NCBI RefSeq assembly: GCF_964204645.1
Contig: NC_134033.1
Coordinates: 13,704,155-13,768,154, forward strand
DNA from: Tubulanus polymorphus
Taxonomy: Eukaryota; Nemertea; Palaeonemertea; Tubulaniformes; Tubulanidae
DNA: 64,000 nucleotides
Reading direction: 5' to 3'
Positions 1 through 64,000 of this stretch are shown here, in pieces. Positions within the stretch are counted from its first letter, which is position 1. The number at the start of each line of letters is the position of its first letter. A program made the translations under genes and the position numbers. The notes below the pieces were generated by a model. It searched no databases. It saw only the letters and a list, made by a program, of their open reading frames with translations, and had not been told where the DNA came from.

Positions 1-242
1 GGGATTACCACAGCGATGATGATCATTTGTATGACGATCATAACGATACGATCGCTAAAACGACAATTCACGACGAATCCGGACCGGAGCACGCACCGGA
101 CGAGGATAACACGCACCAGACGGTTGGCAAAATAAAACGACAAACATCCGTTAAAGGACTTGGTTTCGGTTACAAGTTTAACCGAGGTGAATGTATTGAT
201 TTGAGTGCCATTCAACAGAAACTTATAGAACCCGAATTCTGA
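1..242 (+). CDS. C-terminal exon of an unrecognised protein (5' part outside window)
   Basis: An open frame runs from the window edge and stops at TGA 240-242. The visible stretch, about 79 residues, is acidic and rich in His and Asp at its start (runs of GAT/CAC codons). It then becomes basic (KIKRQTSVKGLGFGYKF) and ends in LIEPEF. The composition and the contrast with stop-rich flanking sequence suggest a genuine last exon, but no start, splice acceptor or family motif is visible. It looks like an intracellular, probably disordered C-terminal tail. I do not recognise the protein. It lies tail to tail with the minus-strand gene that ends at 745. Confidence 0.45.
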   Translation, partial: DYHSDDDHLYDDHNDTIAKTTIHDESGPEHAPDEDNTHQTVGKIKRQTSVKGLGFGYKFNRGECIDLSAIQQKLIEPEF

Positions 243-744
243 TTTACAATCTAGAGCAGTGGATGTTTCCGCTGTGATCTCCGTCACCCTGATCCCAGCG
301 TAACCACATTTTCTGTATTGTAAAGTCAGAGTGATTTCAAAGTATCGAGAAAACATCGTTCGGGCCTCAGTATCTGTGGTAACATCAGGCAAGTTCCTGG
401 TGAAATGTACTAGAGATATGCACCGACGAATGCTAGTCTGACAAACCGTGTCGTGGATTATTGATAACTATTTAACGATGGTTTGAAAGAAAGTAAATGA
501 AATTTATCTATCAAAATATTTGTGTTTGCTTGAGTTTAGGAGAATATCTGATGTGAATCGAGGTTAAATGTCGAGTACTTGAAATTTCACTTGGAGATGA
601 TTCAGCAAGTTGGCGAAGTTAGCAAGTTTCCTAGTTTCCTATAATCTCAAATCTATATCATTCCCCACATTTGGGGCAAATGCTATGCGATAATATATAA
701 TACAGGATAGAGGATGAAAAGATTGTTTGCGGACTGAGCCGAAT
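243..744. other. Intergenic gap between two convergent genes
   Basis: About 500 bases between the stop of the left-edge plus-strand exon and the stop of the minus-strand DC-STAMP gene. It should contain the 3' untranslated regions of both. I see no coding frame and no repeat in it, and no clear AATAAA signal for either gene. Confidence 0.5.
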
Positions 745-3700
745 TTAGAATTCGTCATCAATTTTCAATTCTACATGCGCGTCAACATCTTTCTTCTTCA
801 CGTCACATATGTAACACTGACCCTAAAAAATCAACAAAAATAATTCCAGTCTTTGGGGTTGATAAATTGAATGATTGAGGATTGAGGAGTGTATACCTCA
901 GCGTCGATCCAACACTGCGCGCAGTACAGGAAGTTACAGCCTTTGGTGCACGTGACGCATTTCGAATCTTCCCGTTCGTCGCAGACGATGCATTTCCTTT
1001 TACCAAGGCCAAGGACGTTCAGGCAACAGCACAGCCGAGGAAACTGTAACTTCAACGCCGTTAGAAGTGACGTGACGCGCTGAAAAGACACAGCCAGTAT
1101 GGTCACCGTGGCCCATAGATTTTGGAACGGCGAGATGGGCTTTAATCTGACGTAATGATTACCGAAAGTTCTTGTCTTTCCACCATTGCACGTATTTCTG
1201 CTCGCATGTGTTTCATGTATCCGTTTCTCTTCCGCATCATATCATTGTAAAGGAACAGAATTCGCTTTTTCTCGTGCTTCAGATAACAGGGAATAAATGT
1301 ATACATAAATATATACAGAAGCTGTTAATAAACGGGATATTTTAGAATGAAATATGTATATATAGGCCTATAAATGTGTAGTACTATACAGAATTCTTTT
1401 TGAAATTAACTCCAGAAAACTCAATGGGTTAAACATTTTGCATAATTTATGCACAATAACATTCGAAATTCAGATTCAAAGCACCACCTTGCGGTAGAAG
1501 AACGAAGCAATCACTCTTCTGAGTCGTAGAGCGTACGCCTCGGTCAGAATCGACACCCAAACAGTCACAACAACTGCTATAGTCTTCCAGATGTACATAC
1601 GAGGCGTCTGCATAGGGCGAGGCAGACATACTGAAAATATACGACATGAAACCAAGTAAACTTGAAACCATTTTAAAGATTGCTGTCTGAAACTGTGAGC
1701 ATCAAAGTTAAATTCATCCTGAAACGACTGTGGAACTGTCAAACCTATAGAAATTATTGAATTTGTTTCATTATAAACGGCTGTACCTTCGTTGCTAGTC
1801 AGGTTGTCTATAGAGTGTTGTTGGTTGAAACTTTTAAATAAAGTGCGCACCAGGTTCCCAACCAGTCCGTTACCGTAAACCTTCAATCCGATCTGATGAA
1901 AACCTGGCGATTAAAAAAACAACACGGCCCAGGTATTTCACATTGCCGTAAACATTCTAAAGAGCAGAACAAAAATTCCAAAATGTATGAAATAATGCAT
2001 TCATTGTTTTGACCTTTTTGGGTATATTTGACTGCTGCGTTTCCGGCTAAAATGTCCATTATTGAAAATACAATAGCATCGACCATGAATATACCAGCAA
2101 ACATCAGAGCTCTCAATAACACGTACAGTGTTCCCATTACCTGTAATGATAAATCAAATATTTATTTGAAAATAATCCCTACAAATGCATCCCTTGCTGC
2201 TGCGTGTGTATTTATCAAAATGTACCGTACCAATTTGCGTTTTTCCGGACCCATCAAGCGCATGCGTATTGGCTCGATCACTTTGGCCGCTTCCCGTTTT
2301 TTTAATGGCATCAAGGTTTGTTTGTTCTGTTATAAAGAAAACACACTTCATCAACAAAATGTAAATATGTTGAACTGAAAATCTTGAGTTGGAGGATTTT
2401 GTTCAAAGAGTTGAACTGAAAGCTGTGCTCTGTGTTACCTTTTTACGGCGTCTTTCCTCGATATGCCGGAAATAGGTCGTCATGTAGACGTTGTCGAATG
2501 TGAGCATTTTAATGTAGTCGTTATGATAATACATCGCCCTAAAATCAATCAATATCATCGACCTATCAATTTGACCAATATCATCTCTCACATTAACAAA
2601 CCTCAAAAATCTCAATTCAGGTTGCTTCAATTACAAAGAACCAGTTTAATAAATCAGTGCTAGGTTTATCATCACTTGTAACCAGTTCCACAGTTGTGAG
2701 TTAACCCCGAGTTAAGATTAGTTCATGTTCACCCTAGAATCAAATGAACTATGGAACTGGGTCCGGTATTCAAAGTTATTGTTTGAATTTTACTCGATCT
2801 AATTTATATAAATCTATAACAAAAAAATACTTCGATTTGTAAGCGAAAATACTGATTCTATTTTTCACGTGGAGATTATTTTTGTCAGGAATAATTGTCA
2901 TTTCGAAGGCCCCAGCCGCCGTACAGATACTTAACGATAAGAAAATCCTGACAAACATGAAAGGCAAAATACGTCTGATGGTGAGTAGAATGAAGTTCAG
3001 AACCCGCGTTCTCATCTCAAACTGATACTCAATCTCTTTAGCGATCGCGGCTGCGGTTTTAACTTCAACCGGTGGTTCAATCATCTCCAACTGTAAAACA
3101 ACAAACAACAACAACAATTAATCAATCAATTTCAAAATTTATCAATTGAATACCTCTTCAATGGTCTGTCCATAAACAAGAATGGCGCCTGGGGCCGGTT
3201 GCATAGTCGTGGCTCGGACTTAAGACCAGTCTAAGACCAACTTAGTTCTATAGCCAATCTAACAACTTAAGACCAGTCTTAAGATTTAAGACCACTTTCG
3301 AACTTAAGTCACGACTGTGCAACTGGGCCCTGGTCATTTGATGCACTAAGTTCGCTATGCCTCTTTTTTCAGGTTACCTTGTATTGCATGTTTACTTTGA
3401 ATTGCTGATTAAGATCTTTCATCGTGTGTTTGGTGGCTTCGAACCCTTCACCAAATCCTGGATTCACAGCTTCCATCGAGTTACAATCAATACCAGTTAT
3501 ACCCGGTAAAACTGTTTTTCATAAATGCGAATACAAAATGGTTACATTTGTTATAAACGAATTATCCCTTAAGCTCCAAGATTGATTACTTGCGAGGATT
3601 CGAACACTAAGAATGTTCACTTACACAAGGCTAATTTGCATATACCGGTGAACGCGGAGAACGGCCAGCAGAGCAGTTTACCGAGGATACGCCCGACTTT

Positions 3701-5323
3701 TTGAAGGCATGCCACCTTCACTTCTTTCATACTGTTTTTGCACATTATAACCCCTTGATTAAAAACCTCTGAAAACAATTTGAACAATGGTTGTTAAGCC
3801 GTTCGGCGAAGCACACGAAGTACATTGGGTCCGACGTTGGCAGACACAAATGTATCACATTCCATTGAATCATTTGAGATGTAACGACCTTGACATTGGT
3901 AATCTAGTTTTCGTTTGAAGAGTTTTTCATCTTGGGTGGCATCACTGTCGCTTTTGTCGATTTTATAGCGATTGTCGATCCTTTCGTTCCGGTCAGCGCC
4001 ACCTTTTAACGGATGATAACATGACGAATAAGGATCCGGGTCACGATAGTCTACAGACATTTCAATAAATACGGCTGCGAAAAGTGTGGTCCCTCGTATG
4101 ATACAATCAATAAGGAATCTTTAGTTTCAAACAATCAGGATATTTCACGGAAGCAACCACCTTTTCTAGTTTCATAGATATTAAATACGGTTCCTACTGA
4201 CCCATATCCTGCTTCGTAGCCTCGTTTTGTATCTTTATACGGTCTACGTCATCCTGTGACGTCACAAATTTATTCAGCGGCAAGAATTCATCGAATAGCG
4301 AACCGGAAATACCCGTCAGAAAATTACTTTGTAACTAAATGTGAAAACAAAAACAACCTCGAGATATAATTGTAAGACACTCGGTTTCTTACAAGATGTT
4401 GGATTGCGTGTATCTTATATCATTGGTATCGATAGTACAATACCTGGGCTCTGAAAACCAACCCACCAAACTTTATGAATAAGTCTTTATTAGGTCTAAC
4501 GCCAAACGTATTACCTTTAGGTCGTCCAGTATATCCTGAGCCGGTTTTGATCTCAGTTCCATTCGCATCTTCGTTTGATTTTCAGCTAATTCCACCACAC
4601 AGTTCAACGAACGAGTAATCTCTTTGGCGTTGAATATCAGATTTGAAACAGGTCCTGAAAACAGGCGCCAAAAATCGAGTTTTATTTCAACTAAATTTGC
4701 TTCGGTTCTTATGAAATGACACGCGCGGACACCGGGATAGAAATCGACTTACCTGTTATGATTAGTCCTATGGCGAAAGTCCAAACGTAAGCTCGGCCGC
4801 TTTTTGCGAAAAGATGCGGAAGTAAAAGGGATGTAATGCAGCGAATTTCCACCGATAAGGCGAAACCAAACGCCAGAAGAAGACCCATAACGCCCCCTAG
4901 CGAGTACCGCAAGTAGTCTGGGAGCTGCATAGGCTCAATCAGCGCGAAGTGTAAACCTAGAAATATTCAGATATATTCAGAATGAGGTTTGTGTGATCTG
5001 GTTGTTGTAATTTGTCATATGAATTCAAGATGTTTCATTTCACTGTTGGACGGTACTCACAGAGGGCAATCAGCGCCCCGACGGGGAACCCCAAAATCTT
5101 TTTAGCGATGCGGTATTTATTTGGTTCGCTCGTTAAAAAGTCGTGTATTAGCGGACACGATTTCTGACAGCAGCTGGAGATTCCTTTGAATGGAAGTTTT
5201 AGAAAAATGTATTGATTAAAACAAATTTTGCACCTTTCGAATGTAAAGAGTGTCCAGAGTCCGATATCTCTGTATACATTTACCTTTGTGGATCTTGTCG
5301 AGAAATCGTGCACACGACGACAT
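745..5323 (-). CDS. DC-STAMP domain-containing protein (DCST1/DCST2 family)
   Basis: Multi-pass membrane protein of the DCST/Sneaky family, which in other animals acts on sperm in gamete fusion. Sixteen exons join in phase: 5284-5323, 5061-5183, 4753-4956, 4515-4654, 4202-4334, 3817-4074, 3625-3768, 3378-3511, 2936-3090, 2439-2538, 2183-2326, 2014-2140, 1488-1903, 1163-1276, 897-1079 and 745-816. They give 828 residues; vertebrate relatives are about 700-770. Family marks include RAYVWTFAIGLIITGPVSNL near the N-terminus, FDNVYMTTYFRHIEERRRKK in the middle, and hydrophobic helices throughout. The last two exons form a cysteine finger: CIVC, CVTC, C, CAQCW, CYICD. The ATG gives MSSCARFLDKIHKG before a phase-1 donor. 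The least certain junction is the 3817 donor; the 2936 donor (GTTAAG) is non-ideal. I cannot decide between DCST1 and DCST2. Confidence 0.9.
3192..3330. mobile_element. MITE-like element with terminal inverted repeats
   Basis: It lies in an intron of the DC-STAMP gene. The left end (GGGCCGGTTGCATAGTCGTG, then CTTAAG) is matched in inverted orientation by the right end (CTTAAGTCACGACTGTGCAA, then CTGGGCCC), about 30 bp of imperfect inverted repeat. The interior repeats CTTAAGACCAGTCT motifs. There is no coding capacity, so it is a non-autonomous DNA-transposon or foldback type. I did not find a convincing target-site duplication. Fragments with similar ends (GGCCCGGTT) appear near 33.35 and 39.2 kb. 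Confidence 0.6.
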
Positions 5324-6123
5324 CTTTTTTCTGGCAGGAAAAATTGTTCCAGTTTCCTTTGGTCATTAGCCTATACGACGTAACCGTTAACATTGTTGTC
5401 CTATGCCTGTATTTTTTAATTTGAAGATGGCGGAAACTTTGTATCAGAAAGATACAATTTGTAAATGTTAAGGAAAAATAAAGATGAAGATGATGATGAA
5501 TTTTCTTGCTCATACGGTGATATTCTTATGTCGATTGAAATTGTGCAATTTCGCTCCGCGAATCCTCTCATGGTGGAGCTAATATCTACACAGCTTTCCA
5601 GAATGAAAATCGCCCAATCCCGGGATATTTAAGATTTTGCGTGACAGCTCTACGATCTGGGAAAAGCTGCAAATTGGATCTGTCAAACAACATGAGGATA
5701 TCAGACGTCAAAATCAGTTAAGAATATAATCCGGTTGACTGTCATTTCGTATATGAATTTATTAAGATTAAAAAAAAAAAAATAAAAATCAACACAAATA
5801 TCAAATAAACTTGAAAGTATTTTAGACACACGGTGTAATACTATAAAAATCATATTCTAATTATTATCACATCATGGTTTATTTTGAACTAGTAACTGTT
5901 AAAAAGTGTTAAGTAGTTTTACGTACGGATACAACACTCAAAGATTTTAATTTTTTTTTACTTCAAGTGGATTGCAAATGAATTTATTTCAGTGTAAAAT
6001 CTAAGACATATTTTCAACGCAACTCTCTTTAAGTCTATAGCGGGTACTACGAGGGGAAAAAATTACCCAGAACGTAATGAAAAATCGACGATGAAAAAAA
6101 GAAAACAGTCGGGTTCCCGTTGT
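5324..6123. other. Intergenic region, DC-STAMP 5' flank and tetraspanin 3' flank
   Basis: About 800 bases between two minus-strand genes. It should hold the promoter and 5' UTR of the DC-STAMP gene and the 3' UTR of the tetraspanin. An AATAAA on the minus strand (5983-5988) lies about 135 bp past the tetraspanin stop and is a plausible polyadenylation signal. Short A/T runs and a GATGAAGATGATGATG tract near 5480 are the only other structure seen. Confidence 0.45.
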
Positions 6124-7371
6124 TTAGTCTGAGGCTGATGGCATTCCGTTTCCTTTGAAACTTGGCACATTGATTTCGTGTTGCTGCGGATCACCAATGC
6201 CAACCGATCGCAGTGACGTCATACTATTAGTACGGCTAATAGGCGGCGTCGCTGTACCACTAACGACTTCACGACGTCTAAGAACCGGTGTGAGCCTACC
6301 GGAATGAGTCTGTAAGGCTGACTGAGGTGAAAGAAATTGTTGACCATTAGTCTTATCAAATTTATTGATTTCGTCATCCGGGTCGTAACCGATATTTATA
6401 ACGGCCTTGACCTTCATCGACGTGTTGTTATCGTCGAATAGTTCGCTGTTTCTGGGCGACGAGCTCCGGGTCGAGTCGGTGTCGACATCAGACATCTGAA
6501 AATGACGGAGCGCGACGGTTGACACGGAACAGTCCGCATCCGTGGTCGTCACGCTTCCTCTTTCGACCGTGTAAAACTTCTCGCTGGCGTTCGCGTGAAT
6601 TTTCTTCATGCAAAGTAACGTCAAAGCGACGTGAATTGACGAGAACAGAAGGAATACCGGGCACAGAATCCCGATAATAGTCAACTGACGGGTCAACGTC
6701 GCGCGTAAGAGCGGGTCACAGGCGTTCTTGTAAATCACTTGTAATGGACTATTCGTATTTCGGGAAATCTGTTGACAAGTAGTCGATTTATTGGATATGA
6801 GAACTTCGGGAACTAGATCGGCCGCGCATTGACACGATTTCGGATAGATAACCGAATCTAAAGTCGACCAGTCGGTATGATCGAGTACTCCGCAGCAGTG
6901 TTCGTTAGTTTGAATCATGAGCAGACAGGGGGCGTTCGAGTCGATCGTTTCGTTCGATACGCCCATATCCAGCATTCGTCTCAGATTAGATTCCAAATTT
7001 CCCTCAACGTCCGTGACGTAATGACTCCACGTGAACGCCGTTGCTACTAGCAGCAGAACGCCGATGACCGCGCACACGGCCAGTAGCTTGAAGAGCAAAT
7101 TTACCAGATCGAACGTCTGACCTGACGTCACAAAACCCGTGAAACTGAACAGAATCATTATAACCGCCGCGGCGATTGTTACGTAAAGCTCGATTTTGAG
7201 ATGGCTGCCAATCAGGCAAGTGGGCAGCTGGGTCATCAGAAAGTTAATGGAGAATCCGAGTAGAATACAGCCTTGTATAAGAAGCAATATGAAGTATAAA
7301 ATGTAAACGACGTGGGCAGTTTTAGTGCGGTATATGAGCAAACCAAACCTAGTTGCAGCTTGACTTTTCAT
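6124..7371 (-). CDS. Tetraspanin family protein, single exon, long C-terminal tail
   Basis: 415 residues from one uninterrupted frame starting with ATG. Four membrane segments are visible at about 21-45, 60-84, 91-115 and 230-254. The large extracellular loop (116-228) carries the tetraspanin CCG signature at 159-161, plus C180, C182, C199 and C218 for loop disulfides, and N-glycosylation sequons (NET, NKS). Tetraspanins organise membrane microdomains with integrins and other partners. Two things are odd. The cytoplasmic tail is about 160 residues, far longer than the usual 5-30, and is rich in Ser, Thr and Asp. There is also no intron, whereas most tetraspanin genes are split, so a retrocopy or lineage-specific gene is possible. 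The subfamily is not recognised. Confidence 0.85.
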   Translation of the reverse strand: MKSQAATRFGLLIYRTKTAHVVYILYFILLLIQGCILLGFSINFLMTQLPTCLIGSHLKIELYVTIAAAVIMILFSFTGFVTSGQTFDLVNLLFKLLAVCAVIGVLLLVATAFTWSHYVTDVEGNLESNLRRMLDMGVSNETIDSNAPCLLMIQTNEHCCGVLDHTDWSTLDSVIYPKSCQCAADLVPEVLISNKSTTCQQISRNTNSPLQVIYKNACDPLLRATLTRQLTIIGILCPVFLLFSSIHVALTLLCMKKIHANASEKFYTVERGSVTTTDADCSVSTVALRHFQMSDVDTDSTRSSSPRNSELFDDNNTSMKVKAVINIGYDPDDEINKFDKTNGQQFLSPQSALQTHSGRLTPVLRRREVVSGTATPPISRTNSMTSLRSVGIGDPQQHEINVPSFKGNGMPSASD

Positions 7372-10300
7372 CTTTTTAAACGTAGTGCTCGCTCCCGACC
7401 GATTGGTTTATCCTACAACTTTTTCATAACTGAAATCAAGAAATAAATAAACTTGAGGAAAGAAACGAAATAACGAGTATTTTTTTACGCAATTCGCCTG
7501 TCTTATTCTTATGGATAAGACGCGTATTTTGCTTCACACCTAAAAAGATTGTCCCAGAGAGGTCTTGAACCGATATCGCATGAATAACGTGCAAAGGCCT
7601 AAAACTCTTTCCCTTTTGTATAGAAAACTGATCTGTCGAACTCTTGATGATTTGTTTCTTAATGTCCTTGTTATATATGAAAAGCTTCATGTTTACCTGA
7701 ATATCCGTCGATTGGAGAATCGCACGCGCTCAAATAACCATAATCTCCTGATTTATACGTATATGACTGACTGCCACACATTCCCGAAGTTTATTTATGT
7801 CAGTAGTATGAAATTGAAGTTTTCCACACGCTATGTAAGAAGAACGAACTCGATTAGCACCTGCTTTCAAATCAGCTCTCATTCAAAATAACGTACATTC
7901 ATGTATATGTATGTGATATATTTCTATTTTCGTGCTGAATAATAGATCTACTTGTTTTTTTTTGGTGACTATATGTTCCTATTACAATATTGCTGCAATT
8001 CTGTCGCGTTATCGCGGTTTTCAGTTCTACTGTTTAGAATTGTAAAGACCGGTATTTTTAATGGGAACAGTTAATATTGCGTTATTGAGTGCACAACCAG
8101 ACAATATCGCTTTGTTTCTGATCGTAGGAACGCCTACTCATTTTTTCATCGAGTTTTCACTCTCAACAGACCTGCGCGGTGGGGTGGGCAGAGCACAGTA
8201 CTACATCAAGATGTGGCGCTTAGATAAGACTTAGAATCGCTCCAAATAAAGCAATCTTTTCTTCACAAATTAATACTGGTCCCAATGCTAGGATTGAATT
8301 GATCGAATTGTCAAAGACCCAGTTGGCCAGCTGGGAGTGAATCAAATTCGATTCGTTTTTTGATTTCAGAATAACCACACTCAACCGTGTGGAGGATAGA
8401 TAATAAGATGAAACCTGCTATAGATGAAAAGTTTTGTTATCGAGGATTTATGCAATCAAAAATCAATTAAAAAGGCACGATCTTTCGAACTCACATTAAA
8501 CATCATCGTCAGGTGTCTTATTAATGAAGTCTTATGAATAAACTTCGATTTTGAAAAATTTCGAATCTGTATGTAGTGGGTTTAATGTTATCATCGTTTT
8601 TGAATGTTTAATGCTAGAATCTAAATCCGTACTCAGAAGCCGTTTAGTCGATTGCCATTTTTCACGAAGGAATTACGAATATCGAGAATTAATAGCTATG
8701 TTCAGAAGCTACGAAGTCAATGGTTATTTCACCCGAAGGAATTACCAATATCGAGAATCGTCTCATAAATTCTGTTTATTCTAGTGTTTCTATTTTTACG
8801 CCTCGGTTATTGTTATCATTATCCTTGTACTCGTTTTCAATGCATGTTTTTATATAGACCGGTTAATCGAATTTTACGGCTTTTCAATGAAGTTCGGTTC
8901 AACTCGATCAAAAGACAGTTTCGTGCTAGAAAATATGTATTGACAAAAGACTTAAATCGTAGTCGTGTTCTGTGCTGATGATTAAATGTCAAATAACATG
9001 TGTCAAAGTCCAAATACCAGGCTCGAATCCCCGATAATAATCATCTTTATTCTATTTATAATTTCTAAAGGTTTGCTTCTATATTTGCTTTGCAGCTATA
9101 TGTCTTGACAGAATTCTAACGGTCGTTCTCTTAGAGCCGACCTACCCCCGTGGAGGTTGCTGAACGTCTACATCAGAATATGGTAGAAATATCATACAAT
9201 AATTCACTTAAGTGCAAGTAAACAATAAAACTGTTAATCAACCTTGCATGGCCACTACGAGTTACTCTTAACGAGTTCCTTTTTTGGGAGCTCGAACGTC
9301 ACTTTTTGACTTCTCTGGGTCTCCTCTATTTTCATCATTACTCTATATTGTAAAAAAAAAAAATCACACGAAATCCTATCCACAATGAGAATAGGAGGAC
9401 GGCGAAAGAGGAGAGAAAGAAGAAGGAAGAACTTTCGAGAGAACGGTGTGGTGTATGGCACTGGTGTAGCTGACGGGGTTTCGCCGGGCGAATACTAATG
9501 AGATACTGTAAAATCAACTGTTTACTTATACTATTAGTCTGAACACGCCTGCCAGTAATGAAAATATATTTCACCATTTTTGACGCCGTAAAAACCGTTA
9601 AATGTTGTATCCGTTGAACCTTGTATTAAGCGGCGTTATTTAAGGGGTTCTGTATGTCGAGTCGAGGTGTACTACGTCATCAATATTGGCGTTTAAAATG
9701 ACGATTACGATTGTGAATTTTGGCGTTTATCTTGTAATCAAAGTACGGCATATTACTGTATTTTATTTTCGATAAATGTCAACGATTATTTTTAGACTGG
9801 TTGCCTGTCAATTCAATTCAATAATCGATATTCTAATCCAGGATAACTTTATTGATCTTAATTACATGATTCATGTTATATCATTTATAGTCGGCAATAT
9901 TAAGCGATATATGTGTTATATATCAAGGCATCAAAAAACTTTCAAGTTAGTTTTCTTGTTTATCATTGATTACGTGTCGCAAGCTTTATCACTTCGGCCG
10001 TTGTTGGGTATTTTCGCTAACGATGGGACTACCATAGTAGATCCAACGTAGTACATCCGTTTATCTATTAACCGCTTATCAATAAGAGCCACATTGACTT
10101 GAATATATATGTTTCACATTATCAATAATATGCACGGAAAGTGATTGTCCAAGAATGTCTAACGACGGAGATAAGATTTATTGCGCCTGGCGCCTCCTAT
10201 CGGTCAATCGGCTCGAGCTTTGAATATTCAAATCGCCGGATCGCGCATGCGCACGTTGCAAAAGCGAATGAGATCGTCTGACAGCGATGGGGAGCAGCGC

Positions 10301-13225
10301 CGTGTACGGGGAATGAAGACGATAGGTCTCGCGCTGACCGGGTGTCGAATACAAGAGAACGCGAGTATAGTTCGTGTAAAGGTACGACGAGGGCGAGAGA
10401 TAGAACACACATCAGTGCGCAACGGTCGTATTAATACCACACAATAGATCAATCAAGCATCTTCTCTCTTCTCTCTTATTCTCTCTCTCCTGTCTCTCTT
10501 TCCTATGAAACGGATAATAAAACAAGTCATGATAGCTGAGGTGAGTGATAAGTATACAAGATGTAATCCGTGTTCACGGTCATTTATACCTGAACACTGT
10601 ATGATAATGGTCATATCTAGGAAAGGTATTTCAAAAAACCTAGGAATACTTATTATACGCAGAGCCGTAAGTAACACATTCAGAATTTTATGAAACGATA
10701 ATTGATATTGACGTAAGAGAAAAGTTATGTTGCATTCTGTTTTAAAGACCCTTTGCATATAAAACTAATGAAACATCTGTAAGTACGGTATATACAAGTA
10801 GATGAATAATCTGCTGTTTGCAAAACATTTAATTTTGTAGTACATTTATGTATCAATAGATTAGTTTAATGACTATAACGATATAAGAAACTCGGATGAG
10901 TTGCAATTTCGTGTCATTGTTCAAGTAATTAGTCTTCTGCGTCTCGGAAGTAAACCGCGCAAATTCTTGAACGTTCAATAAGATAAAAGGAAGCTCTCTG
11001 ATTACTATATAAAAAGTAGAGCTGCTTGGGTTTTATGAGGTAAATCTAATTTTTTTGTGATGCGTGGACAATAGGACTGAATATTCGTGAGATGAGTGCA
11101 AGGAATTATATACAAGCGTCTGTCTCTTTATGGTGACTGAATTGTAGCCATTTTGGATTTGACAAATTTCGTAAAATCACGTGCGGAGCGGGAACTAGTG
11201 CTTTTTTGCTGAATAAATAAAACGTCGTAACGCCCATTTTCCACCCTTATCAGTTAAAGTTTATTCCTTTAATTAGCGGCGAGGTTCGTTCTCCCTCGTC
11301 GGTAGGTTGCCGAAGGCGGCTTCACTTCCTGTTATCGGAACACCGTGTATACAGAGACGTCTATCACGTTCCCGACGGGTGTGAAAAATAACCATAGAAA
11401 ATGTCTCTAATTGGTATCTTGTCTTCAAAAATGCGCGCAACGCTCCAGCAGTGAAACTAGTGAAATTACGAACTGACATGATCGTAATTAAACAGCATCG
11501 GTCGCTTTCACAATAACAACAACGACAACAACGATGACAACAACGACAACAACCAGTGATTTTGATTAACTCACTAATATTTACTCGTCTTAAAGCAGGG
11601 CGGGTCTAGGAGGTATTTTCGATGGTCCAGACATTGGTCTTCCCATTGAGATTCCCCTTTTTGTCAAGAGAGAGGTTGCTGATTAGACACTCATAGCGTC
11701 TTTTCGGATGTATTGCTTCAATAATTTTAACACCAAATTAGGGAAATCTCTACTTGTGGCCTTCGGCGTGGCTACTTTATCTGGGAAATCCACATTCTTT
11801 TCGTGTGGACCCGCCTTTCAATTTTTGTAGATCCGTCTGTCAATGAGTCAATGAAATGGGAAGCCGGGCTGGGATGTTCATATATCTGTGACAGGCTGCC
11901 CACAAACGCCCCAAGGCAGACTGCGTGTGACCAGCAGTTTTATAGATCGCTCGACCAGATCGATGGTTTCGTTTAACTGACGGCTCCGCATTTTCCAACT
12001 GGCATCTCTCTCCCGCAATCTCTGCCCTCTACTTACATACATAAAGCTTATATAGAACATGTCACCCCAATCAGAAAATTAATGTTCAAAATCAATCCAC
12101 AACTGATACACGTGACCAATCAATAGAACGTGAGCATCGAACAGATCTATATTCAACTCGTCGTTGGTCATTATAACACTGTAAGTCTTACGTGAATTAC
12201 TATGAAAATGAACCAGTCGAATTGAATTGTAATTTCTGTCTCACTTCTTTCACAGACGAAAATATATCTAATTCGTTGATGGAATTGAAAATTATGAATG
12301 ATGAAATATATGTTAAGTTAACCAGACGTAAATTATTCATTTTTTTGTTGAGTTCAATGAAGAAGAATGATCGAAGTCAACGATCACTGCCGAATAATAC
12401 TGGACCCAGTTCCACAGTTGTGAGTTCAGATTTGACTCAGAGTTAACATGATTGGATCTGGATCTGGATCCTGAATAGTACGAGAAGAGGATGGAATAGT
12501 ACTTGACTGAGTGTTTCCGCGATAATCTAAATTATCAGAATGAATTTTATCTATTTTCAGTTTCAGAAATCTTGAAGCTGATTGAGGAGGATGGCGAATT
12601 AGTGTATGTACGTATATGAGAAGCCTACATTTTCAATCAGGGCGACTTCTACTGTTGCGTCCACTGATCCGCGTTAATTACGAAGGATTAACGCTGCCAC
12701 CATTTGCCTCCTGACAGCCTTCCATCTCGCTCCCGTACATTACAGTTCTGTGTGTGATCGCGACAGTATATACGTAATCAGCTGTGAATAAATCGTGACT
12801 ACTTAAGGAAACAAACAACGGCGTCCACCAGCTTAGAATCTTCCCTAGCTCGTCTGCCAAGACGCTGTATACCGACCTTGATGATCTGTCGTCTCGTCTG
12901 TGATACACACACACACAGTGGTTACAAATTTCATAATCTGATATCGTTTAGTTCGCAAAACCTCGCATCGAAATAAATAAACAATTATCAGCCTTTATCC
13001 GTGTTCCGTATCTGATTCAAATTCGCGTGAATCAGATAACGAGAGGGAAACGTAAACGTAAACATAAACATTGTCGTTGTACGACGTAAGCGGATATTTA
13101 TAGTGTTCTTAAAAATGGCGATGAAGATACGAAGAGCTTATAAAAAATTCAATTTTTGAAAGAGGCCGATTTTTGCGGATAGCAACATTGTGCAGTGCGC
13201 GCAGACGTGGCGCGCAAAGGACACA
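7372..13225. other. Gene-poor intergenic region between tetraspanin and scramblase
   Basis: About 5.9 kb with no coding frame I can support. It contains the probable tetraspanin promoter, a hairpin repeat near 8.48-8.52 kb, a dispersed repeat at 9.64-9.97 kb with a relative at 27.56-27.78 kb, a CpG-rich block at 10.17-10.42 kb followed by a CT-rich tract, an AAC/GAC microsatellite at 11.51-11.56 kb, and a fragment reading CCCAGTTCCACAGTTGTGAG near 12.41 kb. The short frames here have intergenic-like composition. The CpG block could be the distal promoter of the downstream scramblase. Confidence 0.5.
10170..10420 (+). promoter_or_regulatory. CpG-rich block with NRF1 consensus, candidate promoter
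   Basis: A locally GC- and CpG-rich stretch in AT-rich surroundings. GCGCATGCGC at 10243-10252 is a perfect NRF1 palindrome. The block is open in several frames on both strands, as expected for CG-rich non-coding DNA. It lies about 3 kb upstream of the first scramblase coding exon and could be its transcription start with a 5'-UTR intron (AAAG/GTACGA at about 10380 would serve as a donor). This is inference from composition and one motif. Confidence 0.35.
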
Positions 13226-16200
13226 ATGTCGACCAAAAGCGGAACGACGACCACGACGTCCTCCGAACAAGTCGAAGACTCGAAGAAAGTTCCGCGACGG
13301 AAAAAACCGTCGTCGGTGAATTACGAGAAAAATACCGATAGTAAACAACACTACAAAAGCTCACCGGTACTTTCACAACCTGCCAGCATACCGAGACACA
13401 AGAAAAAAAGTCTGTCATCTTTCGATCCGATACAGCACGCGAAACCAGGCATTCCGAAAGGTCTTGAATACCTATCAATACTCGATAAACTGACCATATA
13501 CCAATATCTAGATGTCGTACAAGGTAAGGCTTCGTGTTAACACACCGACACTTTTAAACCCCCAATTGCTTAACCATTACAAGTGAAATTCCGGGGTCAA
13601 AATAGAATTAACTAATTAGAGAATATATATTTGCGAAAAGACAGCTCATGAAAATGTAGGAATGATCTTTACTCGTTTATATATTGAATCACGTATCATG
13701 AAAGATAGTTGGAAACTGCCAGGGACGGATACAGAGACCAATTTTGAATGACTTGTCACATCCAAAAGCGCACTTTGATGTCGAAAGAGGCAATATGAAA
13801 CTGCACAAATCATCTTTGTTGATAAAATGAAAAGTGGTATTCAAAAAGAATTCGATGGGCTTGTTAAAGTCTCATAAGTCCCTCTGGATCCGCCATCGCC
13901 TGCTGAAATGCTCTGCGAGGCATTCAGTGAGATTGAGGTATGAAAAACGTCTTGCATATCAAGGTACTTATTCTTAATTCCCTAATAGCAAAAAAAACGC
14001 GAAAACAAAATCAGCGATTTTAGCGCAGGACACGCACACATGTGCCACGTCACTGCGCGCTGTCTGCGAGAAACATTTTCAAATATCTATCAAGCAATCA
14101 ATAATTGATGTGAAGAGCCATTTGAAAATTAAATTCTGTTTACTCATGCCTGATTTCTGTAGCCGTATACAGACTGGTTTGACATAACTGGTTTTGATGA
14201 TAAACGCGATGAAAGAGGTACAAGGCGGCGACGGCAGGAAACATGTCTGATCGATTTATTCGTAATTAATTTCTATCCTTCCGAAAAATATCTAATAACT
14301 CTGATCGATCGACGGTAGTTCTAATTTGACAAGAGTTCTCTGTTCGTTTTATCCACTCAAACTAAATTTTTGACATAATTAATTTAGACCGAACGTCCTG
14401 GTGAACCTATAGTGGATCCTCGATTGACATGAGTGGAATCTTCGCTTGCCGGAGTAGCTTGCAGACCCACCACACCTGCCGGGAGATGTTAATCTTTTAG
14501 CCGAAAACGCTCTCTCTCTTTCTCTCTCGTGGGAGAGATTTTTCGGTCGAAGCACTTTCATTTATTCGTCGGCTTTTTCCACCGCTACCACCACACGGCG
14601 TTCGGGGACGTCGCGGCGGGTATGCATGATCATAACGAACAGTCGAGAAATTTCCACGTTATGATTTTGATTTAACGAGACTTGTCACATAAAGTGCTGC
14701 TCGTTACAATCACAGCCAGACGTCGAGCTACTTGACTTAAGAGTTACTTCTTGAAAATCAAGTTTTTTTTCGTAGATTTTAACGGTAACTGTCGGAACCA
14801 ATGAAAGTCAAGTGACTCGAGCATTCTGCAAGGAAAATGGCCGCCCGTCTTGATCGAACATGATTGGTTCTACGCAAATCATTTTAGTTATTTTTTATTT
14901 CAAATATCTGATAACGCCACAAAAATGTCGTGTTCTTCACGGGGGACTCTTGAAGTTGTCACTACCACCGCCAGAGTGAGGGTTTTATTAAGAATCAGTT
15001 GTGTCGGTGAGAGGAGAGTAACCCCAACAACGCAGGAAGTCCCTTGTCCCATCGGATAAGGTACCCACGAATTCGCGGGAATTTCTTTTAGATCGCAGGC
15101 GCTCTACTCACTTAACGTTAACGTGTAACTGGTGGTATTTATATCGGAAAAATAATCCGCGAACCCCGGTTTACAAAACAAGTTTGTCTGTGTTCCCTCG
15201 GGAATCAGTCGAGATTAGCTCATACTTCATGCGTCTTGCTCGTCTTGTATTAGATCAATACAAGCGTAATCCCGGTGATAGTCAGAACAGCGAACCTTTC
15301 ATGTTCGACCAGATGTTATTTTTTTCGCCGCCGTCTCTCTCTCTACTTCATCATCGGCGCAGTTCCGATCGATCCGAGCGTGACGTCACATCCGCTCTAC
15401 GAGTGATGACGTCATCTCATCGTCGTCGATCACGTGACGGCGCCTCGCTCCCTCTCTCGCGTGTGGCCCATTCATAATAATGATATCGTAGAAAAGTGAA
15501 TCGACTGGTAATTACTTGTAAGGATAATTGGAATGATTGGAACATAATTCGTCGGTAGCTCGTATGTACCGCGACTGATCAGAATTCGCCGCCGATCCGA
15601 CGACTAAATAAGATAAAACGGAGCGCGCACTGGTGCCAGCGGATACGAGGCACGGAGAGAGCTAATTTCGTCGGCAACAGTCGACAAAAAAGCGGCGATC
15701 GGACGAATGTTCCGTTTCTGCAGGCGTGCGGTAATTCGCTGCATCGACTCCCAGCGCGCTGTATGTGATGAAAGTCGTTTCGTCTGCGGTTGATGTGGAT
15801 TTACCATTTACCAAAAAATAGCCATTTAATTAAAATCTAAGAATGCCTTTTTCGAGTGAATCGATACTGAAGATTACGATACGATAAGACGATTAGGTTA
15901 GGTTTCCCGCTGGGGCCAGTTTCTTGGAAGAGTTTTTTCGAGCATGTTTTCTGGAAGAGTCTATGATAGATCAAAACGCGTGTGGGTAGGCAATTCGACG
16001 TTGTCACATGGGGGTGGATGAGGGAACCATCATTAATGGAAGGGTCTATAGACCACGTCACTTAGGTTATTTCATCAGAGGGATATGAGCAAGCAGCCAT
16101 GTCTAATGAAGTGTCTCATTGAGTTGTGTCTTGAACTCCAGGTTGGCACGTGGTGAGAGTGGAATTAACTGTTTTCGATTTTGTGAGTGCGATTAACGCC

Positions 16201-19200
16201 GGATACAGCAGGTGAAAATTACCTCACAATATTCCACTGCTCATAAACTGATTAATGAAACGAGGGTTGGGGGATTATTGGCTCTGTTCTGGACGACGCG
16301 GTTGATGGAAGGAACGCATCTTAATACCGCGAAACAAATCACGTTTTGATGTAATAATGCCGATTATGACAATAATTCGTCTTTCTCCCGCCTTGCCACT
16401 GATTGAATCCACGCAGGAAAAATCTCCGTGTGCAAAAACTTACCGCGTTAGGAATTTATTTTCGCAGTATTCCAGCTCGATTCATTGATTTATTGTTTTA
16501 TTTCTAAATTCTTGATTGTCAACAGGTGGACTGACTGTCGCTGCGGCCTCTTTCACGTTGATGTGAGGGGATAGAGTTCACTGACGAACTTATGGTTCAA
16601 CTATAACAAAAGTCTTTATCGTTCTAATTTTTCGTATCATCGTGTTCGAATTAAACTGATTTTTCAATAGTAATTTGTACTTAATTTTGCCAGGAAATAA
16701 CATCATAGTTTTTACGTCATGTGATTATCAAACCTTTGACGCTTTGAAACTGGAACCGAAAGAAGGCAGACAGTCAAGGCATTAACCTATCTGAACCCGA
16801 TATGTTTGATGTTATTGATCCACACTCAACCAGTCAAACACCTCTATTAGCGCGCAGAAATTTCCCATACCGCGCGAGACTCATCGGTAATCAATACAGA
16901 TCTGCAAATTTTCTTACAAATCTTCTTCCCCGATCTCAACAACGGGTGCCGACCCTAGCAAACTGGTCACGTGATGATATCACACGGGTCACGTGACATA
17001 AGGAATGGTCGTAGGCCAATGGATACTGGTCACGTGGCACCGGTTGAATTTACTTGGCCACGTGACACCTACCGACAGACGTGCGAAGAGTTTTTAAAGG
17101 CGGTGTCAATTTTAACGACGTACGTTCGCTGAAAGAAGAGGTTCTTCTACCGTGCTATCTTCCCCTCTTGCTCCTGTGTGATGAATTTCAAACGCATTGC
17201 CGCGCGAATTGACTTGAAGCACTCGTTGAATGACTGGTGAGGAACTTTGATCAGTGGCGGGCTTTTAACGACTTCACAGCGACACACACAGACACAGAAC
17301 ACCTCTTTGTAACGCCGCCGGGGTTTCTTCCGTTCAATGTTCACCCCGTCAGTGATAAGTATGCAAATTAGCGGCTTAATGTAAGACGCAGCGTATTGTT
17401 TCATCTGTACGTATTGACTTATGCGCGCACGTCGTGCGATAGAGATCAGAATTTATGGCCCCATTTTGCATGAAGAAGAAGAAGAAAAAAGGTTGTTAAA
17501 GAGAAGATACACAATATCCTCGTAAGATGAATAATGAGAGAAATCCCACCATAATTTCAGCCAAAAATGAAAAGTTCTGAGGTAAAAATGATATGTATTT
17601 CGTGCAACGTTTCGGCTAAAAACTATTAGCAATCATCAGACGTGCTGAGTACACATTGATTTCGAATTGATGATTGAGCTCAATTTGTTTTAGTATTTCT
17701 TCTAAAGTGTTGAGCAACTTTATTTCTTTTTAAATATCAGGCCCTTTTCCAAAATGTCCGACTTCGTTCAGGAGTAACCGACAATCTCCGGATAACCAGA
17801 GTAGAACAGTGTGAATTTAGCAATAGTTGAATCAGAATCGTGCATTTTCGAAGTATACTCGATCGAAACACAGTTTTAGCTGGTGGCTCTGAAACGCCGA
17901 GTGGTTCCACATATATCTGTGCCGCGATTATAATGGATGTCGAAAGATTCGGAAGCCCACGGCGATAGAGCGCACGACGACATGTTGCCGTGTAGTAGCA
18001 GCAGATTGAGAGAGCGAGCGAGTGATCCGTTACGACACGCTGTAATATGAATAACCGCTTTGATTTCGGTTCGATGAATTTGATAATTCGATTTAACGAA
18101 AGACAAGTTCTAGCGTTGTGTGTGTGTGTGGTGTGTGGTGGCGTGTGTGGTGGTGTGTGTGGTGGTGTGTGTGTGGTGTGTGTGTGGTGGTGTGTGTGGA
18201 GGTGTGTGTGTGGTGTGTGTGATGTGGTGTGTGTGGTGTGTTTTATCCATACCTGAAAGGACAATAGAGCAGCAATCATCGAAGTTCAGGGGTGGATCCA
18301 GGATGAATTCAAAGTCTGGATGCCCTATTGGCCATTCCCCCGAAAATGCTGAAAGATGGGTCTCATTTTCACGCATTCTGAGCGCTTTTAGGCACTATTT
18401 ACTTGATCATCTGATATATATGTTTGAAATAAACAACATTTCTTTGAAATACAGCGATGCAAACAACTGAAAAAAAAATGATACGAAGGCAATTTCCAAA
18501 GGGGAGGGAGGCGTTCTCGAAGTTCCCCTCATCGGATGGACATACACGACGAACTTCCCTTACCAACGATGGCGGGAGAAAGCGAATAGAAAGTTACATT
18601 AACAATATCTCTTATGAAACATACAAATATAAGTAATAAGTTCAAGACGAATACAGTTAACACAGACATTTACACATAACATAACGTAACGTGTATTACA
18701 TAATACATAAACATTTAAGAAGAGTTGAGAAAGAGCCCAGGTTAATCTGACGCAGAATCAGTGAACGTGATGTAAACATATAGTAATCAGATTAGACAGA
18801 TTGATTAATGTAAGTGATTTGAAATATTTTTGCTAAATTCATACCGATGAGGAGGTTTCTCGTGCAGGCCTCGAATCGCTGAATTCTCCTGACAGCTTTG
18901 ATGGGTTAGGGTAACTCGAACATGGATTCTTTGTAATCCGTTCCACTTTCCTGGAGTCGAAATGCGGCATCGAAGTTTCGTCTGTGACTAGCGAAAAAGA
19001 GCTCAGTGCGTTTCTATAACTCCTAAAAACGAATTAGTTGAATTTACGCGCGGAAAATAAAATCTATTATTGAGGAGTAAAACTTTTCTTCAGGCGGCGT
19101 CGATTTGCGAAACCAATGATGATCGAATCGAATTAGCTGCCGATCACTCAGTTCTCTTTCGTAATAGAAAAACAGTTACGACCAGGTTCTTTTATTTCTT

Positions 19201-22200
19201 TTTCCCGAAGTCGGTTTAAGCTTACGTCATAGTTCGAGCATTTTGTTACGTAAAGCTCTTCTTTTGTATAAACGACGAAGGAGAGCTTTCATTTGTACGG
19301 ACTCGCGCCGTTAGAAGATTAGAAAAAAATCAGTAGCTCTTCAAAATTTCGAAATAATAACCGTGTTTTCGAGTTGTCGTTCATACGTGACAAAAGGATG
19401 CCCAAGAAAAGCATTCACATGCCAGAGACTGTTCTATAGGTCGGGATCGGGATGTTGTCTTTCTATGAAAATGCAGCGAAAGAAACTAATTTTGACTCGG
19501 TTCAACGGATCGATCCTCTGCAACCTCAAAGAGAATTCAGTTCCGAGTTTAGTTTAGCGCGAACAATTACCCTGGAAATTGAGTAAAATCGTCAAAGACT
19601 CGTAGCACAGGCAGGCAGTGAGTTTGAGGCCTTATCGATGTTGAAAGAGTTAGAATTTTAGAAATACGAATGACAGCGTTTTATACCTTTTCGATTCATA
19701 ATAAATATAGTTTTTTTTCCTCGTTATAATTTCCCTGAAACCAAAACGCACCATGTATCGCACCACGAAAAACGCCTGGCGGCGTAACGACTAACATTTT
19801 CAGCAATCAAATTTAATTTTACCCGGAGGCCGAATCAATTCCGCAAATTCTCTACGTTTAAGCGGCGTTAAGTGACATAATTAAATCTAAAACTCAATTA
19901 ACATTTAATTGACGCCCGGTGAATGAATCTAAAAGCAATTAACTCGTTCGTCAACGAGGGTCAACATCGAAAAATCAAGCGAATTTCCAAATGCAGTCGA
20001 ATAAAATCTCTAAATCGTTATACAGCTGATTCCCGTTCGTATTGGAATCCGATCAACCCAAATCTTAATCGCCTCATCCGATTGAAAGCGTTCTCAACAA
20101 AGGTCAAGGTCGTAATTTTGACGCTCGGTTTTGGCGTCATAAGATGTGTTATGGGTTGCAGGTCCTATTCGTTAGAGTGCTTGGGTGTATACCATTCTTC
20201 ATAACGCCAAATTCGATTTAACGCCATGTTTTCCATGAGTGCCATAAGTGGCATTATAAACTAAGGCGTTTACTAGATATTGAATTTACTAATTTCTAGA
20301 TGTAAAAAATGATTGTCGATAGCTCGGCCTGCTTTGATGAAACTTGAAACAAAAGAATAGGTCTACTGTATCGTTTCAGATTATTCGGGTATTCGAAAGA
20401 AATTTAGAAAAAATTTGAAAAGAAAAACTGCATTCCCCGTTACTGCTTTATTTAGTCTTGCTTGCGAGAACAGTAAGCTCGAACTCACAATAGACGTGTT
20501 TGGCATGTCTAATGCGTATTTACTCCTCGCTGTAATTATCGTCAAAACACGATAATTACAGCGAGGATAAAGACAAAAAGTCTCCAATCTATGATGATAA
20601 AATGCGCTGTCGTTGTTCGACGCCATAAAAACTCTTTTCTGTCCGTATCTCATCTGCCGTCGCTAACATAGTCTGTGTATAATACGCAATACCGCGTGAA
20701 ACGTCGTGAGTTGCGAAGGTAAAACAACAGCTTGAACACCGCGGTGATTTTCCGAGCTTCCGGCTTTTCTTGAAACGGTAGTTAAAGCTTGGATCCAGTG
20801 TCAAAACTGACATTATTAGGATAATTTTGACCCTGTGACTAAAGCTACAAACACCATTTATATCATAAACTGGACTATGTAACTTACAAGGTCTAAATTC
20901 ATGGTCTATTTGCTTGATTCACATTGGTCAGTCTATTTCTCTCCTTTCTTCCTTTCGTTTTCATGAACCATGAATGCGTGGCTCTCTTTCCTCTTACATA
21001 CTCTCTATTTTCCTCCTCGCTGCTGGTCGCTCGCATTCCCGGGAGACTCAACCTTACTGAATCGGAATTGTAGGTTCTAGTGCCGCCAATTTCGCTAAAG
21101 ATCGCTTTGATTTGCAATAATTGGATTTTTCCCTGGGGCAATCTGCAACAAGCTTCCATATGAATGCGTTCGCGTAATGCGACCAGGGACTCATTCCACC
21201 AGTCACAGAGACATCACAAGAGCAACACGTGTGTGAAAAAGAATGTGCGTTTACTCAATACAGTCCTGTCTCATGTGGCGTATATCCACCATTACTAACT
21301 AAACTGGTTTCCGACAAGAAAAACGACTAGAAAAACGGTTGCGAATACGATGTTGTAATGTCATTATTCGACGCCGAAATGACTGGAAAAAGTTCACGAA
21401 AGGGCACGTGATATATAGCCAATAAAAATAGTAGAAACTTCGTCGCAAAAAACTCCGTCAGACACTTGGTATCAGTAGAGATTCAAATTCACGTAGAATC
21501 CATGCGTTCCCACGCACTAGATCGTCGCGATCCTCACCCGACTGACTAGCAGTCCGCGGGAACATGAATTAAAATATATTTCAAAAAGGACCCTATATGT
21601 TAATCTAAATTGTGTATTTTCTAAATTGTTGTCATTGAGGTAGCGGTTGCATCTCCGTGATCCAAATTGGATCTTTATAGTTGTGTAATTATCATTTTAG
21701 GTACCCAAAGGCCCGATAAACTATGTTCCACGCGAGACCAATAATCTTCTCGTGAGCCGCTTTTGAATCTTTTTTATTGGCATCCCCGACAAAGGTCACT
21801 TATGAGGTTAGCGACTGTCCTGTAGGCCACGTCCTGTAACCGAGAACTTTACAACGCAAACAACATGAAGATAAGATTATTTCCTTGTAGATTTTAAGCC
21901 CATCATATAGATTAGATTACATATATACAAATAGATTGTCTCTTATTGTACCAGTATTACGACTAGTATTATGCTCAACCATATCAGTGATATACCATTA
22001 CAATTATCAATGATTGAGGACATTGAGCTCTTAGAAAAGAAACCGTTCGATCGTAGCAACTTGCTTCAATTATTGTCTAGACAGCGGTATTTTGTCTTGC
22101 GGCTAAAATTACGGCTAAACCACGTAGGCCTATACTCTCGAACTTTCAACCTTCCAAATGTCTAGTCACTCGTAGCTGCGACGAATTCAGGAGATGGGAT

Positions 22201-25200
22201 TCGAACATAATCAATCAATATTTTGTTATCATCGTCTGATTCGCCTGACAACAATCGGAAACGAGTGGATCCCGGCAACTTCCTGTTTCTCGGTGTTAAG
22301 AGATAGCGCCCGACCCGTTAACGATGGATTTGATAAGTCAAATTTCATTGAATCGTTACCGCACAACTGGACAGGTTCGTTTCGCAGTTGTTCTGATTCG
22401 TAAGGGTAAATAGTAAACTAATTCCAACTCTAATAGTCAACCCAGAAACAACCACAGATCTCAATTATGGTTTGCCATGTCACGTAAACTTAAGAATGTC
22501 CTCGGTGCGGATAAAACGACAGAGATACATCATCGACTACAGCAAAATATATGGACCGGAAAATCACCACCGCAGGAAAAATGGTTTATTAATAGACATA
22601 GAATCAAGTGTCGCAAAGATATATTTATTGAGCGAAGTTTGATCACGAGAAAGGGCCACTGGGTTCCTTTCTCGTTTCGTTTTTATATTTCGTTTTTATA
22701 TTTCGTTCAATGTGAAGTTTATGCATTGTTGTTCTCGCAGACGCCCGGTTCTATATCACGTTATCAGGGGCGCTGGCGATCAATCTCAATAAGGCATTGA
22801 ATTTGTTCCGGTAGAAAAGACACATGCATCAATTACATCTAACCTTGTCTGATCTCATTTCTGTGTGTGTGTTTGAATCCATCAGATTATCGCAACACCT
22901 CACCGCTGACACCCTAGCCCGTTCACTCACATAAATCGCTTTTCTAGATTATGAGAAAAGACAAATAATACTTTTATTCGCCCCGGCGATGTTAGATTTT
23001 TTTTTAATGCAGCACAAAAGTACGAGCATATGAAGAGTAATAGACGTTTTTACGTAGTACAGATTGATCTTCAATGTTACCAAGTGACAATAATTTCTAA
23101 AATAATAGATAGCATACATAAATAGTGTTTCTTACAATATCATATATTTCATTTAAATGTAATATTTCTAAATGTCTTATTCTAGCAGGAATTTTGCTAT
23201 ATTGTGTACCTTCAAGTCAAGTAAGTTTTGGCAAATGCCCCCTATCGGTAGAGTGATTGATATTTCAAGAGAAAAATTACTGACGAGCAATTCAATTTCT
23301 AAGGAAGACCCATTCCATTCAGCCTGTTATGGCCATGGTGTAAGGAAACTAGATACCATTGGATGTTTAGTTGCAGCATGGACTCTTAAACCATGGACTC
23401 TATAATGTTTTAAGAGTCCATGGTTGCAGCGACTGTAACGCGTTGTATGTTCTTGGATCCCGTGACGGTCGCGGTCGGAGGTCGCCACTGGAACAGTCAC
23501 TTTCGGGTTTGGAACAGGATCCAGTGTGAAAATCCACACCGGAGAAGTGGTCCCTTAGTCCTTTACTCAAAGAGATAGCGGAGCTAGGTACCTAATACGA
23601 ACACTGTACCCGGTACATACGTAATGGCAAGGCGACCATGGATGGTAAGTTACCGGGGAATCTCAGCGGTGACTCAATCGCTGTTGTTTGTCTCGTCGAG
23701 AGCGTTCGGAAAATTACACTTCAACTAATACAATATTTCAATTTCCTTCACATGGCCGCTGACAGACAGTCTATTTATCGATATTTCATCAATTGAATTG
23801 TGCGTCCATGATGCAGTTTATATATAATTACATATATCTCTATAACTCACAGCTGACACAATAACTGAGTCTTATACCATCATCGACTTACAGTGAGATA
23901 TATCGAGAATCGAAACAAAACGATGGGGGGGGGGGAGGGACGCGTTTTATTTTGAATTATAACGGAACTCTATCCTGTATATGAAATTCAATATGCTCTT
24001 AGAACCTTCTAGAAAAAGATTCCTGCCCGAAATTCCCTTTTTTGGGCCTCATCGTCAGAAGTAATTGTTTGTGTATAGAACGGAATGGATCATCCCTCGT
24101 GACATCGATAAATCTACGAGTGATTTTATGGATGAATCCTTGAAAGAGGATAATTTTAGCCTTAATTAGCTAAATCCTTCATGAAATAATCAGATAGGAT
24201 TGGATCAATTAAAAGTATAACTCAAAAAGGTAGATTTCATAATTAATTAAGTGTCCATTGATGTCATGAAATGATTGCCTATGTTGGCAGACGTTCGCTT
24301 TGTAGCCGGCTTTTCGAGGCACAATTTAATTTTTCGAATCATTTGCTTCGTGATTTAGTTGCGTTGAATGGAACGACGAAGTCACGGATTCTGTCGATTA
24401 CGCCGTGTTGTGCTTGTCTGTCTGATTAGGATGGCGCGTGAAAACTGAATTATTTGATGGCGAATACGACCGTGACAACACGACCATGGCGTTTCGTTTA
24501 GCGTATGCTGTAATCGCTACCAGAGAGGAAGAGAGAGGAAGATAGAGGAAGATAGAGAGAGAGAGAGAGGGGGAGAGAGAGAGAGAGCAGTACGCAGTTT
24601 ACGGAACGTTCGCATTACCTCTGGGCTAAATCACTTAAGCCTGCGCTTGGTTGACAAATGAAAAGCGCTGAATTCAGTCAGGAATAAGGCTCACAATACG
24701 TGCAAAATCTGGCCTTATAGTTACCAGAATCATATCATAATGCGAGCGCTTTTTCTCGTAAATCTAATATCGCAGGACTCTATTTCAGTGGAAAAACATC
24801 GAAAATCTGTCAAATACACCGCCAGTCTCTTTTATCCGTCTTTTTTCGTCCGAGAAAAAAATATTTCAAATTTCTACCAAGGCAATTTAAACTGTTACTT
24901 CTTTAGGAAAACTTCTTAAAAACGGTTGAATTGTAGTCCTAACTTAACCTATGATTCCAGGTAGGTGTTTACGTATGCGCTGACCTCGGATCTCGGAGCC
25001 GTCCGCCCTTGTAGCTTTTAGCGCCTCTCGATTGAAACTCCATGATTTTTTCGGAAGACCATCACGTTGATCAAACTACAGAACTATAGCTCTGTATGAT
25101 CAAAAATATACGGAATTGATTTTAAACCATGTAGTTGTGTTCGCCTGCCAGAGGCTAGTTTCTCGTGTTGGCGGCGAATTGTTAACATTCGTTCGTTAAA

Positions 25201-28200
25201 ATGTCAGGTTTTTAATTAGACAAAAAAAACTTTCGAAAGAGCAACCGCCCGCCCGACCGGTGAAAATAACTCCGTGTTGTTTCGCGAAGTTGAGAAAGGG
25301 CGGGAGGCAAATACCAAGCCACGCTGGCGGGGCTTCGTCGGCTCCGTGCTTCAATCTCTAATCAAGCCTATTAACACGGATACCAAAGTGAGCGCTGTTT
25401 ATTACCGGTAACAACAACACGGAGCTCTCTTTTTTCGATCTCCGAGACGCTCGCGGAGAAAACGCGACAAAATCATTAGTCAACGTTAATAACCATATAT
25501 TTCGCGTATAATATAGTGTGTGTATCTTTAGGATTAATCGCAGGTCGCATGGCTTTGGTGCCACTTCCCAGATTATTATTCGTTAGTTGGAATTCAGTAT
25601 ATGATATATGAAAGAAAAATAATATAAGGAAAAGTTCAGCCTCAACAAAGAACGTTTTAAGTCCTCATTTTTAGGGCAAATTCACTGTTCACATATATAA
25701 CCACCGAGGATATCCCCGGTAACAATATTATTTCTTAATTCTTAAATATGGATTTTCCCTCTTATCTATATGATTGAACTATTTCGATTTAGTGTCGCTT
25801 ACAAACCCACCCAACCTGGCCGGAGGCGATACAGGGGGTTTGATTTTGAAATCTGAATTCGAAGTATAGATATAGTTGTGTGATCGGCGGTCGAATTTAC
25901 AGACCGTTCTATTTAATCGAACTTCATATTCGGAAACAAGAGCAGAAAATAGTTTCTCAGCTTTTTGTAAGTTAGTTGGTGCGGTTAGGGCCTTTTTGCT
26001 CGTCGAGAACAGCGAAAAGAAAAAAACGTTTAATTTTCTTAGTAGTACTGAGTAGTTTGCATGACTTGGGTCAATTTGTAGAAGAAAGCGATTTAGCGAA
26101 GCTTTTCGTCGGTGACAGAACGAAAAAACAACAACAAATACAATCGCGAGGCGAGCGATCCATAAATCACATGCCTCGTAGTAGGACCAAACGAGATATA
26201 GTACATCATCGCGTTGTCATGGTTGCAGCGTGGTGCACTTCTCGCAGACGAGAATCTTACCGCGTGACGTCACTTAAAACGCCGCGGCAGAAGATACAGT
26301 CAAGACGAGGGCTGAGAACGAAAAACGAGAAAAAATTGGCGCCGCAAAACAGCGCGTGGAATTAACCGTAATTTTCAGTTGCCGGCGTTTTCTTTCCAGT
26401 AGTGACAGAATGAAATAATTCAAAATCTTCCTAGCTGTCGTATAGGTATTCATACAGTGACGTTCCGCGTGGTTCTGGCTGAAATCACAGAATTGCACCA
26501 CTCGATTCCGATGAATTGACGATCGAAGTTTTAATATGTTTTTTCTTTTCTTTCATTTTCTCTATAATTCTAGCGACGACGTGCTGGGTTCGGAGTAACA
26601 AACACAGAATTTGTAATGACCACGACCAACAGTTTTTCCTCGCCAAAGAAGGTTCGTATCAAGTATCGCTGCGAAACTATTTGAACAATACGATATTTCC
26701 AATGCGCCCCGGGGCGGCCATTTTCGGTTCCAAAGTAGCCGAAAGCCACGCGCTTGGTCCCACGCCCAATTTGGATGCAATACCTGCTGTCCCGTGTGTT
26801 CATCACATATTTCTAGTTCCCAATAGAGAGAAAAAAAAATTTTTCTATATAAGCCTTTCGACCTGGGACTAGTTCCACAGCCGAAGTAGATTGGTTTTTT
26901 GACCCAGAGTTAAATCTAACCAAAGCCTTGATTCAACATTTTTATCGAAAATCGTTTTTTAATTTCGGAAAGTTTTCGAAAACTCAATTTTCTTAATCGA
27001 AAATAGGAAATTATTGAGCGAAAATATGATATCAATGCTAATACAAAGCAATGGTTTCGTTTTTTTTTGGATTTATTTAAGACATAATAAAAACTAGAAG
27101 AGAATGTGATATTCAATATTGAGAATGGTGATTAATGATTATCATTAATATTTTTGTTTCTAATCAGCCGAAGGAGATGACACGTCCACTGACGCTTACT
27201 GCTGTAGTTTGACGCAGTCCTATATCACCAATATTGACAATAATAATGGTCACACAATCGTCCGTCTTGACAGAAAAAGATCTCCCTGTTCCGATCATAT
27301 GTCCGTAGAGTGTCCCCCCGGTACACTTATCGGACATATCCGACTCAAAGTGTAAGTACTCAGGCGGCTAGTCAAGGGGGAAAGAAAGGACCAATCGCAA
27401 CGTTGGCTTGGTGGTGGCGGTCGATGCCGTTTAAACCTTAACGATTACATTTACGGATAACTAATATGAGTTATTCAAGGGGCTTTTGTGCACTTCGTCA
27501 TTCAAATCGGCGTTCAATTCGATTTCATCACTCTGATTTCCTATTTCGTTAATTTTCATCCATTCGAATATTGTGCGAGTGGATGTGTACTACGTCATCA
27601 ATAATGGAAGTGATTGTCGGTCAATTCAAATCAATCTAATTCCATTTTCGATTTATTCAAATTCAAGATGACACTATTGATCCCTCATATTATTATACTG
27701 TTCATATTGTATCATTCTTTGTCGACAATATTAAGTATCAAGGCATCTAACTTTCAAGTTTTGTTTTTCTTCTTCTAAAATTCTGATTATTTGTTGTCAT
27801 TGTTCCAGATTATCTTGTACAATGTATCCAGTATTCAAAATACTCGATCCCGACCTGAAAGAAATCTACGCTGTCCAAGTTCCTGTTTCGTATTGTACGT
27901 CTTGTTGCTCAGATTTAGTTTATAAGGTATGTACACACCACTAGATGGCGTAACGAATAGTAGGTTTTTTGCGCGATAAATGAAAATTTAATTCAGTTTA
28001 TTTATATTCAGATAACGTCTCTAGAAGGTTGTGATAACGCAGAAATTGGCGAAATACGACGCATGTGGACCGGTTGTAAAGTCATGCCTGCCAGTGACTT
28101 TTCCGTTAAATGTACGTAAGTCTCTATCGATGAATAAATGGGTCGAGTGAGTCAAGCGCAGTGTTTTCGGGTATAATATTTTCAAATTTCAATGCAAAAT

Positions 28201-28838
28201 GCTTTCACAAAAAGCCAGTTGCTTTCACCAACAATAATTTCTGACAGACGCCGAACAGCAATCGATGGGGATTTCAATTGTGGTTAAATATCATTAATAT
28301 ACATAAGGCTAAACAAAAATGATTTCTTGTTTCTCCGCAGCGGCCGGGTCATTTTTGTAAAATATGATAAAATTTGTAAACAGTTCATTTCTATAGCGGC
28401 CGGGTCTGTTATGGTAAAATTGATCACGATTTTTAAAAAAGTAATGTATAGGGTAGATAGGCGGCCGGCCGGGTCAACATTTAAGCTCAGCAGAGCGGAG
28501 AAACAAGGTATCAATTTTTTTAGCCTAATTGAAATCATTGTCAGAATTTCGAACTCTCAGCAGGAGACCCCCTAATCCCCTTGGATCCGCCCCTGTGAGA
28601 AGCTATGGCCGTTGATTCCCTCTGAAACATTACCATGTCTAACCTCTGGGTAAATCTTGACAAGATAATTACATCACGGTTCAATTTCATATATATTTGC
28701 TATGTAGAGTATATGTATTTCAACTTTTTTTGCCCATTAATTCTAGTTCCTGAAGATTTGGACGTTCTGCGAAAATCGCTGTTTCTGGCTGTAACGTTAT
28801 TCATCGATAACAAACTGTGGGAGACAATCATAGTCTGA
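13226..28838 (+). CDS. Phospholipid scramblase, divergent (PLSCR family)
   Basis: Predicted membrane-associated lipid scramblase or palmitoylated regulator of the PLSCR family. Exons: 13226-13523, 14173-14217 (microexon, less certain), 27168-27351, 27809-27926, 28012-28111 and 28747-28838. All phases agree; total 278 residues. Family marks: IPKGLEYLSILDKLTIYQYL in exon 1; ITGF in the microexon (family TGF); ECPPGTLIGHI; SYCTSCCSDLVYKITSLEG; MWTGC; then KFPEDLDVLRKSLFLAVTLFID, matching the terminal FPLDLDV..FLID helix. The Ca-binding loop is shortened (SDFSVKFPED against DADNFGIQFPLD of PLSCR1), and the conserved block after TGF is missing or sits in an unseen exon inside the 13-kb intron. The start is the ATG before STKSGTTTTT. 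The exon-5 donor (GTACGT) was chosen because it restores the conserved FPEDLD. Confidence 0.87.
13719..13902. mobile_element. MITE-like element, GGATCC-end family
   Basis: It lies in intron 1 of the scramblase gene. The left end reads CAGGGACGGATACAGAG and the right end TCTGGATCCGCCATCGCCTG, a decayed inverted pair of the GGGGCGGATCCAG family seen elsewhere in this window. No coding capacity. Confidence 0.45.
15381..15436. promoter_or_regulatory. Two full CRE palindromes plus an E-box
   Basis: TGACGTCA occurs at 15381-15388 and again at 15407-15414, with CACGTG at 15431-15436, all in a CpG-rich patch inside the scramblase intron. TGACGTCA is the complete CREB/ATF site; two within 34 bp suggest an enhancer or alternative promoter. 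Evidence is motif-based only. Confidence 0.35.
16966..17066. promoter_or_regulatory. Cluster of four CACGTG E-boxes
   Basis: CACGTG at 16968-16973, 16990-16995, 17031-17036 and 17059-17064; the second sits in a perfect GTCACGTGAC, the MiT/TFE (CLEAR) or USF palindrome. A TTTTTAAAGG sequence follows about 25 bp downstream and could act as a TATA-like element. The cluster lies in the scramblase intron. Function is inferred. Confidence 0.4.
17540..17650 (-). repeat. Hairpin repeat with hammerhead-like core (copy 1)
   Basis: On the minus strand, CTGATGA is followed by a GCTAA/TTAGC stem-loop and then CGAAACGTTGC, matching the hammerhead core pattern CUGANGA-stem II-GAAA. The flanking sequence (ATCCCACCA, AGCCAAA, ATGAAAAGTTCT) is shared with the copy at 43.41-43.54 kb, so this is a dispersed repeat. 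Complementary arms for stems I and III were not convincingly identified. Confidence 0.5.
18117..18244. repeat. GT-rich microsatellite
   Basis: Imperfect (GT)n interrupted by GGTG units, about 128 bp. It produces long Thr/His or Val/Cys frames on both strands that are artefacts of the repeat. Confidence 0.95.
18286..18330. mobile_element. Truncated end of the GGATCC-end MITE family
   Basis: CAGGGGTGGATCCAGGATGA followed by AAAGTCTGG resembles the left end of the complete element at 30.56 kb (CGGATCCAGGATT..AAAGTCTGG). No matching right end was found nearby, so the copy looks truncated. Confidence 0.45.
20524..20567. repeat. Perfect 18-bp inverted repeat with 8-nt loop
   Basis: TCCTCGCTGTAATTATCG at 20524-20541 and its exact reverse complement at 20550-20567 flank the loop TCAAAACA. 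It is in the scramblase intron, with no coding context. Confidence 0.85.
24521..24588. repeat. GA-rich microsatellite
   Basis: A tract of AGAGAGGAAGATAG and GAGAGAGAG units in the scramblase intron. Confidence 0.9.
28576..28597. mobile_element. Fragment of the GGATCC-end MITE family
   Basis: CCCTTGGATCCGCCCCTGTG is the right-end signature of the family. No left partner is recognisable upstream. It lies in the last scramblase intron. Confidence 0.35.
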
Positions 28839-31800
28839 GGTAAAACCGTTTGTCTCGCATCCAGACATTTCATTTCATTCAAATGAGATTTTATCGTTAT
28901 TTGGATAGTGTTTAATCTACTTTTCAGATTCCAGCGTCTTTTCTTGCAGAATTGACTTTGAGTAAGCACCGGATATTGTAGACAGCAGTGAAAAAGATGT
29001 ATCGCTTCCGTGTCCATATTTTTCTCAAAGGAATTTCGGCGAGAAGCTATTAAACGTCATCGTGACATGTCAGACGTTTTTACAAGACGTTCAGCGCCGT
29101 CTCGTGGGATATGAAACAACGATTATCGCTTGTCCAGTCGTTTCTGCACTTCTTCCAAGCGGCGTTCCAATCTTTTCTTCAGGTTTCAAATTCCTATAGC
29201 TGGCGCTAAATTCGAAATGCATGGTTTGGTCTTTCAAGCGCATTCCACGACTCGGAAAACCTGTTTGCCATCTGGCGTACTGCTCGGCGTAACGTGGTTC
29301 GGAAATAGTCGGTATATTTTCCGCCGGTACTCGGTGTATATAAAAAGAGTCCTCGCAAACCCTTTGAATAAACGAGAAAAAAATACTCAATCATCACAAC
29401 CGAAATGTTAGTGTTTAATTGAAAATTTGTAAACGAAACTGTCGAAATGTAGACGCTTTATATGAATGGTGTAATATGTTCCAGTACACAGACTGTCCAT
29501 ATACTATAACCTTACTTGATAACGCGCGTTACTGTCGGTGAAAACATGAACTTTTATAGTACATGTATTTTACTGTCCATGGTCCTAGGGCGAAAAGCAA
29601 AGACGATATTTCTATTTTTTAAATCCCCATCGTGATCTGGGCTCCTGATTTTCGAAGCAAATCACCGCTTATGTTCGTCAGGCGTTAGCTGATGAAGAAA
29701 TTGACGTTTTGAATGACCCAGTGCTGCCCTCTATTGGCTGCTCTTTCAACTAGACAGTTCGTGTGCGTGTGAAAAGGTGTCGTTTTCGTGTCTTTAGCCT
29801 AATCATTATTAATGTAAAAAATGGAATGAAATTAATTGAAGAATTATGTTAATTGTCAAACTTTTAAGCGTATGGATTTTGTAAGTCAAAAAATATACAC
29901 GGTGTAGAAGTAGGGTAGATTTAGAAAAACGTTCCCGCGCTTCCGGGCGGGTTTCGATGCCAGTAGGTTCAAATTCCAGCGAAAGGCACAAATGATTCAT
30001 GTATTAAAAAGAATAAAATTACAGAACAATAAAATGAATCTGGCTTCAGTAAAAATTCATAAATCTCTTTTTTAATTTATATTTTCTCTCGAATATGATG
30101 CGAAATCATTTGGAACCGTCGGCATCTGAGACGGGTTATTGACATTCAATGTATAGACCTTATCCACAGATGTTACATATTTTTCACACGTCTCGTATTT
30201 TTGGCAGTTACTGTGACGTTTTATTTCAAGTGCTTGATTACTATTGATATTGGACATTACGTTGCGCTGTGACGTCATGTGAATAAGGTTTGTATCGCGA
30301 ACTCAGTCAGAGCTGAAATGAAATTAAAACATTAGTTCAAAGAAACATTTCAGACTTTGTCTTTCTACACTGTATTCTGAAATTTTTCGATATATACCGT
30401 TAGTCGCTTTGCTGCTGGCTGTTCGTCGTCTAAAACCTTGATCATAGGTTTGGAATACCAGAGAGATACGTATGAAATTTTGCTTCTGATCGTGTCGTAG
30501 TTTATTCCAATTTGAAACTTGTGTTCGCTTGAAGCTATGACATACAATATGCGCTATAATCAGCGGCGGATCCAGGATTCCATGGAGGGTGGTGCACAAG
30601 TGCAAAGTCTGGGGGTCCTCCCCCATAAAATTTTCTAAAATTAGACGCGCGGAGACGCGTTCTGAGCACGATCAGAGTACGATTTAACTCGAAATATGAA
30701 TAGTGATTTTCACAACTTTCATGAAAGATAGAAAAAGCGCTGGTAATTGTAAACGACGACATCAGTGTACGCATCCTCAGGGATTTTTCACATGCTTGTC
30801 TTCGTTCTCACGAAAAGGTCAGTCCGTAGAAAAATAGCGAGGACTTCAGGGAGGGGGTGCACGTGCCCCCTGTGCACCACCCTTTGGATCCGCCGCTGAA
30901 TATTTACATCTATGTAATAATCAGTGCATTAAACAAAAATCAACTAGTGCTAAACTAACAAATGTTGTTGGGTGACGAGATGTGACATGTGATTCACAGG
31001 TGCGACAGAGAAAAATCATATAGGAATCAAAGGGCAAGGCGGCTTTTTTATTCCACGTCATTAAGGAACGAGGCGAGATAGACAGATAAATGAAAGGCCA
31101 ATTGATAATTCACAGGTGTGTGGCAACAAGCACGAATACATAAAGACAAATATCAATGTTCCACAGGATCCTTTCTAAGTTCTACGTGATGGTATAGAAC
31201 CGATATCCAGCAATGAATTTGAAAACTCTGAACCTGAAATGTATATTCATCAGTCATATTCACATCATACATATAAATAGAGTGTTATATTTGCCCCACC
31301 CCATAATTGGTTTGTTTCGCGTGGTTGATGTAGGATTATTTGAATTCCTCCTGGCACTGTAAGACGAACAAGGCGATAATTTGCGGGCGGGTTTTTTTTA
31401 TTCCAGTTCACCATAAACAGAACAGACTGGAAACAAGCGTCTCTCGTTACCGGACAACTCCAGGGCCTGGTGATATGTTGTTCAAGGGGATCGGTGGCTG
31501 AATATGAAATACCTTTAAAAATACAGACCTGACGGCGAGTTTTTCTAAAATCAACTGCCAAACTCATATCCTGTAGTCGAAAGCTCAGTAGCAACGAACC
31601 TGGCAATGCACTGATTTACACGGGGTCTGGACCTCTGCCTTCTCATTGGTTGCCCTTGACGTCAAGGAGATTTAAAACCTGCAAATTTAGACACTCTCAT
31701 CCTAATCTCGGATAGCATCCTTTCGGATATACGGTACTACAAAAATAACACCGAGGGCGTGACCCGCTTGTGGCCTATAGAGTCAGGTGGTTGCTTTCCC

Positions 31801-32308
31801 CCCCAGAAATGCCTTTTCTTTCCTTCCCCGCCTTCCAGTTTCTCCAGAGTCCTCCAGCGCTGCAGTGGCATGATTCTAGCGTGTACATTTTTTACCACGA
31901 TTTTGCTTTATTCTCTTCATGATAGAATGTACGTATGCTGACTACTATCTATACACAGCTCCGAATCCAATACAGCTTTCAGTACGGTACTATATACTGT
32001 GAATCGCCAGTCGAGTCTGTTTTATTGGAGATTACACGTTACCAACCATATAATACATATATTTATGACTCCCTCTGTGATATTTAATGACGAAACCGCA
32101 CGTGTCGGCCTATTATCATGTAGCATACCGATTTCGATTAAAATGCCCCCATCTAAATCATTGGCAACGGGCGCGTGTGCGCTAGGACCAAACTAAAATC
32201 AAATGACGTTGAGGCGCGCGCGCACGCCGCAAAATACGCGCTCGATTTTTTTGTGTAGAGTGCTGTGTATAGCTCAGTGACAGCGCTCTGTCAGCTGTGC
32301 ATTAACTA
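28839..32308. other. Unresolved region between scramblase and ceramidase
   Basis: About 3.5 kb without a gene I can assign. At 29091-29400 three overlapping frames are open. On the minus strand an acceptor-like CTCGTTTATTCAAAG precedes a frame reading DSFYIHRVPAENIPTISEP; a second minus frame holds a short Leu/Glu/Arg helix-like stretch (RLERRLEEVQKRLDKR). Further minus-strand frames occur at 30083-30278 and 31265-31567 (ATG, 100 residues). They may be exons of one minus-strand gene, but I could not join them. A complete MITE sits at 30559-30898. The CpG-rich stretch just before 32300 is the likely ceramidase promoter. Confidence 0.3.
30559..30898. mobile_element. Complete MITE with inverted GGATCC ends
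   Basis: The left terminus CAGCGGCGGATCCAGG and right terminus TTTGGATCCGCCGCTG are inverted copies. Subterminal GAGGGTGGTGCACA and TGTGCACCACCCT extend the match to about 35 bp. The 340-bp interior has no coding capacity. It is the best-preserved member of a family with relatives at 13.72, 18.29, 28.58, 34.02 and 40.49 kb. A target duplication could not be defined with confidence. Confidence 0.75.
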
Positions 32309-35300
32309 ATGGCGGACGCTAAGGGGAATTTTCCCGGATTCTGGGGCCCGACCACCTCCTTAGTCGACTGGTGCGAGAGTAACTATGAGACTACGTATTA
32401 CATTGCCGAATTCTGTAAGTATTAATCGATCAGTGAGTGTATGCATGTCGTCATATACCAGAGGTACGGGTTTGTCATTTAGTACGAGCGATGAGATCGT
32501 GGTCCGAACGCGCGGGGGATGACTCGATCACCTGATGTAAAGCCCGGATCTGTCGGGCCCGGCGATGGAGCCAGGTTAGGCTGCCTCCTAGCAAAGCCAT
32601 ACAGTCCGGCCTGGATATAAATATAGATATATGCAGTTATCAGGCCGGAATTATTATTTTGACATTTGTACATTGTGCTAATTTGTCTTTTATGTGTACA
32701 CACACACGCACACGCACACAAACAAGTGTCATTGATCTACCGATATCTTAGTCACGTGCTGGTGCGTAACAACCACCGGAATCAAAATAATTCACTTAAG
32801 ATCATATATCAAATGGGGTTCGGTTTGTGATTGTTGCCGGTTCCGAAACAAAATCCGATCTGAGTCCTCTTAGGAGCACTTTTTAAACATTGACCTGTAA
32901 TCAGCAATCATGCTATGTCGCCAAGCAAAGACTCGAACGGATAACTAGTATGCCTACCTGCATTCTAAGACTTGGTTAGGCTAAATATATTTCCGGTGCA
33001 ATAACAATTAGGCTAACTGTCCACAGTGATTACGAAAACGTCAGACGAATCTGTTTTGAATGTAGCTTCGCCCGAGACGATACGTGAAAAGTGACAAAAG
33101 ACAAGACTATGTCGACTAACTTGTCTTCTCGTTTGACCCTGTTTTTTTCACACAAAACGGGTTGCAACTTATGGAGTTGACATCGTACTTTTGCTACAGA
33201 CAATCGGATCAATGCTTCAAGCCTTGTGTGTAACACCACACTATAGCGTGTAATGTTTTTTGGAGCAGCCTTTGACCCCTTTTGAAGTACAATCGTGGCT
33301 GGCACTATTTTGTTTGATCGTAAAAGAAATTGTTGTGATCCTGAGGCCCGGTTTCTCGATAGTGACTACCTTTCCATTTTCAATGACTTCACCGATTCAA
33401 TTATGATTAGTTGTAATGTAACAGGAGCCCTGCATAAACTGTAAAACCCGTTTCCATATTGCTATTAATCGATTAAATGTGAATTAATGACGAAATATCG
33501 AGAGGAGTGGAAACACGGGATTTATTGCGACAGTCGGATCCTTTCGTGGAACTCTTGGCCTGTAACAAGTGAATTCGTAATAAACGGGTTTCGTCTAGAC
33601 ATTGACTCTTTTTAGAGTCCATGGTCTAGACATGGACTCATGGATTGAGTCATAGTTTTACATCTTTTATGACATAACAAAATTATTGGTAGACTTACCA
33701 CTGATATGGCGGTTACATAATAATTTGCAAATTTCGTATGATAATTCGAATTTTGTTCATGTATATATAGGTCCATCGCTTGGATATAAAGATATTGCCA
33801 ATTTAGAAAATAATAGACAACATGGAACTATATTTTTTATCGTTTTTAGGGAACACAATCAGCAATCTATTCTACATACTACCCTCACTTATTGCCATTT
33901 CGTTAGCAATAAGGGACAAATTAGAAACAAGATTTCTAGCCTGTTATTTGACGATGTTGCGTAAGTATATGTTTTACCCAATTATTTGAGCTATTTCCAT
34001 CAATCGAACGATTCATCGCAGGGGCGGATCCAGGGGGCTTATGAGACTTGTACAAGTCCGTCAAATTTTTTTGCCCTTTTACATTTTGTCAACAAATATA
34101 ATTGGTGCATTACAGTCCAGTATCGCCCCTAAGATCGTCTTTATGGACATCAAAGTGTCCTTCTGGGATGTGACATGTCCTTCAAAATCGGACCCGCGAT
34201 CCGGCCCTGCATCAACAGTATATTTATATATAAATTAACCATATATAGTTATGGCTGAATATTTTTCATTCCAAATTCAGTGGTTGGAATAGGTTCGTGG
34301 ATGTTCCATATGACTTTGAGATATTCCTCACAGGTATGTACGTGCTTCGCACTTTTTAAAATTCTTAGTGCGGTCTTGTAAATTATATCATCGTAAAAGG
34401 CTTGTCTCTTCTGCAACTGTACGGATGTGCCTCTCTTGCTCCATAAATTGGCCATTTTACATCTCGGGTGCATACTGGAAATGTATTTTCATTTTTACAG
34501 CTTGCTGATGAAATTCCCATGTTGGTTTTGGTCAGCATTTTCATCTATGCGATGTAAGTATACCCCCGACGAATATATACATACAAATTAGTGCATATTA
34601 TTCATAAAAACGACCATCTGTTAGTTTTAATTCGCTTGCATTCTCATCTTTGTATTTAACACACCGACTGTTGATGAGTGTTGACGGAACTAAACCGTCG
34701 ACTGAATATGTACGTTTTCTCTGAATCTATAGTTCCCATTGCCTTTTAGATCTAGGCCCACTGTTAATGCTGTCATTGGAACTGAACTAAAATAGCACTG
34801 CAATATAGATACATAATGATGTATGATTGTATGATAGGCGTACAGTTTATGTAACAGCTTGTAAATGCTAGTCGATAAACATGGTTTACTGCGTTTCAAA
34901 CCATCCACAGACATCATTTGTTTCGCTATCAGAACTGTCTGCGTCGGTGATTAAGTCAGTTCAAAAGTTCGCTTCAATAATCTTTCCATTCTTTATTATG
35001 GCCACATGAAGAATTATTTCAAATCAATTACAATAAAATAGTCCTTAATAATGTTTCGATTGGGACCAATGAAAAACATAGCATTATAACGAACTTGGCA
35101 TTTGAAAGACTAGTATTCTAGTTCGATTGTGCAAATTTGTTCTCTGGAAAGTGTTGGCGTTGAGCAGTGGTAATAAAAAGGATGGCAGCTAGTAAATGCT
35201 AATATAACTGTTTGATGGGCTCCACATTTACGATTGAAATTTAACCATCATTTTCAAGGGCGACAACATCATCATCTCGTAAAGAAGTTAATCTGGTCGT

Positions 35301-37497
35301 TTTACTGGGCCTTCTACTATCGGTGTCGGCCTCGGCCATTGTAAGTATTCTACATCAATTACATGCTTAGAAATTATATTGGCAACAATATGAATTCAAG
35401 AATAGCAGCTCGAATACAGCTCAAATATATCACAACTTAAAAAATGGTTCCTCCCACGGGTTGGGTATGTGACAGTTTGAATTTTTTGAAATGTGTTACT
35501 AATTATAAGTTCATTAATTCTAAAAATGTATCGCGTCGCTTGGTAAGATATATAATGTATTATTTGATATATAAGTTAGAAATAGTTGATCTTTAACCTT
35601 TTTCGAATTCATTTACATACATTAACACATTTAACAAAATGCAGTTGAATCCTTAAAAGCGCCAAAAAGCATTGCATTTTAGGAAAATTCGGTAAAGCAT
35701 ACTTTCTCTCATTTCAGGTTTATATGATTATAAGGGAGCCGTTGATTTTTCAAATAACGTTTGGTGTTCTGGCTATGTTGCTCATTGTTATGGGTCGAAT
35801 TCTTTTCAAGTAAGTATGCGAAAAATTTATGTCAGATTACAAGAGTAAGGTAAGTGTTGCTGAAAGGTTGTTGAATTTCAACCATGCTACAAGAGAGCTT
35901 TGATCATTCTTTAACCAGTTTAAAACGCTACTGTTTATATTTTACTTTGACAATATTCGCAAATTGCTAAAAGGCAGAAGAGACTCACGTACAGAATTCT
36001 TCATTCGTCAGTAATTTTTTCGTTTCTTATTTTATAGCCAAAAACATATGCAGAACATCGACAAAACCCTGTTTTACAAAGCTTTTATTTTGATGCTGGT
36101 CGCATTTTGTTTGTGGATTATAGACACTGCTGCTTGTAGTAAATTGAGGTAATTATACACACGCACCAAGATTATTTACCTTTCAAAAACTACAATCTCC
36201 GATCCACTTACGGCATCATATACGCATTTGATTTTGTAAGCGGCTGCCATCTGGCTGTACCCGCCATGGCTGGCGAACTTCGTAGAATCTTCCATTGTCA
36301 CAGTATCATTGTCGATTGTTGATTATATCCTTTTTTTTAATTCAGGACACTCCGTACTCACATATTCCCGGCGGTCAGACCGATCACTCAGCTCCACACG
36401 TGCTGGCACATTCTGAGCTCATACGCTGGATTTACGACAATAGCATTTTTGTAAGTTTTTACCGATTATTTACGTCGAATCAATGTTTGTAGTTCATTTG
36501 ATCGTTACAAAAAAGTGTCTCCAGTGACATCAGGTAAAGTGTGGAAGAATGTTGGAAGTATCCGTACCCCTAACAATGGGATGGGGGTCCATGCAGCTGG
36601 TTGATACCTGTATTCATTCTGAGTTATTTGCTGTATTGAGCTGAACTTAATACCGTTACCGAGGTATAAACCAAAACTACATCTCATTTCAGAGTATACG
36701 CTAGGGCTAGTCACCTTGGAAATAAACACCATATTTTAGTAAGTATAGTTATCTGCTTTCGCATATCAGTCTGGAAGGACTATAGTCATTATTGAGTTAA
36801 CACTAGAGTTAGGGTCTATGTAACTTACGAGGTCAGTTGCTGAATATTTGGTTAACTTTAACCAGTTGTGAGCTCAACGACTGAACATCCCTAACGAGTC
36901 GCTAAATTGTCTTGTTCAAACAAACGTTTAGAGAAACCGTTAGCTAACGACTCTTGCGCAACCAGCTCATCTTCGTATATTCTGACGATTTTAGATACAG
37001 CTGAGGAGAGAATATCACAATGATAATAAAAAGTCCGAAAATGAAACTTCGAGATAGTAGTTTATTCAACGTTCCGACTATATCCTAATAGTCATCTTCA
37101 GGAATAATGAGATACTACAGAAATTATGAGATATATATACAATCCAGGGACAAAGAGACTAATTCAAGTAATCAGAGATGATACAAACTAAAGGAAAATT
37201 AACGTAGAAACAGTTACACGCTAAAATAGATTAAAGGGAAGCAAACTAAGGGGTGATTATAAACAACAATAGTGAAGATGACTATTAGGATATAGTCGAA
37301 ACGTTGAATAAACTACTATCTCGAAGTTTCATTTTCGGACTTTTTATTATCATTGTGGGATTCTCTCCTCATCGCGTCAACACGGATATTGTGTTTTACC
37401 TATCGTGATTAGATACAGCTACTCTTCTTATTTTCAGTCAATAATGGGATTCCCATTTGTCAGATGCCAACAGAACAGTAACGTGCAGAATTACTGA
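32309..37497 (+). CDS. ACER3: Alkaline ceramidase, ACER3-like
   Basis: Membrane hydrolase that cleaves ceramide to sphingosine and fatty acid in ER/Golgi membranes. Ten exons, all in phase: 32309-32414, 33850-33960, 34281-34333, 34501-34553, 35259-35340, 35718-35809, 36038-36148, 36346-36450, 36693-36738 and 37438-37497; 272 residues (human ACER3 267). The start MADAKGNFPGFWGPTTSLVDWC matches the family N-terminus; YIAEFWNT supplies E34. GIGSWMFHMTL supplies S78 and H82, QLADEIPM supplies D93, and QLHTCWH supplies H220 and H224. These correspond to the Ca/Zn site and catalytic residues E33, S77, H81, D92, H217 and H221 of human ACER3. The seven-helix CREST fold is visible as hydrophobic stretches. 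Every catalytic residue is kept, so it should be active. A decayed partial copy lies at 42.19-43.02 kb. Confidence 0.95.
34018..34208. mobile_element. MITE-like element, GGATCC-end family
   Basis: It lies in intron 2 of the ceramidase gene. The left end CAGGGGCGGATCCAGGG pairs with the degenerate right end GGACCCGCGATCCGGCCCTG. No coding capacity. Confidence 0.5.
37003..37408. mobile_element. Foldback element with 12-bp target duplication in last ceramidase intron
   Basis: Two arms of about 98 bp (37003-37100 and 37272-37370) are inverted copies at roughly 95% identity by eye. The element is bracketed by TTAGATACAGCT at 36991-37002 and 37409-37420, a perfect 12-bp direct repeat that looks like a target-site duplication. 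Each arm carries TGAAGATGACTAT..ATAGTCG(G/A)AACG, the hairpin motif found in other repeats here. Inverted arms with variable-length target duplications recall non-autonomous Penelope-like elements. It sits about 18 bp upstream of the last ceramidase exon without destroying its acceptor. Confidence 0.7.
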
Positions 37498-38140
37498 TGA
37501 TAAATGAATGTTTAAAGAATTTTGTTTTCTATGTTGTAACCATAACACAATTTTATTTCGTCTAATACACGTTTTATTTGTAACAATACATTTGTGTGCT
37601 GAGTTGTTTTCAAAGAATTTCTTAAATCATTCTGAATGAATTTTCCTGCAAATTGTCATCACCCAAAATTGAACGGAGCACGAATTTTCTTTCATCGAGT
37701 TATGATAATTACAATCATAAAGGTAGGATTTTCTTCTGAGGAAACCTCACGCGGCGTAACACATGAAGGATGAGACAGATCGTTCACAAATATCTTGATT
37801 TATAGATACACTGTACTGTACAAACAGGACATTTTCCACAGTCAAAAACGAAAAGGAAAACTCGTTTTTCATTAAGCGAACGTCTAGATGATTACATATT
37901 ATATAGTATACCTTCAGTAATCGTAATCTATCGACTAGTTGCAAGTGATAATCGAAAACGACTTCATCCTAATTGTAGCTATCGTCTTGGAACTAGGCAT
38001 AACGACACTCAATCGGGTCGTTCAGTATTTTCGGTCTAATTATTGTTTTAACTTTATTTTGTGACATTCGGTTATAATTTAAAAATAGTCGATATACTAC
38101 GAGAAATGATCGGTATGTTCACTGCAAGTGTATTTATTTC

Positions 38141-40630
38141 TTAAGGTTTCTTGCATTCTGCCGCTGGCGGACATGTCAATGTCGCCGATATCACTGACGG
38201 CACTTCTTTCTCGACTTTCTTCCAATCGGATACTTCGTAGTAGTTGGCGCTCGAGGGTTGAGTCGCCACCTTTTTCAATTGTTCCCTGAATTCGGCCAGC
38301 TTTTCCCCGATTCCCATGGCGAAGATGCGAGCCTCTTTTTTCATCTTGTCTGCTTCCGCAAACAATGACTCTACGGCCTTCTTTTTGACATCGGCACTGT
38401 CCCCTTTGAATATCTGACCATCAGCGATCATTACTACCGTATTGGGGACGTCTGAACGACCTTTCGGAAGCATCTGCAGTAAAGAAATGCCGCATTAAAG
38501 TGGATGTTAAGTCCAAAATGAGTCCCGGGCCTATGTTAACAATTCAAAACAATCTCAAGATTCTTTAGGCCATTTTAAACTTTAACAACTGGTATTTACC
38601 TTCTCCCGGACGTTTTTCAGGGCAGTGTCGGTATGTGTTTGACCGTGATGCACGTTTGCTTCACCTATTTTCTTGACGACATCGTCCACGGTTTTCTTGT
38701 CTTTCAGGTCAATCATCTGCTGAACTATTTTCTGTTCCGCTGCGCCCGAATACATATAAACTCCGACCTGGACACAAGAAAAACAAAGTAGTTTACGAGA
38801 CGAGCCATACAGTAGTTTTGATACTAATGATGAATCAAGACGCAATTACTTAATTTGGCAAAAGAGTTAGATCTGACAACTTTAGAACTTGGTGCCATCC
38901 GCAGACCAAAGGATGTACGCCTTAGATTTATGATTTTTGAAGTAACTGAGAATAAGAAGATTATTATCTAAAGTAGCAGTTGTTGATCGTAATCTGGCCC
39001 CAATTCCTGCTCTTACTCGCGAGATGATATGAAACGCGTCGAAGGCAGGGTTTGGCTTATAAGAATCCCTTAGTCTAGACATCGCAAAATCAAATAAATT
39101 TGGAGAAATACTTATTCCCCAAAATGACGTCATGAAAATGCGCGGTCCGTCGTGCTGTGGTCTCAAGTATGCCGAAAATAAGTAATTAGCCACAGGGCCC
39201 GGTTTTATAGACCGGTATTACCTTTAACCCGGGGGCTTACTCAATTGAAAATGAATTAATTCATCCCCCGGGTTAAAGGTTATAGTTCAGCCAGCCCAGG
39301 TGACTTACTCTGTAAATCGGTTTATCTGATGACCCCGTTGGAAGGGCCAGTGTTTTGACGATCTCCTGTGCAGCCTTCTTCACGACTGCGACTCGCTCCC
39401 CTTCTTTCATACTGCCGCTTTGATCTAACATTAGAACAATATCAGTGGGCGACTTGCATACTGGAATTATAGAAATACAACGTGTACGAATCTAATAAAA
39501 CTACATTTTTAATCAATTATGATAATAATAGTAATAATCTGTAAATTTGTACAGCGCCTGTTTCATCATCCTCCCCCGGCAGGGATTCGAACCTGATGGC
39601 ATCCAGATTGCCACGGCACGAAACCCTGCCATAATCGACCGTGTGCGCAGATACATGCGCAGTTCAGATGATGTGATTTTTAGCCAATCAGAAATCCCGT
39701 TTTATTTTAGCCCGGGTTTTCCCATTTATAGTTCTTCCTTGAAATTTGCCTCAACGATTATACAACGAGCAATCTGATTGGTGCCGCCAGTTTTCGTTCG
39801 GAAAGCTGCGCATGTACCTGCGCACCGGTCTACTGATGCAGGGGTTCGTGCCGTGGCTGAGTGTAGCGATGCCATCAGGTTCGAGTCCCTGCAGAGGGAG
39901 GATGCTGTTTCATTAAGAAAAGGTTCACCAGCGTTTTTGTTTGGTAGTTCAACTGCATCAGTTTCAGACTATGTTCAAATCGTCAATTTTCCAAATGTGT
40001 GAGTCCAGAGTTTCACTTAGATGAGACAATAGATTGGAAGCAAAGTCGTCGAATATGTATTTAGACGGTATTGATGAGAGGACAGTGAGAACATTGTCAG
40101 AACTTGATCTGAGTGGACGGGCGCTGCGTACACAGGGAACTATCAAATCATATCATATCAATGAATGAATTACCTAACTGAATTAAGACTGATAGTGATA
40201 CACTATTGTATCAATCATGAAAGTAACCACAATTCAAATCTTTATCTTTATTTCTAAGTTGATATTCAATTTTTTGCTTTTCCGGCGTCTGCCAGAAATA
40301 AGTATTGCAGGTAAGGCATAAATATTTATGAACGAAATTTTTTCTCGCATTCAATAATTCGCAATGTTGCTAGAAACTCTTGATTTCGAATAAAGTTTGA
40401 TCGTTAAATTTCAGAAGAATGCATTTTTCATTGAAATATAAAAAATCATAACTGGGAAAACACTGCGCTTGACGCGGCCCTCTGCTCAAAAATTCTGCAT
40501 CCGCCCCTGGGGACGTATATTTATGTTTATCCTTACCCGGTTTAGTGGAGTCTGCCGACTGAGTCTGCGAACTGAAACCTAGTATCAACACGGTACCCAG
40601 TACCAAACACAACCATTTTTGGTCAGCCAT
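38141..40630 (-). CDS. Secreted single von Willebrand factor A domain protein
   Basis: Extracellular adhesion-type protein. Four exons in phase: 40537-40630, 39309-39460, 38600-38767 and 38141-38473; 248 residues. The N-terminus MADQKWLCLVLGTVLILGFS is a signal peptide, with likely cleavage near residue 25. One VWA domain fills the rest and has an intact metal site: D44-x-S46-x-S48 (DQSGS), T126 (HGQTHTDTAL) and D156 (VVMIADG). VWA domains of this kind occur in matrilins, collagens and invertebrate secreted proteins, where they bind ligands through a divalent metal. The C-terminus is short and Cys/Pro-rich (TCPPAAECKKP), with no second domain. An AATAAA lies directly after the stop on the minus strand. 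The specific ligand is unknown. Confidence 0.9.
39219..39283. repeat. Inverted repeat around CCCGGG
   Basis: ACCTTTAACCCGGGGG and CCCCCGGGTTAAAGGT face each other across about 30 bp in the intron between VWA exons 2 and 3. It is probably the core of a small foldback element, since GGCCCGGTT ends occur just outside. Confidence 0.55.
39553..39926. mobile_element. Foldback pair of tRNA-like (SINE) sequences
   Basis: Arms of about 120 bp in inverted orientation (about 39553-39672 and 39805-39926) flank about 130 bp, in the first intron of the VWA gene. Read outward, each arm contains a tRNA B-box-like GGTTCGARTCCCTGC; the right arm also has an A-box-like GTGGCTGAGTGTAGCG. This points to a tRNA-derived SINE head duplicated head to head, or a foldback transposon that captured one. 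A third partial copy begins at the end of the window (63970-64000). Confidence 0.6.
40485..40510. mobile_element. Fragment of the GGATCC-end MITE family
   Basis: GCATCCGCCCCTGGGGACG matches the right-end signature of the family. It lies just inside the first VWA intron; no left partner was found. Confidence 0.3.
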
Positions 40631-41239
40631 ATTTATCTGAAGAACGAAACGGATTTATTAACTCCTGAAAGTATTTTCATTGGTTTGAAACCTAGCAATC
40701 TTTCCTCCCAACTGTAGGCCTACCCCGCAAACGAAATCATTATCATTATTACTCGTTTATTTCGGAGGCATAGTAACATTAAACAGTAGAAAAATAAACA
40801 CATAAAAACAGAAAGACAGTATATCACAGAAAAAGAAAACCACAGAGCAAAATCACCCTGAACATCAGTCCGCAAATAATCAACACAACTTTTATGAGAC
40901 AAATATGAGACAATGATATTTTCTCGGTAAATGTGATGTCTACAGAAAATACAAAAAATTGATTCACTCACGAATGATGGCAAATAAGTATAGAATGAAG
41001 GGTAACGCATTATAATGACGAATTTACTCAGACTGATGCGAAACGAAGTAATAATCATAGATGAACTTATCAAATTGTTATTGTGATACATCAGGGAAAA
41101 ACTCAAACGTAAAAAGCTGGAAAGAAATTATTTTCAAAACTCACTAATTTCAAAACACTTGCTTACCACACGAAGTATGGAGTTGAGATGTTGTCGGTAT
41201 CGTCGCCAAAAACCAAGTGATCATTCGACTTACATTAAT

Positions 41240-41900
41240 TGGTGTTCCGATCGCGATATTTTTGCCAGATGTTTAACTTGTAATCGAATATCGGTTTCAA
41301 TTGCAAACAAACCAATTAAAACATCCTTAAAGTACGTACGAGTTACGTGTACGAAAAAAAGACATTTGAACTGTATCGAGAAGGTCGAATTGAATCAGCA
41401 TTTTCCCGGTCATATTCGTTCAAAAATACTTTCCAGGTCGCCAGTCCCGTTATTGAAACCTTCAGGAAAGCGTTGACTTTTCAGGTTTTTCAGGTTTTTC
41501 ATCGAGGAGGGACGATTTTGTTTTCGTTTGTTAACACAATAATAAAACCTTAAAAAGTAACCAATTAACGGATTTCGCGAGAACTTCCGTTGAAAGTATC
41601 GATAATAACGAGCACGCAGATGGATTTCATCGAATCGAGTGTTTTACACTTTAATGAGCGTATTCGCAATTGATATGAAACGTCGATCACCAAACCGAAC
41701 TAAGGAGGATGTGAGTTGTCAACACGCTCCTGGTAAAAATGCTTGTGGCCAAATCAACTAAATTCAAGAACCTTTTTAATGTATTTAAAATCCTTACGAC
41801 CGAGGCATACGGAGTATAAAAATAAAGTCTAATAGGTTAACAATGATGATAGACAAATCATGAAAATTTGAAAATGCACAATTCAGTTATCTTCAACATG
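41240..41900. repeat. Duplicated block, copy A
   Basis: A series of matches in the same order to copy B at about 43.00-43.68 kb: ATTTTTGCCAGA, TCGAATATCGGTTT, GCAAACAAACC, TACGAGTTACGTGTA, TTCAAAAATACTTTCC, GGATTTCRTCGAATCGA, CTCCTGGTAAAAATGCTTG and AAAATGCACAATT. Indels distinguish the two copies. Confidence 0.7.
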
Positions 41901-42188
41901 CCAGAGTTCAAGAAGGTCGACATTGAAACCTTAACAGTAATATTTGGTTGGCTCAAGAACCCAATTTGCTGCCAAAACACTGTTTAGTAAAAGAAAAAGT
42001 TCGCGGAAATACTGTCAGAATGCACCTACGTACGTTAATCGTGAATCGCAGGGTTTAGGGTCTGGAGGGTCCAAAGGGTTAGCACACTGTCTTTCTCACA
42101 TTTAAGATTTCTGTAATTTCTCCACGTTCTTCAGAAGTCATTAGAGCAAATATTTGCTCAAAGTGACATTGATTGTCCTCACGATACG

Positions 42189-43020
42189 ATATGAGGGGCC
42201 GATGATTTTTCCAATAATGTTTGGTGTTCTGGCTGTGTTGCTGATTGTAATCAACAGGGGGAATGTTTTTAAGAAAGTACATGTATAACGAAAAATGTAT
42301 GTGTAAGTACAGGGGTAAGTGTTGCTGAAAGGTTGATAAATTTCAACCATATACTACAAGAGAGTTATGCAGAATCGCGTACTTTTGTTGGGTCAGCAAT
42401 TTTCCGTTTTCTATTTTGTAGCCAAAAACATAAGCAGAGCATCGACAAAAAGTGTTTTAAAGAGGTTCGCGGGCATTCACTCATACCAGAACTGAGAAAT
42501 CACTACATATGCATTACTGCTGAATGAAAACATTGTCAAAAATGTATTCTACAGTCTTTAACATGCCTTGAATATCTTGATGACACGAAGAACCAAGGCT
42601 GGCTGGTCCTGTGTCCATTTCTCACACAAAACCATATCCAATGTATTTTGTCAAACGAATTTACTCGTCACTGATTAAGACCTTGAGATAATATTTCAAA
42701 ATAATGACCAAATTCTTGACCCCCAGCACCGGTAAGTCCGAACCCCAATAAAATGAAAAAGAACGACAAGAAGACAAACCGACACCCGCCTGAACAGTTT
42801 TCATTTCATTTTCTATTGAGCAAGAACTAATTTTCAGCCTTAATTTCATTTTACCGGGTCTCTAAGCCTTAGATTTTTGCACCTAGTCGGATGTCGGTTT
42901 CAGATGCCATAGATGAGTACAACCTAATAACGCCAATGAATACCCGCCTTATTTTCAGTCAACAATGGGATTCCCATTCGTCAGATGCCAACAGAACAGT
43001 AACGTGCAGAAATAATACAT
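42189..43020 (+). pseudogene. Partial ceramidase (ACER3-like) pseudogene from a DNA-level duplication
   Basis: Three parts of the ceramidase gene recur here in order and orientation. 42189-42285 matches exon 6 (GTTTGGTGTTCTGGCT is shared). 42421-42470 matches the start of exon 7 with its acceptor (GCCAAAAACATA..CATCGACAAAA). 42954-43020 matches exon 10 (CAATGGGATTCCCATT, then CAGATGCCAACAGAACAGTA). Intron sequence between exons 6 and 7 is also shared (GTAAGTGTTGCTGAAAGGTTG), so this is a genomic duplication, not a processed copy. Exons 1-5, 8 and 9 are absent, the exon-7 copy runs off its frame, and the exon-10 copy ends in an early TAA. It cannot encode a ceramidase. Confidence 0.85.
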
Positions 43021-43680
43021 TTTTGCCAGATTTTTTACTTGTTCGAATTTTAGATGTATTCGAATATCGGTTTTATCCAATAACTACCACCAGTAAATGC
43101 AAACAAACCGATTATGATAACACGCTCAAAATACGTGCGAGTTACGTGTAACGATATAAAGACAATGAATCTTAGTGGTCGAGTTGTCATCGGCATCTTC
43201 CGAGTCGTATTCATTCAAAAATACTTTCCCGATCGTCAGTCCGTTTCTTTTCATTGATGAGGGATACTTTTCGTTTGTTTAAAGAATAACAAAAAATTAC
43301 AAACCAATTATCGATAAAAATGGTCTACGTAGACCTTGACCTCAAAAACGTACGCAGCTGGATTTCGTCGAATCGAATGTTTTACAAATGAGCGTTAAAT
43401 TCCACTCATGAATTTCCAACGAGACAAATCCCACCAATGAATTTAGCCAAAGATGAAAAGTTCTTGAATAGAAGTGTATATATGGATATACTTGGAGCAA
43501 CGTTTCGGCTAAAGACTAGTAGCCATGCTCCAAATATATTGTGTATGTATCATCTCGACTTATGTGTTGTCAACGTTCTCCTGGTAAAAATGCTTGCGGT
43601 CAAATCGTGCAAATTTGGTTATCTTAAAATGCACAATTGATAGTTTCCTTCAACTTACCAAAACATCAAGACGTTCCTCA
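43000..43680. repeat. Duplicated block, copy B
   Basis: Second copy of the block at 41.24-41.90 kb. It begins immediately after the exon-10-like piece of the ceramidase pseudogene. A hairpin repeat (43.41-43.54 kb) is inserted in this copy and absent from copy A, so the insertion came after the duplication. Confidence 0.7.
43414..43540 (-). repeat. Hairpin repeat with hammerhead-like core (copy 2)
   Basis: Relative of the 17.54-kb repeat. On the minus strand TTGGAGCA..TGCTCCAA forms an 8-bp outer stem around GGCTA..TAGCCGAAACG. The CTGATGA part has decayed here. Confidence 0.5.
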
Positions 43681-43696
43681 AGAGACGACTGTAGTG

Positions 43697-43920
43697 AACT
43701 TATATAAATCTCAGCATAATTGACGAATAAAAAACCCACAGTAGATTTGAAGAAACAGTTTATTTCCTAGCAGTTTCGAGGTTAAAAATAAACCTCATCT
43801 TCAGAGGAACAAAAAATACAATATAGTATTTTTTGGTCCTCTGAAGATGAGGTTTAGTTTAACCTCGAAACTATTAGGAAATAAACTGTTTCTACAAATA
43901 TACTGTGGGTTTTTATTCCC
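43697..43920. mobile_element. Foldback element with hammerhead-like hairpins
   Basis: Inverted arms of about 90 bp (about 43725-43818 and 43825-43918) around a tiny centre. Each arm holds CTGAAGATGAGGTTT..AACCTCGAAAC (left arm on the minus strand, right arm on the plus). Related sequence CAAGAGAC..TGTAG lies on both sides (43679-43696 and 43921-43935) and may be an imperfect target duplication. Confidence 0.65.
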
Positions 43921-43954
43921 CAAGAGACCTTGTAGCAAGTAATGTAAGATGGGA

Positions 43955-44240
43955 GTCAAAATAAACCCACTCAACTGTCAGGGATAAATTCACTCAACTG
44001 TGGAACTAGACCCAGAGTCTAATGAAACCCACAAGACTCAGGAACTGGATTCACGAGTCAAATTAAACCCACACAACGGTGGAACTAGACCCAGGGTCCA
44101 ATGAAACCCACAAAACTGTGGAACTGGATGCACAAGTCAAATTTAACCCACACAACGGTGGAACTGGATTCACGAGTCAAAATAAACCCTCTCAACTGTC
44201 AGGGACAAATCTAACACAAACCGCGGAAACTGGATCAAGA
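43955..44240. repeat. Minisatellite, 39-40 bp unit, five to seven copies
   Basis: Successive units read ACTGTGGAACTRGACCCAG, then a few bases, AATGAAACCCACA; or ACGGTGGAACTGGATTCACG, then AGTCAAATTTAACCCACAC. The two unit variants alternate, which suggests a dimeric higher-order period near 79 bp. Single related units occur near 2.69, 12.41 and 26.87 kb (CAGTTCCACAG..GAGTTAA). Confidence 0.85.
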
Positions 44241-44293
44241 GTCGTTTGGCCCGTCACCACCACGAGTTTCTCAAGTATATAGTCGAATAATAT

Positions 44294-44372
44294 TCTTATA
44301 TCAGCAACGAGTTTTGTATATCCGAGTATATATTATATACTCGGATATACAAAACTCGTTGCTGATATAAGA
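44294..44372. repeat. Perfect 79-bp palindrome
   Basis: A left arm at 44294-44332 and its exact reverse complement at 44334-44372 are separated by one base. The arm begins TCTTATATCAGCAACGAG and ends CCGAGTATATA. No mismatch was seen over 39 bp. Confidence 0.95.
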
Positions 44373-45946
44373 TAATATAAATCAATCGCTATATAAAAAA
44401 AGAAGTTGCAGTTCTTTCTGCGGTCAGCAATTCCTATGATTGACATCGCGTCGATAATTCGGTAACTAACAGACAAATTGACCGACTCGATTGAAATCGA
44501 TCGAATAAAGATTGATGCGTTATACACACGATTGAAGACGGGCAGTCTACAGTCTGTGATATAGCGGCACAAGGGATATGCCTACGTATACTAGTGCGTA
44601 TTCATCAATGCATTGCTAACATAGGGTAGAAAAATCGGTGCTCTTTATTAAGCCTGAATGAAAATGAAATCCATTGGAATAAATGCTTTCAATCTCAGTG
44701 TATGCTCTATGTCTGAAGAGGGGTAACGTTACTCCCGAAAACGTTTGCTACAATAAGTTTATTTTACTCTTTAAAAAATGATCTTTGTAATGTTTTTCTT
44801 ATTACGGAATTTCAACTATTTGAACTGTACCTGCAAGATTCAGAAAAAAAATCATTCAAATAGTCTCTACTCTTGGTAGTTTGGTTCGGCTGTGTCAAGA
44901 GAAAGACCAACAATGAAGGACCGTGGACAGAAATTCATGATTCTCATTTTTCACGAAAATACAGAATTAAAGCATAACGTTTGGTGCTCCCTTATCAACC
45001 TTTCGTTCTTATTTTCTGAGTATTTCGGCGACTTGCTCATAGTATATCCTGCCAGATATTCTCATTCAATGAACACATGCAGCGTGTTTATTTCCCGTCC
45101 ATAACTCAAATATTCATAAGAAAATATTTCCGAATGAAATCGGATTTGATTTTGTACCGTTGCGCCAATATTTTCGAGGGATGGAGAATCAATTTTTGTA
45201 ACGCCCTTGTTTTTAGTTACGAGCGCAAGTCTGCGATCTTTACACCGACTCACACTGAGCGTGGCGCGCGCGTGACGGGAGAAAGACGTTCGTTTCGCTA
45301 TCAGTGTACACCGCTGTTTCCACCCACTAATGAGTTACAGAGAATCTTGTGTTTCGCTCCAGTGGTTTCGGCTTCAAACTGCTCTGTGATAACTTGACAT
45401 TAATTAGGCGAAGGATCTATCTTAGTATATCCGCGCGCGACAAAAGAGGATATATAATACTTCGCTACTTCGATGGGGAAAAGAGTCACACATTTTACTA
45501 GTTTTGATAGTCGTAACGTAATTGATATTCTATCATTTAGAATCCCTCCAGAGCCGAACACCTGCGGAAGATGGGTTTTAAGTTAAGAAAAACGCGTATC
45601 GCGTGGAGCTTGTTATGGTATATGACATTTTGATGTTCGAGGAATCCGTTTATTAAGCCTACAGCTCACAAGTCGAATATAGAAAACTCGGGCCTTTGAT
45701 TTCGTGGTTTATAATTTATCAGATGAGATGGCGGTGCGAAGCTCGCGTGTGCTTCGCGTGCGTGGCGATCTTAAGAAATAGAATAATTGCTGATAATTAC
45801 AGCACAGGAACTTGAATTCAAATCCGTCTCTCTATGCTCATACATTTACGTATACGAAATGTTAAATGAGCGGCGGTAATCCTGAAAATATTCAACGCAT
45901 CTTTATCGCTGTTTAAAAGCGCTTCGTTTCAACTTCCATCCGAACT

Positions 45947-48900
45947 ATGTCGACCACAAGTGGTCGTCTGGACTTCAAACCGGAAGTAACGACCGTTAAC
46001 GAGAAAACGTCGCCGGGTTATATCAACTGGACTTTTAGCGATTTCGAGTTTGAGAAACAGCAATTAGCGGCCCCGGCGTTCGTGTCAATATTCGGGGTGT
46101 TTATCGCACTAGTACTGGTCGGGAATTGTACCGTTGTGATGTTGGTTATCGTCGAACGTAAACTACACAGACCAACCAATTACTACATAACGTCCTTATG
46201 CGTATCAGGTAAGTTTTAAAGACGGCTAATGTAAATCATGGACGCATAAACTACGAATAAACTCTAGTTTATACGTCCAATTGTGATTAAACTAACATAT
46301 CGAATGTCGTGGGGAAGAAGTTTTTAGAACGGTCTGATTCGGGAAATCGAACGATTGATTGTGTGGATTTGAACGGATACACGCAGTCGCAGTCAAACAC
46401 CGCTTCACCTAAGAGAATTCTAAGGCCTTGTCTAACTGTGCAATTGTCACTGAGCATACTCTCAAATATGATTCTTTTTAAAGCACTGAACTTGTAAGGG
46501 TTCTATTTCATTAAAATCTCGAATGTCTTTTCAATTTGTTGTAGCGTTTGGAAGTCGTTTCTTCGTGTAAATTTTGGCAACGCTGACCCCAAAAATAAGT
46601 CAAAAGTATAAGCAATTAGGGACATTTATTGTTAGGAAAATATAAACTTTTCTTGATAAAACATAACAAGGTAATATTTACAATATACACAACTATTGGA
46701 GGAATGTATGTACATGTACATTAAACGAATTAGAGTGAGTGATTTTAGTAACAACACCTTGCGACCCAAAACATATCATGTAAGTAAGGTCATCTGGTGG
46801 GACTCGGTGGGAGGATTACTGATTGTATCAGAAATACTCAGCGAAAATGTCAGGCATCGAAAAAAGGCATACCGATAGAGAAGAGATTGAGACACCAGCC
46901 TGTTGTTACCTGAATCAGAACCAGTAGTGAATGGGCATATTGAGCGCGTTAGTTGCAATTAGCCAGTTCGTTAATCACTTTTTCATTCGAAAGGCCTGCC
47001 GTCGTGCGAGCTATAAATCATCTAATTGATCGCCTAGGAAAACAACGTTTTCTTTTGGTAGGTTTTTGCCAGTAATTAATCACGGGCATAGTAAAAGTGC
47101 GCTTTATGTCTTCCTACTCGCCTCCCATTAAGGTCGTTCCTATCACACGCAAATGATTCAAGGAAAAAAGTGATTCATATTGGAAAAAGATAGATCACTT
47201 CTGCTGGGCTTCGCAGTTCACTTCTACTGGGATTCGAAACTAAAATTACTAATTTCATTGTTTCTCCGCCTTTCAATTCAATTGTTAATGGAATTCGAGC
47301 CTAAATCGTCTTTAATGATTGGCCGGTTGTTTTGATACCATTCACGGACGTATGCGTCCATGTTTTAATTAATTGTCATTCCATTGGGCCTCGAACCTAC
47401 TGCTTCTTTCGCCAACGTATCGGGGAATCTTTTTCAGAAGTAAATGTTTTTCCCATTCCTGATTACATTTCCACACCGTTGGGATATACGAACCTAAAGG
47501 ATTTACACTCTCTTGATATCCACCAGGAAACGGAATAAAGCCGAAATAGACCGATATCATTCCTCACGGACGGGGCCTTTTATTCGGGAAGAATAATTGC
47601 TATATTTTTCGCATTCACTGCAACATCCGGGATGTTGTAATACAAAAAAACGTCTTCTCTAGAACGGCTAAAAGCTTTTAATTAAGCTGGGATTTGATCA
47701 GAGCGCGACAAAAATGCACGATGCTTTCATCATCGTCAAGTTCGCTTTTTGTCCGAGCTGTTAGTAATTTATCTAATTAAATTAGACAAATTCGTATAAA
47801 TCGAAATCGACAGGAACGCTCTTCAGCGTTTTTGCTACCAAAGCGTCTTCGGATAAGGTTCTCCAAGAGAACGCAAAAGTAATTTATTAATTGACAAAAT
47901 GACGAAAGATTAATGAGAATCAGATAATCCTTTTATACCCAATTAATACGAACGAAAAGGGCCACTCGGTAAGGCTTACTCGGGAAATGTAGGATCCACT
48001 TGGTGCGCTAGTGTGAATGAAGTCAGTCTTCCATTTGATCGTACATGCAACGTTACTGTGGCGAGTGAGGGTCCGCTTGGGGCGACACGCGCATATCGTA
48101 TTGTTAACTAATGTATTTATTTCAAAGTAATTATGATACTTGTATGACAATCTTTCATTGATTTTACAGTTGGTGTTTTACCTCAAAATATACATACATA
48201 TCCTTTACATTTAAGTAACCCTAAGAAGCAATTTTTGTCCCTTAAACATCTGTCGAAGAAATTTTCCAATACGCTTTAAGAGATTGTTGGATGTTGTGTT
48301 CATCAAATCTATGAATTTATAAATGCTCGGATTGTGCCAATAGAATTGGGGAATAAAATTGCTTCTTGGGGTGTTATAGTGTCTTATTCTTTTCTATACT
48401 TTATTTCATTTACAATCATATATGTAAATACTCTTTTCCTTTGTCGCAATGGTCGAAATAGATAGATCTATTATTTTCTATTCTCAATAAGATACTAACC
48501 CGCTAACTACGTTGTATATGCATAAAACAGTCTTTGCTCTAATAGTTTTCATCACCTACACCAATGAACCTTGTTAAACCTCCGTATACTTTATTTACGA
48601 ATCAGGAGAATAAAGCTAGATCATATTCTCGCACCGGATTATGCTATCAGATGAGAGACCTGATACGCTACTGCGAGTTGTCACCAGCAGCTTTGTTGGT
48701 AAGAGCATTAAATCTGTGAGGATTGCTTGGCGTCGTTTTTGACAGTATTAGAAATGGAAAGCCGGACGACAGGGTGGCGGTATTACGGCTAAAACGTTGT
48801 ATATTTCGACATACCTCAAACGACCTTGACATGATATGACCTTGACCGTCTGTCGCGCATCAGTCATCGGAATTGATGTTGTTTTTTTTTTCTCAATCTC

Positions 48901-51900
48901 ACTGTATGCTCTCCCAATTGATCGATAAAACCAATATCCATACATGGAATATTGATTTTATGTCGCGTCGGTTTTTAAAAGTAGCGGTTTTTTAGCTTTT
49001 ATTCAAATCGATCAAATTTAAAAAAAAAACACCAATCGCGCAGTGCGTCCGTTTGATATTACGTGCTTTTATTATCGACTTCAAAGTAAGAGAACGGGTT
49101 TTCGAAATGAATATCGGCGACTAATGTCTGATTAAATGCATTGCAAACGCCTCAAATGCGAACATGGTGTTTCAAATAATATTTCATAAAGGCTTACCGT
49201 GCCTATATCAAAGTGTGCTTTTCCCTTGATCTTTGCATCATATTTCGATTTAAGGATTCAACTATTAGTCGCAAATTTAGAAAAAATTTAAGAGTACTTC
49301 ATCAGTATATCAGCCGTATCAAAATATACGTACATCTACGTAGCTACAAAATTTTCTTTTTTAACACCCTCAACCCACTTAGCGCCACGCAGGGCATGTT
49401 AGTCGAAACTGGACAATGGGCCAGACCGAATATACCATATAATAATCTCATAAACTGTATTGTTTCTGTTTATTAGAGCACTAGAAACAAGCAGCGAGTT
49501 GCGTTTTAAAACGTCTTTTAAATTGATTTATGAAATTCGCGCGCACGTGAAAACTTGTAAGAGCGAAGCCAATATATTACTCGAGTTGATTAGATTGATA
49601 CTCTGGAAATAGGACGCTGTTATTATATATGATAAGGTTTCTGTTATTCGTTGGTCAGATACTGTGTCGGATAATCTGTTACAGTCGTATGGAAACTAAA
49701 AATTATATCAATTTTTCTTTTGTATTTTCTCTTTTCTTCTTCTTTTTTTTCTCTTGTGAGGGACCCGTTTTCTATAAACTATTTCTTAGTGTTCTACAGA
49801 CCCCTCCAAGTCTAATTTACTGTTTTTTGTATTGTTATATTGTACACTATGCTGTAGATTATATTTGAAAAATAAAGTGTTCATTTATTCATTCATTCAT
49901 TCATTCATTCATTCATTCATTCATTCATCAAAACATTACTCGCAACGGTGTAGGGCTCAATTTGACGCGGGTTTGATACGGACCAAATCGTCTTCATGTG
50001 ATCGCGGCTTTAATTATTAGACTCATTGAGCTCAAAATCAGCGCATTTCCTGTGTCCCTCGAGGTAAATTTTACCGGTAATGTAACTATTTATGAAGTGC
50101 CTTCCGTTTGGTAATTACTATTATCAAAAAACACGGCTTCGCGCTGATTTTACCGGGTATTGACTGTTCTGTAACGCGTGACGATTTCTTTAAATACATA
50201 TATATATCCCCGGATAATGAAAAGAAAGTAAAGTGAAACTATGAATATGAAAGTCGACTCCTCCGCAGTCGTAAATTGCCAGGGGTGTGTGTGTTTACGG
50301 ATAGCGTCGAATCGATTTTTATTAATCCTCGCCGTTTACTCAAATACAAGTTGCGCAGCGGTTGAAACAACATCATTTTCTGCGCGTCATCTTCCAACAA
50401 GTCGGTGTTCGATAATTTATTGGCAGACGATGAAATCGGTCCGACTTTCGCAATAATATTTCCGTTCGACTTCGCTCGAGTGGGCTGGAAGAGTCCAGAT
50501 GGTAATAAAACAGAAAGGGAGGGGGCGAAACGAGCAAGGGCGAACTGAGAATACCGGTGCCCGGCGTACAATCATTATATTATTTTCTATATTTCCTATA
50601 AGCGATTGGCTAATGAACTCGACGTACTCGGGCGCCTTCATTGGCTTTGCATTTTTGTGAAAAAAAGACGGTCAATTTCGATTAAGTAAACACCGATACA
50701 GACAAAATGTGATTTTATCAACAGATCGACCCGAAAAAGGCGATCAACCGATAGCGACCCGTTTATGAACAAACTGTAACCAAAACGGTTATTTGGGAAC
50801 AAAACTAGCCGGAAAAGGGCAGGGAACGAAAATATTCATTTTATGAACGCGATAAATCGAAACGCCGTGGGCGAACATTGACATTTTTACGAACAAAACT
50901 ACCTCGAAAAATCAAAGATATCGACTGAAAATCTACGAGAGTTAGGCTAATGCATAGTGCATATACTGTATATGTGAGAGATGTCTGATTGCACACGTGA
51001 CGGAAGAGACACGTCACACCGCCAAGCTTTACTTTCCGGATGATAACGGTCACGTAAACAGTGGTTTATTTGAACTAATTATCGCCGGTGACGAGAAGAC
51101 GACGTAAGCTAAGCAGCAGGTTGATTTGATAATTAAGACAAGTACTCGTACTCTAGTTAAGGGTCTACGTATGTACCATATACAAACACGTTGTTTCGGG
51201 GCTGATGCGGTAGAAAGACAACTACCTCCATTACGTCACCTATTACACCATGCTGAGCGATTCCCTTCGATTCTATATTATTTCAGAAGACATCAGCCCC
51301 AACATATGAAAAACTGTGGCCAATTTTTGCCACACGATTAAAAATTCATGGTACTCAACTTTGAAGTTCGTTATTCCTAAAAATTCAAACATTTCAGGAA
51401 CTATCGATTTGACATGTATAAAACTGGTATAATACTTCCGAAATTGTAAGTGGATATGTTGCTTTATTTTAGCGATAGAATTTTGATGGGCAATTATATT
51501 ATCGGTGAAGTATCAATTCAGGCGCCTGAGGTTGAAGCCATTTTAACGAAAGTCTGTGTCGAAGTGTCGAAAGTCGTGTCTCGAGGAGCGATTTTGTTCC
51601 CAATAGTTCGAAGAAGGCAAAATCCATCTCCGCTAGAAAAGAGCGTTTAGGGCTTAGTCTCACATGGAGATGTTATTGACGCAGACAGCTCGCAATGTTC
51701 CATCCACTTCAAAGGCACTTTCCTGGTAATTGTAGTCTTTGTAAATTACGTTAAGAAAATTACTCATAATCAACTACACCAATGGGACAATTTTGTGTAG
51801 ATATTCATGTCATAAAATAGTAGTATCAAACGATAAATACCCGTCGATTACCATACTAATACTGATACAAGGGATGTTACAAATACACAATGTGACTGTA

Positions 51901-54900
51901 CTGCTACTGGAACCAAACAGTTACATCGATTTCCAAAGAAATAAAGAAACTGGAAAATAAACTCGATGACATTTCAGATTTATACAAATCGAATATTGAC
52001 AATGCGTGACTGAAAGTTAATATAGTCATTTTTAGTTGCAACTTTACAACTAAGCGTATCATCTTAGGCACTTAAATTATCATCCCTCGAGCTTGCTTGT
52101 AAAAGGTCACATTTGCCAGATATAGTATCATTGAGATATGAACGTGTTCTGAAAATTGGTGAAAATGTTGGCAGCGATAAAATTTTGCGCATGCGGAAAT
52201 GTTTAGATACGTTGAAAAATTCATATATTCATCTCCGGGATTTGAACCTTGGGTGGAGACTAGTGGGAGTCGAACATTGAATATAGCCGCAAGGCAGCGA
52301 TCACGGGGTTATTGCAGCCCATAGGTCAGGTAAATATACATCGCGCAGCTTTCATTTCGGCTTTTATGTATGATGTTGAAATTACTTCGTCATCTTATCG
52401 AATATAGGACCAAATAATGTGCTAAGACAATTCTCTCTTAATTTCGTAAACCTCCAATTCTGAGTCAACTCCTCCGACTCAAAAGCTTTGTAGTCGAGGA
52501 GCCTAGATTAAGTCTATCGTTTGAAATACCACCGACTAGTCTACGACGATTTAACGATAGCGTTATCAAGGAATAACAATAAATATCTGCGAATGGTTTC
52601 CTCTGGTTCATTATAAGTTCAGTAAATGTATCTCGTTTTGTGTAAGGACGACTTACGCTTGCCATTTAATGGTTCTAGATATGCAGATACGTAAGCACAT
52701 TCTGCCCGCTGGCTGAGTCTATGTTTGCTAATAGTTATAGATATGTTTATGGTTATAAGTTCAATCGATTCCAATGTTTGTTATTGCCTATTGATTAGAG
52801 CTCAGGGTATAACCAAATATATATCACGTACAACGGATACGCAGGTTAAATGCAACACTCTAGGATGAAACTCGGAAAAAGTTTGTTTTAATTTCCAGAA
52901 TCTGTACGATTCAGCTAAGGAGCTTCAGATTTCAATCTTCACATTTTCCAGCGCCGGAGTTACAGAGAACAACAGGAACGCTAGATCTTCATCATGCACC
53001 CACTCGGCTTAGACTTTAATGACCTTTTAGATATTAATTTGCAGCGCTCATCGTGTGGGAAGCGGACGAACCATTACTTTTGATGTCAGCCCCGATTGTA
53101 TAGGTTGCGCGTGACGGCGCATTAGGACGTCGCGGAAGTTGTCTTCCCGTTATTTTCTACAAACTTCGCTGTTGAGCAATTTGGAGAACTCGGAGTACAC
53201 GAGAGTTCAGTTTCCGATATGCAGTAGACTACAAACACAGAGTGAACTAACAACGCGTACATATTAAGTATTATCGTGAGGATTAGCGTTAGGACGAGAG
53301 TGATCGATCACCTACAATCTAGACGTTAAAATGGTGGCCAACATTACGCGAAGCGGTCATTTCTAGGCCGCTTTAACCAGTCGCCAATATATTCAAGGAG
53401 TGTCCGAAATCCATTAGAAGTATTGAATAAATAGGAGAGAAATCCAATGGTGCACGCAATGATAATTGTTGTGCTGATAATGGCGGTTGCTAAGACTGCT
53501 GATTGAATGGGTATTTTTGCATCTTCATAATGTATCATTGCGTTGCATCGAAGGATCAGTTGACGATTTTCGGTCGATATTAAAGACCCGTTCATTCTCC
53601 CCAGACCAGATCCACGCTCAAGACTGTCCACAAATTATGGGTCACGTGTTTTGATATGATACGTGTTTAGATTTTATTAGAACCACTCATAATCAGTTTC
53701 GATAAGTTTTTCTTGTGTGGCGCCGATCTATGGTTTGTCGACGTCTTTATACTGAATTATATTCTTGGGGTAGTTCTAGTACGCGAATTTTCTTTTTCGA
53801 ATAGTATATAGCGAAATACAGAGTCGTCGGAACGGGGGCGGCACTTTTTTGCTAAACAAACATTTTGTTATGCTTTTTCAAAAGCACGCTGTACCGCGTA
53901 GCAGCTCGTCGTTCTCTGTACTAGGTGGTTGGCTCACGACTTCTCGTGGTTTTGTGAATGAGACCGTGAAATGGCCCCAAAACGCATCTCCAGCGATTGA
54001 ATTTTCAAATTTTTTTCCATAAGCCATTTTTCAAATAAGCCTCGCCACTGAAAATTCCCTTCCAACGGCTCTGAAATAGTATTCAGAATTCCCGCCACGT
54101 TCGCTCTTTTTCTTCGTGGACGAAATTCGTCAGGATACAGAGTATCTAATTTGCCTGAAAAAAATTCCCGCCTTAATGATCGCAATGACGAGGCCGGAAC
54201 GACGATTGACGCTTTCCGGAAGTGTCTAAAATGCATACACGCTATACGATCTTCAGAGTCGTTTGTGTAGGTTTCTCTACCGCTCACTGTACGGAACTGT
54301 AACAGGCGATTTTATTTTCATCGTAAAACTTAAATCAACGGATGTAAAAAACCATTAGGTCGACTATTTTGTACAGGATGTCGTCGTCATTGTTCTCGGT
54401 ATTAGACGATCCTTGATAAACGGTGCATATACGAAGTATGCAAACTAATTGACCAAACGACCAATGAGGTACCTGCACTCACCAGATGGCGCACCAATAG
54501 ACTCTGGTTGAAAATGAGTTAATTTTTGAACTGGGATTTTCTTTGCTCCCGAATCCAAAAATATCTTATGTATCAAACGAGCCAACGAATCGATATTAGA
54601 TTGGCTTTCCCACGTACTGTATGGTGAATATTCCACTTAAGATTGATTTACTAATGAGGAAAGTCTGTAGATGAAATGGAAATACTTAAACTGAGTAACC
54701 ACAAGAGAATCTAGCGGTACTTTACACGGGGTCCTCGCTAGCCACAGATAGCGATGGTGGTGCCGTTTTGGATCAAATACGATGTACATATAATCTTATG
54801 TCATATTCAAATCACCCAAACCCAAGAATAGAATTAGATTCCATGCCAACTCCACTACCGGTCAAAATTTCAACACTCGGACCAAAACGACAAGTCAACA

Positions 54901-56204
54901 CGATTCAACTCCATCAAATCTCCACCAGTCAACTCGCTAAACCGTTTACTAATCACAGTTTACTTAACTTTAGCTGTTTACAGTAAAGTGCTTTGGTTAT
55001 AGTTTAAGCCTTGGAGTAATCAGAGTGATTACTCCACGTTTACATATATATGTTATACAGTAAAATGAATACTGGTAGTCTATTCCGACTGAATAATATT
55101 CCTTTTCTATCATAGTCTGTGGTTTTAAGGAAATTCGTTCGGGGAATATATCCATTTCCCAATTTTTAAAGCCGCTATCTGGTAACCAACTCGGTTATCA
55201 TGAATTCCTCTTTGTTAAGTTCTATCACGTTATTCAATATTAGAGGGGTTGAACAAAGGAACCTGTACGCGGGTACTTTTACTTGTAGCTATAAATCGCC
55301 TCGTTCTTTTCCATTAAATACATGTTCGCTATAAATCACTAACAACGTCTTCAACGTATTTTACAGATATTCTGGTGGCTGTATTCGCGTTACCGATGGA
55401 AATCATGGCTCACTACGACGAACGTTTCATGACGTCACATCTGTGCAAGACGCTCCAGTTTTTCGTGCACGTGTCTCTAACTGCGAATATATACGGCGTC
55501 GTGGTGATCGCTGTCGATCGCTACCGCAGCATTTTACATCCATTTTCGACCTTCCAGTCGACGAAATACTGTCTGATTTGTATATCTTTCGTTTGGACTC
55601 TGTCTTCGGTGAGCGCGTGGCGAGGCGCTGCTATATACGACGTTAAGGTACACTTGTATAGGGATCGCAAAGGTGGCTGGACGGTCGTTCACGCATGCGG
55701 AATACCCAAATATTTCAACGCCTGGAATCGCGGACTGATAATCTACGATTTCCTGTCGACCTATGTCGTTCCGTTGTTCGTTTTGTTGGCGCTGTACGCG
55801 CGAATATTTCGACGAATTTACGACAAAAACGTGAATTTTCTTACCGAACAAAAACGCGTCCGAAACGCGCGCGTTGTTCGAATGTTGGTCGCCATTGTCG
55901 TTCTATTCGCCTGTTGTCAACTTCCGTTACACGTATGGAAGTTATACGTGCACCTTGGACCGGGTCCGTTCCTCGACTATCTGATCTGGTATGACGTGTT
56001 TGACGTCATTTCCTTTACGAACAGCTGGCTGAACGTGGCCGCTTACGTCGGTTTTAATGACAATTTCAAACGCGAATTCAGGGCGAGACTACCGTGCTCA
56101 AGGTCACCGCGCTCGCACATGTCGACGGTTTCGACTGTGAAGGCGAATGCGATCGTTCCAACTTCAGCTGCACTGCAGTCTCGTATAGAGGATCGCAGTA
56201 TCCA

Positions 56205-56236
<32 letters not shown>

Positions 56237-56340
56237 TGCCCCCGAGGTCACCTTCTAATAGAGCCCCGGAATCGTCAGATATACGTGTAGTTGGCAATGG
56301 ATGTGTTTTGGATGATAGTCGACCGGGGACTGACCTATAA
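45947..56340 (+). CDS. Class A (rhodopsin-family) G protein-coupled receptor, peptide-type
   Basis: Seven-helix plasma-membrane receptor, 411 residues from two exons, 45947-46208 and 55367-56340. The 9.2-kb intron splits the codon of the conserved TM2 aspartate (SLCVS-D-ILVAV, residue 88). Other marks: N-terminal sequon NWTF; TM1 GN at 59-60; C114 and C198 for the extracellular disulfide; DRY at 138-140; W164 in TM4; P223 in TM5. Two motifs are unusual: TM6 CQLP (271-274) instead of CWxP, and TM7 NVAAY (310-314) in place of NPxxY. The intracellular tail carries an 11-Gln CAG tract (56203-56235) and Ser/Pro-rich sequence. AATAAA at 56745-56750 is a plausible polyadenylation signal. The ligand is not recognisable; helix sequences look neuropeptide-receptor-like. 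Confidence 0.92.
46209..55366. other. Large GPCR intron
   Basis: 9.2 kb with a GTAAGT donor and a TTTTACAG acceptor. It contains a retroelement-like 3' tail ending in (ATTC)n near 49.7-49.93 kb. Two minus-strand frames (53344-53595, with one hydrophobic helix, and 53934-54240) lack ATG starts in the right place or family features. I found no gene that can be defended inside it. Confidence 0.5.
49700..49928 (+). mobile_element. 3' tail of a truncated non-LTR retroelement ending in (ATTC)n
   Basis: A T-rich stretch leads to TTGAAAAATAAAGTGTTC and then (ATTC)n at 49887-49928. A 3' UTR-like A/T-rich end with AATAAA and a terminal tetranucleotide repeat is typical of truncated LINE/SINE tails. 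A similar (ATTC)n tail follows GCAAAATAAAAA at 62.49 kb. Confidence 0.45.
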
Positions 56341-57740
56341 TGCACTTTTTACTGTTAGTCCTTACGTTTCAAGGAAGTAAGAACAATTTCACTTGTTTTA
56401 AGTGTTTCCCGTATTCATTCTGTTAACTGGAATACCACCAATCACAGATCATTTTATCAGTTCATATAAATCAATTCAATTTTTCCAAGTTCTCTTCGGT
56501 CAATTGAAATAGGCTACTTCCAAGCACCAGTGTTCAATTTTTTTATCATTTGACTAACTGTTCCTTATGTATGATAGCATAGTGGCCCAATAATCTACAT
56601 CGGTACAACGTGTCTGGTCGCTATAGTTTTTAACACTTGTTTATGTACGAAATTATGTTGTTTTGATATTATTTGTTATGTTATGTTTTCAATATTTCCA
56701 CGGAGAAGTTTTCTCGTAAAGATATGTTTCCTCTTGTTATTTCCAATAAATGATCACACTTGTCGTTAATGATATGTAGTATTTCTTTTCCTTTTTGTCT
56801 CACAGTCGTCTTTTTGCACGTCTATGCCGTAGCAAAAAAACCGGTGCCTCCTTAAGAATCAAATGCGGCTGCGTGAAACGGAGGTTAAGAAATCTTCGCT
56901 GACATTTGTGTCATCAACAAAGTCCCATTTGAAGAGTAAGGACCACAAAATTGGTGCGACATGGATTGTTAGCGAGGTCGTGAACTTCTCCATTTACGCG
57001 ACGAGGTTTCTCATCGATCCGCCATACTACTGCGCGCCAGTATTGAGCTATCAGCACACAGTACTGCAGTATTCACTCACTGACGATACACAGGTCGGTA
57101 TTATATACTACGGGTACACTGTGTAAAGGTCTAGTCGACAAAATAGCTGCTGTATATATCTCTATGGTGAGTATTTAGACTATTGTTCAATGTTTGATGA
57201 CTTAAATCGATTTGAATCTGTCGTTGTCAATGTTTTGGAAGCTGGGTGGGTACGCATTAGCATTTCCTATGTACATCTGACAAAAGGCCCATGCGCACGA
57301 CATTGCGAATCACTATGTTCGTAGTAGAAATAGTGCCTACGTTTAGATGTTGTTGGCATTGACTAAAAACCTTAATCACGAAGCCAAGTCTTTTGTACGA
57401 TCAGGGAGGTGGCCTGGATTCACTTGTGTCATATTGTCAGTCAAATGACTCTGGCAGTGAAGACTTTTTACTTAGTCGTGGCGGACATATCTATGCGCTG
57501 TGAAGTCACGTGAATAAGTATACTTCCGGTGACCATTCATTCAGTATTTTGAGTGTTTAATTCACCTTAATCAAATTGGAATTTTATTCGTTACAGATTG
57601 CCTCGCGTTCATGCTTTATATCGGAGACAACAATCTCCTGCACCGAAAACATGACCATGAGATTCGCTATTCCTGTTTGAGACTGGAAAATGATCATCAT
57701 GATTAAAAGATAACCGTCGTTTCGTTAACAATTTGAAAAC
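56341..57740. other. GPCR 3' UTR and intergenic region
   Basis: About 1.4 kb between the GPCR stop and the next ATG on the same strand. AATAAA at 56745-56750 probably ends the GPCR transcript. No other coding frame or repeat is supported. The last few hundred bases should hold the promoter and 5' UTR of the four-transmembrane gene. Confidence 0.45.
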
Positions 57741-58843
57741 ATGTCGAATCCATTCGCGGATCCTCGCCCTAAATGGACGCAGGAAGACCACGTAGTTGCC
57801 AAAACAAAATACTGGGGTCCTTATTGGGTTTTTATCGGTACGTTTCTCTACATCGTGGCATTTCTGTCGAGTCTCGTGCCTCCGATTCTATATTTCCAGA
57901 TGCAACTTTTTACAAAATCGTACGGCCTATTTGCCGGTACCTACATATTGGGAGCCATGCTCTACTTTGCCTACGCGTTGGTAGCCTGGTTCACGTGTCA
58001 ACACCCGGCCGGTTTCTTCCTAGTAAGTTTGTGTCGTGTTACTATATTAGGCATACTTTACTCGATATGGACGTTGGTTGTGTCGCTTGTTGGGCTGATC
58101 CATCATGCCGCCTACACGCAAGATTGCGGAGAAGAAAAGCTCGGCACCAACGCAACCATTATTACCACTACTTTGGCTCCCACTAACGAAACGATCGAAG
58201 CGGTGATAACCCCAGAAGAATGCATGGACTACACGAGGCTAAGATGGACTGCCTTAGCCGGCGTGGCCTCGAGTCTTTTAGAAATAACGGCCGCATCGTC
58301 AGTGCTTTGTGGCTGCGTTCAAGGAGCCCTGACACGTAAGGATCACCATAGGAAAATTTTACGCCAGAACAACGCGACTAGCACAGAAAATGCTACGGAC
58401 AATGCAGCCCCAGCGCCGAGTACAAGCAGCAAAACATGGACCAAACATAGTAACCCACCTCAGAATAAAGATCAGAAACTCCATGATAATTTTTACGACG
58501 GTAGGTTTGTTATCCATTTCGTTGAACTTTACATTGTTCAAAGTTAACATTGAGCTCGCAGCGGATATTTCTTTTGATTCGAATCATGTTTCCAGATGAA
58601 GAAGCTCAGGATGAAGAAGATTCTATATTTGGTATGGGTGACTCCGACCTGGCGAGTCTCCGAGGATATGTGATAGAGAACCCTCCACCGCGTACCGCTG
58701 ATAGTTTTGACTCTCCACCGCCGTACGAAGAGGTGGCACGTATTCTACCGACCGCGCCGCCACCTACCTCACGCGTTCAGCCTTCTGCACCGCCCTCCGA
58801 TCCAGTGATACACTACTCGAAAAAGAAATCTGACAAAAAATAA
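57741..58843 (+). CDS. Four-transmembrane protein, MS4A/CD20-like topology, PPxY tail
   Basis: 335 residues from two exons (57741-58500 and 58596-58843; GACG/GTAGGT donor, TTTCCAG acceptor, phase 1). Four hydrophobic helices lie at about 28-52, 63-86, 92-121 and 168-193. The loop between TM3 and TM4 has two N-glycosylation sequons (NAT, NET) and two cysteines (C129, C161). TM4 reads GVASSLLEITAASSVLCGC, reminiscent of MS4A/CD20-family TM4. The cytosolic tail is Asn/Asp/Thr-rich, then acidic, and ends with Pro-rich sequence containing PPPYEEV, a PPxY ligand for WW domains such as those of NEDD4-family ubiquitin ligases. It could be a membrane adaptor or channel-associated protein. Family assignment is tentative; the gene itself looks real. 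Confidence 0.8.
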
Positions 58844-59847
58844 TCAGTGATATGTAACAGTTTTCCCCCTAACAACGAACTGAAGGCTTTGGAAAGAAAG
58901 ATGAATCAGTATGAAATAAACATACGGATATTCCCACTAATTCCTGTGGTGGTTTCACTGCAAATGTTAGTAATTGGTGCAGTAGTTCTTCAGCTCAAAA
59001 CACAGGGTAAATATTGTCTCGACCATGCATTTCCATGACCACTGCGGTACCAAATTTGTACTGTTTATTATGTATCTTATCAATGACCTTGTCGTGTCAA
59101 TGAGGGGCAAGGTTAATTTACGTACAGTTTAGATTTTTGTAGATAAAATGGCATAGATTAGAATGGTGCTGTTAGGGTGGATAGTAATGATATAATGTGA
59201 TATAAATATTTCTGTCGAATGAAACTTCGCATTTGTATGTTTGGAATCATTTTTGTCATTTCGTCTGTCGCAGCGATTCGAACAACACGAACATCGCGGG
59301 AATGACTGCCTTTCGTTCCGTAGAATCGTGGAAACGGTCGGAGAGGTGCGAGGTTTAGTTGAACGATCGGTTCGCTGCTGACTGATCGGTCATAAGCGGG
59401 CAGTCTCCGCCAATTGCATACACCGCCCCGGACATTCAAAACTCGATCACGACATCCATGTCGCCCAAGCTTTACTTGAAACAAATGATCTAATGTACAA
59501 ACACCAGACATTCAATATTCAAACACATCACACGCGTTGCTGATGATGTACATGCAGTTCCCATAGACAGAACACATAGGAGAACGTGTAGGAGGGATCT
59601 GTAGATTGAAAAATATGCCCTATCCAAAAAGCCCTAACAACAATTGTTAACACAAAATAATTTTCTCAAATATTCAATTTATTTTCTTCACGTATTTAAT
59701 CGCGTAAATGGTTATGTGCCATTTTCATTTACCCTCTGAAAATAATAAAGGAATAGATTATTGTTGTTTGCTTCCTTACTGTGGAATTTAAGTTAATTTT
59801 CATTGGTGTTGAAACAAAAAATTGGAACTCGTTACCCCTCTAAAGGA
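58844..59847. other. Convergent 3' flanks of the four-TM and lectin genes
   Basis: 1 kb between two facing stop codons. AATAAA occurs on the plus strand at 59744-59749 and on the minus strand at 59683-59678, the latter about 165 bp past the lectin stop. A minus-strand frame at 59158-59511 lacks any family feature and is not called. Confidence 0.5.
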
Positions 59848-62800
59848 TTAATGGATTTCGTGAGAGCAGATAGAGGCATGTTTTGCCAGTTCACATTCGA
59901 CCAATTCCCAACTCTGGTCTTTCTTCAGGGCGGCGCAATATGCCTCGCCTACCGGTATCGGGTTCGGCACCGTTACTGAGGTCTCAGTCCATTTCTTGTA
60001 AACATCTTCGTTTTCCTATTTAGATGCAATGAATTTAGATGCACAAAAAAGTGATCAACTTACTTAAACATTTATATTAGCCAAAACACAGCATAAAACA
60101 TACAAAGATGGGGGAAAGACATCAACTTTGTGGGGTCACATGCCAAATAGTAATTTCAACCACGGTCTGGACATTGACTTTAGTGTCATGTGTATTTAAG
60201 CTGGGAACTCGGGCTGGTAATGAATACTCACATTCCAAACAAATGGTTTTCCAGTATTAGCGAAGTCGGTGCGGTGTAATCCAATGAAAGCACTTTTACC
60301 CGGCAATAACATATCTGGTATCGAATAGAAAAACAAAAATATATACCCCTTATATATTTGAATTATTATTCACTCTAAGCTTAGTGTATTGATACGACTG
60401 ATGTGTCAGAATCGATGATTGATTAATCAATTTTAAACGTACTGTGAATGAAGTTATTTTGCCTCAGATTCGTGATTTCTACCAGTTTGGCGTTGTTCTT
60501 TTTGCATTCTTCCGATGCATCACTCCACAGTTTCTCCTCCGGAAATACTTTGTACATTTTCATGTCTCCTTTGACGTACCCATACTTCTCCCATCCGTCG
60601 CATGTAGCTATAATCAATATACATGTATAGAAGATGTTAAACCGCTGACTGTTAAAACACTGAGAAATGATCGAGAGTGAAAATATCTGATCATTTCCCC
60701 CAACTTTAATAGAAACCAAAGGGTTGAAGTTTTTATCCTTTTTGTTCACATTGCACGTTGCAGGAGCCAGTGTTCACAGATTAGCTGTTTATATTGCTTT
60801 AAGTAAACGAATATTGCTCTCATTTCCCATTCTTTACTTACCTTGAGGACCTAGGATATTTGCTACAAAGAGAAACAAACATCAGCGAACATTACATGAA
60901 AAGTGCATGCAAAGGAACCGAGATAGTTCTGAATTCAGTTCCACATTCTACATTTGACTAAAAGATCAAAGAGTTTTTCATTGTTAAAATCTCTGAAATA
61001 ATCTATCGTCGTTCTACCTGGTTTTTCGCAGATGAAGGCACGCTGTGTCGTAGCACAGTCGCTAGTTGACCATTCACCAGTAGCGTCCATCTGAACACAT
61101 CCACCGAGTGTACCGGCTAAAGTGTATAATTGAAACGGATGGAATTGTTGATTAGAAGCAGAATCCTTGAAAATTGTTGCGTTATGTGCAGCAACAGCCC
61201 GGAAACTACAAGTTATACTTGGACACTTGTGGAATGTCAATGAGAGACACTTCTCACATGAACTGAAAGAGTTTTAATCAATAGCAAATTCTTGATGAAC
61301 ACTTACTGGTAGTCATTGGGGCGAAAGCGTTTTCCTGAAAAACATAATACGCATTGATGATATTTCTGATCTTATCCGTCGGTTTAACAAATTTAGTTCA
61401 TATCGGTCAATTGACTCGTTAAGGCGATCATCTTTTCTGGATATTTTTGGGAAATCAGTCGGCATGACGATGTTGTAGGAGATTTCATCAGTGGGATGAT
61501 GGAAAATTGACCTTCGGATACTGATATATGTACATAGTTCAGGTGTTCTTTTCTGATCGATGTTATCTTGTGTGGAAATCCTTTTTATTAGATGATTTCA
61601 CTTTGATCTCATCATTTACTTCCTTAGTACTTTTTTATAACTGCCGGTCATTGACTTGCGCTTAAAAATGGACAGCCCACACAGCGGATAGTTTCTCGCA
61701 ACGTCGGCTATATACGCCCGGAACCAATACCGTAGCTCACGTTCACTCAAAACCTTTCAGTGAGGTTCAATAGACCGTAACTCTCATTAAAGATCTAAAA
61801 ATTGTTTTTTATTTCGTATACACGTTTCGAGCTGTTATCAATACTTACATCGTAAGCAAATATGTTGTTGTCGTGATATTGATAACCGAAAATGGCTGAG
61901 TCGATTCCGAATCGATCCAATGCAACTGACGAACAAAAATGAAACAAATAAGAACATGTCAAACACATCCGATTGAAAAGAATGAAATGTGATTAATGTG
62001 TTTCGTTTTAAATTCTAATCGGATAAAAATCCGTGGGAGTTTTAAAGGCGTTGTTATTGTTTCAACAGATCGTCAGACGTGTCGAATTAATGACTTTATC
62101 TATTTTCTTTTTAACATGCATGCCCTTTGCATAAAAAAACAAACAGTATTCGAATGAACAAAACCCTCACAGTTGATTTGACAATTTTTTTTACTGACAG
62201 TTTTCACTTTATGTCATAATGAGAGACAGGCAAATATCAACTGTGGGTTTTGTTCATTAACTCTGAATAAATAATGAGATCAATATCAATGTTACAATCA
62301 TATCAGTATCCGGGACGTTTTATTGATAAGGAAATTAGGTCATATATGACGAGAGTCTATATTTTCAACGGTCATGATTTTGATCCAAAATTCAACTGAA
62401 ATCGTAGTTCCATAAAATAAGAACTAAGATGGACAAAGGCCATTTCATCCTATGATCCTGTAATTATGTAATAATTTATTTTGCAAAATAAAAAATTCAT
62501 TCATTCATTCATTCATTCATTCATGATTTTAGTCCAACATTCAACTGAATCGCAGGTCCATAGAATAAAAACTAACATGGAGTTCAATCTCGACGGAAAA
62601 TTGACGCAAAAGGTTAATTTCATTTTAACCTAGTATGTAAACCGCATTAAGTTGAGGCATGATAACGTTGCATTTTCTCTTTTTCTTTATCGAAATGCGC
62701 CTAAAAAGGCGACCTTTTTACCTTTAGGCCATTTTAACTTACCAGCTAAGCCTCTATTTTGAAGACCATCATTGATATTAGCAAGGTGGCCGCCGGCGAC

Positions 62801-63337
62801 GAGATTCTCGCAGGCCGTTTTGGCTTCGCTGACACTCAACAAGTCCTTATTTACATAGAAACAAGTTCCGCCCTCTACGAACCACGAACCAGCGGTTATT
62901 CCGCATGGTCGGCGAGATCCGAAACCTACAGATAAAACATGAAAAATAAATCAAAGCGTTTATGCATATCTGACACCAATTTCCATCCGATTCCTGCTTG
63001 ACCCAAGATTATTCATTTTATATTATCTCGGGGTCAATCGTCCAATATCTACGGTTCAGAACTGTTTGTTGACTTACATTTTTCGACATTGGTCATTGGA
63101 GGCGGTCGGGGTGGGGGTGGTGGTAGAAAAAACCATCCTGAAATTGAAGAGATTAGATTCATCTAGTGATGGAAGTTCTGAAACTCATCGTGTGGGAGAC
63201 AGGCAAACCGTGCCAAGCGAGGAGGTAGTCATTCTTTGTGATAAAGTTGATAAGATAAGATTGCAGGCTCGATCGAATCGAAACTTACCATTGACAGAAC
63301 CGGCAAAGAAACCGATCAACACTACACACAATAACAT
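59848..63337 (-). CDS. Secreted protein with two C-type lectin-like domains
   Basis: 310 residues from ten exons in phase: 63289-63337, 63078-63137, 62743-62925, 61849-61925, 61307-61334, 61018-61116, 60842-60862, 60443-60607, 60232-60314 and 59848-60015. Exon 1 encodes a signal peptide (MLLCVVLIGFFAGSVNG); exon 2 a polyproline linker (FLPPPPPPRPPP). CTLD1 spans about 37-163 (CFYVNKDLLSVSEAKTAC; GGCVQMDATGEWSTSDCATTQRAFIC). A short ANILGPQ hinge leads to CTLD2, about 174-306 (CDGWEKYGYVKGDMKMYKVF; SDASEECKKNNAKLVEITN; AFIGLHR; WELVECELAKHASICSH). The disulfide cysteines are present in both. Neither has the EPN or QPD sugar-specificity motif, so canonical Ca-dependent mannose or galactose binding is doubtful. 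Invertebrate proteins of this type often act in innate immunity or extracellular secretions; the role here is inferred. Confidence 0.92.
62371..62590. repeat. Tandem duplication bracketing an (ATTC)n tract
   Basis: GTCATGATTTTGATCCAAAA and following sequence (about 62373-62437) recurs at about 62519-62583 (TCATGATTTTAGTCCAACAT..). Between them lie A/T-rich sequence and (ATTC)n at 62495-62524. It is in intron 3 of the lectin gene. Confidence 0.7.
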
Positions 63338-64000
63338 CGTTGAAACCTGTGTCGGTGAAAAATTTCAAAATGAAGATTCGCCCAGTGAAAAATATAAACG
63401 CGTAGGCCTACTTTATGTAACTCCTTTAACGTCAACGTGGAGAGGTTTAGAAATGGCAATAATTGATTTGCGTATAGAATAAATCGATGTGAAATTAGTC
63501 CCTGTTCATATATACACGATATGATTTTGACAATGCGACTTACCTGTTGATCTAAGGATGCGATGTCTGAAAATGTCCGAAAAAACGTCTGAAACTAGTA
63601 TTTCACAGACGTTCTCCGAACATTGATATATCTCCATCATACAGCTGTGACCCTGGTCAGGTGACATACCAGTCTCAATTCATCCATCTCCGCCAACAGT
63701 TACAATAAACCCCTACGCCACAAACACCATATTGCCAACAACAAATTTTTCATATTTCTTGATATTGCACATTGTGGATTTAATTGGTTTTAACTCCAAT
63801 CAATCCAAGCTAGTCATCTCCCGTGTTATTCTAGTCGGGCATGTAGCCTTTTCGTACTCTTCCACGATCTTATGTTTTACCTGTTTTTCTGTTGTTGTTG
63901 TGTTTTTAATCTTTTACTTAATCAATCGTCGCAATTAGGTTTTTAGTTTTATATGAAACCTTCCAGTCGTCACTGCACCATCCTCCCTTGGCAGGGATTC
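63338..64000. other. 5' flank of the lectin gene, ending in a SINE-like fragment
   Basis: The region upstream of the lectin start. It presumably holds the promoter; no firm TATA element could be placed. The last 30 bases (CATCCTCCCTTGGCAGGGATTC) match the outer end of the tRNA-like foldback arms at 39.56 kb, so a repeat copy runs off the window. No coding frame is supported. Confidence 0.4.

Follow-up and report, generated by a model that had tools for sequence, protein, structure and literature searches.

The CTGANGA-hairpin-GAAA motif that recurs in the window (the whole stretch of 64,000 nucleotides analysed here) is very probably the minimal type I hammerhead ribozyme of Penelope-like retrotransposons (PLEs), predicted to cleave as a dimer. 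We base this on its sequence, its location, its compensatory stems and its self-complementarity, whereas dimer formation and cleavage would be expected from published work on relatives. The element kind itself is already known, minimal PLE hammerheads having been known since 2014. To judge from their sequences, the copies in the window are relics, 5'-truncated ends of dead insertions that often lie head to head with their tails outward and from which cleavage would not be expected; the genome, in turn, holds thousands of better copies, some of them within complete elements. The initial annotation had raised the possibility of a hammerhead family like those of PLEs and retrozymes. The PLE part is borne out by a pseudo-LTR location, an invariant core, compensatory changes in stems I and II and a UH dinucleotide beside stem I; for retrozymes, no support was found.

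Families of the motif and their abundance

The layout is present at 43.8 kb (both strands), 44.71 kb (plus), 17.6 kb (minus) and 37.1/37.3 kb of the window. A strict pattern, requiring the core C, another C behind GAAA(A) and a stem of 4 bp or more, occurs three times in the window; 100 dinucleotide shuffles gave a mean of 0.0. In the 268-Mb animal genome, of which the window spans G000:C9:13704155-13768154, the exact pattern CTGANGATG-N{8,30}-CGAAACGTTG yields 1178 forward and 1165 reverse matches, 2,343 in all, and the reversed-pattern control yields none on either strand.

We distinguish eight families, which differ in their stems. The exact pattern covers F1 (GACTA..TAGTC), F2 (GGCTA..TAGCC), F3 (GGCTG..CAGCC) and F4 (GATCT..AGATC). 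DNA similarity combined with patterns traced F5 (GAGGT..ACCTC, the 43.8-kb element) and F6 (GGGG..TCCC, the 44.7-kb site), the latter with 45 DNA matches genome-wide, nine exact pattern matches and a comparison of the flanks of its relatives. Finally, F7 (GGGTG..CACCC) and F8 (GAT..ATC) were recovered from Penelope-like loci with a covariance model. The repeats carrying the motif, initially described as unrelated, are instead related families of one kind of element.

Rfam gives no trace of any of this. Its hammerhead models are made for molecules that possess a real helix III; they match neither the whole window nor an intact copy, even at an E-value of 10, and they match nothing in the genome either, in a search that ran without a positive control and scored few candidates. 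The covariance-model check proposed in the initial annotation therefore has a divided outcome, as our own model R1, built from nine genomic copies that all lie outside the window, matches seven places within it. Annotations relying on Rfam would miss these ribozymes; comparative evidence succeeds where Rfam gives nothing.

Core, stems and helix III

The aligned F1–F4 copies conserve CUGA-N-GA, GAAAC, GUU and little more, and the stems vary on both sides. The invariant columns are those of the hammerhead core and its flanks, namely C3 U4 G5 A6 N7 G8 A9, G12 A13 A14 and the pair A15.1-U16.1. With the structure specified beforehand and a plain MAFFT alignment, eight stem pairs changed on both sides, giving a covariation of 0.596 against 0.226 in shuffled data (0 of 500 shuffles) and of less than 0.2 for every slid control. 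Across one representative of each of the eight families, 29 of 32 pairs hold in stem I and all 37 in stem II, and only two (stem I) and one (stem II) of the 40,320 permutations of the 3' strands match this pairing, identity included; these permutation figures serve as a guide only, because the representatives were picked and aligned by hand. Compensatory changes across copies, which had been named beforehand as a test, are hence found in both stems. Stem II is a hairpin of 3–7 bp, and the fold of an F1 monomer yields stems I and II as drawn.

A helix III hairpin is absent. GAA is followed by a short self-complementary stretch, then by the base before the cut and then by the 3' strand of stem I. 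The stretch reads ACGU in most families, AUAU in F7, AACGUU in F6 and ACYGU in F5 (with a central Y-Y mismatch). In intact copies the UH cleavage site, which had been looked for between stems III and I, is GUU or GUA (AUU in F7) and directly precedes the 3' strand of stem I. Since there is no loop (or a single base in F5), A15.1-U16.1 and the next pair would form poorly within one molecule, and the C-G to U-A change in the F7 palindrome fits pairing between two molecules. Such a palindromic helix III, changing compensatorily across families, lends sequence support to dimer formation. In ViennaRNA dimer folding the hammerhead dimer is not the minimum-energy form, a result that is uninformative because non-canonical core pairs go unscored.

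The textbook core, with no nucleotide between A9 and stem II, is seen in one family only. An extra base stands at that position in the seven others, U in F1–F5 and A in F7–F8, and it is lacking in F6. Among exact F1–F4-type cores, 2343 carry a T with G next to it; 43 have a different base, and several of these are clearly decayed. The extra base noticed in some copies of the window is, accordingly, a property of most families. A natural hammerhead with an extra core nucleotide is known from a viroid, Chrysanthemum chlorotic mottle viroid, in its (+) strand, as reportedly described by De la Pena and Flores (2001; cited in PMC6155905). In view of this precedent we do not take the extra base as disqualifying hammerhead membership. 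The likeness lies in the single extra nucleotide of the consensus core, which in the viroid, too, stands after A9; the viroid hammerhead differs in having a full helix III. The extra U or A after A9 is possibly a minor novelty, though earlier papers may already describe both this base and the palindrome with its covariation.

Copies in the window

The best match to R1 in the window is an F1 hammerhead of full layout at 37060..37109 on the minus strand (65.8 bits, E 5e-19), also evident from the sequence itself. Its layout is as initially annotated, but its GAAA is not intact, since the sequence reads GTCGGAACG instead of GTCGAAACG; GAAA has become GGAA (A13 to G). The neighboring F1 copy at 37267..37313 on the plus strand (45.0 bits, E 4e-12) is 5'-truncated and lacks both C3 and the 5' strand of stem I, inverted repeat I1 beginning at 37273. 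Here, too, the annotated layout stands without its core C (the sequence reads AGTGAAGA), because the truncation falls exactly there.

Two relics belong to F2. The one at 17598..17647 (minus; 51.6 bits, E 3e-14, and by sequence) has an intact CUGAUGA..GAAAC-GUU core; the basal pair of its stem II is a U-C mismatch owing to a G10.1 to U change, and its stem I is broken. The other, at 43499..43526 (minus; 29.7 bits, E 4e-7), lies in repeat D5 and had been overlooked initially. It consists of the 3' half only, retaining stem II, GAAAC and GUU and having lost the 5' part including CUGANG.

At 43.8 kb, two F5 relics face each other. The left arm (43761..43812, minus; 18.1 bits, E 0.0029) keeps the core CUGAAGA-U-GAGG..CCUC-GAAAC and stem I UCCU/AGGA, but it reads GAAAC-UGCU in place of the intact F5 sequence GAAAC-YGUU-AGGA, so that U16.1 is a C and the cleavage site is broken. 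The right arm (43834..43882, plus; 29.0 bits, E 7e-7) has the same core and reads GAAAC-UAUU, i.e., G16.2 is an A. The F6 hammerhead-like motif at 44713..44748 on the plus strand (CUGAAGA-GGGG..UCCC-GAA-AACGUU-U) was unmatched by R1 in the window search. It has no extra base after A9 and a stem I of only about 2 bp, with the formal core and the palindrome present, and it represents a more divergent family.

The layouts annotated at 43.8 kb (both strands), 44.71 kb and 17.6 kb are thus all found in the sequence; the two looser relatives fare less well. The one near 8.5 kb (CCTGACGATGATG..TTCGAAAG; 8471..8520, minus) gives only a weak R1 match (17.9 bits, E 0.0034) and is at best a possible decayed relative, of doubtful membership and too far decayed for its lesions to be scored. 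The lookalike at 24.04 kb has neither a pairing stem II with GAAA nor a covariance-model match, and we reject it as a member of the family. Taken together, the 17.6-kb copy and, formally, the 44.7-kb site are the only ones in the window with a complete core, which is damaged at 37.1, 37.3 and 43.8 kb. Each of the six clear R1-matched copies bears a visible lesion in the core, in helix III, in a core-adjacent stem or at the cleavage site, or has lost its 5' half.

Penelope-like elements as carriers

In two complete elements, L061 (F2) and L062 (F1), the motif immediately precedes an ORF (817 and 841 aa, respectively) with reverse transcriptase (RVT_1) and endonuclease (GIY-YIG) domain matches. 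A second motif lies about 320 bp downstream of the ORF, and the period is about 2857 bp. This order of motif, ORF and motif equals the pLTR-ORF-pLTR layout of PLEs (PMC11167929, PMC3846280). Genome-wide there are at least 150 GIY-YIG places, many of them in open frames of 817–841 aa.

Linkage to PLEs is likewise seen for F3 (in the PLE-linked locus L023), for F7 (alongside PLE coding sequence in loci L042 and L049) and for F8, which stands on the 5' side of an element (L063) that has two ORFs and both RVT_1 and GIY-YIG. It is weak for F6, and for F4 and F5 none is established. A 3563-bp unit with F6 at either end contains a degenerate PLE-like stretch (25% identity, E 1e-6), and this one degenerate coding match between two tandem copies suggests a PLE link more weakly than in the other linked families.

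The window itself retains traces of the coding region. Directly after the 37.3-kb hammerhead, a Penelope ORF-start frame at 37327..37410 (plus; tblastn) is identical in 28 of 28 residues to residues 14–41 of the L062 ORF. Sequence from the start of the L062-family ORF thus follows this hammerhead, which makes the copy the 3' tail of an insertion, in keeping with PLE tails that reach into the ORF (PMC3846280, PMC11167929). The tail of the opposite F1 copy, at 36999..37084 (minus; tblastn), consists of ORF-start fragments (residues 1–29, in two frames).

Some further features of these elements may be recorded. L063 (G000:C4:49000-58500) is a tandem PLE with a period of 5513 bp, near the start of contig C4. 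Upstream it has an additional ORF of 656 aa, whose GDSL/SGNH hydrolase match stays below threshold (E 1.8e-6; 29 bits, cut-off 32.9), and the predicted F8 cut site lies nine bases before the first ATG of this ORF. In addition, a short TTGTGGGATT-like stretch recurs some tens of bases past the hammerhead in F1, F2, F5 and F7 tails (for example, at window positions 37340-37370 and 17530-17560) and may mark the start of reverse transcription.

Head-to-head pairs

The two F5 arms form an inverted-repeat element of about 190 bp (43725..43919; inverted repeats I2/I5), made of two hammerhead-plus-tail units that lie head to head with their tails outward. It has tens of genomic copies, matching on both strands, and the junction of the arms varies among them, so the pairs seem to arise anew at insertion. 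The same orientation prevails more widely: neighboring motifs at most 4 kb apart on contig C1 are tail-out in 17 cases and tail-in in two, and GIY-YIG pairs are tail-out in 21 cases against one. PLE copies in head-to-head arrangement have been reported before (PMC3846280). They would be explained by the in vitro activity of a PLE protein, which cuts both target strands and extends them (PMC11167929).

Proposed mechanism and known relatives

In the mechanism that we propose, each element would bear a hammerhead shortly before the RT/GIY-YIG ORF, within the pseudo-LTR, so that tandem copies would flank the ORF with one hammerhead on each side. Stem I would close the core, stem II would be the hairpin, and the self-complementary stretch (usually ACGU) would replace the helix III hairpin. 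Two copies, on one tandem transcript or on two RNAs, would pair via this palindrome to build helix III, and the resulting dimer would cut after GUU, leaving RNAs with 5'-OH ends on the ORF side.

PLEs carry minimal type I hammerheads without helix III (PMC6155905, PMC7761336, PMC7229834), and these are reported to act as dimers (PMC6155905, PMC7761336 and the literature that they cite). The minimal PLE hammerheads of Cervera and de la Pena (2014) and of Lunse, Weinberg and Breaker (2017), in the form in which citing papers describe them, share with ours the CUGANGA..GAAA core, stems I and II, the missing helix III hairpin, the pseudo-LTR location, tandem copies, thousands of copies per genome and the proposed dimers; what sets ours apart from those descriptions is the additional U or A that follows A9 in all families but F6. 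The hammerhead of Poseidon PAc from Anolis carolinensis sits at the same pseudo-LTR/ORF junction, has a tail into the ORF and cleaves in vitro, its activity being abolished by C3G or G8C (PMC11167929). Its start codon comes after C3 and G8, where stem II begins, which fits CUGANG-AUG and suggests, by analogy, the same AUG as in our motif. In PAc this AUG starts the ORF, whereas in F1 and F2 it soon meets a stop and the long frame opens downstream. Newt satellite and amphibian retrozyme hammerheads (PMC6155905, PMC7229834) likewise have a weak palindromic helix III and are active as dimers; unlike ours, they lie in short direct tandem repeats outside coding PLEs and have loop-loop contacts.

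A more specific proposal is that these hammerheads make up a subclass active only as dimers: an extra U or A would be fixed at position 9.1, helix III would be self-complementary and covary palindromically, and cleavage would need two copies. We put this forward tentatively and consider it rather doubtful. If true, self-cleavage would be a sensor of tandem or abundant Penelope RNA; the role of PLE hammerheads in Penelope transposition is described as unknown (PMC7761336). Apart from the Rfam gap and the support from the palindrome, the finding is ordinary transposon anatomy.

Alternative explanations

The hairpin could instead be a protein- or RT-binding element of Penelope RNA, serving the start of reverse transcription or packaging, that merely resembles a hammerhead. 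Its position near the reverse-transcription start of a relative, where about 172 first nucleotides of the ORF region are needed, would suit such a role, as would the fact that hammerhead mutants of that element still insert in vitro (PMC11167929) and the extra core base that all families except F6 have. An invariant CUGANGA/GAAA, a covarying stem I, a self-complementary stretch and a UH beside stem I are, however, more than a hairpin for binding would require all together, and the Anolis relative does cleave (PMC11167929). We thus consider this reading unlikely, although binding and ribozyme roles may hold together. Still less probable is membership in the retrozymes, i.e., non-autonomous tandem repeats of 150–450 bp that carry canonical type I hammerheads and spread in the form of circular RNA. 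Animal retrozymes do have type I hammerheads and co-occur with PLEs (PMC7229834), but no Rfam type I model matches the window or the genome (the genome search lacking a positive control and scoring few candidates), and our copies are solo, head-to-head units or coding tandems of about 2.86 kb rather than short direct arrays, none of which was seen with the motif among the listed exact-pattern places.

That the 43.8-kb hairpin is a microRNA precursor seems highly improbable. The Rfam models MIR6140 (75 bits) and MIR2863 (61 bits) do match it, both below threshold and far under their gathering scores of 140 and 94; several unrelated plant and animal miRNA models match together, as they would for any long hairpin, and what is repeated here is a PLE end in head-to-head arrangement. 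The 24.04-kb site, and perhaps the 8.5-kb site, may be a short motif matched by chance in AT-rich repeats. For the main sites, a chance origin is refuted by the shuffles and the genome-wide counts (three found against 0.0 expected in the window, 2,343 against 0 in the genome), and as an account of the motif as a whole it has next to no probability.

Other features of the window

Between the F5 and F6 relics, positions 44294-44372 form a perfect 39-bp inverted repeat with one base between its arms. Several miRNA models match this hairpin below threshold; we rejected these matches, like those at 43.8 kb, as generic hairpin matches. A minisatellite with a unit of about 40 bp (AACTGTGGAACTGGATTCACGAGTCAAA..) occupies 43953-44210, and related pieces occur near 2.7 and 12.4 kb. 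Two pairs of dispersed repeats, about 80–90% alike (41315-41764 and 43114-43615; 35735-36066 and 42195-42450), lie outside the hammerhead elements. Finally, an open frame at 55318-56340 (plus) encodes a rhodopsin-type GPCR (7tm_1, E 4e-30), and one at 6124-7407 (minus) encodes a tetraspanin (E 2e-14).
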